This document shows, one piece after another, positions 1 through 64,000 of a DNA stretch of 64,000 nt. Each line of letters opens with the position of its first letter. Position 1 is the first letter of the stretch. The stretch lies in the NCBI GenBank assembly GCA_900095095.1, contig FMBT01000325.1, positions 284,832 to 348,831 of the forward strand, written 5' to 3'. Origin of the DNA: Fragilariopsis cylindrus CCMP1102 (taxonomy: Eukaryota; Bacillariophyta; Bacillariophyceae; Bacillariales; Bacillariaceae). The notes beneath the pieces are model-generated. The model was not told the DNA's origin. It saw only the letters and a list, made by a program, of their open reading frames with translations, and did not search any database. The translations under genes and the position numbers were made by a program.

Positions 1-1026
1 AATGGATATACAAAGCGATACGTTGATGGTGAAATTTCTACGGAGGATCAACAACGTGAAGTCGAGGAAGCTATGGAACATATATCATCACGTTCTGACG
101 TTACATTAATCGAGGGCACGGGACATTGCGCCGTTGGTAGTATCGTTGGATTAAACAACGCTAAGGTTGCCAATTTGCTAGGAGCGGATATGATTCTAGT
201 GTGAGTATTCTACTCCTGTAACATGTATGTACTTTGTGACTGTCTTGCTTGTGTACGTACTACTTTTTACTAACAATACCATCAAACCTTCGTTTCATTC
301 AGCGCTAATGGTGGCCTTGGGAAGGCTTTTGATGAACTGGAATTAAATCGTGTTTTGTGCGAACAGAATAACGTACGAATTGCAGGTGTGATCATCAACA
401 AAGTAATACCAGAAAAATACGAACAAACTAAACATTACATGCAAAAGGCTATAATGCAGGCGTGGGGAATACCTCTATTGGGATGTATTCCTGATCGACC
501 ATATCTTGGATGTCCCGCCTTGGCCGACCTCGAACAGCTATTTAAAACAGAACTAATGAGTGGAACAAAAGCAGAAAACCGATTTCGGCATTACACAATG
601 AATGATATCAACCTAGTCACAACTAGTTTAAAGCGTTTCCTGGAGAACATTCGTTCAAACAAACCTACGAGAACATTATATATTTGTCACGTTACACGTG
701 ATGATCTAATACTTGGATTTTTGGGTGAGTATCAACGTAGAAAATCTAGACCGAATGAACCCCCCTTCGAAGCCGCATTGTTGGTATGTGGTCGTAAAGG
801 CGCGTATGAACTCAGTGCTGAAGTAGAGGCAATGATTAAAGATGAGGAAGATGGACCGAGCATTATGATGGCAGAGGGTACAACTCACGAGGCAATGAGA
901 AAAATCCACGAGTACACACCCAAACTTAATATCGATGATACCAGTCGGGTCGGCGTTGCTGTGGATCATTACGAAAAGTACATTGATTTTGACGAACTTC
1001 TTCGTCGGACGAAACAAGAAGATTAA
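1..1026 (+). CDS. BioD-like P-loop protein with DRTGG-type C-terminal domain, 5' end outside window
   Basis: Two exons: 1..200 (open at the window edge, read in frame 1) and 303..1026 (stop TAA). The intron 201..302 has GTGAGT and TTCAG borders and joins in frame to give DMILV-ANGGLGKAFDEL. The first exon has the IEGTGH motif, typical of the dethiobiotin-synthetase-like AAA_26 fold found at the N-terminus of some phosphotransacetylases. The second exon continues the fold (GVIINKV, WGIPLLGCIPDRPYLGCPAL) and then has a region like the DRTGG domain (CHVTRDDLILGFL, AALLVCGRKG). The P-loop itself must lie upstream of the window. Proteins of this class occur alone in algae and cyanobacteria; their substrate is not established, so no enzymatic name is given. 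The family assignment rests on motif recognition only. Confidence 0.72.
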
Positions 1027-1241
1027 AATAAAAATTCGATTGGGTCCGCGCTGAGGTTAAATAAGAATCACAGGATTCGTTTGAAGAAAATGTTGTTATA
1101 TATATATTTACTTCCAATTGATTTGTATAGTTTCTATAGTTCGCATGCATGCGATACGGCTCCAGAATATTCCAACGACTTGATTCATTCCGTTGCATCA
1201 ATAATTATAACTCTTTGTCTTAATCTCCCTATATTTTATGA

Positions 1242-2718
1242 TTAAGAGAGAAAACTTGAAACAGAGGACCACATATGAATACCCTCCATCGACGATAGCT
1301 TCTCGATCGTACTATCGTATTCCACATCATTGATGTTATTGACATGATTTTGACCGAATATATCTTCAAGTGTTGCAGCCAGTCGTATACCTCCGGCAAT
1401 TAGTTGTTCTTTAACAATTGGAGGCGACTTTGATAATATTCCTCATCAATTTCGTCACCGGAAACAACATCTACTACAGTATTATCGTCATCGCCCGGAG
1501 CTGATGATGCTGTGGTGTTCCAGGGTGAATTTTTTGTGTACGCGTATTTTAAGGCCCGTTCCCATGATTCAGTTCCCCATTCAATGACGCATTCCAAGTG
1601 ACGAGCCCCTGATCCATTCTGACAACTCGTAAAACGTTTTAATAATTCAGGATGGTCAATCAAGAAACTTTCTAATGATCCTTCTAATTCCGTTCTCGGC
1701 GATGCTCGAGAGGTATTATGACTATGTAATCCCGTCTTTCCAATGCTGTTTTGATCATGGCTGAATCCCAGACTGAGTGCAGGTTGTAGGAGTGATGATG
1801 ACTACTGCGATGAATTCTGTCGTCGTTGACGTAACGTCATCTGGAACATGATATTTGACGTTAATATCGTTACCGCCTCTATCGGAAGAACGGGATACAT
1901 GAAGTGGCTGATGAAGTCACCATAAAATGAATCAGAACATAAGAGCCTGACGCATAGACTTAGGTTGGTATAATATATTTTTTCCTTCTACTTGTTTTGT
2001 TGTCATTCTTTGTCTCAAATTGCGTGTCGACGACGACGACGACGACGACGTTGTGGCGCCAATATTATCATCGTATTGTAATTGCTGCTCTTCAAGAAGT
2101 TGTGTCGAATAATTAAAAACTGCTCCCACAACACAATTTCCGTCGACACAATCTCGATCGTAGTAATCAAAGTCACAGAGGACGATGATGACGACGAAGA
2201 ACTATTCGTTGTAGAATTGTATATATAATGACATCCTCCTTCAATCAAATCGTCTCGTACATCAACAAAATGAAGTCCATCACTCCATGGTAAGTAATGT
2301 CGTACTCGATCAGCCCAATTTGCAACAATTCCCATCGGTGATCCATACTCTTCTATTTCTGTGGCGTTGGTTATATTCAACACGGCAGAAATTTGATGTT
2401 GTATTTCTAATGAAAGACGATTCCATGCTAAGTTAGCTGTCAATAATCATAATGCGATGTTCGAAATATGAGAGAGAGAGAGAGAGAGAGATAGTGTGAG
2501 TGAATGAGCGCCAAAATAAACATTCAAAAAAATCGGGCGTCAATGAAATGAGCGAAACATTTCCATGTAATCAAGGCGAGTACGCATAGCCACACACACA
2601 CACACACACACATACCGATAATAATATGCCCATCTTCTCCCCACGATCTGACGATGTCAACGCGGACGAATAGCACGAAAAAACTCCAAAAGATTGAGCG
2701 TACAAATTGAGACATCAT
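1242..2718 (-). CDS. S1/P1-type zinc-dependent nuclease, frame broken in several places
   Basis: A hydrophobic signal peptide (from MMSQFVRSIFWSFFVLFVRV) is followed by the mature N-terminus WGEDGH, whose Trp and His are zinc ligands in this family. Exon 1 is 2616..2718; an intron 2437..2615 (GTATGT..ACAG) leads into ANLAWNRLS. Other family motifs follow in order on the minus strand: NWADRVR, LHFVDV, RDCVDGNCVVGA, NYSTQLL, HQPLHVSRS, GGNDINV, NLHSVWDSAMI and a C-terminal region ending near 1242. These motifs lie in different frames. Breaks are needed near 2190, at 1935-1900 (three single-base losses), near 1790, near 1720 and near 1425. The product would be a secreted or vacuolar single-strand nuclease. 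Either the locus is a pseudogene or the sequence carries indel errors; I favour errors because every zinc-ligand motif is intact. A 59-nt GT-AG intron could also explain the first break. Confidence 0.75.
2471..2490. repeat. (AG)n microsatellite
   Basis: About ten AG units lie inside the first intron of the S1/P1 nuclease gene. Confidence 0.9.
2590..2612. repeat. (CA)n microsatellite at a splice donor
   Basis: The CA run reads as GTGTGT on the minus strand and directly continues the GTATGTG donor of the first nuclease intron, so its length changes the intron just downstream of the splice site. Confidence 0.85.
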
Positions 2719-3412
2719 GGTGATTGATTGCAGTGTAACAAAGCAAGATTCAGGCTCTCAATTGACAATGTATGTTATGAGGATGAAATTGAATTTCGAC
2801 TTGTAAGTTGTAAAAAAATCAGCCAATGCGGACCGAACTGCAAAAACCTAGTTCTGAATGAATCTCGAGAATTCTTAAATCGTGATGGGATCATCATCGT
2901 TGATGCCGTGATGGCATGATGATGCACATGATTGAACATTTTTATTCGCACTTGACTAACTCGACTAAATTTCCAGTCGTGCATACAATAATTCAAAACA
3001 GTTTTGTAATTTTGTACTTTTAAACTTTGTCTAAATTAATCTTTTGTTCGCATTGATAGTACATCTTGTACTTGAACCCACAAGAGATTGACTCTTACAC
3101 AAATAAAGCATCGATGGCGCACGACCAATCGATTAACGACATGTAACTATCAATGGGAGTGGTTTCTTGGACAAGACCAAACAACGACAACGGCAGCGAC
3201 AGCGAAGACTCGCCTACCTACCCGATACGCCTGCCGATACCACCACCGTGATCGACGGCAGTTAAAAACTGGAAGAAATCAACGATAACAATCCGATAAG
3301 ATCATTATGATTTTATCCTATTCGGTCGCCACCTTTTCTCTCTGCTTTCTTTTCGGTGGGAGTAGCGAATGCTGTCGTTACACCACGAAACAACGACCTG
3401 ATAAGATATGAG
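2719..3412. other. Divergent interval between nuclease and PNGase; possible 5' exon of PNGase
   Basis: No convincing gene. An ATG at 3114 is followed by short, broken, acidic coding-like text (DNGSDSEDSPTYP) at about 3165-3230 that could be the true N-terminus of the downstream PNGase, but no continuous frame supports it. Confidence 0.4.
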
Positions 3413-5463
3413 AATATTGTATCGTTCGCTCTGTTGTAGAAGGTACAACTACATATTCAACAACTGTACCACATTAAAATACGCCAACAACCCGAAGGAT
3501 TGTATCGTCGGTTATTCGAAAAAGAAGAATATCAGTACCATCACCACCACCACCACCATATGCAAGTGGGTCGTCGGCAGCATCAATTTCATCACACTCT
3601 ACTGCTACTACAAATTTCGAGCCCAATAGTTTCGATAACGGTGGAAACGGCGATGACGACGACGACGATATTCATGATGTTCAAACGATAGACGTTCCCG
3701 AAAAGTTGATGACGACATAGCGATACCACGCACTTTGAAATATGTGACGACAGTTCGTGGTGGTAGTGAAGATGCTGGTGGAGAGGTTTGCGTCGACAAT
3801 GATGATGATAATGATAATGATGATGATGATATGATTATTAATCATTTATATGCTATGGTATTTACAGATATTGCTTATTTTTACTGTATGTACCATATTG
3901 TTGGCACCTTCTTCCCGTCTTGTTACCAAAAGTATTCTGTAGTTGTTATGATGTTGGATATGTTGCTGGGCATCTTTAAAGTAAGATTCTTCACAGGAAT
4001 CTCCCAAGCAGAGGTAATTCTACAACACAGAACCGGTAGCGATGACGGCGTCATCAGTAGTAGTAGTACATTATTGTACTATGGTATCAATGTCTCTGAC
4101 GATAAGTTCAAAATCTGGCTTCAACACCAACACTCTCTCGAAGATCATGACTCTGGTAAGATAAAATTGACAAATGTGTCAGCAACAAAACATATGCTCA
4201 TGTTTCGAAATCGGAAATTGTCAAAAGAATTGTCTACAAAGTGGAAACAACAAAGGTTGTTGTTGGGGAATGCATCATTATTCCATACTGTTTATACAAC
4301 GATGGTTCGATATCTGCGGAAGCCATTATCTTCTTCTCCCTTCCATGACCAACTTTTATCTTGTTCACAAATGTTCTGTCAAGTTGTGGAAGATTCAATA
4401 CAAGACGAGAAAGAAGGTGGCGATGAGCAGCAGGTGTTACAGTTTTTGCACGATGAATACGGGGATCATAATACCACTAAGATAGAAGCATGCCAATGGA
4501 ACACACTACAAACCAAAGACGAAAAATTCAAGGTACTTATAAGATTTGAATATGCGTTGTAGCTCAATATATGTTCATTGTTTGTTATACAACTTATCTT
4601 ATATTCTAACTGTTTTTTTGCGTTTTCATGAATGTATGATGTGGTTGTTGTTGTTGTTGTTGTTATTATAGACAATGCAACATTTTCTTGACTGGTTTCG
4701 ATCTGTTTTCCCGTACTACTACGACGGTTGCAAATCATGCAGCAACAATAACTCAACTGTAATGACTGATGTAAATTTGTTGGGGAGAATTTATCCCAAC
4801 GAAACAGAGGTCAAAGAAGGTAAGGCTGGACACATAGAACTATACCACTGTAATGAGTGTGGTGCTGTGACACAATTTCCTCGATACAACGCTGCAAAAT
4901 TCATTTGTAACAACAGGAGTGGTCGGTGTGGAGAATACAGTTTGTTATTATACCGGATGCTCCACACACTTGGGCACAATGTCCGATACGTTGTTGATGC
5001 CGGTAACGGTCATGTTTGGGTTGAAGTTCTCATGATAATTAATGAAGATAGCAATAGCACCAAGCGCACTACTCCTGGTAATGACAAAAGGAAAACGAAG
5101 AAGCGGAACCAACAGCAAATACAAACACAACAGTGGTTGCACTTGGATCCTTGTGAGGCTACCTTGAACAATAATCTATTGTATCAAGAATGGGGTCGCA
5201 GTATTGATCGTGTTTTTGCATTTTATGCTCCTACTTCAGAAATGCTTCTTTCCAACAGCAATAATTCCGATCCCAAATACAATAGCCAGCAGACGCAACA
5301 ACAGTTAAACGAAATCCCAATCATTGAGGATGTTACCCAGTCATACACAACAAATACAAAGCAATCGCAAATATTCCGAAGACAAAAACATAACCAACGT
5401 GTGATTGATGAAGTTGCTTTATTGCAAAAGAACTTTATCGCCAATGCGGACTTGTCGGACTAA
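3413..5463 (+). CDS. Peptide:N-glycanase (cytosolic deglycosylating transglutaminase-fold enzyme), 5' end unresolved
   Basis: The catalytic core is clear. An exon ending at 4532 (KDEKFK) is spliced over the intron 4533..4671 (GTACTT..TTATAG) to the exon 4672..5463. That exon has the zinc-binding pairs CKSC and CNECG, the catalytic Cys in RSGRCGEYS, the His in GNGHVWVE and the Asp in WLHLDPCE, followed by the YQEWGRSIDRVFAF motif. This is the Cys-His-Asp triad of PNGase, which removes N-glycans from misfolded glycoproteins before proteasomal degradation. The region upstream of about 4000 is less certain. A continuous frame from 3735 includes a hydrophobic, Tyr/Met-rich stretch that looks intronic, and coding-like text at 3440-3720 (RQQPEGLYRRLFEKEEYQ, then a His run) is in other frames. 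The enzyme ends at 5463 without the C-terminal mannose-binding domain of animal PNGases. Confidence 0.85.
4646..4665. repeat. (GTT)n run near an intron 3' end
   Basis: A short GTT repeat just upstream of the TTATAG acceptor of the PNGase intron; it forms much of the pyrimidine/GT-rich tract. Confidence 0.7.
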
Positions 5464-5706
5464 AAAGAATTCTTCAGGCGATGAATTATCAGTACCATAC
5501 TTTAATATATATAATCGGCCGTAACATTATGCCAACAAACGAACGCATAGAAACTAAAAAGGGGTAATTGCTAATTAAAATAACCAAAGTTGGCCTTACT
5601 ATCAAATGAAATGATATATAATCAGTAATCAGGTGTATGAATTTGAGGTAGTACTGTAATGAGTTTTTGTTCTTAATTTATCGCTGGAAAAAAACTTCGA
5701 GATAGC

Positions 5707-7158
5707 TTATAATAGGTATCGGTAAAATTTGGCCTCGTTATCTTTCGAGGCAGCAACGAACCGTTGAGCTACTTCCGTTCTATCCAACCAAGCTATGTTG
5801 TCCCCTCCGAGTGTCCCATCATCGTATTGGACCTTCATGAAAAACGTTTTGGTACCATAACATCCTGTCGATTCCTGTTTGTCTTGATCGTAAGCGTCCA
5901 TTCGTACTGCCATAGGAGTCTGCGAGGGACAATACAAGGTGAGAGGACACTCATCTTTACCACCTGCTGTTTGTTCTCGAAGTCCGCGAAGAGCCGCATC
6001 TATGAGAGATTCGCAATCATCGCCATATTTGTCATCCTCGCTTGTAGACACTTTGATTTCTGTAGTAGGAAATGAATCATCGATCATTAAGTATACACGA
6101 TCCTTAAGACGTCGCTCCAGGGTGGATACAGTCCCGTCTTCGTCAGCCTTGGTTTCTCGAGGAGCCGGTTTGTAGTTTTCAGGCAATAGCGCTAAGATAA
6201 TTAAGTTTTGCATTTTGAGAAGACAATACTATCATATGTGAGTAAAAACGATCCTCATAGATTCAATAAAAAAATGAGTTTGATTCATAGAAACACAAAC
6301 CAAACGAAAAACAATCACAAGAGATTTTTATGGTCGTATTCATCCCGAAAATAGCAGACCAAAGTCTTTTTTCTCTCTCGTTATATCACAAGAAGTAGCG
6401 ATCGCTCTTATTTGTCGTCCTATTTTCTGTTGATTCACACAGTAATACTAATGCATAGTGCAGCAACGTTTTTCGTCGATTCTAGTAGGGAAAGATAATA
6501 TATTAAAAAGATCGAGAGCCGATCCCCACTTCAGTTACGCACCTATCAATTCTTCGTCCGTGTACGCTTCAGCTCGACCATCACCGTCGGTTCCCGTGTA
6601 TTCCTTGGGATATTCCTTCCCTCGATGAGCCGAGAGATAGGCCTGCAGGTCTTCAAATTCTCGTTCGAACTCTTCTTTATCGGACATAACGATAGGTAGA
6701 CGCTCTACAATGGTTGCAACCTGTATAGTCCAATCCATTCCTGCCTGTCGGGCCCTTCGATCTAATATTTCTTCATATGCTCGACGACCATCCCAAAAGG
6801 ATCGAAAGTCGTTTTTTAATACGTCCTTCGGGGAATTGTCACGACGAGATTTGATTCGAGATGCACGTTCTAGCTTATCCTGGTAGGCCTCGACGCGTTG
6901 TTGCTTAGCTATGACTTTACGTTCAAAGTAGGATAAAGATGGCGACAAATCTTCTGTATTACCGCCAGCAGCATTCTTTTTCTTTTTGTTTGGGTTTGTT
7001 GCGAAACCGCGTTGTTGTGAAGACGGACCATTAGCAGCGACGACGAAACATGGTGACAATTGTCGTCCTGATGTAGTGGTACTACTAATATAAGTTCGCT
7101 GGACTATCCTTTTAGCAATATTCCTTGCTGCCGCACCCGTCATTGTCGTCGTCATCAT
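5707..7158 (-). CDS. MRPL46: Mitochondrial large-subunit ribosomal protein mL46 (Nudix-like fold)
   Basis: Two exons, 6543..7158 and 5707..6191. The intron 6192..6542 (GTGCGT..TCTTAG) joins in frame as DEELIALLPENYKP. I chose the ATG at 7158 (MMTTTMTGAAARNIAKRIV) because a basic, Ser/Thr-rich mitochondrial presequence follows, ending around QRGFAT; upstream in-frame codons are only TTG. The product is 366 residues. The mL46 signature is WTIQVATIVERLPIVMSDKEEFEREF in exon 1 and, near the C-terminus, GCYGTKTFFMKVQYDDG followed by IAWLDRTEVAQRF and a final KFYRYLL. Family members are structural components of the mitoribosome large subunit. The gene is intact and converges with the PNGase gene, 243 bp apart. 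Confidence 0.85.
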
Positions 7159-7837
7159 TTCTATCGTGACTATTGGATTGACTGGTTGATTTGTCTTGCT
7201 TTTCTGGACGAGCAAGCGTTTTGTTTAACCGATGGAGAGAGAAAATACAACGTTTATGTTGTAGTTGTTTATTGTGTTTGATGTTTGTTTGTTGCATGTT
7301 TAGCGGTTTTTTGTACGGTTGTCAGCCTCAAAAATTGTGCAGCCAAAAGGAAAAATCGAAACACCGTCTCCCCCCGATCCGTAAACAAAAGGCAAAAAAC
7401 AACGAATAGGGAAAAATCTCCGTTGTCTCGTCAAGGCAAACGTGAATTTGAATACTTAATGAAGGAAGGAACAGTTACAAGATGACAGTGATAACTTTCA
7501 CAGGAGATACGAAGAATGGCATTGATTGTGTTGTTGAACTAGTCTCATTTCAGCATGACAAAATATTCTTTGAGATTAACAGTATTGCACTATTGAACAT
7601 AGCTAAAGATTAATATAGTACGGTATACATGAGGTTTGAGTGTATATGTACATTTTAATTTCCGTTTTCAATTTCGTGCTTCTGTTATCAAAACACACAA
7701 GTTCGACACTTCAACAAATAGGATAAATTATTTCCTATAGTAAGTTTCTCGTAGAAGTAGTGACTGTTTGAGACAGAGAGCGGAAGCCTCCCCGCTACCG
7801 CCCCTGGTATATTGAAATTTGATCACGATCACTTTCG
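7159..7837. other. Intergenic interval upstream of mL46
   Basis: Contains the mL46 promoter region and the 3' flank of the next minus-strand gene. Short open frames here have no coding character. Confidence 0.55.
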
Positions 7838-9934
7838 TTATGGTTTCAGCTCTAAGGCATCCAACAATTCCCGTAGAGGTGCCAAAACTGCCCACGCTAA
7901 AGCCTTCCCAGAACGGACCAAGAACCCCCGTCGACGCCAACCGATCAAGACAAGCACCACGGAAAGGATGATTTGTTTAAAACGCTGTCGCTGTAACTCC
8001 ATATCCATGTTGTTGTTGTTGTTGTTGGTGGTGCAGCTGCTGAAAGATGAGGAAGGGGGAGATAATGATGAATGCACCGGTTGTATAAGTTGCGATATCC
8101 ATTTATTTTTCCTTTCTTTGTCGTTGACATCTATGTATCTTTTCACAACTCGGGAGATAATCATTTTTGCAGCATCGATAGCTAGGATAGCTGCATTTAT
8201 TGGCCGTTGTAGGAGCGAAGGGGAACTCGATGAAATTTTTACTGACGATACAAACGAGAAAGGAATTGATCGAAAAAGAAAATCTACAAGTACCCTCCGA
8301 GGAGGACTATTCGTCATCGATGAGGAATGCGATTGATGCGATTGATTCAAAATCCCCGCGTTGATATCGCCCAATTCTTTTCGACACTGAGGATTCTGTT
8401 GCTGTTGCTGCTGCTGCCGATGATGACGGTTATGCTGCTGTTTTTCACTTTCACTTTCATTATGTTGAGTGTTTTCGTTGGAATCACGGTGTTGGTGTTG
8501 CTGCTGTAATAGCCAGTCGCGTGCTTTCACTATCGTCCTCGACGAAACGCCAAGACCTCGATGGGAAGGATGTCGTCGATACAAACTATTATCGTGAGCG
8601 TTGCCATTAATGTTGGTAGAAGTGGTGGTGGTGGTTGTGGTGTCGTCGTTCAAGTACCCATCCAGGGTCTCTATTAGGGAGTTCCTCACCGTGTTGACGT
8701 CGTCGTCGGTGTTGTAGTCATTGTTATCTCTATCTTTATCGTTATCGTCGGTGTTGATAGCGTTCCAAATTAGTTCGAATTCAAAACCTTCGATGACGTA
8801 GTCTTTCTTCTCAGTAATGATCCCTAAGATCAATTTTGCCAGAGTAGCATTTATTCTGCTCTGTTGAGGGAGTTGTTGACAAACGCACCGCATCCACAAT
8901 TCGTCTTCGATCGTTGTCGCTGACGCTGACGCTGATGATGCTGGTGATGGTTGTAGTAAAGATATTTTCGATGGTGAATAATAATGCAAAACCTGTATCG
9001 TCCACATAAATGCTTGGCGTTCGTATCCATGATAGTCCCAAAAGGGTATCCATATCGTCGACAGCAATTCAGTGGAAAGGGCACCGCCGTGTCGATGTCG
9101 AAACTTGCACAGGGATATATGCGATTCGTTTTTTTGTGAAGAATTAATAATTCTCGACTTCGTTGCATCTAATGTTACGGACAATTTCCTATCTATACCA
9201 TTGCTTTTATTTCTATTGCCGATCTCGTTTTCGTCCTTATTGTCATAATAGTCTAAAATTTCCATCAGTTCCATCCATCGATCATCGATATCGTCGTCAT
9301 GATATTTTGTATGTTTTTCATTGTTTTGACGTCGCCGGCGCCTTCTCCCTTTCATAATAGCCGTCTTCGAAGTATTTTTCTTTCTTTGTATTTCATGCCA
9401 GCTTTGCAAACCGAGACCCGCTAATCGATCGATTATTAACGAGTTTGTTGCTGCTGGCGATGATGAAGTCGACAAAATAGACCGCGAATCCTCTCCATAA
9501 CCCAAAACGGTAGCGACAAACGTGAAGCTTTTCTCGTTTTTGTTGATGTCGTCGTTGTTGATGTTCTTTTGATTTTTTTGTGACAATATGATTGATGGAA
9601 ATAGTCGGATCACGTTTGCCGTCCCAGATGATGGTGATATTTCTCCATTAGGTTCTCGTAATTTGCTTACATTTTCATCGCGAAAGTATTGATCGACAAG
9701 AATAAGTGATCGACTATATTGCTTTCGAAGAAAACATCTTTCAGTTTTACGCAGTAACGATGATACGTCGTTCGTCCGATTATGATCTTCATTCATCATA
9801 TCCGCGAAGGTCGATGTTTCGGAAGAAGAAGACGTTGTACATGCAGTCGATGATGATGTTGATGATGACAGCGGTGGCGAAAAGGAAGAAGATCCAGAAA
9901 ACCTAGATGATGGCGACGATGGCGAGATTGACAT
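7838..9934 (-). CDS. Unknown 698-residue protein with C-terminal hydrophobic segment
   Basis: One uninterrupted exon with ATG at 9934 and stop at 7838. I do not recognise the family. The N-terminal 45 residues are Ser-rich. A TPR-like helix pair follows at about 60-85 (LLRKTERCFLRKQYSRSLIL) and conserved-looking blocks occur at about 160-185 (RLAGLGLQSWHEI) and 285-320 (WIPFWDYHGYERQAFMW). Long Asp/Asn/Thr/His/Gln low-complexity linkers separate them. Near the end, about residue 655, a hydrophobic stretch (IILSVVLVLIGW) precedes a basic, amphipathic tail. Helical repeats plus a C-terminal membrane anchor recall the peroxisomal PEX26/APEM9 architecture, but that is only a guess. Despite many homopolymer-rich linkers the frame is intact, unlike several neighbours. 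Confidence 0.7.
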   Translation of the reverse strand: MSISPSSPSSRFSGSSSFSPPLSSSTSSSTACTTSSSSETSTFADMMNEDHNRTNDVSSLLRKTERCFLRKQYSRSLILVDQYFRDENVSKLREPNGEISPSSGTANVIRLFPSIILSQKNQKNINNDDINKNEKSFTFVATVLGYGEDSRSILSTSSSPAATNSLIIDRLAGLGLQSWHEIQRKKNTSKTAIMKGRRRRRRQNNEKHTKYHDDDIDDRWMELMEILDYYDNKDENEIGNRNKSNGIDRKLSVTLDATKSRIINSSQKNESHISLCKFRHRHGGALSTELLSTIWIPFWDYHGYERQAFMWTIQVLHYYSPSKISLLQPSPASSASASATTIEDELWMRCVCQQLPQQSRINATLAKLILGIITEKKDYVIEGFEFELIWNAINTDDNDKDRDNNDYNTDDDVNTVRNSLIETLDGYLNDDTTTTTTTSTNINGNAHDNSLYRRHPSHRGLGVSSRTIVKARDWLLQQQHQHRDSNENTQHNESESEKQQHNRHHRQQQQQQQNPQCRKELGDINAGILNQSHQSHSSSMTNSPPRRVLVDFLFRSIPFSFVSSVKISSSSPSLLQRPINAAILAIDAAKMIISRVVKRYIDVNDKERKNKWISQLIQPVHSSLSPPSSSFSSCTTNNNNNNMDMELQRQRFKQIILSVVLVLIGWRRRGFLVRSGKALAWAVLAPLRELLDALELKP

Positions 9935-10913
9935 CCTATTCGTTTTGCTCGATCAACGCAACAAATATTTTTTTAAAGAATGAGAATGAGAAAATAATTT
10001 GTGTCGCATTCCGCCGTTGAAGCGATACAAAATTTAGCGAAATACCATATTTTCTCCCCCCCCCCCCCCCGGCGGGACCTCACAAATCTTCTATTCTGTT
10101 ATACTGCCTACTGTATCATAGTAGTACATGTTGTAATAGCAGTGATTCCATCACTCAATCCAAATTATTATTATGGAGGAGTTGAGTTAGAAGCACAAGT
10201 TAAGAATAAGCTACTCACTCAGCCATGGATCATGCCTCAGCCGAGATAGAAAGAATAACCAATTATGTTTTTTCAAATTAATTTTCCTCATATTTATTAC
10301 TGTGTATACAGTTGTATGGGATCGGATAGTGCATTTCATTCTATGCTGAGCAACTAAAACAGTTGCATGTAACTACATACTCCAACTTGCACCAGAGAGT
10401 AATGGTGGTAATTGTTGAAGGTTTACAAAACAATATATGTATGTGGTTTGACCCAAAAAATACCAATGCAACATGGAATATATAGATAAATACATAGACA
10501 TATATATTATGATTGGCACTATATATCAACACAACATACTGCACGGAAATTTAACTACTTATTCATATCCCTGCAGCAAAAATAGGGAAATTTGATTTTC
10601 TCCTTTGATTGAAGGATAAATTTCAATCAAGTCAATATCACACATTATATTATGAGGATGAAGTATATTATTAAATTCATATCATCCCTATTATCTTTGT
10701 GGTAATATTAGAAACATTTCTCGGAACTTTTCAAAGTTGCAAGTTAACTATTGGAGGGGAAATTTGTATTTTACTTTGGATTCAAATATATATTTTATAT
10801 TTTTTTTAATCTACTACGTATTGCTACGTCGATCGAATACATTCATTTGTAATATATCACTATCTATTGATTCGATTCATTCATTCGTCGTCTTTTTGTG
10901 AAATTATTCTCTT
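9935..10913. other. Intergenic, AT-rich, with a C15 homopolymer
   Basis: Includes a run of 15 C at 10056-10070. No coding sequence or structured RNA recognised. It holds the promoter side of the 698-residue gene and the 3' flank of NDUFB7. Confidence 0.55.
10056..10070. repeat. C15 homopolymer
   Basis: Fifteen consecutive C, by far the longest C run in an otherwise AT-rich window. Confidence 0.9.
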
Positions 10914-11162
10914 TTATGCCGTTGCATTCTTTTTCTTAGCATCGCAACGATCCATCCAGGCATAATATTCACACTCTTCGTATGTGTGACGTTCATGACC
11001 ACATTCCCATGGCTTAAAATTCTTTTCTCGACGGCATTTGTTCAGATCAATTAAAAGATGTCCACACTTGTCTCGAAACGCAAGTGGGATCATGGCGGCT
11101 GCCATAGCCTCCACGTCTTGTGTTGCTTTTGGTTCTGCCGCTGGATTAGTTCGCCCTCCCAT
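10914..11162 (-). CDS. NDUFB7: NADH:ubiquinone oxidoreductase subunit NDUFB7 (B18), twin CX9C
   Basis: An 82-residue single-exon protein starting MGGRTNPAAEPK. It has two exact CX9C pairs: Cys-GHLLIDLNK-Cys and Cys-GHERHTYEE-Cys, with the family block KCRREKNFKPWECGHER and ending WMDRCDAKKK. NDUFB7 is an accessory subunit of mitochondrial complex I on the intermembrane-space side, folded by the MIA40 disulfide relay. Length and motif spacing fit the family. It is transcribed divergently from the V-ATPase D gene, with 556 bp between the start codons. Confidence 0.93.
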   Translation of the reverse strand: MGGRTNPAAEPKATQDVEAMAAAMIPLAFRDKCGHLLIDLNKCRREKNFKPWECGHERHTYEECEYYAWMDRCDAKKKNATA

Positions 11163-11718
11163 CTTGTTTTACTTTCTTTCTTTCTTATCCAAAAATAATT
11201 GGAATAGTTATATATGGGTTGCTATTCAGGTAGATGCAATACTAAGAGAATAAGAGTGTCGTCTCTGTAGTATTGTCAGATGTTATTGCAATAACTACGA
11301 GTACTTGAAGTAGTAATAATATGTAATACAAAGAAATAATAAGGTAGGAGATGCATGTTGTTACTTTTTACTTTTTGACGCACGGCGAATGATCTTATGC
11401 AATGTGACGTGATTTGGGGGAGAGGCAGTGCTTGGTGGATTAAAAGGGGGAAATGTATTATACTTTTTATCATTATTTTGATTACTTTAGCTTTTCTATA
11501 CAGAATTACACGCCAGCGTAACGGCTCGAAAATCGCTATTTTTGCTTGTCTGCATGTTTGTGTATTAAGCTAGCCGGATTAACGTTTGTATCTAAATCTA
11601 AAATTCTACCTTCGCCAAGCTCATATTACTGCAATGGCAATCAAGAACAAACTGTTCAAGGTAGTATCAAGGACGTCAATATCATCACTAGTAGTTGCTA
11701 TACTATAATTATTTCATC
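11163..11718. other. Divergent promoter interval NDUFB7 / V-ATPase D
   Basis: AT-rich, with no coding sequence recognised. It must hold both start regions. Confidence 0.55.
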
Positions 11719-12960
11719 ATGTCTGGACAAGTCGCACCTACACGTATGGCCCAACAGACCTACAAGGCTAAAAAGAAAGCCGCTGAAGGTGGTCATCGAC
11801 TGCTAAAGAAAAAGGCGGACGCTCTCAAGGTTAGTATATGTTTTATTGTTTTACTGTCTGTGTCTGTTTTGTTTTTGGTCCGACGATGAATTTCAGAGAA
11901 TCCACAACTGTATTATAGTGACTTGGGAGGTATAGATAAAGGATGGGTGTGGTCTCTCTTCAAATTGTTAGTTTAGAATATCAAGCCCTTACTGCTTGAA
12001 TTTAAAAAAAGTACACACGAACGGTTAGACTAAAGAAAAAACGCGGTTGCTGTTCTTTTTAGATATTCCATTGCGAAAGCTATCGTGAAAGTATGATTTT
12101 TGGTCGGATTGAACACAATTCGAATGATTCTTTTCTGTGATATGATACATCCTTCACCCACGAAAAAAAGATTCTGCTAAAGTTTTGCGTGGACGGTGTA
12201 ATTTTTTCGTCGTGATCGTTTCTCCCTCGTTTAATTGTCTCTCACTATTCAATATTTGACTTTGTTTTGATTTTTTCTCGTATCCAAAAACCACGACTAT
12301 TATATATAGATGAAATTCCGGGACTATGCCAAGGCTATAGCTGAAACCAAATCGGGCATGTCCTCAGATGCCTCCAGTGCATTCTTCAGTCTAACGCAAG
12401 CTGAGTACGCTGCCGGTAACTTTAAGCAAAAGGTTGCTGAAGGAAGTATGAGCGCTCGTATTCGGATTGGAGGTAGTGTAGACAATGTAGCTGGAGTTAA
12501 ACTCCCCGTCTTCACTAAGTACGATACTGGTGCCGTCGCCGATAACCAATCGCTTGGATTGATCGGTGGAGGTAAAAAGATTGTGGCCGTTCGTGAAAAG
12601 TTCACCATTCTATTAGATAAGTTGATCAGACTAGCTAGTTTGCAAACATCATTTGTTACACTTGACGAAGCAATTAAGATTACAAATCGACGTGTTAATG
12701 CACTTGAATGTGTGACTATTCCCAAGATTGAAAACCTCTTGAAGTACATTGAACGTGAACTCGATGAATTGGAACGTGAGGACTTTACGCGACTTAAGCT
12801 GGTGAAAAAGAAAAAAGAGGTGACGCAGAAGCTAGAAGACGCAGCTAAGGCGGAAAGAATTGCGAAAGCAGAGGCATTAGGAAATGACATCAGCGGTGGC
12901 GGTAAAGATGTGGACATTATGGGCGGCTTCGATGCAGAAGACGACGATGTTGTCTTCTAA
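11719..12960 (+). CDS. V-type H+-ATPase subunit D
   Basis: Exon 1 is 11719..11829 (MSGQVAPTRMAQQTYKAKKK to DALK) and exon 2 is 12310..12960. The 480-nt intron 11830..12309 (GTTAGT..TATATAG) is in phase 0 and exon 2 begins MKFRDYAKAI. The protein has 253 residues. Subunit D is the central rotor stalk of the V1 sector, which transmits torque from ATP hydrolysis to the membrane ring. The family features are visible: the N-terminal PTR(M) segment, GGHRLLKKKADALK, the central LGLIGGGKKI block and the C-terminal coiled coil ITNRRVNALECVTIPKIENLLKYIERELDELEREDF. The C-terminus is acidic (DAEDDDVVF). The frame is intact throughout. Confidence 0.95.
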
Positions 12961-13270
12961 GAAATGACGTACAAGTATATTGTAATATAATATAATAAGA
13001 ACAGATTTTAATGAAGTAAGATACATTTTGAATGAATGGGAGTTTTATTTTTTTAATTCTGTCTTGGATCACGTAGTGTAGTTATACTGTTATTACTATA
13101 AAATGGCACAAAATACAAATGCATCGTATGAATGTAATGTATAAGCCAAAGGAATTACCTTCTTGCAGTGTCTTCGCAGATCGAGTATAGACAATTCGAC
13201 TGAATCATCTAGAGAAGTAATAGAATGCAAGTAATTGTATAATCACAAATCAACATCAGTGAAGCAATGA
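12961..13270. other. Convergent 3' interval V-ATPase D / HEI10-like gene
   Basis: AT-rich 3' flanks of two convergent genes; nothing else seen. Confidence 0.5.
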
Positions 13271-14700
13271 CTATCGTTGTCGTCCAAACGGCATGATGAT
13301 ATTCTTTTTACGAGTGAGGTTCAACAAGTCACGTTCTTGGGCCAACTGTGTTTTATAGTTGTGCGACGAAACAACAACAACAACAACAACAACAACAGTA
13401 AGTTGACGAAAAATGGTTTTAACTTGCGTCGATTATACGATGCTCAACACCCAATAAACACAATTCAAAAGCGATAGTCACTTACTTCTCGTTCTTCCTT
13501 CTTTCTTACGTAATGTTGAAATGGCCGATGATGTGACTCATGTATCGCAGACGACGACGATGACGATGCTGCTGACGATGACGACCCCGGGGGACGAAAC
13601 GATGACAAGCCAGATCCCGATGACCGTCCTCCGTTTCCACTACTATTGGTATTATTGTTTTGGGCCAACATCCTCTTCAATTGTTGGATTTGACGATCCT
13701 TTTCTACAAGTTGTCGATCTTTTTGGCGTAACCGCTCTGTATTTTCTTCGTGTCGTTTTTGGAATGAAATGATGTCTATCTTGCTTGCCGCGAGTTGTTT
13801 CCGGTAGATTTCGCATTGTCTCATGTTATTATGACCTTCCTGGCTATGTCGATCAGTCTCTCGTACAAATTGCTTGAGAATGTTTTAATGGGAGAAAAGG
13901 AAGAAGATGAAAAGACAAAGAATAGAATAGAATAGAACGATCAGAACAGGACATGATATTATAGAATAACGAAAGTCCAAGAGTACTGTAATACATGATA
14001 TGTATATATAAATATAAGCGAAACTTACGTTGACAAAGAATCTGTAATTTCTTTCTAGTGTATGATGCTCTCGAAGCAATGCAGCAAATACGTCATTCCA
14101 AGCAATCGTAGCACCGGGTTGCTTCGAAGTTTTGGTCAATAAACTCTGTACAATTCCGTTGGGATCGTTCGAGATTTTGCTATCTGGATCGGAGACGGTA
14201 ACTTCCGTGAAATCGTTTTCTCCTAAGATACGACCACAATTGGGACAGTTTGCATTGGTATTGAAGTGGTTGTACGTACATTCTGTTTTCGTTTTGATTA
14301 TAATATTGAATGTGTTTCGTAAGATTTTTGTGAGGTAGGATACGATGAGTATTAGTGTGCAAAGCTAACGAAGAAATAATGAAAAGCAGAGTCCACAAAT
14401 AACATCCGTAGCGCCATTAAAAAGGCATCGACACTACTCGATCTGATCTGACTTACCATCGCAAAACAAACAGTCACACGAACAAACGAAAGCGGTAGCA
14501 TCGATCGGTTGTCTACACTTGTTGCATGGCATCGGAGACCATCTATGATGAGATGACGACGACGACGAACAAAAGTCGTTGCCGTGATTGCTGTGATTGC
14601 TGCTAGCGGGACGAATGCTGCTGTGAATACTGCGACTGCCGTGACCGGTGTCAATCGAACAAGAGGAGGAGAATGACGCCGACGATGACGGCGAATACAT
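13271..14700 (-). CDS. HEI10/ZIP3-family RING protein (meiotic crossover SUMO/ubiquitin ligase type)
   Basis: Four exons on the minus strand: 14457..14700, 14029..14282, 13486..13872 and 13271..13345, all with GT-AG borders and compatible phases, giving about 319 residues. After a Ser-rich N-terminus, the RING is split by the first intron: CNKCRQPIDATAFVCSCDCLFCDECTYNHF, then NCPNCGRIL. A coiled coil follows (ERNYRFFVN, MRQCEIYRKQLAASKIDI, RLRQKDRQLVEKDRQIQQLKRML), then a Gly/Ser/Pro tail. A RING with a single degenerate pair, a central coiled coil and a disordered basic tail is the layout of HEI10/CCNB1IP1, ZIP3 and RNF212, which mark crossover sites on meiotic chromosomes. The last exon (LAQERDLLNLTRKKN..GRQR) is short and less certain. 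A general RING ligase with a coiled coil remains possible. Confidence 0.75.
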
Positions 14701-15587
14701 AGTTGTAGATTCAATCAATAGAGCCAATTATATCACTTCGAGTTATTAATTATACTGTATTAAAAGAAGGAGAAGCGAAGAAGAAGAAGAAGCGTGTGTT
14801 CTGGATTGTTGTTAACGACCGGTCGTTGAGAGTACTGAAATAATAAATACAAGATGTAGTACCAGTAATACACTGCATTTGTACTATTTGTTAAGCAAGC
14901 AACTGATGATAAATGATTGAGCGAGAATACGCTGAAAAATTCCCACCGATACGTTTTCATCTTTCACCTCGACAAAACGAAAAATAAACGACATTTTTGA
15001 TCGGTCGACGACTTCAAACTATCTGATCGGTACTGTCTGTCGAATAATAAATTAATAGAGAGCACAATGAATATTGACTTACATCTTGTTTCCCGATAAT
15101 AATTTCGTTTACTTTCACCACCAGCGAAAGAAATGGTTACAATCGTTTCGTGCGTTACCTTCGACAGAGTCAACTTTATTACGATTGCTTGTTCTTTGAT
15201 TTTGAGACTCGAAGAGATTATTATTTATCGTGATGAAGTTTTGCCCTTCGGCCTTTTTCAAATTTCTTGCCGCAGTCACAGCATTTTTATTCTGTCAATT
15301 ATCGATTTCTGTCAATTCTTATCTTCTTTTCCCATATCCCCCTGCTACCTCAATCCCGCGCGCGCGGAACTCGCAAAATTCTAAAGATCTGTTCAATTCC
15401 AATTGCATGCCGATGTTCCATCGACACGACAGCACATGACATACATTTTCGAATGATAGATATTGACCTCGACATCCGTAACAAGCATTGCGTTACAATC
15501 TCAACCCAGATCTATTGTGTTCGTATCATTTATTAGACCACTGTAGTAGCTACTCCATACTTGGGGAAGACGAATTTATATCTAAGG
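14701..15587. other. Divergent promoter interval HEI10-like / ABCG
   Basis: No gene recognised. Short frames on both strands lack coding character. Confidence 0.5.
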
Positions 15588-18261
15588 ATGATGATCAACA
15601 AGACAAAGAGATCTTTCTCGCAAAATTATACCGATAGCCACATGTGTGGATACTATGGATTAGTGATAGCTCTCATGTGCTGCATGGTGATCTTTCCGTC
15701 TGAAACGGTTGCACAAAGGGCGGCTGTTGGTATAGGGAGTAAACTCAAGAAAGGCATATTTGGTGGTAATAGTTTCGGAATCAAAAAGAATAGTAACAGT
15801 GCACAAGAAGGTGAGGATAACGACGAAGACGGTGACAACGGGATGATACTTCAAGTATTGATGATAATCATGGAAAAACCTGGAATTACTTTACGATGTT
15901 GGTTGCTTTGTCGGATACGTTTATTGTATCTCTTTCAGCAAAAGAAAATCAATAACATCGAACAAACTCTCGCTTCAGGTGGCGGCATGGCGGTGAGTGG
16001 CCGGCTGCCGATTTCTTGCTTGCCTATACCTAAGTTGTAGTTATGTTTGAAACGAAACGATATACGCACTTTGAAGTGACGAAATGATTATTACGTGTGT
16101 GCTGTTTGTTCTTGTTTCTGCTTTCTGGGTTGTTACCGTTTGAATGCGAGCGACATTTCTCACTGTTCTCTCTTTCGAATTTTTATTACATGTATTCAAA
16201 TTGTATAACTCTATTATGATGTATCTTTATTCTTGCCGTCGTTCAGAGGAAGAGGTTATTATCCAAGACGGTCATACCAAGGCAGTGGAAAAAATGGACT
16301 TAGGTTTCAATGGAATCTATATGGAATTGGCAGCCAAAAAGAAGAAGAAAAGTCGCGTCATATTAGACGGTAGCATTCGTGGTCGAGCCCGTCCTGGACG
16401 TATGCTGGCAATAATGGGACCGAGTGGTGGTAAGTTAACTGTTATCTCTTTATTTGATCAATTGTTATCGTTCTCGGTAAAACAAATTAAATTTGCGTTG
16501 GGCAAGATACGTCATTGACGAGAAAAACCTTCCCATAATTCATTCACTTCGTTTTTGCTTTGTATATTTGTATTTGTATTTATTCTAGCCGGGAAGTCTA
16601 CTGTAATGCATGCGTTAGCAGGTAAGGTGAAGGCGTCAGCTGATATTCAATTGGAAGGGGCGAGATACATCAACGGTCACGCTATTACAGGTGATTCGCA
16701 AGTTCCAGCCGCGTTTGTCAAACAGGAAGTCAGCTTTTTCCCTCACATGACCGTGCGAGAGACGCTAGCTTTCCGTGTCGAGCTCAAATTAGGGAGTTTA
16801 ATTTCAAAGCAAGCGCAAGTGGAGAGAGTCGATGAATTGATCCAAAAGCTACAATTAGAAAAATCAGCTGATACGATTGTTGGTGATGTAAAGGTTCGCG
16901 GTATTTCTGGTGGAGAACGGCGGCGACTTGCGATTGCTTGTGAACTTATCTCTAATCCCTCTGTGATATTCCTTGACGAACCGACTAGTGGATTGGATAG
17001 TACATCAGCAGCCACTCTTGTAGCGGCGCTGCGAAATCTTGCAGATTCAGGAGAAACTGTTGTGGCTGTGATTCATCAACCTAGTCAGTATGTTTTCAAT
17101 GCTTTTGATGATTTGTTGCTGGTTTCCGAAGGCAAGCAAATGTACTTTGGAGAAACCTCTAAGGTACGGGATTATATGAATCAAAATGTGATGAAGGCAC
17201 CTGCTGAAATGGGAACGGCAGAACACGTATTGGACTGTATTTCTAAAATGGAACAACCAGGTGAAACTCCTGAGGATGCATCGGATAGGATCGATAGCTT
17301 AGCCTCGCTGGCACGAACACAAGATATTGATGTGGGGGAGTTACCCGCATCAACTGCTGTTAAAAAGTATCGCGGAGATTCCAACTTACGTCGAGCCAAT
17401 ATTTTCGTTCAATTTAAGCTTTTGTTACGACGTTCGATTCGAGAAAACTTCAGGAGCAAAGCAACGTTAATAATCAAGTTGGTACAGCAGGTCTCTTTGG
17501 GTCTTATATATGGAACTATCTACCATTTGGGTGACAATCAAGCTAGCATCATGGATAGATTTGGTTTAATTTCCTTGATTGCTATTGGTGGATCGAATAT
17601 GGCGATGGCTAGCACAATCAGGGCATTTCCAAAAGAAAAGGCCATTGTTTCAGGTGAACTTGGCGACCACATGTATGGAACTCTTCCATACTTTATTGGT
17701 AAGGCGATGTCGGAAATCCCACTTACGGCATTTTTTAATTCCCTTTTTGGTGTTTTAGTGTCGTCATTGACTGGTCTGAACAGCACATTTGGCAAGATGA
17801 AGCGCTTTTTAGGGCTGGTTTCTCTACACGGATTAGCCGGCCAATCAGCTGGGCTTGCGATTGGAGCTCTTGCTCCATCACAAGAGGCAGCATTGGCACT
17901 TTTCCCTGCAATCATGGTCCTCAATATTATTTTTGACGGCAAGAATATATCCGAAGAAAGTACGCCTCGTTTTCTAAGATGGCTTCCAAAGATTGGGCTC
18001 ATCCGTTGGGGCTTCGAAGGTATGAGTTTGAACGAATTTGAGGGTTTAGAATTCAGTAGTTCAGGGCCACGTCGAGGGCCAGTGGCCAAAAATGGCGTAG
18101 ATGCTTTAGCTAGGTTTGGACTAGGGAACAACTCGTTGTCCACAGTAGTGAAGGCACAGGTTCTCATCATTTCTGCCTCATGGTTCATGAGTTATCTAGG
18201 ACTTACTCTTACGCGTCAAAAGTTCCAAAAAATGGAAGTACGTGCTAACGATTCCAAATAA
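15588..18261 (+). CDS. ABCG (White-type) half-transporter
   Basis: Exons 15588..15992, 16249..16429 and 16589..18261, about 752 residues. The intron between exons 2 and 3 interrupts the Walker A codons; splicing restores MGPSGAGKST. Other ATPase motifs are ISGGERRR (signature), VIFLDEPTSGLDS (Walker B) and VIHQPS (H loop). The membrane domain begins about residue 430 (RRSIRENFRSKATLIIKLVQQ) and has the GTLPYFIGKAMSEIP and GLAGQSAGLAIGAL segments seen in ABCG proteins. ABCG dimers export lipids, sterols or small hydrophobic compounds; the substrate cannot be told here. The N-terminus is unusual: about 135 residues before the ATPase, with a hydrophobic leader (YYGLVIALMCCMVIFP). From about 15843 an alternative frame (DDTSSIDDNHGKTWNYF..) looks at least as protein-like as the open one, so exon 1 may hide compensating indels. 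Confidence 0.92.
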
Positions 18262-18683
18262 ATACTCTACCGAAATTGGTTCCCGTTGATGAGATAATGA
18301 ACTACATATATAATGTTTTGCTTTGCCAACACAATTGATACTACACTGTAGTCGAGCTCGTCTAGAAAAAATAGTAATAGTTAAACACGGATAGTATAGT
18401 ACTGTACCTTATTTATTTAAAACAATCTCTTTTTGATATTAGTCTCTAGAGGGAAAAGGGGTAGTCAGATTCGCCCAAACCCAATAGGTTAATTTATATA
18501 TCAAAAATAGCACTACTTTAGTTCTTATTTCTTTTTTAAATACGACGACAACCATCCACAATGGATATATATGGTATCACAATTATTTCACTACAGTATA
18601 CACCGAAAGTAGTAAAATACTCGTCTACAAGATACAAATCGAATTATTTACTACCGATATATATACACTTTTTATATCTTAAT
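18262..18683. other. Intergenic interval ABCG / prefoldin 2
   Basis: AT-rich. It contains GTACTGTAC at about 18409, one instance of a motif that recurs in intergenic DNA of this window. Confidence 0.5.
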
Positions 18684-19691
18684 ATGGCAGCTGAAGCACC
18701 CCCGCAGATACAATACCGTGATTTGATGGCAGAATGTCAACAACTCATGTCGAAGATAGCATCGATCGAAGGCGATCGAAATGAACACGTTCTTGTGGAA
18801 GAGACATTACAACCACTAGATGCGGGTCGTCGTGCATATCGGTAAGGTGTCGTTACTTCTTCTCTCTCCCTATATATTTCTCCGTCTTCTATTCTCTCCC
18901 TATATATTGAATTCCCTACCAAATCGCTCACTAATATCAAAATACATATGATATTATTTCATTCTCAACTTTCTAAAACTGTGAATTTTTACCTTTAAAA
19001 TAAAAACAAAAAAACTTCGTCATTACTGTACTCAGACTGGTTGGGGATGTAAGTACTGTATATTAATTTATGTACCACCAGTATTTATGTTTACTTATTG
19101 TATTATTCTTAAAAGGTTGCTGGTGCGAATATTTCACACAGATTTTAAAAAAAAATTAAAAAATCTCACCTTTTCTTTTATTATTTTCTTTTAAAAAGGT
19201 TTTAGTAGAACGAACCGTTGCCGAAGTTTTGCCATCGATTACTCAAAACAAGGATAATGTAAGGGCTTTTTACGATGTTTTGATTATGATACTGTCTTGC
19301 TATATAATAATAAGTTTGTCTGTTTGTACTTTCACAGTCGCGGATGTCTAATACTTTTATTGTTTAATTTCCTCGTCGAATTTCCGTTGTATGTATGTGT
19401 TTTTACTTCTCTATTTTCACTGCATACATGATATTAATTGAACTTGGTTCCGAATTTGCGGGGGTTTTCAACCGACGAAATGAATTTATCTTACTGTGGT
19501 AACTGTTTCTTATCGAAAATGAATGGATGGTTTTATACAATACCGATACAATATTATTATTATTGTTGTTGTTGTTGTTGTTGTTTTTGTCTTTGTAGTT
19601 AAACGCGACGATTCAAGCTTTGGGAGATAGACTATCAATCCGACAAAAGAAGGCGGCAGAACTCAAATCTAAACACAACTTGGACCAGTAA
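18684..19691 (+). CDS. Prefoldin subunit 2, four exons including a 13-nt microexon
   Basis: Exons 18684..18841, 19036..19048, 19199..19258 and 19599..19691 give 107 residues (324 nt including stop). The start at 18684 gives MAAEAPPQIQYRDLMAEC; an upstream in-frame ATG at 18561 would add a hydrophobic, unlikely extension. The family core is continuous only when the 13-nt exon is included: RRAYR-LVGD-VLVERTVAEVLPSI, matching the conserved YRxVGxVLVERTVxEVLP of prefoldin 2, followed by LNATIQALGDRLSIRQKKAAEL and KHN. Prefoldin is the hexameric co-chaperone that delivers unfolded actin and tubulin to the CCT chaperonin; subunit 2 is a beta-type subunit with a coiled-coil hairpin. All introns have GT-AG borders; the microexon uses TACTCAG and GTAAGT. 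Confidence 0.9.
19562..19585. repeat. (GTT)n run near prefoldin intron 3 acceptor
   Basis: A GTT repeat contributes to the T-rich tract ahead of TTTGTAG, as in the PNGase intron. Confidence 0.65.
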
Positions 19692-20647
19692 ATATAGTAA
19701 AATAGGCAAATTCAATGACGTAATTACATTTAAATTAAATACAACAGTATGAAATTCATATTCATGGGAGGGAAGAAGAAGAAAAGAGAACCGTTGGTAA
19801 TATACATCACACTTCGATCGTACAGTCCTATATTCGACAAAAGCAACAGCATTAAATGGACACAGTATTTTATCTTATTGAACAGACGCATTGAGTTAAC
19901 TGTGTCACAAAAAATCGAACGAACAAAGACTACCTCATTCGGATTGATGATGTTGGTAAATGTGACCCTAGCAACATGAATATGCTACCATGTCCAATAA
20001 TAGAAGTTACAGTAAGAACGTAATAGTTGAAGAATGAAATAAAATTGAGTATTAATTTTAAGATAGTTTATTGGTCCTACGATAATTTCAAATAAATAAT
20101 ACCTAGACTAACACGTTTACAAACTAGGAATTTAAAATCTGCTAGCTCTGTTCACAAATAGTTATAATATGCAGGGTGCATTAAGGATATTAAATATTGA
20201 TTGAATGACCCACAGATAGACGCTAACACCAACCTAATACTGTCATTTCGTATAGTCAAAAGTGACAGATATTGCATCATGCCAGTTACCAGTGAAAACA
20301 TGATCTACGAATATAATAAACAAGCAAAGATAGTAAAATAGTCAGACGGGATTGGGTGCCACGACTAAATTGAATACACGTAATCAAAATTAAAAATACA
20401 ACAAATACAAATAATTAACAACACAAATAATTAACAACAACACAACACAAACACAAATCGACAACTACAACTAACAACAAATCAACAACCCGGAGCAAGT
20501 GATCCCACGAGTGTGTTTGGATTTACAGTATTCCTCTTTCCTTCAAGACCGAAAATTAAATACATTGCATCAATAATTCAAGCACATCTTTAACCGCAGC
20601 TTTTCGAATCTGCCAGTAGGTAAATCAAATAAAAATACCAGAAGAAG
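19692..20647. other. Intergenic interval
   Basis: No gene supported. The 3' part (about 20400-20500) is rich in CAACAA/AACAC and probably forms the 5' leader of the CPSF30-like gene. Confidence 0.45.
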
Positions 20648-22895
20648 ATGTCAACTCTACCCAAAGACCTGACGGTCAATACAATAGAATACGACTTCGA
20701 AGATTATGCCCTCAAACATGGAATCCCGGAAACCCTCGATCCACTTCCCTACCGCAAAGCGGGTAGTGTTTTTCAGAGTGAAGATCCGAACAACACCGAC
20801 AGCAACATCATCGAAGAGCAGCAACAGCAACAGCAGCAGCAACAAAGTGCGAACTTGACCAGTGCCAAACATGATCCCCGGCTTCGTACAGTTGTATGTC
20901 GCCATTGGTTGAGAGATCTGTGTATGAAAGGTAGCGCCTGTGAATTTTTACATCAATACGATCTTTCTAAGATGCCTTTGTGTCGGCACGGTGAACGCTG
21001 CAAAATTTCTGAATGTCCATTCCGTCATATCAGCGAGGCAAATCGGTTGGAATGCGTGTTTTACAGCCAGGGTTTTTGTATCCATGGTCCATTTTGTCGT
21101 TATAAACACGTTAGACGAGATCGACAAGATCTACCTCAAGTGGCTGATTTTACCCTTGGATTGAGTCAAATGCAAGCGGCGGCGAATCAACTCGAGGGAG
21201 AATCAGGTCAGCGATCGAACAACCGCCGGAACAACCAACAAGGGAACCAGGAGGGTGGTGCCTATGGGGATGCTTCCAGCCGACGTCCTGCACCGAAACC
21301 AAATGAATTTTCAAAATCAGTCTGTGCAAACACTTTATGCAGGGCAATTGCCCATTCGGGGACAGATGTCATTATGCTCACGGTGACACGAATTGCGACA
21401 ATTTCCAGACAAAAAAGACGAAGATAAACACAGAGACGAAAGGTAGGTCATTTTATCATTCATTCATATCGTGCGTGTATAGTGTATTTGTGTGCTTGGT
21501 TGTGGTTGGTGTCTATGTTTAAGACCGTTTCGACAAAACAATGTTGCTGGTAGAGTTAGCGGGTTTGTTATCAAACTATACAGAGTTCTGACCCTTGTTC
21601 CTAACTATCGACCTTTCTTCTGTCATGTGATGTACTTTCAGTGGCGATGTCGACAATGCGAATGATACTGAGTTACAAGACAATATGATCGCTAATATTA
21701 ATAATGTCGACTTTTTTCACGGTGTCGCTTCGGGTGGGGGAAAGCCATCGCCAATTCTTGAACCGGAACACGCTAAGTTTTTTATTCTACTAGCGGCCAC
21801 GCAGACTGACTTGAGCATCTCAACTGAAACAGGAGAATGGTACGTCCAGGCAAAGCATGCCAAAAAACTCAACGATGCCTACCACAATACAAATAAAAAA
21901 GCTGGAAGGCCACAGGTCATGATTTTCTTTACCGTAAGCGATTCCCGACACATTCAAGGGGCCGCAGTGATGACATCAGAGGCTACACATCGGGAAATTT
22001 ATAAGGGAAGAATTTGTTGGTAAGACCCCCCTGGAATTGCAATTTTCATGTCGTTTTTCGGTCGAATGGTATCGTACAACGGAAATGTCCACTACCACTG
22101 CACTGGGGCGGCATCGGATTTGTCTTTGCCAACATCCCAAACAGAATTATGCAAAGAGATGAGTTGGAAAACAGGTGAATCCCTCATGAAAGCTGTGTGG
22201 AACTCTCCATTGGTAACGCTATACGAGTCATGGGGGGAGAATTATGGCGACAATGGAGGAGAATATAAAGAACCACCAGCTCCTGATTCACTCCTAACAG
22301 ACTTCCGATGTCCTTCTCCCGATGAGGTTCCGTGGCCTGTGTTACCAGGTCCGGGATTCATTTTTGGTTGTTCCTCGGACACTATGGACGAATGTCTTGG
22401 TGGAGGTATTTTGGGCTTGCCATGCATATGAAAGGGCGGCACAATGGATTGTTCCTGGTACAAGTGTTTTTTGTTCAATGTAACCGATCGACTCCTGTTT
22501 GGTGTTTTTGAAGCGTTGACACCGGCTCGAGTGAACATGGAACCGACAGCATTTTCTAAAAATCCCAAGGCAACCTCAAGTCCTTTTCCTGTTCAAATTC
22601 GGGTGCGAGTGAGTTTGGAATGCCCTCCTTAGAAGATACAGACCCAATTTTGAATGATATCTTGCGAAGTCGTGGAAAGAGTGGACGTATCGGAAGTTTA
22701 ACTTTTGCTCAAACAGAAGCAATAGCGAGTTTGCTAGCAAGTCAATGTGGCGCTCTTCAGTATATGATGGACTATCAGCAGGGATTGTGGGAGGGTGTTG
22801 AGGTCAACCCACCGCCAATCGCTTTACCACCGAAAGTTGACAGCACAACTAATAATGTGCCGAATAGTAGTAACAATACGATGATGCAGGAGTGA
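20648..22895 (+). CDS. CPSF30-type CCCH zinc-finger protein with YTH and DCD domains, frame broken by one-base contractions
   Basis: Exon 1 (20648..21442) has CPSF30 fingers: CRHWLRDLC..CEFLH, CRHGERC..CPFRH and CVFYSQGFC..CRYKH, then CKHFMQGNCPFGDRCHYAH. The intron is 21443..21641 (GTAGGT..TTTCAG). Exon 2 holds a YTH domain: KFFILLAATQTDLSISTETG then EWYVQAKHAKKLNDAY with the first cage Trp, the second Trp near 22017, VEWYR near 22070 and VHYHCTG near 22092. A DCD domain follows: GFIFGCSSDTMDECL, WIVPGTSVFLFNVTDRLLFG, VFEALTPARVNMEP, PVQIRVRVSLECPPLEDTD. Frames change near 21310, 21405, 22020, 22085, 22410, 22435, 22465 and 22630; each is repaired by adding one base to a short run (e.g. CCC at 22630). 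The YTH C-terminal half and the DCD start share one open frame, 22048..22431. CPSF30 binds the polyadenylation signal region; YTH reads m6A, as in plant CPSF30-L. Confidence 0.85.
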
Positions 22896-24680
22896 TGTGA
22901 CGATAACTACAAAATGCTATGGCCGCTTGTCAAATAACTTATCTACTTAACTTGGGAAATAGTTTTAATAATTTTAATAACGCGGTCTTATTAGCTCTAG
23001 TAGTTAATATGCGTAGATTTTCAATCATATTTTTCAGTAAATAGCTCAGATGAAATGAAATGTATGAAGGTTTTCATGTCACAAAAAGATATAGCCAACT
23101 TTGATTACTTGTTGAAGTTATTTCAATGCTGTATTAACAATATGGAAGATAGATTCCAGTTGAAATGTGGCATAGATTATGTGTGGTGTGATGTCCCCAC
23201 CCACAGCACATTGCCCATACAATTGAGCCCATAATATTGAGCAGATTGCCCCAAACACAAAACTGTCCAAACGATCAACTTGGAATAGATGAATGACATC
23301 AAAAAAAATGTGAGGAAAGACAAAATATCTGGGCCCACCCAGTCCACCCAGTGTCATTGATGTGGTAGTTAGTTAGTTATTGGCTTTTTGAGGGCATATT
23401 GTCATACATAAGAATCCAATTAATTAATTGACTATACTAGTTCTGTGACAGAAGGAGAAGAAGAACAGATCTACCTGCTACAATGTAGGCATTTTCTTCC
23501 TGTATTACATTTATTTGTTAACAACATCTTGACTCTCATAGAAATAAGAAGGCAATATTATAGTGTTCTACGCGTAACAAGTTGGACCAGGGTTGCACAA
23601 CAAACAGAGAAAATGGAAATTTTAAATATTATGACCTCCAACATGAGTTTATCTTATTTCTTAAAGCAACACATAGTTCAAATCCATAGGAAGAGATACT
23701 GAACAAAGGTCAGGACTCACAGATGTACTGATGGCAAATCAACAGACAGCCCTCACTGGCAAGCAGTAACAAAAACTTTTGAAACAATAAATAATGAACT
23801 AAAAAACCTTCAAACAAATAATAAAGAATGACCTACAATTAGTATGTATCTAGCTGGAAAAGAAAGTGGTAGAATCTTGAGGGATAAAAAGAAGAAGAAG
23901 CAGTAGTTTAGGTTAAATGAATTACGGCCGTATCACATGCCAAAGAAGAGATTTATTGTCGACAGCAAAGAGATCAATATTTTCTCTTCTTGCGTATCAG
24001 CAGTATCCGCCAACACTGTCCCCATCAACATCATCTAATGCAGCAACATTCTTGTGATTTTCATCCTGTACATGATCCGCTGTCACATCATACCAGCAAC
24101 TATACCATCAGCAGTATCAGCAGCATCTAATGCAGCAACATTCTCATGATTTTCATCCTGTACTGTACATAATCCGCTGTCACATCATATCAACAACTAT
24201 CATCAGCAGTATCAGCAGTATCAGCAGTGTCGCGTGATACTCCGCTCAAATAACGTCTCTATTTTATCTCCGTACAAGTATTGCTTCCATAGCATCGATA
24301 CGGACAAAATATAAAAATGATACGGCTTAAGCTTTTGTTGAGCAGGGCGAACTACACTTTATGTGAAGCAAGCACTATTTTAATCGATAGAAATCACTGT
24401 AAAATGCTGTACTTGTACATCGCCAATTAAAAAACTGTGATTCCAAAAGAATGATCGCCTATGTGTGATTGTCACACCTCTGCAATCTACTGTATCGAAA
24501 ATACAGATAGTAATAGTCTAATCATCCATCAAGCATATTCTTTCTGTCCTCTAGTTTTCAAGCAAACTACGTACTACGACAGTTCATTTCTGCCATCCTA
24601 CGGCAAACAAAAACTGTATCGATATATATAACAAACGAGAGAGTGATAGTATTCTCGTCGTTTATAAATAACAGTTGACC
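22896..24680. other. Long intergenic interval with decayed repeat-like sequence
   Basis: No intact gene. Short open frames at 23118-23357 (-) and 23445-23702 (+) have no recognised family. The segment 23940-24250 contains a 92-bp tandem duplication with coding-like periodicity on the minus strand. It may be remnants of a mobile element, but no terminal repeats or enzyme motifs are seen. Confidence 0.45.
24032..24212. repeat. Two-copy tandem repeat, 92-bp period
   Basis: CATCTAATGCAGCAACATTC begins at 24032 and again at 24124. The copies are near identical apart from small indels and both end in CAGCAGTATCAG triplets. On the minus strand each copy can be read as ADHVQDENHKNVAALD-like text, suggesting a former coding repeat. 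Confidence 0.8.
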
Positions 24681-27600
24681 ATGCAGTTCTTTCTAACAAG
24701 AGCGTTCCTTGTCGCTTTGACTTTTGGTGCTGGCTCGTCTGTAGCAAATCTCAAAAATGTTGGAGATGATGTTAATAATGATGAAGCGGAGACATTCTTC
24801 TGGAGGACTATGATTAGAAACGTCGATAGTATGCCAACGTTGGCACCGATTTCTTCGAATTCCACTACTAGCCCTACCACCACACCCGATGGTCCAACAA
24901 CTGTAGATCCAACGTCGGCTCCTGTGGGTCCGACAACCGCACCTATTATTGCGACATCGGCTCCTAGCAATGTAGTACCGAGTACTGTTGCACCTAGCAG
25001 TGGTACAACCGCCACTGCTCCTAGCACCGTTCCATTAAGCACTGCTCCATTCACTAGCACACCCACTAGCTCATCATCGTGTCAGTCTATCGGTATGTAT
25101 CGAAATATCTACAAAATAGATAAATTAATCCTTCGAAATTTGTGGAACTAACAATGAATGTAACCAATAATTTCCTTCCCTCTTTCTCCTTTATTTGTAA
25201 AGAGGCACTTGTTTGCTTACTACCCGAGTTGAGTACATTATGCGAATTAACAATCGCAGCAGGTCTGGGCGATGCCCTGAGTGATGATATATTTACGTTA
25301 TTCGCACCAACCAACGAAGCATTCGATTCGATCCCAGCAGAATTTTTGGAAGGAATTACCGATGCCGAGATTTTGAGGAACGTGCTACTATACCATGCTG
25401 TTCCCGAAATGGTATTGAGTTCAGAAGATCTTGTTTGTGGTGCTGAAGTAATGATGGCAAACAGAGATTTTACAACTACAACGTGCATTGATAATGAGAA
25501 ATATCAAATTGGATCACGTAATCCTCCTAGTGCATTACCAAAGATAGTGGCTCCAGATGGCGTTGCTTGCAACGGTATCATCCATGTCGTTGATCAAGTC
25601 ATTCTTCCTGGTGCTCTTTTTACCGACCCACCTACCACCACACCCGATGATCCTACACCGTCACCTGTTGACCCAACAACAGTAGACCCAACACCAGGTC
25701 CCACTCTTAGTAGCCCTATTAGTGATCCAACAACAGCAGATCCAACGCCGGGTCCTATTGATCCAACACCCGTACCTATTGATTCAACGTCGGCTCCTAA
25801 CAATGTAGAACCAAGTAGTGTTGTACCTAGCAGTGGTGCAACCACCACTAGTCCTACCGACTACCCCACTCTTGGTAAAACCAGCATGGCTCCATTCACT
25901 AGCACACCTACTGGCTCGTCATCGGCTCCTATTATTCCAACACCAGATCCTATTGATTCAACACCCCACCTATTGAATCGACGTTGGCTCCTAGTATTCC
26001 AACACCAGATCCTATTGATCCAACACCCGCACCTATTGAATCGACGTTGGTTCCTATTCTTCCTACACCAGATCCTATTGTTCCCATTGATCCAACACCG
26101 CACCTATTGAATCGACGTTGGTTCCTATTCTTCCTACACCAGATCCTATTGTTCCAACACCTGCCCCCGTAGATCAATGTCAATCAATTACTGAAGTTGT
26201 GTGTACTCTTCCAGAATTTGAAGTCCTCTGTGCTTTAGTTGGTGATGCTGATTTAGCTGATGTCCTAGGCAGCAATGACAAGTTTACTCTATTTGCACCT
26301 ATCAATACTGCCTTTGAATCTCTTTCCCAAGAGATTCTTGATGCAGTTGCTGGAGATGTGGAATTTTTGAAAAATGTTTTACTTTCTCACGCAGTTGCTG
26401 ATGAGGAACTATTTTCCACAGATCTTGTCTGTGATGATAAAGTAGCAATGGCTAATGGTGTTGAAACAACGACTATTTGCACTGGTGACAAGCTCTTTCA
26501 AGTTGGAGGAGGAAACACTCCAGATATTATTCCTGAGATTGTTGCACCAGATGGTGTTGCATGCAATGGTGTAATTCATGCTATTGACCATGTTATATTC
26601 CCAAGTGGAACATCACCTCCTCACCTCCTCTTGGTTCATCATACTGCACGTTCTCACCAGACGAGACCTGCTACTTAAGTGGTCGGCCAGCCTGCTGTGG
26701 GGACGATGATATGATTGTCCAATAGAGAGGCCAGCATGTGAATTAACTCCTGCTCCATGCCAATCAATTGCTGAAGTTGTATGTACTCTTCCAGAGTTTG
26801 AGGTTCTTTGTTCCTTAGTTGGTGACTCTGATTTGGCTGATGCCCTAGGCAGCAATGACAAGTTCACTCTCTTTGCACCTATCAATACTGCCTTTGAATC
26901 TCTTTCCTCAGATGTAGCTGAAAAAGCTACTAACGATATTGATTTTTTGAAAAATATTCTACTTTCACACGCAATTGCCAATGTGGAAATATATTCTACA
27001 GATCTTGTCTGTACTGAAAAGGAAGAAATGGCCAGTGGAGATGACACAACTACTATTTGCACTGACGACAAGATCTATCAAGTTGGAGCAGGAAATAATC
27101 CAACCAATTTTCCTTTGATTATTGCACCAGATGGTCTTGGATGTAATGGTGTAATTCATGCTATTGACCATGTCATACTCCCAAGTGGAGAATTACCTCC
27201 TTTAGATGACATCTTATCATCCCCTCTAACTTTCTCTGATACTCCTGATACTCCTGTAAATCCTGATATGTTTTTGGCTATGAGAGATGTTATCAATCAG
27301 TACCACACAATATTAATTGAAGATGAAAGTACTTATCAGTATAAAGCACTATCTCAAACTGCTAATCAGATTGGAGCTGAAGGCTTTTCGGAGGTACAGA
27401 TTCTCCAGTACTACGCCCTTTACGCTGTTTACTATGCTACAAACATGGTACCAAACGAAATTACTGTGAAATATCCTGAGTTAGAACTTCCAAAATGGGA
27501 AAACGAAGAAGGCTGGAACGAGAATGGTCGAGATCCGTGTGACGGATGGTTCGGAATAGAATGTGATTCCGAGGGAAGAGTGAAAAATATCGATCTATTT

Positions 27601-28576
27601 AGAAATGGACTGACCGGAAACTTCCCCAAAGAGATCGTTTTGCTTTCTTTTGACGGTCCATTTGCTAATGGATCAGGTAAACTAGAGCGCCTTGATTTGA
27701 CAGGGAATGAATGGCTATCTAACTACAACGACGGCAGTCCAGACAGTTCCTGGATGACAGATTTGGGAAGTATTGGTAAGTTTTTTATAAAGATTTTATG
27801 CAGCAGAACATATGTTTCTTTCCTTCTTGTTCTTCTAAATGCGAACTACAACTAACCTATCCTCAAATTTCTTATTGATTTCCCGAACCTTAACTATTTC
27901 AGAAACGATCAATGTAGAGGACACTAGTTTCAGTGGCTCGATCCCGCGTCTACCTGACGGCCTCGTGACCTTCGACATTTCTGGATCATTCTTTGACGAT
28001 GGTCTTAACGATGCCAACTTTGAGGGACTTGAGCGATTAAATTTCGTTGACCTTGACTACAACTTGTTCGATAGTACCATTCCATCGGTATTCGGTAGAC
28101 TTCCAAGCCTAGAATTTCTTTACGTTTCTGGTAGTTTCATCACAGGGGACCTGTCGTTCATGGAGGGAATGCCTGTGTTACGGGAGCTTTGGATTGATAA
28201 CAATCCTCTCTTGTCAGGTCCGCTTTATGATTATATTGGAGATATCTATACGTTGGAATCTTTCTCTGCTACGTTTGGTAACTTAACAGGCTCTATCCCA
28301 GAATCCTTCGGTAACCTTGAGAACATGAAGCAGATGTGGTTATATTCTAATTTACTTTCAGGATCTGTCCCACCGCAACTAGGTGCTTTGAAATCAATGG
28401 AAACCCTGCAGGTGGAAGGCAATTCATTCAGTGGAGTTATGCCTGAAGAAGTATGTGCAAATATTGGTGATTCACTTGCAGTTTTGGGAGCAGATTGTGA
28501 AGAGCTAGAATGCTCCTGTTGTACATGCTGCGGACTGGGAGAGTGCAACGAACAACCTCAACCTCCTGCTATCTAA
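24681..28576 (+). CDS. Secreted mosaic protein: Pro/Thr/Ser-rich, three FAS1 (fasciclin) domains, LRR domain
   Basis: Exons 24681..25092, 25203..27775 and 27903..28576. A signal peptide (MQFFLTRAFLVALTFGAGSS) is followed by a mucin-like Thr/Pro/Ser region. FAS1 domain 1 (25203-25620) has FTLFAPTNEAF and LLYHAVPE. A second Pro-rich linker of DPIDPTPAPIEST-type repeats (25620-26180) follows. FAS1 domains 2 and 3 (about 26180-26600 and 26760-27190) each have FTLFAPINTAFESLS and LLSHA. After a spacer comes an LRR domain starting with a capping motif (DPCDGWFGIECD), then repeats such as LTGNFPKEI, FSGSIPRLP and LTGSIPESFGNL, ending in a Cys-rich tail. FAS1 and LRR domains mediate adhesion to matrix or partner proteins, so a cell-surface role is likely. 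Frame breaks near 25967, 26100, 26625 and 26705 each need one added base; the second and third FAS1 domains look like a recent internal duplication. Confidence 0.85.
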
Positions 28577-28726
28577 TTTCCTACCACGCAGCCAGCTTCA
28601 CTGTATACCGAGGTTGTAACCGAACATGGAATTGCTGTGTCCGCGACCTAAAGACACTACTGTACGAAAGAAATCGGCAATGCTATACTTAGTAGGTGTG
28701 AGTTGATAATTGCTGGCTCGTTTGCA

Positions 28727-28772
28727 TCCAATCCAATCGAATCAAATCGAATCCAATCGAATCCAATCCATC
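28727..28772. repeat. Pentanucleotide tract (CCAAT/CGAAT)n
   Basis: Irregular repeats of ATCCA and ATCGA over about 45 bp. Confidence 0.8.
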
Positions 28773-29078
28773 ATCTATCAGGAACTCCACCATGAAATAG
28801 GCAGGCTTAACTGACACAACTCACAATGAATAACGAGCAACTATAATAGTAGTAAACTCATCATCAATGCAATCTATGATCAACATACAAATTCTAGTTG
28901 TCGTTTACATATTATACGTATATCCAATCCAAACGTTGTTTGTAACAACTAGTTAATAAATATTAAATAAACAAATAGCTCATAATTTTAAAAAACTTTA
29001 GAAAACGAGACTTCATTTTATACAAAGATATAAATTATTAATTGATACATAGTCACAATAATTCCCTCTTCTAGGACA

Positions 29079-29101
29079 CACACACACACACACACACACG
29101 G
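29079..29101. repeat. (CA)n microsatellite
   Basis: About ten CA units in intergenic DNA. Confidence 0.85.
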
Positions 29102-29580
29102 ACACACACCAAACTTGTCAAAAGCTCATGTCGGTAGACTAGTATTCTTGATTCTAGCGCTAGTTTCGTCCACTATTATCTTATCTTTGACGTCATTTTC
29201 TATTCCTCCTTGAAAGAACGCTACAATGTTATTTCTAGCTAGTTTTTTACGAAAAACTCGATACTTTTTTCTAGTATATATTTTTCATCATTTTTCTCGC
29301 GCGATATTTTTCTCGCGGTAGAAAAACCTCGTACTAAATTATCGTAGCACGCGGCAAAAGGTCAAAAGGGGACTGCCACATTAAAAAACATTGAACGCAT
29401 AAATAACGCATACAATCATTTTTGCACGCACGAGACAATTACAATTACCTCAAACTTAACGTCAGTCTCTAGCTCTACAAAGCTTACAGCGTTTACGAAT
29501 ACACAATCACATCACAGTACTGTAGCACTAACGAATAAACTTGAAAGGTATAATTTATTCGCACGAACTAATAGATTAAT

Positions 29581-30870
29581 ATGTATCATAGCCGACGAAG
29601 TACCCGGAGAGATGCAACTCCAACACATGCGACGAATGCTGGTCGTACAACACGAGGTCGTCGGACCAACAAATCGCGACGAAATGATAGTGGTGATCCA
29701 AATGCTGCACGGGTCCGGGCTTCGATTGAACATGAACCTGTCGGTCACTGGATTAAGGTGATGCGACCACCGGGTTCTCAAACATTTCTAGTGGAAAAAT
29801 GGGTTAGACCATCCGAGTTAACTCCAACGGAAAAATTAATCTACGATGCACAGCAAAGAGAGAAAGAGGAGGAACGAAATCAAAGACTGGAACGGGAACA
29901 AAAACAGGAGCAACAGGAACAGGAACAACAGCAGCGAGAACTGGAGCAGCAGCAGCAGCAGCGAGAACAAGAAAAAGAGAAAGAAAGACTACAAAACATG
30001 GCAACACTTGAAAGCGCACTGGCCCGCCAGACAAAGGATGAAAAGAAAAATGTAGAATTTATTAAAACGGAGGAACAAGAAAAAGAAGGCAGCGATGATA
30101 CGACCACAGCAATTCCAGTGATGGCGGATTCAAATACTTCTGTAATGATAATAACAGATGCAGCAACTTCAACAATCTCTCAAGCGACGGAGACGACTTC
30201 AGTCACAGTGGCTGATAAAACGAAAAATGTAGACACCGGAACTGGTGAAGTTGAATCAATATCGTCATCGGCACCGACACCGGCACCGGCACTATTATCA
30301 ACATCAACACAACCACCAGCAGAACCAGAACGACCGGTAGGAACTGTAGGAGAAAATGGAACAAAATTATCTCTATTGTCGAATACAACCTTGCCAGCTT
30401 CTTCGACGACGATACAAACGAATAACACGTCTGAGCAGCAACCATCCGAGGTTACGACAGCTCCATCTCCGTCATTGGAAGAACCGACAAAAGACGACTC
30501 ATCTTCAACAATGCCGATAGATTCAATGACAGTGTCCACACAAATGCAGTGCAAGAGCAACAACCATCCGAAGCTACGGAAATTCCATTTCCGCCATTGG
30601 AAGAATCGAAAAAAGATGACTCATCCTCAACAATGCCGACAGATTCAATGACAGTATCCACACAAATGCAAGAGGAGCAACCATCCGAAGCTACGAAAGC
30701 TCTATCTCCGTCATTGGAAAAATCGAAAAAAGATGACTCTTCCTCCAACAATGCCGACAGATTCCATGACAGTATCCACACAAATGCAAGAGCAGCAACC
30801 ATCCGAAGCTACGGAAGAAGCTATATCTCCGTCATTGGAACCGGTTGCGAAGAAATTACGAATCGAATAA
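29581..30870 (+). CDS. Probable nuclear protein with BCL7-like N-terminal motif, Glu/Gln coiled coil and 39-residue tandem repeats
   Basis: Starts MYHSRRSTRRDATPTHA with a basic Arg-rich region, then a compact conserved-looking block (GHWIKVMRPPG, QTFLVEKWVRP) that resembles the WxKxWVxVGxxxLRIxKWVP core of BCL7 proteins, SWI/SNF subunits. The likeness is weak. Residues about 90-140 are a charged Glu/Gln coiled coil. From 30433 a unit of about 39 residues (QQPSEATEIPFPPLEESKK.. to DSMTVSTQMQ) is repeated four times with a period near 120 nt. The protein ends PVAKKLRIE, a good monopartite nuclear localisation signal. Two frame changes lie in the repeats: near 30550, and near 30740 where one extra C is present relative to other units. 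All units agree in sequence only if these are corrected. Confidence 0.65.
30433..30860 (+). repeat. Four tandem coding repeats, about 120-bp period
   Basis: Units begin near 30433, 30555, 30672 and 30790 at the GAGCAGCAACCATCCGA-type sequence and encode a Ser/Thr/Glu-rich 39-residue unit of the gene above. Confidence 0.85.
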
Positions 30871-31261
30871 TTACGTAATAAGCGGACAATAAAAAAAGGT
30901 GTTTCGAAGATGACGGTGATGATGACAACGACTAGATGTATAAAATCACCATTTATTAGGTAAATTGTGTTGTTGATATATCCCAATGCAGACAAATATT
31001 TCTCTCTCCTATTGTTTTATTATTATGATAAGCATAAGCAAGCCTTTCATTTTAACATAACGGGGAAAAAAGAAAACGGGCATAGTATTTACAAATCAAA
31101 AATAATTATTTAAGCAGAAGTATATTATAGTTACAACATCATAGTAACTTTCCCTCATTTTCATGTGGAGTATAGAGTTGTGAACTAAGAAAAGGCCCCA
31201 CATGAAAAAGAAATGGGGAAAATGAAACAGTATCTCTAACACAAATGCTGTGTTATGATAT
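30871..31261. other. Convergent 3' interval
   Basis: 3' flanks of two convergent genes; nothing else seen. Confidence 0.5.
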
Positions 31262-32795
31262 CTAGCTCACTTCTTCCCATCTCCATGTCATTTTTGCCAT
31301 AGCACCTGTTGTGTTGGATACTCCAATCGGGGGAGGTGACGACATGGAATAAAATATAGTTTCACATACCAGCACCCTATTTTTTTCTCCTTCTTCCTCG
31401 AGGTTGTTATCGTGATGATGATGTTCGCCTTCTTCTTCCAGTAATAGATATCGATTCATTTCTATCCATTCGATAGGGTTATCTTCGTCGCTGTTGCTGT
31501 CGCCGTTGTCTTTGTCGATATTGCTAGCAATGGATTTTCGCGATAAAGTTGTATGAACCGTGCCATTATTTTGCCAGTATGCCTCAACCAGTATCGGATC
31601 ACCGTATGGATCCTTTAAACGATTAACATAAGGTCGGTAGTTGGTTTGTAATTTTTCCCGTCAACCCAGTCGCATTTATAGTACCACTGCTTCTACTACT
31701 GATCTCACTACTTATTCTACTACTTGTCATAATAGTACGATTCCAAATCTTTGACGATAACGGATGGACGTCGACGAATTCCATGACAAGACCACCATCT
31801 AATTGTTTCACAGCCAATTCTTGTCGAGATACGATAGAAGACGATGTAAGGAGTTGTCGTATCCAATATGTAATAGTATCGGAGCAACATGCTTTTAAAA
31901 ATGAGTCATAATCGTTAAGGTCTGACGTCGTTATCGTCGTCGTAGCGGGTCGCCATCGTCCCGTCAAGTTTATCAGAGGATTGCCTATTTGAACGATCTT
32001 TGGTCGTCAATAGATGAAGATTGCGACGACGACGATGAGGATGATGACACGGTCGGAGATAATCCGGAATGAGTTGTACTCTCGTCATTGTCGTCGTCAT
32101 CGTCGTCGTCATCATCTGATTGTTTTGTTGTGACTTTGTTCTTTGTTGGACGAGTTCTGCTATCAATGGCGGTAAAGCAATATGATCATTATTTCTAAAA
32201 TTCGCGGAAGTTAAAAATAGTTTGATTTTGTTGCTGCTATACTGCTGTTGTTGATGACATCGGTTATCGTCGAGGACGATGACAGCTTGATCAATGCTTG
32301 TCGTTGTCGCTTTCTTCGTCGATATCGTTTTTGTTTGTGAACTTGTGGATCATGTGGGGATATTGTTGTCTTCGGCTCCCATGTCCAGCAATAATTGAGC
32401 TCCTTTTTGCAGTCATCAAATAATTCGTCGTCGTCGTCATCGTCGTCGTCGTAAGTTCTCGTGATGATCGAAGGCACAGTGTGGTTGCTATTGCTCCTCT
32501 TCCTACTACGAAGAAGTGTCTTGAGATATAACTGACTCCGAGGGTTCAATGAGTGGAGACACAACAAAGAAGGTAAAACTGAAACAGTAGCGTTACCATC
32601 ATCATCTTTATCGCCAATATTAATTTCAACGTCACTGTTAGTGAAGGTACTACTACTACTACAGGTACTAGTAAGAACAGGATGAGCTACAACAGCAGAA
32701 GTGGCTCTAGTAGCAGCAGAACCTACTGTGGCAGGGTCTGCAAAAATCAATGGCAGCAATAACGGCGAGAAGCCGATATACCAGCTGGATATCAT
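31262..32795 (-). CDS. Secreted lipocalin-like protein, diatom type, frame broken
   Basis: An ATG at 32795 starts a signal peptide (MISSWYIGFSPLLLPLIFA). A long Asp/Ser/Thr-rich, basic linker follows, then a small beta-barrel-like domain: INLTGRWRP, DLNDYDSFLKACC, VSRQELAVKQLDGGLVMEFVD, KIWNRTI, then NYRPYVNRLKDPYGDPILVE, AYWQNNGTVHTTLSR and finally LVCETIFYS..MTWRWEEVS. The pattern GRW..DYD.(F/Y)L..QE....GG...E.V....WNRT matches uncharacterised lipocalin/FABP-like proteins I associate with diatom genomes; ligand unknown. Breaks near 32212 (T5 where T6 is needed to avoid a stop), near 32040 in a CGA/CGT repeat area and near 31650 (A5) must be corrected to join the pieces. The gene is divergent from the next, 327 bp apart. 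Confidence 0.6.
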
Positions 32796-33122
32796 GGCTA
32801 TTTGTGTTGGTAGACTTTGATACACACAACGTATATAAATAATACTGTAGGCAATATAATACAGTACAGCTCTATAGTGTACGGTACAGTAGGCAAAAGT
32901 TTAAAGAAGACAAAAAATAATAAATCGAAAATGTTCCGAAATCCGAAAAGTACTTTCTTTGTACAGGATCCACGACTGACTCGCTCGGTCTGTATGCATG
33001 TCCTTAAAATAGCATCATGATCAATTCGTAATAATGTAAGTAGAACTGCTATTACGGAAAGTACAGTAGCGAAACATACACAGTATTATAGTATATAGTA
33101 AAATATAATATACAGTATAATA
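32796..33122. other. Divergent promoter interval rich in TACTGTA/TACAGTA
   Basis: Contains ATACTGTAGG (32843), TACAGTACAG (32861), GGTACAGTAG (32884), TACAGTAG (33062) and ATACAGTATAA (33111), an unusual local density of the motif family noted in the findings. Confidence 0.5.
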
Positions 33123-34892
33123 ATGGCAACATCAGAACTCCACGGCTTGGCCGCAAACATTCGAACTGCGTCTGAATCGGAAGTTTTCGATTTGGGAAAT
33201 TTGCCTGCAACTACAATCTCGCAGGTTATCGAGGATGCCTTTTCTCAAGAATTCGACTTAGGTCAATCAGACGAAAGTATGATTCGAATCACGTTAGTTG
33301 TAGGAGCAGGTAAAGCAAATCGATCGAAATACGACCCATCGGCCTTGAAACTTGTCACCACTGCATTGAACGCAGCTGGATATAGCAATGATAGTGCAGC
33401 TTCATGTATTTTTGAATGTGCTGGATTCTATAAATTTCAACACGATACTGGCAAAAATCTAAAGACAGTGGTAGTATTTCCTAAAATCAGCACATCTTCT
33501 ACGAATGCTTCGAAAGGAGGTGACGCGTCAACGCCGTATTCTTCCTTGCTACCTCCCGATTCATTAGAATACAAAATCGCGGTATCGACGATACCTCTAT
33601 TCACAAACATGCTCAAAGCAAAATTTCCCTCGTGGTCGCAAAAGCGATCACTTTTAATGTTAGTCGATACAGAATTGATAGAACCACTTGACGAATTTGA
33701 TGCGTCGTTGATGAAGGGTGGACTTTTATCTCCCGACCAAAATAAATTCTACGAACAATGCATCTCCTTATCCGAAAAGAAAGGCCTGATCAAGGACGCA
33801 ATGAGTCAACAGGTTAACGATGAAAAATTAACGGCATCTGAGGTCGAATTTTTGTTGGAGCAAGTGACCGTTCGTGTCGACGAATTGCATTTACAAAAAC
33901 AGAAGAATATACCCATAGCACTACAAGAACGACAGGCTATATTAAGGCGCATCGCGAAAAATCCTCTTCCACTATCTCCGTTAAAGCATCAGGCCACCTT
34001 AGGGAAATTGTGGAAGCAGGCGGCGCCCTTAATGTATCTAAGTAATACCGGTGCAAAACTTCTATCGCCATCCGAGACAAAAAAGGCTGGTCACCTCCAA
34101 GATATATTGAATGAAATCAGTGATCTTGAACAATCGAGTAGAGGACTATTGGAAGATGACGAAAGCTACGAGGAGCGGATTCAAACATATCGAAGGGAGA
34201 TGCAACAAAGATATGGTAAAGCTGCTGGTAATCAGAAGAAGAGTCGTGGAGCAGGAGGCGGTGGTGCTTCGTCTTCGAACGTCAAAAATAGCACAGGCAA
34301 GTCGACCATCACAGATACCAACAAATTTCATACCCCACATACAGGAGGAAGAATGGGCTGGGAGTCCGCGAAAGACAAGAAAAAGAAAAAAAGTGGGCAG
34401 AACAAGGGTGGAGACATTTTCAGTGCCATGATGGCTGATTCTGACTCTGATGAATCTGACGACGACGAGGAAGATGATGACGACAATCCAGATGATACCT
34501 CAGACGTAGAGACGAGTTCGACTGGAATAACTTCCACTAAAAACTTAAAAGTTGGCAACAGTGGTAAGACTACTACCAATGCTTCATCAAAGAAAAAGAA
34601 AAATCGGAATAAGAAAAAGAAGAATAAAAATAACGACGATGCGTTCCTCGATGCCGCAGTTGCTGCTAACGTGAAAGCGGCAAAAGAAGCAGCAGAAGTT
34701 AAGAATAAAACTTCAACATCAAACGCCAAAGTAGAGGATACAATAGATGATGGTAGCTCAAATGTTATCGCGCTAACTTTGTCAGTTATAACGGAATACA
34801 TCATTCCAATGATTTTGGCCGTCTTGACGTGGTTCGTGACAACTTTGTTAGGAAACAATAAAAGCAAAAATAAAAAGAAGAAAAAGGCATAA
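33123..34892 (+). CDS. Unknown 589-residue Lys-rich protein with C-terminal membrane anchor
   Basis: A single intact exon. The N-terminal 330 residues look globular, with conserved-looking segments (MIRITLVVGAGKANRSKYD, CIFECAGFYKFQHDTGKNLK, TVVVFPKI). Residues about 335-375 are helical (LQDILNEISDLEQSSRGL, ESYEERIQTYRREMQQRYG). A disordered region rich in Lys, Asp and Ser with several KKKK runs follows, then a hydrophobic helix at about 545-576 (IIPMILAVLTWFVTTLL) and a lysine-rich end. That pattern suggests a tail-anchored membrane protein facing the cytosol. I do not recognise the family. The many A-runs are all in frame, in contrast to nearby genes. Confidence 0.75.
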   Translation: MATSELHGLAANIRTASESEVFDLGNLPATTISQVIEDAFSQEFDLGQSDESMIRITLVVGAGKANRSKYDPSALKLVTTALNAAGYSNDSAASCIFECAGFYKFQHDTGKNLKTVVVFPKISTSSTNASKGGDASTPYSSLLPPDSLEYKIAVSTIPLFTNMLKAKFPSWSQKRSLLMLVDTELIEPLDEFDASLMKGGLLSPDQNKFYEQCISLSEKKGLIKDAMSQQVNDEKLTASEVEFLLEQVTVRVDELHLQKQKNIPIALQERQAILRRIAKNPLPLSPLKHQATLGKLWKQAAPLMYLSNTGAKLLSPSETKKAGHLQDILNEISDLEQSSRGLLEDDESYEERIQTYRREMQQRYGKAAGNQKKSRGAGGGGASSSNVKNSTGKSTITDTNKFHTPHTGGRMGWESAKDKKKKKSGQNKGGDIFSAMMADSDSDESDDDEEDDDDNPDDTSDVETSSTGITSTKNLKVGNSGKTTTNASSKKKKNRNKKKKNKNNDDAFLDAAVAANVKAAKEAAEVKNKTSTSNAKVEDTIDDGSSNVIALTLSVITEYIIPMILAVLTWFVTTLLGNNKSKNKKKKKA

Positions 34893-36569
34893 AGTGTAGG
34901 ATTTAATAGCAATAGCAAGGGTACGATGTCAAGCATATAGATAATACCGCAAAATATTTAAAATTTTTTTTTGCAAAAATTTGATCATTATTCTATGAGT
35001 AGCATTAGATTTTCTTAGTGATGTTACACATTTCTGTCTCGTGATGACCAAATCAACAATACCAATCCAAAAAAAGCTGACTCAAATAGAAATGGATATT
35101 GCTGCAACTCCTGCAATGGTGGACACAAAATTGAACTAAGTGTGATGATGCACAATAGAAACATTATGGATTATATCCTTCCACTTTGACAACAAATCCC
35201 TTAGCTGGAGGACAAGGTGTATGATGAAATTTTGTTTGGAAGGAATTTTTCATAATTCTTAATTATGTATTCTATATAAGGTATTAGTTCCATACACATC
35301 ATCTCTATCTCATTTCTTGCGCTCATAACCTGTAGGAGTGACTACTCTAGAGGTATAGTATAATTTAGAAGGATCTAATAAAGGAGAAGTGAGTAGCTTA
35401 CTGTCTTGTCTGGGACAGTACTTGATTAATCTATGATATCTAAAAGGGTCTAAGTCAGTACTTCATAACACAATCTTCGCCTGCTGAGTATTATAAGTTA
35501 GTAGTGTTTGTAAGCAGGACTCAACGGCTAACTGATTGTAAAGACAACAACCAACTTGCTAGGATAGCAGTAAGGATCCAGTTGATACTATGATGAATGA
35601 TATGTAACCCCTGCTGCCAACACCCCCTACTGCTATGCTACACGTACTACAAGCAGAATTAACAATATTTTGAATAATAATTTAACAGCAGAGAATATGG
35701 ACCTTAAGCACTTGTTTAGTTTTTTGTGAATTGTAATACTTTGAGCGAGAGAGCTGCCATTGCTCGCTGTGCGTTGAGTACCGTTACTATGGCTCAGTTT
35801 TCTAATTACAGTAATTTGGCGGTCGTTGTATATTTTCGTAAATAACGTAGATGTGCATCATCTACGAGAGAGTGCGCGTGACTTTAAATTTTGTGAAGGA
35901 TGTGTAGTTAATTCTTGCTTGGAGTCACGTTTCAGAAAGAATAGGGAGACGCGATTTTTTAAGAGAAAGTGAAATAGCGCTGGTAATGTGCACCTCAGTG
36001 AGTAGATAGTGTGAGTGAGAGATACATCAAATCATCGCCGTATATAGAACAACTCAATCATACCGGCAAGACAATATAAGAAACGCAAACTACTTTGTAC
36101 AAGCTGGCCTGACGCACAAACATCCTATACAACGTATTAGTACCTTGCTTCTACATAAAGGTATTGGATACATAGGCTATATAATCAGTATCACGTTTGA
36201 ATGACGCAATGATCCCTATTCCACAATTTTTTAAAGTACTTCAAGTAGTAATAAAAAGGAGACAGGAGTAAATCAATCGGGGCGATATCAATCCTATCTG
36301 GTAGTCCCTACTTCTACACAGATACGTACAGCTCTTCAGTTTTCATCTGAATTAGTGAGACATAGGTTGAGTGAGTCAAGTTGTCACGTGAATAGAAAGG
36401 GCGGCGGCGTTTGAAACCTACACAACAACCTGCTTTTAGAGTACAGAAGAAAGAAGCAAAATCTACCGAAAATATATTCATAAAGAAAAGAAAAGAATAC
36501 TGATGGATTGAAAGGAATCTTTTACCTATCAGTATCGTCTCCGAAACATTGTCCATCTAGTATTTTGTC
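34893..36569. other. Long intergenic interval
   Basis: No gene recognised on either strand. AT-rich; it may contain old repeat material around 35100-35650 but has no terminal repeats or coding motifs. The last few hundred bases are the promoter side of the DYRK gene. Confidence 0.45.
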
Positions 36570-38921
36570 ATGGATCATTCAGAAAGTGGACATCAGGATA
36601 GACGACCCCAACTACCGCAACATTATCTTCAACAGCAGCAGCAATCAGAACAGCAACAGGAACAATCATTAGGTGGTAGACCTCATCAGCCACCACCAAC
36701 AGGAGCTCAGCAGAATAGATCCTGGTTATCACAGCAACAGCAACAGGAGCAACAGCAGCAGCAGCAGCTGCAACTTTATTTACAGAGAGATCAACATCAG
36801 GAACATCATCAAGGTGGTAGTAGTGGTGGTCGTCGCCCTTATAATCCATCACAGGTACAACCAGGGGATAGTACTATGAATGTAGCTGCAGCAGCACCTT
36901 TAACGCATCGCCAAAATGAATATAATATCTCAGCTTCTATGGTAGCAGCGGCGCAACAGCAACAATATCTCCAACAGCAACAGCAGCAACAGCAGCAGCA
37001 ACAGCAATATGAAGCAGCTGTTGCCACAGCAGGTGGCAATCCTGGTTTAGTATCAGTAACACAACAGCAGCAGCAGCAGCAGTATGCGCAGCAAATTTCG
37101 TACCAACAACAACTAGCCATGCAGCAAATGGCAGCCACAGCACCAATTCAACCACGAGGGGGTACACATCAACACCTGCATCATGGATCAACATCTCAAC
37201 AGCCACACCATACCCTTCATCATCCGATGGTAGGACCGCAACAACCACATCAGCAGCATCCCTCTCGTATGGATCATCCCATGTTAGCTTCAGCCGTCGC
37301 TGCAGGTATTCCACACCCCCACGTCCAAGTTCATCAGAGTCAACATCATCTACCACAACATCTTGTGCAGCAACCACAGACACCTTGTATACAGCCGAGA
37401 GTGGGGAGGTTACAGGCTGATAGACCCCTCATTAAACTTACTGTATCACTTATTGATACTTACAAATGCATTAATACTGTCTACTATCAAGAAAGGGAGG
37501 CTAGAAAGGCGGCTCGTGGCCCGCAACAATTCAAGGAGGGCAGTACCGTCGCACGACACCTACTACAGCAGCAAGAAAAGAAAAAAGCTTCGGCTGTTGT
37601 ATCGCAGCAACATGGTACCAACAATAATGGTTGGGACGACGACAATTACGACTACATAATAAATTCTGGAGAATTGTTTTATGAAGGTCGATACAAACTT
37701 AAGGAACGAATAGGGAAGGGAAGTTTTGGTCAGGTGGTCCGGGCTGTAGATCTTAATGACGATAGCGAAGTTGCTATTAAAATCATTAAATCAAAGAAAC
37801 CCTTCTTAATGCAAGCGAAGACGGAAATCGAATTATTGAATCATCTTAATGAAAAGGACACAGAAGATCAGCATAATATTGGTGAGGAATTTCAATCGAA
37901 GGGGACGGAAGAACATTATTCGTTTGTATCGTTTTCAGTTTCATGAGAATATTGACTGTATCACACCATTTACTAAACTTCTTTGTTTCTTATTATCTAT
38001 ATATAATCCACAGTCCGGCTTATAACGTCTTTCATGTATCGGAATCACCAATGTCTTGTTTTTGAAATGCTCTCGTTGAACTTGTACGAACTTTTGAAGA
38101 ATACACAATTTGGTGGGGTATCCTTGAACTTGGTCCGCAAATTTTCAAAACAAGTATTGAATGCATTATCGTTTTTAGCTCGTAAGGAGGTAGATGTCAT
38201 TCATTGCGACCTGAAACCTGAAAATATTCTACTGAGGCACCCGAAGAAATCAGGTGTAAAGGTAATTGATTTTGGTTCTTCCTGTCGGTCCAACAAACGC
38301 ATGTATTCATACATTCAAAGTAGATTTTATCGCTCCCCCGAGGTTATCTTAGGGCTGCCCTATGCCGTATCGATTGATGTGTGGAGCTTGGGATGTATAT
38401 TGGCTGAAATGCACACTGGTGAACCACTATTTTCAGGTTCGGATCAGTTTGATCAAATGCAAAAGATTGTCAAGGTTCTGGGTATGATACCAGATCACAT
38501 GCTCGAGCAATCGAGCGATCAACATCGCTTACAATTTTTTGAGCGAGTGGTTGGGCCTTCCGGTCAGGTTGGTTGGAATCTCAAGCAGCAAAATGTAGGT
38601 GGATCCTCTCGTGTCGGATCTTCCTCCAAATCGGAAGCAGTAGGTCAAGGTCAGCAGAATCAAGAATTTCAAGATATTTCGTCATCTTCTAAATCAATTA
38701 CAGCGGTGGTGCCGAGTGAAGATCCCGCTAGATCGTTGATGGAGATTATCAGCGCAGAAACTCCCCGTAAAAAGAAATACCCACCGAGTGAAACGGGCAA
38801 CTCATCCCATAATTATGAACTCTTCGTAGGTTTGATACATAGAATGTTGACCTACGATCCGCGGAAACGAATAACGCCCGAGGAAGCTTTGAACCATCCA
38901 TTTATGATTGGTGCCACATAA
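36570..38921 (+). CDS. DYRK-family dual-specificity kinase, class I (DYRK1/Mnb) type, poly-Gln N-terminus
   Basis: Exons 36570..37881 and 38014..38921 (intron 37882..38013, GTGAGG..CCACAG), 739 residues. The join gives HNIVRLITSFMYRNHQ. The first 290 residues are Gln/His-rich with several pure Q runs. A DYRK-homology box follows (PLIKLTVSLIDTYKCINTVYY), very close to that of DYRK1 kinases, then the catalytic domain: GKGSFGQVV, AIKIIK, catalytic loop HCDLKPEN (Cys in place of the usual Arg, as in DYRKs), DFGSS, and the activation loop YIQSRFYRSPEVILG with the autophosphorylated Tyr. A Ser/Gln-rich insert of about 70 residues interrupts the C-lobe at about 38560-38760. DYRKs phosphorylate Ser/Thr on targets in growth, splicing and cell-cycle control. 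Confidence 0.93.
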
Positions 38922-39628
38922 TCGACTTGATTAGTCGGCGGTTCGAATTACTAACAGCTCGGATGTTTTGTCTTGCAATCAAAAAGAATGCATCGAGCTC
39001 ATAAATTTCAAAAAAGGAGGCGACGAAATTCTTCAAAAGAAACAAGGAACTGGGATAGGACCCCACGAGTTTTATGGAAAATCTGGTGTTTGGTCCTCCC
39101 CTGCCCTCCTTTTGTTTAAAAAAATGACGACTTTTCGGACGCCTAGCTACACTGTAGTAGCAGCAGCTTTTCTCGATCCGCTGTATATATGTATATATGT
39201 AATAATGTTTCATGTTTAATTTATCTATCACAGTATTGTGAATTACTGATGTCTTAAAGATTTATAACTTCTCGAATTAAAAAATTTATAACTAATCCAA
39301 CTAACTAATGACTTGACGTCGACAGTTTCTTTACGCTAATGAAGTAGTAGGAGTATCGTGCACATATTTACCAGAATTATTATGATTCCAGATCAATACT
39401 AGTGTTAGAGAAGTAGACTCGCTACATCTAGTTCTTTGTAGAAAAGAACTAGACTACTGATTTAGTTTTTTCTAAATTTTTATCCACGTATGAACAGAAG
39501 ATGATCGAAGAAAAATTTAAATATTGTGATGTTCCATCGTACGTACCAAAATCAATAGCTAAGCGCTTTTAGTTTGAACATTCTTGTCTTTTTTGTATGA
39601 TGATACTATTGTTCATTCCTCCCATGTC
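38922..39628. other. Intergenic interval DYRK / glycosyltransferase
   Basis: Short frames at 38968-39219 lack coding character. Nothing recognised. Confidence 0.5.
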
Positions 39629-40648
39629 ATGACAAGCCAAGCACTTTTCATTTTCGTTTTTATATTGGGTTTCGGATCGGGAATTCTTACCTTGCATCTG
39701 TGTACTGTTGCGCAAGATTACGGCATCGAACAAATTGCCTTCCAGACAACAGGCCAAGAAAATTATGGAGATAATAGTAATAGCGTCGATATCAATCTAG
39801 ATCCATTCCCGCTTCCACCATGTACACCGAACCGTACATCGGCTGTGTATGTATTTTACGGTTCACATAATAGCAATAATCTCCTGACGTCGATTGACTC
39901 ATTGATAAAGTCTAATTTTCCTGGAAGAATCCGAGTCATCATGGACGAAAAAGCAAACTCAACACTACTAGCAAAATCGAATCTCCCTGAAATATATTGG
40001 CATTTACTTCCTAAAATCGACTTCCTTGTCCTTCCATTGCCAGACCTGAAGGACAAAGAACTTATACCTCACTCCAATAAAATTCGTGCCCTACAGGCAG
40101 GTTCATTTGTATACGAAAATGATTCGATTGAATGCACGCTTTCGTTGGACACAGACACTTACATTCATCCTCGTGCACCTTGGAATAATCTTCTATCGAC
40201 CTTACAAATGCATGACTTCGCCGTGACAAAGGATTGCAGCGTAGTAATCGAGAATGTGCCAGATTACCTAAGGACTTGGATGCCAAACACCGGGGTATTA
40301 GCAATGCGCAATACACCAAGAACAAGGTTGGTTTTAAATGATTGGTTAAAACATTTTGTTCCGTGTAATGGCACCCACGTTTCTACATGCACACCGGGGA
40401 CAGATCAGTACCCGTTTCTTCAACTGACGGCTAAACACGCTGTGCGACTCTATAAATTAGACAACTCATGGAATTGTCGGGTACCAGGAGAGATAAAGAA
40501 GATATTCAAAGAGTTTCCCGTATATTCGATGTCCGTCCTGAGTAATCGTCGTGACCCCGGAGTGGAAGATGCTAAGATTTCCACCACATGTGGTGGACAA
40601 GAGGAGTGTCATATCCTCCATGGGCATTTCCTTAAGTACTTTAATTGA
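39629..40648 (+). CDS. Type II membrane glycosyltransferase (GT-A fold)
   Basis: Single exon, 339 residues from the ATG at 39629 (upstream in-frame starts are only TTG). An N-terminal signal anchor (QALFIFVFILGFGSGILTL) is followed by a lumenal domain: AVYVFYGSHNSNNLLTSIDSL, IRVIMDE, then the DxD metal/nucleotide-sugar motif in SLDTDTYIHP. Further GT-A markers are WMPNTGVLAMRN, LNDWLKHF and the DQYPFLQL acidic-Gln motif near the C-terminus, with four conserved-looking Cys. This organisation matches Golgi nucleotide-diphospho-sugar transferases of the GT77/GT8-like kind. Donor and acceptor cannot be deduced. The frame is intact. Confidence 0.75.
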   Translation: MTSQALFIFVFILGFGSGILTLHLCTVAQDYGIEQIAFQTTGQENYGDNSNSVDINLDPFPLPPCTPNRTSAVYVFYGSHNSNNLLTSIDSLIKSNFPGRIRVIMDEKANSTLLAKSNLPEIYWHLLPKIDFLVLPLPDLKDKELIPHSNKIRALQAGSFVYENDSIECTLSLDTDTYIHPRAPWNNLLSTLQMHDFAVTKDCSVVIENVPDYLRTWMPNTGVLAMRNTPRTRLVLNDWLKHFVPCNGTHVSTCTPGTDQYPFLQLTAKHAVRLYKLDNSWNCRVPGEIKKIFKEFPVYSMSVLSNRRDPGVEDAKISTTCGGQEECHILHGHFLKYFN

Positions 40649-41373
40649 AAATTATCCTTTATAATAGAATTGACAGTAGTATTCTGTCCGCGTGAGGCGT
40701 TCTATCTATAGGAATGGGTCGGGCGTGTAGATTTTTCTGCTATCATTACTATTCAACAAAAAGCGATGGTAAGATAGAGATGAATTGCATACAGACGATG
40801 TGTGGTAGGCACAAAAAAGAGTCATCTTTAATGCAGATGCATGGAAATATACAACTCGGCAACTTAACTGATGTAATATTGGTCTATACTCTATCTACCT
40901 ATAGAGTTCTATCTGATCGGATGTCTTCCCATTGTGAATTTTGTAGTGCATCTTTCAGGAATAACATGATTTGGCTGCTCCTTACTGTAGGACAATGCGA
41001 AAAGGTAGGAATAGAAAGGCTAAACCCTTGAATCTACAATGACAACGGAATCAAAATGTGATTTTTCAAGTTATGATATCGAGTTTTCGAAAATAAATGT
41101 TGAAACAGCAAGGACAAGTATCAATTTTCTAGATTTAAATTAGAACTTACTACATCAGCCTAATATTGAATACTAAAAAAATAAAATAGATGAAAGTCAA
41201 TACTATAATAGCAGCAAAGCCAAGAATGGCCCTGTACACTTGGATTTTAAAATGGGGGATGGGGCGAATTTTTTAATTTTGTGTTTTCGGATTTGAGGGC
41301 CAAAATTAAACTTTGTACAGACGATGATTAAGGCTCATCGACATCGCAATCATAACATCCAAACAGATTACGG
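40649..41373. other. Intergenic interval
   Basis: An open frame at 40714-41031 (+) shows no recognisable family and poor coding character. Otherwise nothing. Confidence 0.5.
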
Positions 41374-42708
41374 ATGAAAACTTCTTCTACCACTACCACT
41401 ACTACTACTACTACTACTGGTAGTAGTAGTAGTATTACACTTAATTGTGCATTCAAATTACATGTATACAGTATTTTGTCATTGTATTTCTTTCTACTTG
41501 TTTCTATAACAAGCAAGAAAAGCACGACGACAACGACCAACGCATTCTCCGCTTACCCGATTTTAACAACAACATCATCAAGGCGAAACAGCTCGGGCGG
41601 CGGTAATCATATACGTAATAAATGGTCAATAAGAAATGACTACAGCTACACGCGCTTAGAAGAATTGTCGGCAAAGAATGATGTATGGGGTGTATTAGAG
41701 GAAGCTTCGGTACTCGATCCAATATCGGGGACAAAAGGCAAAGCTCTTGATGGAGTGATTGAAAAAGAAGGATACGTTCTCGTAGTTGTCATGCCGCAAC
41801 TGGGAGACTTTGATTCTGGTGAGTATGCCGAATTTCTTTCGTCTGTCAAAGAGGATCTTAATCGAGCTAAAATTACTTTACGAATTATTGGAATTGGTGA
41901 TGTAACATCAGCGACACGATTTGCAAATTTTTCCGGATTGGATCTTAGTACGATCCGTGTTGACAGTCATGGGAATATACATAGACTATTGGGCTGTCAC
42001 AAGGGACCTGATTGGGATATTCCTTCCTTTATTCCGAATGGTATTCTAGATTGGTTTGCATCGTACGTTGGTGTCAAAGACGACAATAACGATGACGGCA
42101 GTACCAGAGATTCGAATGCTATCTCTCGTGCATGGTTGAATTACATGGCGATGTGTGCTGGTATTGCGAGTCCTGATACGTTACCAGAGATATTCCGTGG
42201 TTACATCGGGGATAAAAATTCTCCTGAACGTATACGATCGGACGAAATTGTGACCGTTGGTGGAGGAAGGAACAGGGACGACGAAAACACCCAAAAACAA
42301 AACGATCCATTCATTTCTATTACCGGTACAACCGATGTAAAACTTGGACCATTTAAGTATCAACAATCTTGGAAGGATGAATCGGGATATTAGCGCCCGT
42401 TGGAATTAGCCACTGTTCGTCTTCGTATCATGGTAGAAGTACTACAAAATTTCGCTGAATACGTGCCAGATCAACGATATCTTGATCTTCGTGGAGCGAC
42501 GTACTTGTTCCGATATCAAGACGATAACAGCAATCATGAGGATGATATAAGTTTAGTATATGAGCATATCGACACCGGAGTTCTATCATATAGTAAGACA
42601 ATGGGAAGACCGCTTTCATTCCTTGAACCTTACATTGGCAAGAAGGCGCTAAATCCTCTTGGACTTAAAGATTCTTTACTGGAAGGTAAGGAAGGTACAA
42701 ATAGATAA
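41374..42708 (+). CDS. Plastid-targeted peroxiredoxin-like (AhpC/TSA, PRXL2-type) protein with an in-frame TAG
   Basis: One frame runs from ATG 41374 to 42708, interrupted by a single TAG at 42391-42393. The N-terminus has a hydrophobic signal (VYSILSLYFFLLVSI) followed by TTTTTNAFSAYP, a good match to the diatom plastid cleavage motif in which Phe is at +1. The mature protein has the thioredoxin-fold segments VLVVVMPQLGDFDSGEYAEFL and ITLRIIGIGDVTSATRFA of the algal/cyanobacterial AhpC/TSA-like family; the region that would carry the peroxidatic CxxC has PQLG instead. After the stop the family C-terminus continues in the same frame: RPLELATVRLRIMVEVL, FAEYVPDQRYLDLRGATYLF, YEHIDTGVLSYSKTMGRPLSFL. 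In relatives a Trp precedes RPLELATVR, so TAG stands for TGG. The stop may be a real nonsense allele, a base error or a readthrough site. Confidence 0.82.
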
Positions 42709-43070
42709 TTAAATACAACTCGCTCGTATCATTGGGTAGTAAGGGCTAATTTTTTACACGCCTATGGTGAGCTGCAATGCTACTGAGGTGGAGGGTGGGG
42801 GAGATAATAATGGAAATAAGAAATAAGATTCGTATGCACTCTTATGCTGTAGCAAATTTTTGTATGAAGTAACTTACTCAATCTTTTATTAATATCTTCA
42901 GGTTTTAGTATTCAATACAATTGTACCTAAAATTACCTGCTAGCTAGCATACTCAATACTACGTTTATTGAAGAATCACATGTTTAAATTGATATCTTGT
43001 TTTCTTAGCATCTTTATATGCATTATAAAGATACGGGTTTTTAATTGATTTTCTCAACCATAAGGATTTC
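42709..43070. other. Convergent 3' interval
   Basis: Nothing recognised. Confidence 0.5.
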
Positions 43071-46000
43071 TCAACCATAAGGATAATAGCATTGAGATTC
43101 GGGAGTTACAGTTGTTCCATCTTCAAAATAAGAACATATCTCACAAGGTCCATCAACATCTACGCATAGATTACATTTGTCTAGTTGATCATTTTTGAAA
43201 ATATTTCCAAAAGTCATATTCTTGATGCACATTCCACCATTCTTTGCAATAATAATAATCATCAACAAAGAAAAGACCACCAAGAAAGTGTTGATACACA
43301 CTCCAACAAAATGGTAACGCAAGTCACGTTCTTCTTCCGTCTGTGATAGGATAAGTTTCCTTCGTTCTCGTAACAATCGCGTTTCTCGTACAGTGCTGAT
43401 TTCTGCGGCAGTTACAAGTGTGGTGCGGCTTACTACTGTGTGATCATCATTATCATTCTTTTGAGTCTCCATTTCATCAAGGAAGGAATCATCATCGGCG
43501 AAACTGTCCTCGTCAGAGAAATCGATGTTGAGTATATCCTGTGATGAATCAGATCTTGTTGAAAACATACCATTTTCAAATTGGTTCTTCACTTTCCTCT
43601 TTATCTTTCGAAGTTTCGTTATTTCATTTCGAGTGTTTTTAAGCCTGCTTTTGCGTTCAGTAAATCTCAGTAAAAGTAACCGATAAATATAAATTTCACA
43701 GAAAACAGCACATGCTTCAATGGTCCACATAACGACGGCTTCTACCATACTATCACTGAAAAAAACGGCGAAGGTAATCATAAAGCCTATAAAGGGATTG
43801 AATAAGTTGAAAGGAAAACCACCCGTTATCACAGGGAAAACTTCCAGAAAAATCAACAGCATATACCCGCAGGTGATGATCTTAATTATTAAGTCCCAAT
43901 AATCTGTACCGCCAAAAGCAGACATTATAGACTTCCCACAGCATTGAGTGGTTTCACCGCCATATGTAATAATAGCCACTAGTAGTGTTATTGTTTGATT
44001 TTTAGGAAGAAGAAAAAAATCAAGAACGTCATGTTAAATGACAAGAGGAAAATGTGAGAATCGATTCTATTCGATTCGATATTATGCGCCAATTAGTTAA
44101 TGTTCTTTTTTTGATTTATTTTTCCTTACCTAATGCGTTCACGAAGTCTAGCAAGAGAGCCACCCAAGTGAAGATGCGAATCTTCTTCTTGATTGGATCT
44201 TCATTGGGATAAGGTGCCATTATACGGATATAGCGTAATGAACGAATACATGTGTTTTCGTCCTGAAATTCCATTACTTCTAACGATAACATAGATCTCG
44301 TTGATTGAGTTTGTTTAGGATTAGAACGTGCAAGTCCACTTCGCCTATTAAAATTGTCATTTTCGCGAGGACTACTATTATGATGCGACGATCCAGTTCC
44401 CAAGCCACTGTCCATCGTTCCGATACTACGTAAACTTTTGGTAACAAAACTTCCGATGATATTTCTTGAAACTTCTTGTTGTGTCTTTTCATCGGGGTCT
44501 CCTTCATCGGCAAACGAGCGATCATCATCGCCATTATCGTTTATATACATTTCATAGTCGTCGTCTTCGAAACTTGCACCACTATCAGTCGAGTATAATT
44601 CATTATTTTCTTCTCTGGCCCTACCACTTGCCTTCTGAACACTTCCAGGTGAACTGACACGTCGTGCATGATGTGAAGAAGACGGCATCATGGATCGATG
44701 ATTGCTTTCGGAATTATGAAAACTTCTTCGCAAAATTGATTTCGGTTTGCTTGGATCTTTATACAAATCAACTGCTGGAGCCATGTAAATATTCCTGGCA
44801 GATTTAGTCTTTTCGGGGTGTAATTCGTTTTTTTCATCCAACCAGGAGTCTCCTGACCCTCTCGACGAGTGGGTACTTGTATCGAATGATCTAGTGCTAC
44901 TTTGACGGAGTGATCTAGTGCTATTTTGACGGAAGCTACTTTGACGTCCATTACTGTTGATTTCCATGCTTCTCCCGGCTCTCACACTTTGCGGTCTTTG
45001 TCCTCTTCCTGGTCCTCTTCCTCCTTCTCGAGCAGCTTGAGGTGACCTTCCTCTTTCTCGAGCAGGTTGAGGTGACCTTCCTCTTTCGTTGGTATCAATA
45101 AATCGTCTGTTACTTCGTCCACCATTGATACCTCTTCCTCCGCCTTTCATTCGTTGACTAAATTCCCCATTTCCCGATACATGCATTCCTCTACCACGCA
45201 GTGACGGATCTCTTCCACGTCCCCTTCCTCTTCCCCGTCCTGGGCCTCTTCCTCGACCACCCTCCCAGCCTCTTCCTCGGCCACCAGTAGAAGATAACGA
45301 TCGCTGCGGTGGATGTTTTTTTCTATCTTCTCCACCCAAACTCTTTGTCCTGTTGATTTTTGATTTCGTAGATTTGCTCGACTTAGTTTTAGTCAACGGC
45401 ATAGCAGACTTTGTTCTCTTAGGAGGAGTTCTCTTAGGAGGAGATGCATCATTGGACTGAGTGTCAAACAAAGTTGTAGCAGTAACAGCATCAGTAGCAG
45501 AAGGAGAGATTTTTGATTTCGTGGATTTGTTCAACTTAGTTTTGGTCAACGACATAGCAGACTTTGTTCGCTTAGGAGGAGATGCATTTTCGGACTGAGT
45601 GTCAGACAAAGTTGTAGCAGTAGCAGTATCAGCAAAAGGAGAGACTTTTGATTTTGTGGATTTGTTAGACTTAGTTCTAGTCAACGACTTAGCAGACTTC
45701 GTTCGCTTAGGAGGAGATGCATTATCGGACTGCGTGCCAGATGAAGTTGTTGCAGTAGCAGTAGCAGCAGCAGCATCAGCATCAGTAGCAGAAGGAGAAA
45801 TTTTTGTTTTCGTGGATTTGATCGACTTAGTTCTAGTCAACTTAGCAGACTTTGTTCGCTTAGGAGGAGACGCATTATCGGACTGCGTGTCAGATGAAGT
45901 TGTTGCAGTAGCAGTAGCAGTAGCAGCATCAGTCGCAGAAGGAGAGATTTTTGTTTTCGTGGATTTGATCGACTTAGTTCTAGTCAACTTAGCAGACTTT

Positions 46001-46445
46001 GTTCGCTTAGGAGGAGATGCATTATCGGACTGCGTGTTAGACGAAGTTGTGGCAGTAGCAGTAGCAGTAGCAGCATCAGTAGAAGAAGGAGAGATTTTTG
46101 ATTTCGTGGATTTGTTCGGCTTATATTTAATCAATATAGCAGACTTTGTTCGCTTAGGAGGAGATGCATTATCGGACTGCGTGTTAGACGAAGTTGTGGC
46201 AGTAGTAGCAGAAGGAGATGTAGTGGCAACAATAATGTCGACATCATCATCATCCTCATCAACTGTGATTGACTTTTTCTTCTTCATCTTTGTCGTTGCT
46301 ACCTTCTTCTTTTTCTTTTTCGTCGATCTTGGTTTTTTCGGGGACGGGGAATCCGTATCTTTTTTTCATCATTCGTTTCATCGATAACCTTCTTTGCGCT
46401 AGTAGTAGCAGCAATGATAACAGCATCGGTAGTATCGGGTCCCAT
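43071..46445 (-). CDS. Large multi-domain membrane protein: Lys/Ser tandem repeats, RGG region, multi-pass C-terminus
   Basis: Exon 1 is 44130..46445 and exon 2 is 43071..43978 (intron GTAAGG..ACTAG, 151 nt), joined as VNALVAIITYGGE. I place the start at 46445 (MGPDTTDAVIIAATTSAKK), which requires one more A in the A7 run near 46364; otherwise the frame opens at the ATG at 46287. Six tandem units of about 47 residues (DNASPPKRTKSAKLTRTKS..) fill 45400-46210. An RGG/RGRG-rich segment follows (about 45130-45300), then Ser/Arg-rich text and at least five hydrophobic segments: RIFTWVALLLDFV, IIKIITCGYMLLIFLEVFPV, FIGFMITFAVFF, a segment near WTIEACAVFCEIYIY, and TFLVVFSLLMIIIIA. A Cys-rich end (CNLCVDVDGPCEIC) closes it. 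I know no family; it may be lineage-specific. Confidence 0.68.
45410..46210 (-). repeat. Six tandem coding repeats (about 120-145 bp each)
   Basis: Each unit contains the SPPKRTKSA block followed by Lys/Thr/Ser text and an Ala/Thr (GCA/ACA) microsatellite of variable length. The antisense strand is also open here, a by-product of the repeat. Confidence 0.85.
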
Positions 46446-48494
46446 GGTGGTTTTCTTTGTTATATCACACAGCGACTATTACAAAGTCTACTTCAAGTAA
46501 GCGTATGTTTTGACAAGAGTAAGGAGTATGAACACAATTAGCTTTCTGTTACACTCTCATTAACTACTGCTAGTATTACTTTCTGAAGTACTTTGTGTTC
46601 TAGGAGAACCAAATCCCACCAATCACAACTTTCACAGTATCAAACGATACAGTAACAAAATTAATTAGAAAAACAACAAAACGCCAAGAATGATATTTCG
46701 TTCCATAGGTATTTCAATGTGCTGGCATTCGGTTATCGATCATTTAAGACTGATAAATTAACATTTATCATGACCAAAACTCGTACAAAATCAAATAGAA
46801 TACAGTACTGGAGTCATATTTTATTTGGGGGATCATATCCCTCAGCATAATATACTTAACAAATTGAACACACGCGCAATTAAGAAGTACCCACCTGTTG
46901 AAGCTCGCCATACGCCCTTTAAAAAATATATAGACATCTCACATAAAACAAATCATCTCGGTGGTACAGTACGTCGTAGATGAAGAAATAAAAATATGAG
47001 ACATCGACATACATTGTAGATCTCGCTCATTCTTGAATTATTGTAGATGGATTGTGATACACTACTTTCTATTTGGTGAATTATATTACTACCAACCGTT
47101 GGAAGGTAAACTGCAACAGTTTAAGTAGCGAGGTTTCTTTTTGAGGAAATATAGCTACGGTCGCGTAGCTACTTCAGTATATATAACACTATGACAATAT
47201 GAAATGGAAGACATCAGATCGATGAAATACTACAGAGATGACGTCCTTTAATGGTGTCATATTTAGGAAGAAAAAAGGCGAAGAAGAAAGAGGATTAACC
47301 CGACGGAGCAAAAACTCAAGGTCCGGTACATATTGCTTTAATGGGATTCGATTCGATTATGTTCCACGAAGATGTCATATCATCAATTCAAATTAATTCA
47401 TGACAAATCAATACAATCAATCTTTTCGTACGAAACACAGTAAATAAAATGGGAATACAGCACGAATCAATCGATTCAATATATTTCCGCTATCCATCGA
47501 TACAATTTAAGGGAAGACGTACTACAGAATACTACATTCGATATAGGTCCCAGTCTACGACGTTATATGCAATAGATGATACGGTGGATGATCCAAATAA
47601 TAAAAGAAAACGACAATCAACCATATATTACGGAACTTTCCTGCAGTAAACGGAAGTTCTGATACAATGCAGTACAATACAATGCAATACAATGCAATAC
47701 AATATATTCAGAAATATATTCGAATCAATAGAATATGCAATATATTATGATAGATAATTCAAGGAAATATTCAAAGAAAACAACAATCAAATCTACGGAA
47801 TATATAGTACAGTAGTAGATTAATTATTAAATACACTAACGACTGGAACAGCAACTTCATACTATGAATATAGATGACAAGTAGATTGCAACAACAATTG
47901 GTATCATTTATGCATCGTGAAACAGCATCATACTGCCTATGAAAACTTGGCAGACGTAGTTGATTGTTCATGCTATTATTGTTGCTACTAATTTAAATGA
48001 ATATTTATAACAACACACCGTACACTAACTTAGTATATTACACAGTGAATAGTAATAACAAATTACATCGTTATTTTGTTGTATTAATGGAATTGGATAT
48101 CGCAATGATTCGAATTGTACTGAATTATCCGTGTTTAATTTTTGCTTTCTCCTATCATCTCAACGATTATATTTAATCTATACGTTCGATTGTTGTTTGT
48201 TTTGTTCGACTTACAATCTTATAAACACTAGTATCTTAATTGGAGTGTTCTACCGATGACACTTGAGCGGTTATTGTAAGATACCAAGGGTCCGACAATA
48301 ACAACCATACAAGTATGCACAGACGTTTAATAGGATATCTAGAAGCTGGCTAGTATTATATTTTTAATATCCATTTACTATAATATTATCGATCCTTAAT
48401 TTTTTATTCAGAATCATCGCTGTAGTACATTAAATTTTATGCGTGAAGAAGTCCAAATCAGTAGATGCAAAAGTAAAATATATACATTCATATT
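46446..48494. other. 2-kb interval between actin 1 and the repeat/membrane protein
   Basis: No gene supported. Contains an AATACAATGC-type repeat at 47661-47705 and several TACTGTA/TACAGTA motifs. It includes the promoter side of the 43-46 kb gene and the 3' flank of actin copy 1. Confidence 0.45.
47661..47705. repeat. Decamer repeat (ATACAATGCA)n
   Basis: Four to five imperfect ATACAATGC(A) units. Confidence 0.75.
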
Positions 48495-50168
48495 TTAGAA
48501 GCATTTACGGTGAACGATAGATGGACCAGATTCATCATATTCCTCCTTGCTAATCCACATACTCTGGAATGTAGACAATGATGCAAGAATAGAACCTCCA
48601 ATCCACACAGAGTATTTACGTTCTGGAGGAGCAACAATCTTGACCTTGATAGAAGCAGGAGCTAATGCAGTAACCTCCTTGGACATACGCTCACTAATTC
48701 CAGGGAACATAGTAGTACCACCTGAAAGAACAATATTGGCATATAGATCCTTTCGGATATCAACATCACACTTCATAATGGTTTGGAATGTACTATCAGC
48801 AATACCATCCATTTCAAGACCAGTCAAGTTAGGTTGGAAAAGAACTTCTGCACAACGGAAGCGTTCATTTCCAATAACAATGATATTTCCATCAGGCAAT
48901 TCAAAGGATTTTTCCAAAGCAGATGATTCAGCAGCCTTCTTCATTTCTTCCTCAAAATCAACAGCAATGAAACAAAGAGATTCCTTGATATCACGGACAA
49001 TTTCACGTTCTGCAGTGGTAGTCAAAGAATAACCACGTTCAGTCAAAATCTTCATCAATAATCAGTCAAATCACGACCAGCAAGATCCATACGGACAACA
49101 GCATGGGGAAGAGCATACCCCTCATAGATTGGTACTGTATGGGAGACACCATCTCCTGAATCCAACACACACCCTGTGGTACGTCCTGATGCATACAATG
49201 AAAGAACGGCTTGGATATTCACATACATAGCAGGGACATTGAATGTTTCAAACATGATTTGTGTCATACGCTCTCTGTTGGCCTTAGGATTCATTGGTGC
49301 TTCAGTCAACAAAACAGGATGAGCTTCAGGGGCTACACGAAGTTCATTGTAGAATGTGTGATGCCAAATCTTTTCCATATCATCCCAATTGGTAACAATT
49401 CCATGTTCAATGGGGTATTTAAGAGTAAGAACACCTCTCTTTGCTTGTGCTTCATCTCCAACATAAGCATCACGTTGTTCCATACCAACCATGATACCAG
49501 GTTGACGGGCACGTCCAATCAAGGAAGGAAAGACGGAACGGGGGGCGTCATCTCCAGCGAAACCGGCTGAATTAATACAAAAAATTGACGAAATACTAAG
49601 GTGAGTGTTTCATTGTTTCAATTTTATTTTCAGTTCCGTTTGTTAGTTTGAAAACGGAATTAGATTTTTTTAAATGTTTCAAACAAAAATAGTGTGCCAC
49701 TGATGATATGAAATAAAATCTACAAAAATCGACGAACAAGACCCTCATAATCACAAGGAAAGTATCGATGTGAAAATGTCAAAGTAGAAGTATCGACTCC
49801 TCCAACGACGACGAACGACACTTATCAAGTCGTGCGCGTGCCGATCTCCACACAATAAATCCGTAATCAATCAATCAACGCTCCATTCTTTTTGTGCTAT
49901 CCGCTAGGACAAACATAATGATTGGTAAACGATGAACATACGGTACTGAAAGTATTCAAGGTCCTGCCATGTCATATCCGTTACTGTATCGGCAAGGAAG
50001 GATGCACGCGTCTCATTCCCGTATGATAAAAAAATCAAATAATTCGAATACAAAATGACCACGATCTATCGCGTCGTGTGTATGTGACTTCCACCATCTC
50101 CACTCACCTTTGCACATTCCGGACCCGTTATCAACGACAAGGGCAGCGATATCTTCATCATCAGACAT
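48495..50168 (-). CDS. ACT: Actin, copy 1 (one-base frameshift in exon 2)
   Basis: Exon 1 is 50108..50168 ([20 protein letters not shown]) and exon 2 is 48495..49566, joined over the 541-nt intron 49567..50107 (GTGAGT..TTCAG) to give the standard [16 protein letters not shown]. All actin landmarks follow: phosphate loops DNGSG and [42 protein letters not shown], and the end [11 protein letters not shown]. The frame breaks at 49057-49058, where AA replaces the AAA found in copy 2, between [10 protein letters not shown] and [10 protein letters not shown]; both sides otherwise give an identical full-length actin of about 377 residues. Actin is essential and strongly constrained, and no substitution damages the protein, so I read this as a sequence error rather than a dead gene. 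Conventional actin forms cytoskeletal filaments. Confidence 0.95.
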
Positions 50169-50685
50169 ATTGTTATATTGTTGTTGTTAATTATTATTTG
50201 TAGTTGTTTTGAAAGACAGAGAATTGTATTTTATGAGGAAAGTGATAGTCGATTAATGTTTGTGGTACAAAATGCAGTAAAATGCAGGGTCTTGGTCACA
50301 AACATGAGCGATTAGTCACAATGACACTGTAAAATCACACAAGCCGACAGCATAAATTCAAAAATCAGAGGCTGGGGCGCTGGTTTTTTTGTCTTAGTTT
50401 TTTTTAACGTTGGTTTTTGGACATGAATTAGTCTTGTTTTTGAGTGATTTTCCTCGTTTTCTCTCAAAATTGTATTAACTACTGTAACGTTAGTACGAAG
50501 TAATAAGAAATTACAAAAATTATTACCACAGTACAGTAGTATGAACAGTTAAGAAACCAACTGCATTATATGTACATAAGTTACCAAACTAATGTACATC
50601 ATGCTGTGTCTTGAAACCAGGGGGATTTACCACAGTAAATACATAACCCCTTGCTCTGATGCAACAAGTGCTATATGGACCTGTA

Positions 50686-50721
<36 letters not shown>

Positions 50722-51115
50722 AACGGTTGTATACAATGTACTGTCTATAGAATATTTAACACTACTTATATTTATAATGTTTTTGATAGTAGGTAGAGAA
50801 GGAGAATAAATAGTGAAGATATTCCTCGTGTTTGAAATTGCTTGTATCTTCCGTACAGTAGTAAGTTTGTTGTATTTACGAAAAAAATAAGATTGTCAAG
50901 AGAGGTTGGCATATAAGTCAACAGAAATTGAGTATACGAACAAAGGTAAAGGTATGGTAATATTTCTGTTGCTAAAGGCAAGTTGTCGTGATCGATATAT
51001 AAAATGTATGTTAAAAAATAAATATAGTCGAACCATCAAAATTTGAAAATATTGAATAGCGGCTGTCTAAAGTATGTTGTCGTCAACTAGTATATGGAAA
51101 TAATAACCTTTGCTT
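50169..51115. other. Actin 1 promoter side, with (AT)n tract
   Basis: AT-rich; a 32-bp AT repeat at 50688-50719. No gene seen. Confidence 0.5.
50688..50719. repeat. (AT)n microsatellite
   Basis: Sixteen AT units. Confidence 0.9.
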
Positions 51116-52788
51116 CTAAGCCCACATGGCAGAAAGTTTTTGAAATTCCACGCCGCACTGTTCCAATTTTTTAACGGCTGCTCCATGTCCATCTTTTTCC
51201 CGGCGTCGTTCTGTCGGATCGGTGATGCTCATGTTGTGATATTCTACCACGAATACGACTCGATTGCCTAACTCTTTCAATTTACACAAAACACCCGAAG
51301 CAGCCACCTCTTTCAAAACTTGATACTCTGCTCCTTCTACATCCATCTTTATGATAAGGAGGCCACCTGATTGTTCCTCTGGAGATGCGCCCTCCTTCAT
51401 TGCCAACATCGTTGATCGTACCATGGTCGAAAGAGAAATACCCGTGACGTCAGCGCTGAAGACATTCCCACCATTCAACTCTTTGGCCGATTTGACGGCA
51501 TCCTGTTGACTAGAAAGTATACTCGAGCCCCAAAACTGTGAATGATTGTATTATTATTTTTATTGTGTTGGTACGTAGGCGAGTAAATCAATGAACAAAA
51601 TATATCAGGATCGAGATATTGTATAAGTGATGATACGAATACTGAGTGCAAGGAGTTGCGAACAGGATGAACGATGGAAATAGCAGTAGACTCAACGTAA
51701 CACCTATTCCATTACACAACAATGTCTATATGTAATTTGAAGGAATATTATTTCATCCCAGTATCCATTTATCTTTACTCACATTTTCTTTTACCGATGT
51801 TTTGTCAAGAAACAACTTTGTCGGTCCATCTACTGACGTAACGACCGATTCTGTAAAGATGTGCACATGTTGGACTGGTCTCGGTTTCATTTCTGTGATA
51901 TAATTTTCGAGTTTTGTCAACCGACCTGTAAATTCTGGATTTCCTTCCATACCATAGACACTGGTGGTTTAATGTATTCCATTGATCATAATTCGAATCG
52001 AATCGAATCGAAAAAAGGATTAGAAAATAGAAGTAAAATCAAGATGGTCGTACGAGAGCTGGATTAACAAACACTCCATTATCATGGGGAAAGATGTAAA
52101 CCGGAAAATATATGAATCTTCTCACTCACCAAAAAGTTTCCGACATCGCTGTCGGTGATTCTTTTGTATTACGCTGAAGTATGCCAAACAGTGGATTAGG
52201 TTTTGATCCTCGATGGTTGAATTCAAGCGTTGTTACGTCGATATGAGGTCTGGGAAATGTTGAGTCCATTTTTCTCTTCGACGGATTAGCAGCGGCATAC
52301 ATAGGACTACAGACATCGATGGCGTTATCGATAAAGTACCCTACAGAGTCCCCAATGTTGGTTCCAAGATCAATGAATGCATTTCGACATTGTCGGTATG
52401 GTTGATCTTTTGAGGCACTAACCGTCGAGGATGGTTCGGAATTCAAGATTAGTTTCTTCACGAAATTTCTTTCCAGATTCTCCTTCTTATCTAACGCAGT
52501 CGTATCGAATATTGTTTTGATTGTTTCGATCAATTCTCCGCATTCTTTCTTTGAAGAGTCTCTCCATTCTTTCATTGACAGCCCTCCTCCCATCGACGAG
52601 GAATCGATGACTGCCATTGCCGACGAAGATGCTCTCAACAAATAGCTCTCCATGGTCGTGCTATTAGTAGATGCCTGTTGATTCGAATTTACAAAAATAA
52701 GAAAGACGACAACGATAGCAACAGCGATCATGGTATTGGTCCTGGATAAAATTTCTTTCGGATCCTTTCTTGTCTGTAGTTGAACCAT
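51116..52788 (-). CDS. Membrane-anchored FkbM-type (Methyltransf_21) methyltransferase
   Basis: Three exons: 52130..52788, 51783..51960 and 51116..51535, with GT-AG borders and matching phases, 418 residues. A single N-terminal signal anchor (MIAVAIVVVFLIFVNS) places the rest in a lumen. The SAM-binding fold shows NAFIDLGTNIGDSVGYFID in exon 1, a strand and YGMEGNPEF in exon 2 (the usual acidic residue after motif I), and GLLIIKMDVEGAEYQVLKE in exon 3, the hallmark motif of FkbM methyltransferases. The end VVFVVEYHN also fits. Such proteins O-methylate small molecules or glycans in other lineages; the substrate here is unknown. The frame is intact. Confidence 0.85.
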
Positions 52789-53524
52789 ATTTTTTCAACT
52801 TTTATCTTGTTCTTTTCCGTTACCGGCTTTGTTGCTGATTCTTGTTTGTTTGCTTGGTCAGATATGATGTGTGCTAGAGCTTGTTGTGCTGCATCGGTGT
52901 CATTAGGCACTGCAGTATGATAGGCATGAATACTTTTAATACTGTAGATCAATCAGGATAACAACGCGTTGGCAGCTACAGATACTTAAAATAAAATTAA
53001 TGTTGATCAAAGCAAACCGTTCTACTATGAATTCTGCAGAAGAAACACGACGCACAATTTCAAATGCATTTAACATCACGAACAGTTTCAGCATCATGCG
53101 ATTTTTACACGTATTGTATGCGACTAGTACAACGGCTATTCAAAGTACGACTTGTGATAAATAGTTTTTCAAATTCAGAATTAATTAACTTTCAGTCACG
53201 TTTGTGTTGAAGACCGGCCCTGTAGATCAGGAATCTCATAACTTTTTTGATTCTTGATTTCGAATCTCTAACTTGTTACCGGTAGGCAGCTCAGCTACCA
53301 TACATGCTACCATTTATTCCTTTATTTGTTTCACTGTTTCACCTGAGATTCTCATTTCAACTAACGTTATGTCTATCACAATACAATAATAATTATACAA
53401 GTACTGTACAATTGTAATTCAAAAGGGATTCACAACTCTTATCGAAGATTCTTATATCATCTAACCATCTTATTAATTTTTGTACCAGCCTTTCGTAACG
53501 AATCGCATCAATATAATATCGATC
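52789..53524. other. Divergent interval FkbM / SDS22-like
   Basis: AT-rich, with GTACTGTAC at 53400. Nothing else seen. Confidence 0.5.
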
Positions 53525-54833
53525 ATGTCACAAGAAGAAGAAGAACAACAACAGCAGCAGCCACCGCGAGTCGTGGTTTCGAAAACATATACGACCAATG
53601 TCGAACCAGAAAACCCAATGCCCCTTGATTGGACGAAACTTGGTATGGGTGGTGGGGGTGGTGAAGATGGATCATTTCCCGTGCGATACCCCAATGATGT
53701 AACAGAATGGTCACCGGATGATACAGAAGTGTGCATCGTTGGAACTGCGGGACAAAAAATAACTGTTCTGGGTACCGTTTTTTCTGATCCAGAAAAGACT
53801 AATACATCAGAATTAACATCGTTAGTATTGCGATCTCATCTAATTAAGGATATGGCAGGATTAGGTTCATTGCTGAAACTTGATACCTCGAATTATATGA
53901 TAATATGGTCCAATCCCTCGATGAGGATAGTTTGAAAGGATGCGGACAGACGACGTTACCGAGTATTAGACATGAGCTACAACGCATCAGAGACATGTCA
54001 CCGGTACAATACTGTAATGGAGAAACTTTAACAGAATTGTACCTTGCAAACAACAAACTCAATCAATTAGTGGGTTGAGTCACTTAACGAATTTACGCAA
54101 ATTAGATTTGGGTGCAAACAAAATTCGTGTTTTAGACAAAACAGAATGTCGGGACTAAAAATCTAGAAAGTTATGGATTGGGAAAAATAAATTGATAGTC
54201 TTGAGGGAATTGAATCGTTAACGAATTTGAAACGTCTTGATGTGCAATCCAATCGATTAACGACCATTTCGAATGATGAAATGGTGAATGTTACTTGATG
54301 CTCAACGGAATACATTGGAGGAACTATATTTAGCACACAATGGTTTAGATGATGACGGTATTTCGGGTTTACTTTCATCTCGTCGACGAGTGGCAGTACC
54401 TTTCCACAATTGACGACATTAGATTTAAGCAACAATCGACTGACTACTACTGCTCCCTTAGTTGTCGACTCAAAAAAGAACAACAACAATACCGTGGTCG
54501 GTCTTCATTGGCCAATGTTGGAAGAATTGTGGTTATCTGCAAATTTATTACAGATTTTGAAGCAATCCATTCGTTGAAGGTAGCATCCGAAAATAAGCAG
54601 TTACCAAAATTTGGAAACAGTATATCTAGAATACAACCCTGTATCGAAGATTTTGAGTTCGTAAGAAATTAGCTGAATATTTCCTACTCTACAAACCAAA
54701 TCGATGAACTATGATTAGAGGATATGGCAGCGTCCCTAAGCCATCTGGTGATGGTGCAGGAGGAGGAACTACAGAAGAAAGATTACGGGTATTGCAAGCA
54801 GCGGCAATTCAACGGGCGAAACAACAACAATAA
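53525..54833 (+). CDS. SDS22/PPP1R7-like leucine-rich-repeat protein, frame broken many times
   Basis: Starts MSQEEEEQQQQQPPRVV. After a linker come SDS22-style 22-residue LRRs in changing frames: LTSLVLRSHLIKDMAGLGSL, LETLELYDNMVQSL, LTELYLANNKLNQLVGL, LRKLDLGANKIRVL, WIGKNK, LKRLDVQSNRLTTI, LEELYLAHNGLDDDGI, LTTLDLSNNRLTT, LEELWLSANLLQ, then ETVYLEYNPVSK and FPTLQT, the characteristic C-terminal cap of SDS22, and a tail ending QRAKQQQ. SDS22 binds and regulates protein phosphatase 1. At least eight one-base losses are needed, for example CC for CCC near 53890, TT for TTT near 54076 and A5 for A6 near 54160. No ancestral motif is otherwise damaged. It is either a young pseudogene or, more likely to me, an unpolished stretch. 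Confidence 0.8.
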
Positions 54834-54897
54834 GAAAACGAAAAAACAAGTATAGTATTCATAACATGAATTGCTGACAATCAATAAAAAAAGTAAA

Positions 54898-55775
54898 TTA
54901 AAAAAATCGGAAAGCCACACATTCAATTATCGTTACATCAAGATCAGTAGGAAACCAATCTGATTTTTCTATCGTTTCGTTCTCAACTATTTCGGAGAAT
55001 TCGTTATTCTCTTCAGTCAACTTATTGCAAAATTTCAGAGGATCAATTTCGATCTTCTCTCAATTAAAATCCATTGGGCTTCGTTTGCTAATTTGATCAT
55101 CTCATCTTGAAATTTTGCGTATTCTATCAAAATTATCGATTTTTTCCTGATCCTTCAAACCTTGCTTGCTTGATTCTCCAGCTAATAAACCTCTTCGTGT
55201 CAGCATAGACTTATGTGTCTTTCGTTCGTTATTGTTAACAACAACCCGTGGCGATGCCGCCTCCTTCTTCCCATAGATCAATTAATTTCCTAGAAGGGGA
55301 AATTGATACACCTTCTAATACTAATCCCTGATTCCTAGCAATGGCATCGGTAACAAGTCCTTCAACGCTAGATTCCAAAACGTGTACAGTTTCATACCAG
55401 CCAGCTATCGGATCATCGTCATTAAAATTACTACCTGAAAGAACATTCTCATAACTACTGCGATGAAGTGCAGGACTTATATTCTTCGGTATGAACGACC
55501 GCATTATTTGACGGATTGTATCTGTACTAATGCACTTGAGAATCCCCTGATCAAGTGCAACTGACATCCCGAATGTACTCTTCCCTGTGCCTGTACAACC
55601 TCCGATCAAAACAAGTTTTGGTTTTTCTTTTTTGGATCTTGGAGAAAATGCAAACGCTCGTGTCTTGATTCCGTTGTTTGTTAAAGCATCTGTGAATGAT
55701 ACATTCTTATTTTCCAGTATAACAAGAATTATTACTTATGATTGCATTCGAATAACATTTTTCCTTCATTGTCAT
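54898..55775 (-). CDS. 2-phosphoglycerate-kinase-like P-loop protein, frame broken
   Basis: The core (KPKLVLIGGCTGTGKSTFGM, Walker A) is followed by CISTDTIRQIMRSFIP, LHRSSYENVL, GWYETVHVLESSVEGLVTDA and LVLEGVSISPSRKL, the pattern of archaeal-type 2-phosphoglycerate kinases (STDxIRxxMR and the late EGVxxxP). After a break near 55238 (TGTTGTTAAC) the C-terminal part continues as VVNNNERKTHKSMLTRRGLL, GLKDQEKIDNFDRIRK, FQDEMIKLANEAQWILIE. Further single-base shifts lie near 55110 and 55060, and the N-terminus (ATG at about 55775, MTMKEKCYS) needs one near 55725. Archaeal relatives make 2,3-bisphosphoglycerate; eukaryotic relatives may act on inositol phosphates, so the substrate is open. It is tail-to-tail with the SDS22-like gene, only 64 bp apart. 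Confidence 0.7.
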
Positions 55776-56583
55776 TGTTGAATATTGCAACTATCGCTCT
55801 ACGTCTCTAGGTGAAGACTATGACATACGGTAGAGTAAAGTGTATTTGCTATATCGAATTGTTTAGTACTACAGTAGTACTGTAGAGCATTTTTTAAAAT
55901 GGCAACATCAAAATTGGAATACTGTACGGCATGTGGTGTACGGTATGTGCGGCATGTGTGACTGACACGTGTAATTTCCCAACGTGCATTTTCAACAGTT
56001 GTGATGATACTTATTATGGAATTATGTTACCGTACTATCAATGTAGGTCCTACTACTGTACCGTACTGTAGGATTAGATACGCATGATAGGTACAACAGT
56101 ATAGTTACAGTGTAAAGTAGTTAATGAAAGGCCAAGGTACTAATTCTAGTACTGGATAGTTTGATTCCTTAAAGAACAATCCAATGTTCGCCCAACCTTA
56201 AGAATATTTCTTTTTTACTGCTATACTCGTAGGTCGAATAAAAACAGAAGCAGATAGATAATATCTGTAATCTTTTTCAACTAATAGTAAATTCTAGAAC
56301 CACCGGTATGAACTATTAAAAAGAATGATTGGTATTGATCATGGTCTCGGTCTGTTTCGTAATATAAGACGCCCCCAAAACATAATAATATAAGCGTCGT
56401 ATGAATTTTCTAATGTTTTAAATAATTACAGTTATGTACAGAATACGTCCACCATTCCGAATGAATCAACAAAAATTGAATCATTTGGCGAAATATTAGG
56501 GGTAAAGAGACATTCAACATCATTAATGTTAATAGTAAGCAATCATCTTGTTGCTGTTGTCGATTGCTCCGTTACCATTATGA
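55776..56583. other. Intergenic interval dense in TACTGTA/TACAGTA motifs
   Basis: Around 55868 the sequence ACTACAGTAGTACTGTAG is nearly palindromic, and 56050-56075 carries three more motif copies. No gene seen. Confidence 0.5.
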
Positions 56584-57515
56584 TTAGAGTTGTGTACTCG
56601 TATTGTTCTTGTTCTGTCTTCGTCGTCGCTCCGAGTCCTGCTCTTGCTGTACTTGCGCCTGTTGTTGGCGCTGATGTTGTTGCTCCAGCGATTGTTTTGT
56701 TGCGACATGTCCTCTTCTCGGGTAATCTGCATTAAAATTCTTTTCTAATTCTTGTTCCAATACCTGTACCTATGTGTTTCGACTTCCAAGAGCCCTCCAG
56801 CATCCGTCGAGAAGTTTCGAAGTACGACCTTTCCATATACAGCTTCTCGGGTACTATCAGTCGATCCTGTTCTTCTCTTAATTGATCTTCGAGTTCTGCG
56901 CGTTCCGCATTGTATTGACGATGTTGTTCATGAAGACGTCTCGTCAATCATCATTGTCGATCAGGGCGTCTCGAAGTCGTGCCTCTAATGTTCCATCTTA
57001 GTAAATATCGTTGTTCACCTTTTCTTACTGCCTTATTGATGTGCCGGTACGTTTTTTTCGATTTTTTGGGCGTAGTTGAATGCACCAGCGGCAGATTCTG
57101 GACAACAATCCGCGCCGGAGATGGTTTCTCAGCCGTGGATGGTTCCGTCCGGATGTTCCGTCCTATACTATTGTCTTTGACTTGTCACGTCGCCCTTCCG
57201 CCGATCTTCGGAGTGTTGGTTTTGAATCTCTATTAGCTGTTTCAACTCGGATCGTTCTCCTTCCGTAGCGGGCGCGTTCTTGCCGTAATGAATCTTCTCC
57301 TCCTCGACCGAAATAAAATCATACAGCGAGGTTTTTCTGTGATTCACTACTGGCAGATACGGTGGCGGTGGTTCAATAGTAGCTTCGGCCGCAGCACGTA
57401 AAATAATAGCGGTTCGCGAGACACCGACTACTACAATTCTTTTCTTTGATTTGTCGAAAAGGTTCAGATTACTAGTCGAAAATCTTCTGAAGAAGAAATA
57501 TGGAAAGCGCTAAGA
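56584..57515 (-). CDS. Coiled-coil protein, paralogue of the 58-kb gene, frame broken and 5' end unresolved
   Basis: Read on the minus strand, an open stretch from about 57510 to 57135 (KKRIVVVGVSRTAIILRAAA, EPPPPYLPVVNHRKTSLYDF, GERSELKQLIEIQNQHSED) is followed in other frames by PSTAEKPSPARIVVQNLP, then RLHEQHRQYNAERAELEDQL, MERSYFETSRRMLEG, VQVLEQELEKNFNADY and a Gln/Arg-rich end at 56584. The block ERSYFET..(R/K)LLE..LE.ET..V..LE aligns with LERSYFETAVKLLEHGLERE of the neighbouring gene at 58.2-59.5 kb, so the two are related and lie in tandem. At least four frame changes are needed and I find no good start codon, so this may be a pseudogene or an error-laden gene with a missed 5' exon. 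Function unknown. Confidence 0.5.
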
Positions 57516-58236
57516 ACCAAAGGATGATCGAATCAGCATGCTGGATATATTTTGAGTATATGAATATGAATATGAATATGTGTTTATTTTATTGGATATG
57601 ACAGATGACGACTGAAGCGGAAAATGATGAGTTCCTACCACTATTACACTTCCTACACTTTATATTATACGGTATGAGAAGAATTAGCGAGCATTATCAA
57701 AATGTTCTTTTTATGTGTTCTTGATGTTTATCATGCATGTGCTGCCAAGAATTATCACTTAAACTTTCACCCAATCAAAATCAAGATTGATGACACTCAT
57801 GACGATTGTTCGTGGGCTTATTTATTTATCGATCAGCCGCGCTGTCTGTTGAACAGACATTTTCGCTGATCGTAACGACGGATGGACTCCCGCGACTGTT
57901 CCGACTGGACCGATGGCAATTTCAAATAATTGTTAATACAGTAACATTAGAAAACTACTAGTACTAGTACGATCATCTCTGCTCTAGCAGTGCCGCTAAT
58001 GGAGACGTTGAGAGCTCACAGCATCTACAGCAAATTCGATATGGGTATATTTAAACTGAACAAAATTCGTTCAGAAGAGATAGAGATGACATTTCAATAA
58101 TCAGTCTAGATTGATTTATGATTTATTCTGAATGTTAGTATCATAATATATATTTGGTTTATAGGAACAAAATACAGTAGTAGTAATGTTAGAGGAATGA
58201 TTATTATTTAGTATAATATCATTAGTAGTATGAAGT
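57516..58236. other. Intergenic interval between coiled-coil paralogues
   Basis: Nothing recognised. Confidence 0.45.
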
Positions 58237-59464
58237 TAACGATACATAATTCCAATGTTTTCCATTATACTGGGCGCACCCATAACAGTGGTGGTAGCTG
58301 CCTTCGCTGGTCTTCTCTTAGGATTATTGTTACCACGTTGTTGGGTTGTGGTTTGGCTATGAAAATGCTGCTGCTGTGGTGCCTCCAAATGGTGCTCTTG
58401 GGAATGAAATGATGTGCGTGCTTCATGCTGCTGCGAATAGATGTGATTATCTTGCGGTCTGACCTGAGGGTGGAATTCTTCAAATTCTTCTTCTTGGTGC
58501 TGGTTCTGATGCTGATGCTGCGGGTGGTGATGGAAATCGTTATGATTATGGTGGTGTTCTTGTTCTTGTCGATGTTCGTAGCCGTTGGCCGGTCCTTCCC
58601 ATGTCTCATATGGAGGAAATCATCATCCTGCATCGAAGAAGAATAAAATGGGTAACGATCGTCGTGAAATCCATCGTTCAGGTCATTATTATTTTGTATT
58701 TGCTCTGCTGCCCATTGATTGTATTCCATTAACTGCTCCTCCAATATTTTCACGTTCCTTGTCTCTCGTTCTAGTCCATGCTCTAACAGCTTCACTGCGG
58801 TTTCAAAGTAGGACCGTTCTAAACTCAAGATTTGTTGTGCCTGGATCGTTTCATCTCTCGATTCTTCTAATTTTTGTTTAAGTATCCCCTTTTCAAGTTC
58901 GAATCGTTCTCGTTCACTGTCTAGTTCGGTTTGGATACGTTCGTTTTCATCAGCTAGGAGCTTTAAGCGATCCGTTGTACGTTTCGTTTTTTCGTTTTGG
59001 TTTTCACCCCAGTTCACTTTCGCATCCGCCGAGAGATTGACGTATTGCTTTTCATCTGCCGAACGAGATTTATTTTTCTTTTCCTGGAGTATTTTCAACT
59101 CCTGGCGTTGCTCGTCGATCGTATTCTGCAAGCCTTCGCAATCTAGTTCATGTTTTTTCTGTGCTTTATTAACGGCATTTTCCATTTCGTGAAATGGGAT
59201 ATAAACGAATTGTGAATCGACGCTCTCCACTTCCACGTCAACAACTTGCATTTCATCGGGAGAAGATTGATGATACCGTTCGTCTTGATAACCCGAATCT
59301 TCTGAGGTATATCGTAGAGTTGTTGTGAAATCACGAAATGAAGTCGTTGTAGAAGAAGAAGAAGGAAAACATGGAACTGCGAAACCCACAACCACTGTTG
59401 TAGAAAGCACCGATAAACCAACAACAACCGGAAAGATAAAGAAGACTAGAGTGCGATAAGTCAT
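58237..59464 (-). CDS. Secreted or plastid-targeted coiled-coil protein
   Basis: ATG at 59464 begins a signal peptide (MTYRTLVFFIFPVVVGLSVL) followed by VVVGFAVPCFP, which resembles the diatom plastid cleavage motif (Phe at +1). A long charged coiled coil covers residues about 90-260 (AQKKHELDCEGLQNTIDEQR, LADENERIQTELDSERERFE, LERSYFETAVKLLEHGLERE). In the given frame the end is basic and ends at 58265. Shifting by one base near 58607 gives instead a His/Gln-rich tail (HRQEQEHHHNHNDFHHHPQ, SQQHEARTSFHSQEHHLEAP) that stops at 58237 and matches the Gln-rich end of the neighbouring paralogue, so I prefer the longer end. Function unknown; recurrent ERSYFETA motifs occur in algal plastid-type coiled-coil proteins as far as I recall. 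Confidence 0.65.
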
Positions 59465-60099
59465 GCTTATATTAATTTTTACGACAACTTGTAATTTGTT
59501 GAGACCTTTACTTGTACGAGTGGTAAGTTTTTGTAGCAGTGTGTGTGTGTGTGTATTTTTGTTTTTGTGACTTCTTTCAATGGTGCACCTCTTTCAATTC
59601 CTCTGTATTTGATGTTTTCGCTTGTAATGTATGATAATAGAACAAAAATTTATATTTTGTGTTTATGTTGACGTGAGGATGTGATGGATTTTCGTTGGCG
59701 CCATGACTCAAAACATCGTTATAATCTCTTGATCAATCAAAAAGAAGGATTTTTGGCAACGGTTTCTCGCTAAAAAAAGTCAATCATGTTTGTTTCACGT
59801 AAAGTACGTCACTATTCTCTAACAACTCGTGAATGGAAAATATCGGACATAAAAAGAATCTTCTTCTACAAAATTTGAAATTATTATCACCCTGTTTGAC
59901 ACATATGTCATACCGGTATCATATCTAGAAACCAGAAACAGACGAAAGTGTACAGCAGGCCTACCGGTATACAGTGCATCCTAACCGACCAGTAGTAATT
60001 ATTTGCAAATAGATAGTACTTTTGATACACATCACGTCCAAATTCAAAAGAGAATAGCAAGTAAATTGCTCTACTGAACTCCTCCTATCAACTAGCATC
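59465..60099. other. Divergent promoter interval
   Basis: Contains a short GT repeat (about 59539-59555). Nothing else recognised. Confidence 0.5.
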
Positions 60100-60864
60100 A
60101 TGACTCTCCAAACGATCATTCTTCTGCTAGCGCTTGCCACCGGTATTGCTCGTTTTGATAGTAATAATCAGGAAGTTAGCGCTTGGATATCCGTTGACCC
60201 TATTCGTCCGAGCTTATCATGCGTTTTGAGCACAAGTATCAATCGTAATAACAACAATAAAATTTCGACAATCAATCACTCCTCACCATTTTTGAGCCGA
60301 AAGGATTCTAATTCGATTTCGTCGTCACAACTAGAATCAAAATCAAACCGACGATCATTTTTAGAAGAAACGTCTCTCATCCTGCTACCCATCGTAGCAC
60401 TAACGGTGGCTCCATTTCCCTCCCATGCAAAGTCTGGAGATTCAAGTAATATGGCACTGCCAAGTTACATCGATTATCTGATCGAAAAAAATGCAGCCGC
60501 GAAGGACTCGACGACATTATACCAAGGTGCAGACCCCGCGACGGTTTTAGGGCGACTTTCGGTATCGGAACGTCGACTTGGAGAAGTTTACACTTTGGCT
60601 GAAGAAAAGAAATGGTCTCAAATCACTGGACTCGTCACAGGTCCGTTAGGAACTCTGTCAATGACAATGAATCAGATCGTTTCTATTACCTCTACGAATT
60701 CGCCGAAAAAAACGAAACAGGTCCAAGAGGCGGTCCGGAAGGTAAAGGAGGACATATTGGGCATTGGGCAGGCAGCTGCAAGAAAAAATGCAATAGCTTG
60801 TACAAAACAAACCGATTTGGCTTCGGCTGACTTAAAAGCACTGTTGCAAATTGCATTCGACTAA
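60100..60864 (+). CDS. Thylakoid-lumen protein, PsbQ/Psb31-like four-helix bundle
   Basis: A 254-residue single-exon protein with a three-part leader: an ER signal (MTLQTIILLLALATGIA), a Ser/Asn-rich transit region, then a twin-Arg thylakoid signal (RRSFLEETSLILLPIVALTV ending PSHA). The mature part (about residue 112 on) is helical: PSYIDYLIEKNAAAK, VLGRLSVSERRLGEVYTLAE, KKWSQITGLVTGPLGTLSM, TMNQIV, VQEAVRKVKEDILGIGQAAA and a final LASADLKALLQIAF. This length, leader and helical pattern suggest an extrinsic photosystem II protein of the PsbQ or diatom Psb31 kind, which stabilises the oxygen-evolving complex. The lumen location is well supported by the leader; the exact family is inferred from pattern and memory. 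Confidence 0.75.
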   Translation: MTLQTIILLLALATGIARFDSNNQEVSAWISVDPIRPSLSCVLSTSINRNNNNKISTINHSSPFLSRKDSNSISSSQLESKSNRRSFLEETSLILLPIVALTVAPFPSHAKSGDSSNMALPSYIDYLIEKNAAAKDSTTLYQGADPATVLGRLSVSERRLGEVYTLAEEKKWSQITGLVTGPLGTLSMTMNQIVSITSTNSPKKTKQVQEAVRKVKEDILGIGQAAARKNAIACTKQTDLASADLKALLQIAFD

Positions 60865-61743
60865 TCGATGGAAAAAATATTCTAATAAAACAACAACAAT
60901 AAGCACACCAACTCAGTCAGTCAAGTCACTATATTATTCATCTCATCCTATTATACCATTTGTATACAAACATTCGTGATGTAGTAGCCTAGCTAGTCAA
61001 TGCTGGTGGACACACATCACAATCGCATTATCTTTGAACGAACCGAATTGAATCAATCCGCATTCAACTATGTCACTTGCCTACATCGCAGCTAAAAGAT
61101 TCTTTTATTCAAAATATTGACATTTAATCACACCGACAGGATAAAAATAGTTGTAAAGAGAGTCGACTTACCGGTACTTGTTTTCCATTGTATTATTTCA
61201 TAGATCTCGCAAATAAATAGTTACAACAATGTGTGCGTTCCTTCACAAATTCAAGGATTTTTTCTTCTTCCTTCTCCAGACGAGAAGGTGCATCTGAAGC
61301 ACTTGAATGTAACGATAATAAGAATGTGATCCCTTGATGTCAAAAAGTAAAGAGAAGAACTTCTTTCGAAAATTTCATATAATTTTTACTCTAAAAGAAC
61401 TATGCTCTATAATTATGGTATTATTTTTTGTTTGTAACAACATCAGCGAAGGTTGCATTACGCAAAAAGAATTATGGCTTTCGGAACGAACTACGGCATA
61501 TTTTTAAAAAGCAATTCAATTAAAGGGAAAAATTAAATAGACTCAAGATCAATGATTTTTTTAGAGAATTTATTAAGATCTATTATTTATTTTTACTACA
61601 TAATTGCGACATAATATAAGGACTCACAGAGTGTAAGAAGAGACGACACGAAACATCTCTTACTCGCGACAAATAACTTCGAACAAGGATCGGAAAGAAG
61701 CTCCAAGCAACTCTCGGAGATTGTTGCTGTTTTGTTTGTTGTC
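60865..61743. other. Convergent 3' interval lumen protein / actin 2
   Basis: AT-rich. No gene recognised. Confidence 0.5.
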
Positions 61744-63171
61744 TTAAAAGCATTTACGGTGAACGATAGATGGACCAGATTCGTCATATTCCTCCTTGCT
61801 AATCCACATACTTTGGAATGTAGACAATGATGCAAGAATAGATCCTCCAATCCATACAGAGTATTTACGTTCTGGAGGAGCAACAATCTTGACCTTGATA
61901 GATGCAGGAGCTAATGCAGTAACCTCCTTGGACATGCGCTCACTAATTCCAGGGAACATAGTAGTACCACCTGAAAGAACAATATTGGCATACAAATCCT
62001 TTCGGATATCAACATCACACTTCATAATGGTTTGGAATGTACTATCAGCAATACCATCCATTTCAAGACCAGTCAAGTTAGGTTGGAAAAGAACCTCTGC
62101 ACAACGGAAGCGTTCATTTCCAATAACAATGATATTTCCATCAGGCAATTCAAAGGATTTTTCCAAAGCAGATGATTCAGCAGCCTTCTTCATTTCTTCC
62201 TCAAAATCAACAGCAATGAAACAAAGAGATTCCTTGATATCACGGACAATTTCACGTTCTGCAGTGGTAGTCAAAGAATAACCACGTTCAGTCAAAATCT
62301 TCATCAAATAATCAGTCAAATCACGACCAGCAAGATCCATACGGACAACAGCATGGGGAAGAGCATATCCCTCATAGATTGGTACTGTATGGGAGACACC
62401 ATCTCCAGAATCCAACACACACCCCGTGGTACGTCCTGATGCATACAATGAAAGAACGGCTTGGATATTCACGTACATAGCAGGGACATTGAATGTTTCA
62501 AACATGATTTGTGTCATACGCTCTCTGTTGGCCTTAGGATTCATTGGTGCTTCAGTCAACAAAACAGGATGAGCTTCAGGGGCTACACGAAGCTCATTGT
62601 AGAATGTATGATGCCAAATCTTTTCCATATCATCCCAATTGGTAACAATTCCATGTTCAATGGGGTATTTAAGAGTAAGAACACCTCTCTTTGCTTGTGC
62701 TTCATCCCCAACATAAGCATCTCGTTGTTCCATACCAACCATGATACCAGGTTGACGGGCACGTCCAATCAAGGAAGGAAAGACGGAACGGGGGCGTCAT
62801 CTCCAGCGAAACCGGCTGATGTGCGTAATATAAGTTAAGCGATAAAAAAATGTTAGTGTTTGAATTAAAAAAGAGAAGGCGGGAAATATGTCGAATATCA
62901 GATATTTTGTCATCATCGAGACGACAGATCAATTTCGACGTATTCAATGCATAACGATCTTGCTATATTATCAATCAGTTTTCGTTGTGTGGTTAACTTA
63001 ATCATCATGAAACGTCGACAGCAGTACGACTTTTCGTCGTCGACGTCGTCGTCGTCAGCTTTCGCATTTTTCTTGATGACCGACAGGAAGGGAAACAATA
63101 CTTTTTCTTACCTTTACACATTCCAGATCCATTGTCAACGACAAGGCGGCAATATCTTCGTCATCGCTCAT
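61744..63171 (-). CDS. ACT: Actin, copy 2 (two one-base frameshifts near the 5' end)
   Basis: Exon 1 is 63112..63171 and exon 2 is 61744..62815, with intron 62816..63111 (GTAAGA..CATCAG, 296 nt). From [14 protein letters not shown] onward the protein is identical to copy 1. Exon 1 needs one more C: CC at 63145-63146 where copy 1 has CCC, so [14 protein letters not shown] reads wrongly. Exon 2 has G5 at 62790-62794 where copy 1 has G6, breaking [10 protein letters not shown]. Each of these runs is correct in the other copy, so the pair proof-read one another. The gene has the same orientation as copy 1, 13 kb away, with unrelated intron and flanks. A full-length conventional actin is expected once the runs are restored. 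Confidence 0.95.
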
Positions 63172-64000
63172 TTTGAAATATAAGTTGTTGTTGTTGTTGA
63201 AAAAGTAGAGTAGCTTTAGCTAGAGAGTGGATTTCTTGAAGTCTTTAAAATTTTATTACAGTCAATCGATTTTATGAAACAAGACAAACGCTGTGCTACA
63301 GTCACTAAGATTTTTTGAAATTTTGATCACACAGCAAAGCCAGACAGTGAACAAAGCTGTTAACGCTAACAAGTGAACGATACACAAGCTGTTACCGCTC
63401 ACAAGTGCCAACAAAACCAATTTGAAAAAACCCTTACGCCAATTCGCTGGTTTTTCTAAATGACTGCCGATCAATTGATAACCACGAATCAATCATCGCT
63501 TTCAGTCGTGTAAATTACGCCCCCAAAATAAGTAAGGTGCCAGAATGTCTGCCCTCAATTCATAAGAATGTACTACTGTACATACTAGTAGCGGGGTGAT
63601 ATTATTTATGACCCTAATCCTAGTATCTTACTGCTCTACAAGAATACATTTATGATAATAATATAATAATATAATGCGAATAGGAGAACATCCAAGCTTA
63701 TTAATTGCTATTATTATCTTCACGTGGTCAAACTAATACCACTTTCCTAAGAATTCACTGGTAAATGTGTTACAAGTATAGGCTATATAGGTATAAGTAA
63801 TGTTTTATTGGTTGATTTAATTTAATATGATAGTTTTTAAAATTTAGTACAATTATTCTCTTAAGTAGAAGGGGTAGGTAGGTTGATTGGATTGTAGGAA
63901 AATTGATTTGTCAACAGACGACAAACAATATGTAGAAAGATTGATAGAGAAATTTCAATCTTAAAATGGAAGGTCGCTCAATACAGGGTTTCCGTTGATA
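63172..64000. other. Actin 2 promoter side to window end
   Basis: AT-rich, with TACTACTGTACATACTAGTA at about 63571. No gene seen before the window ends. Confidence 0.5.

Follow-up and report, generated by a model that had tools for sequence, protein, structure and literature searches.

The sole clear CPSF30 gene of the diatom Fragilariopsis cylindrus probably encodes a heterokont-type CPSF subunit that carries a YTH and a DCD domain and that, judged from its sequence, would tune poly(A) site choice to m6A, with the frame changes that interrupt the gene being most likely assembly errors. The gene is located in the window, by which we mean the whole 64,000-nt stretch of DNA that was analyzed and to which all positions below refer. 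At 20648–22895 of the forward strand, CPSF30-type CCCH fingers are followed by a YTH domain and then by a DCD domain, and the features are as follows:

20648–22895, + strand: whole gene with CPSF30-like CCCH fingers, YTH and DCD; stop codon at 22893–22895; six frame changes and one probable intron
20897–20953, + strand: CCCH finger 1, which aligns with CPSF4 finger 2 (phmmer against 6fuw chain C)
20981–21028, + strand: CCCH finger 2, which has three residues fewer than the CPSF4 finger to which it corresponds
21053–21109, + strand: CCCH finger 3, which aligns with CPSF4 finger 4 (PF00642)
21325–21381, + strand: CCCH finger 4, in another frame past the first break (PF00642, E 3.6e-10)
21443–21641, + strand: probable intron of the GT-AG type that separates the fingers from YTH; TTTCAG is preceded by CTAAC and a pyrimidine tract, and the donor is at 21443 or 21447, as judged from the DNA letters
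21769–22200, + strand: YTH domain (PF04146), with frame changes at about 22005–22023 and 22085
22024–22428, + strand: uncorrected open frame in which YTH ends and DCD begins (Pfam, alignment to 5zuu)
22354–22644, + strand: DCD domain (PF10539), with frame changes at about 22412, 22466 and 22627

To identify the domains, Pfam searches were performed with single-frame pieces of the gene that had not been corrected. The best E-values in these pieces were 3.6e-10 for PF00642, 2.5e-14 for PF04146, and 3e-12 for PF10539. At least one match at E ≤ 1 was obtained for five of the nine pieces, and no Pfam match was found in the pieces 21974–22159, 22326–22508, 22560–22892 and 22298–22480. Chance similarity was ruled out, as the fingers, YTH and DCD each have a separate single-frame match. 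In a joined protein, made of the single-frame pieces with an X at each join, the searches found a nearly full-length YTH (PF04146 positions 1–134 of 135, 67.6 bits, 1.2e-18) and a DCD (PF10539 positions 2–95 of 126, 71.2 bits, 8.9e-20; cut-off 27.8 bits), with scores that are possibly inflated because the joins were picked by eye, a choice of which the uncorrected scores are independent. The uncorrected and joined matches agree on the order of CPSF30 fingers, YTH and DCD that the initial annotation had proposed; the two profiles that it had named as a check, PF04146 and PF10539, both found their domains, and its claim of one gene and its guess of a diatom are supported as well. As in the heterokont CPSF30-YTH-DCD orthologs, YTH and then DCD stand in one frame behind CPSF30 fingers, with the finger-to-YTH join read through the probable intron.

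The assignment of the gene to CPSF30 is based on its CCCH fingers. Among the uncorrected pieces, 20648–21424 matched the CCCH profiles PF18345 (2e-08) and PF00642 (3.5e-06), and 21307–21519 matched PF00642 (3.6e-10). Fingers 1 to 3, which lie within one open frame, matched fingers 2 to 4 of CPSF4 in 6fuw chain C, which we take to be the human protein (phmmer, E 6.8e-28), and thus show the tandem-finger arrangement of CPSF30/CPSF4.

The N-terminal half of the YTH domain was found without correction in the piece 21631–22020 (PF04146 profile positions 1–67 of 135, E 2.5e-14, 53.6 bits). Among the 34 distinct solved sequences that this half matched at E ≤ 1, the nearest was that of a CPSF30, 5zuu (E 9.9e-05), which we take to be the YTH structure of Arabidopsis CPSF30-L. 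The same structure was the first of 19 solved sequences matched at E ≤ 0.01 by the joined YTH (E 1.5e-09). In the alignment with 5zuu, the tryptophan of GEW, the tryptophan of GRICW and a phenylalanine are placed opposite W, W and Y, in columns that we assign to the presumed cage; the second tryptophan is located beside a frame change, and its placement hinges on the frame read at 22006–22020.

The DCD domain is divided between frames. Its start in 22024–22428 matched PF10539 profile positions 2–24 at E 0.02, which is under the cut-off, and its core in 22432–22629 matched positions 39–90 without correction (E 3e-12, 46.9 bits). When the whole genome was searched in six frames, the DCD pieces came out as a single match at 22354–22644 (66.2 bits, two internal stops). 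By eye, a DCD-like tail may extend to about 22736, outside the profile match. The open frame 22024–22428 contains both the YTH end, which aligned to 5zuu up to MKAVW (22186–22200), and the DCD start, GFIFGC...DECL (22354–22398), so that the join between the two domains needs no correction, just as had been claimed. A search for solved-structure relatives of DCD gave none that was convincing (one match at E 0.42), and the piece 22024–22428 had no match among phage records. No relatives were confirmed in GTDB contigs and IMG/VR with one 91-aa query, where 33 and 3 stretches, respectively, fit a pattern. Neither the joined protein nor the three downstream ORFs searched (23004–23231, 23424–23699 and 23921–24127) gave a KH match at E ≤ 1.

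To determine the copy number, the 67.9-Mb F. cylindrus assembly of 818 contigs was searched with profiles, which found one YTH locus, one DCD locus and one clear CPSF30 finger locus; a second finger match was weak (C742, E 0.013). No second copy was found in the assembly by DNA match, the other 21 matches all being located at query bases 136–215 (window 20775–20854). This segment, around an N-terminal glutamine repeat of the protein, is the sole one in the gene for which the genome contains further DNA matches. Silicon transporters, a family (PF03842) that we take as a marker of diatoms, are present in the genome with 27 matching stretches (best 756.9 bits), as expected for a diatom host. Upstream of the CPSF30 gene and on the same strand is a gene with apparently three exons (18683–19691), which we take, from its sequence, to encode a prefoldin-subunit-2-like protein.

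The gene was further compared with known CPSF30 proteins. It has the fingers followed by YTH in common with Arabidopsis CPSF30-L, the protein with the nearest solved YTH, while DCD and the fourth finger are extra in F. cylindrus. CPSF30 fingers followed by YTH are also common to Toxoplasma gondii CPSF4, but the structure 7ng2, which presumably represents this YTH, is less similar (E 0.57 on the N-terminal half of the F. cylindrus YTH). In Arabidopsis CPSF30-L, the subject of work by Hou et al. and Song et al. in 2021, the binding of m6A by YTH reportedly biases poly(A) site choice. In the report on Toxoplasma CPSF4, its YTH is shown to bind m6A and m6A-dependent polyadenylation is proposed, and the term DCD is absent from the main text (PMC8313237). 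The closest resemblance is to the CPSF30 orthologs with YTH and DCD that, according to Bell et al. (2020; PMC7641849), occur in many heterokonts. The F. cylindrus gene is like them in having CCCH fingers, YTH and DCD in one chain and in its heterokont host. The published architecture, drawn from S. diclina, is Znf-YTH-DCD-KH with three fingers; compared by description, the F. cylindrus gene differs from it in the fourth CCCH finger and in the lack of a detected KH. Hence, the domain combination is not new, and the idea of a novel triple fusion was rejected, as the fusion was published in 2020 (PMC7641849). The statement of the initial annotation that a DCD had not been described in any CPSF30-YTH protein is therefore wrong. 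The same authors report that DCD is not confined to plants and regard it, in conclusion, as related to EVE and PUA-like (Bell et al. 2020; PMC7641849). Hence, a connection of m6A reading with polyadenylation and DCD had been put forward before.

The join between the fingers and YTH could alternatively be explained by two adjoining genes, a finger-only CPSF30 and a separate YTH-DCD protein. This join crosses an intron that is known by inference, and its strongest donor (GTAGGT, 21443) and the acceptor (21640–21641) differ in phase by one base; the GT at 21447 would fit. On the other hand, the GT-AG ends, the branch-like CTAAC and the pyrimidine tract are all in place. A scan for promoters and terminators found none in the intron, but such a scan is of no use in a eukaryote. 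Fingers and YTH are fused in this order in plants and Toxoplasma, and the heterokont orthologs have fingers, YTH and DCD in one chain (PMC7641849; PMC8313237). We therefore consider two genes very improbable.

A different alternative concerns the enzyme that would write the mark read by this protein. The PF05063 (MT-A70) profile, which we take to cover METTL3, METTL14 and METTL4, had no match in the assembly, nor in any of 14 control genomes. A plant MTA domain used as the query had no match in the assembly at E ≤ 1, and the exact codon pattern for ADPPW occurred there in two places, neither of them METTL3-like by eye. The same MTA query scored 215.8 bits on PF05063 and matched 336 phage records (32%–35% identity in the five matches listed), and PF05063 was recovered by genome search in a 53.6-kb phage record (114.8 bits), which is an easier target than 68 Mb. 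As the assembly is imperfect, the absence of MT-A70 is provisional. The WTAP profile gave four sub-threshold matches, the best of them (E 0.004) in a 2597-aa frame; all were read as coiled-coil noise. METTL16/RlmF-type genes (PF05971, Methyltransf_10) are present as four stretches on three contigs (C626, C373 and C558; one NPPF motif each), of which those on C626 and C373 may be the same gene in two copies. These observations could suggest that YTH-DCD no longer reads m6A of the METTL3 type, and that it instead reads m6A made by another enzyme, such as METTL16, or unmodified RNA, and serves CPSF as a general anchor to RNA. The failure of two probes that work elsewhere and of the motif search to find a METTL3-like gene, together with the METTL16/RlmF-type genes, is consistent with this explanation. 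However, failure to find the gene in a single error-prone assembly carries little weight, the positive control of the genome search was a small phage record, and the aromatic residues that align at the presumed cage positions, the second tryptophan beside a frame change, argue against it. Oomycetes are reported to be without METTL3 and METTL14, but P. sojae is described there as having METTL4-type (MT-A70) genes, unlike what was found here, as well as METTL16-type genes, with both implicated in m6A (PMC11449341). For microalgae, the study of Ambrosino et al. reports no MTA transcript in the four species studied, but genome matches for all writer queries, the Cylindrotheca genome included (PMC11312118). 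The question of a reader without a writer in stramenopiles was not discussed among the open-access matches listed. On balance, we regard such a switch of the mark as rather doubtful, and equally tentative is the proposal that CPSF30-YTH-DCD is the sole YTH protein of a diatom without METTL3 and METTL14, in which YTH would read METTL16-type m6A or another mark, and DCD would act in tandem as a second reader.

A further alternative concerns the origin of the frame changes. Six changes were recognized by eye, at about 21310–21325, 22005–22023, 22085, 22412, 22466 and 22627, all of them after finger 3 and one of them in finger 4. Introns are not favored as their cause, as by eye the conserved residues continue across each change. 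As a control, 13 CCT/Cpn60 places were taken from 22 matched stretches in the assembly; a frame change without an intron-like gap was present in three of them (C655, C347 and C451), and none of this kind in the other 10. The CCT gene on C655 has further stops in addition to its frame change. The contigs C347 and C90, which carry the same CCT gene, had no mismatches and one one-base gap in 2000 aligned bases, and the gap is read as an error. Over 624 aligned bases, the contigs C451 and C608 differed by six mismatches and seven indels of one or two bases, while C455 and C564 did not differ across 1996 bases. In a fasciclin gene 3 kb downstream of the CPSF30 gene, single bases are lost and the frame is changed in tandem repeats near 25960–26100. 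The region 25124–27855 contains fasciclin-domain genes with Thr/Pro-rich repeats, the units of which lose single bases, a local sign of assembly indel errors.

Elsewhere in the window, the actin match is open, as is an ABC transporter frame of 580 aa. The actin-family gene (61747–62796, minus strand) is open across profile positions 26–410, and in the ABC transporter gene (ABC_tran and ABC2_membrane, 16144–18258) the interruption near 16430 looks like an ordinary GT-AG intron that falls within the Walker A motif. When 20 other ORFs of the window were searched with Pfam, 10 matched at E ≤ 0.001, and three of these matches (kinase, MRP-L46 and AhpC-like) end inside the profile. The six changes in the CPSF30 gene exceed the number seen in any other gene examined. 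It is conceivable that they are real, that the fingers alone work as a short CPSF30, and that YTH-DCD, perhaps in a young loss, has been in decay since the m6A writer disappeared. The open frame of fingers 1 to 3, with every change downstream of it, the lack of a detected MT-A70 writer, the open actin and ABC transporter frames and the 10 unbroken CCT/Cpn60 places would fit such decay. Yet six joins picked by eye suffice to restore 134 of 135 YTH positions and a DCD of 71 bits, one change falls within finger 4, and indels of the same kind are found in the C655 CCT gene, between duplicate contigs free of mismatches and in the neighboring fasciclin gene. Because such single-base indels occur elsewhere in the assembly and in the window, assembly error is likelier than decay, which we consider improbable; the six changes are most likely assembly errors, on the assumption that errors cluster locally.

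Hence, we favor a single m6A-reading CPSF subunit, for which we infer the splicing, the expression and every binding activity in F. cylindrus. The CCCH fingers would take their place within CPSF, where they would contact the poly(A) signal. By analogy to Arabidopsis CPSF30-L and Toxoplasma CPSF4, YTH would hold m6A near the poly(A) site and in this way bias site choice. DCD, likewise a PUA-like module, may recognize a different base mark, for which Bell et al. suggest m5C (Bell et al. 2020; PMC7641849). With this gene, the heterokont CPSF30-YTH-DCD proteins published so far are joined by one from a diatom genome, with KH undetected, and it raises the question of which enzyme writes the mark, if any, that is read by the sole detected YTH protein of this diatom.
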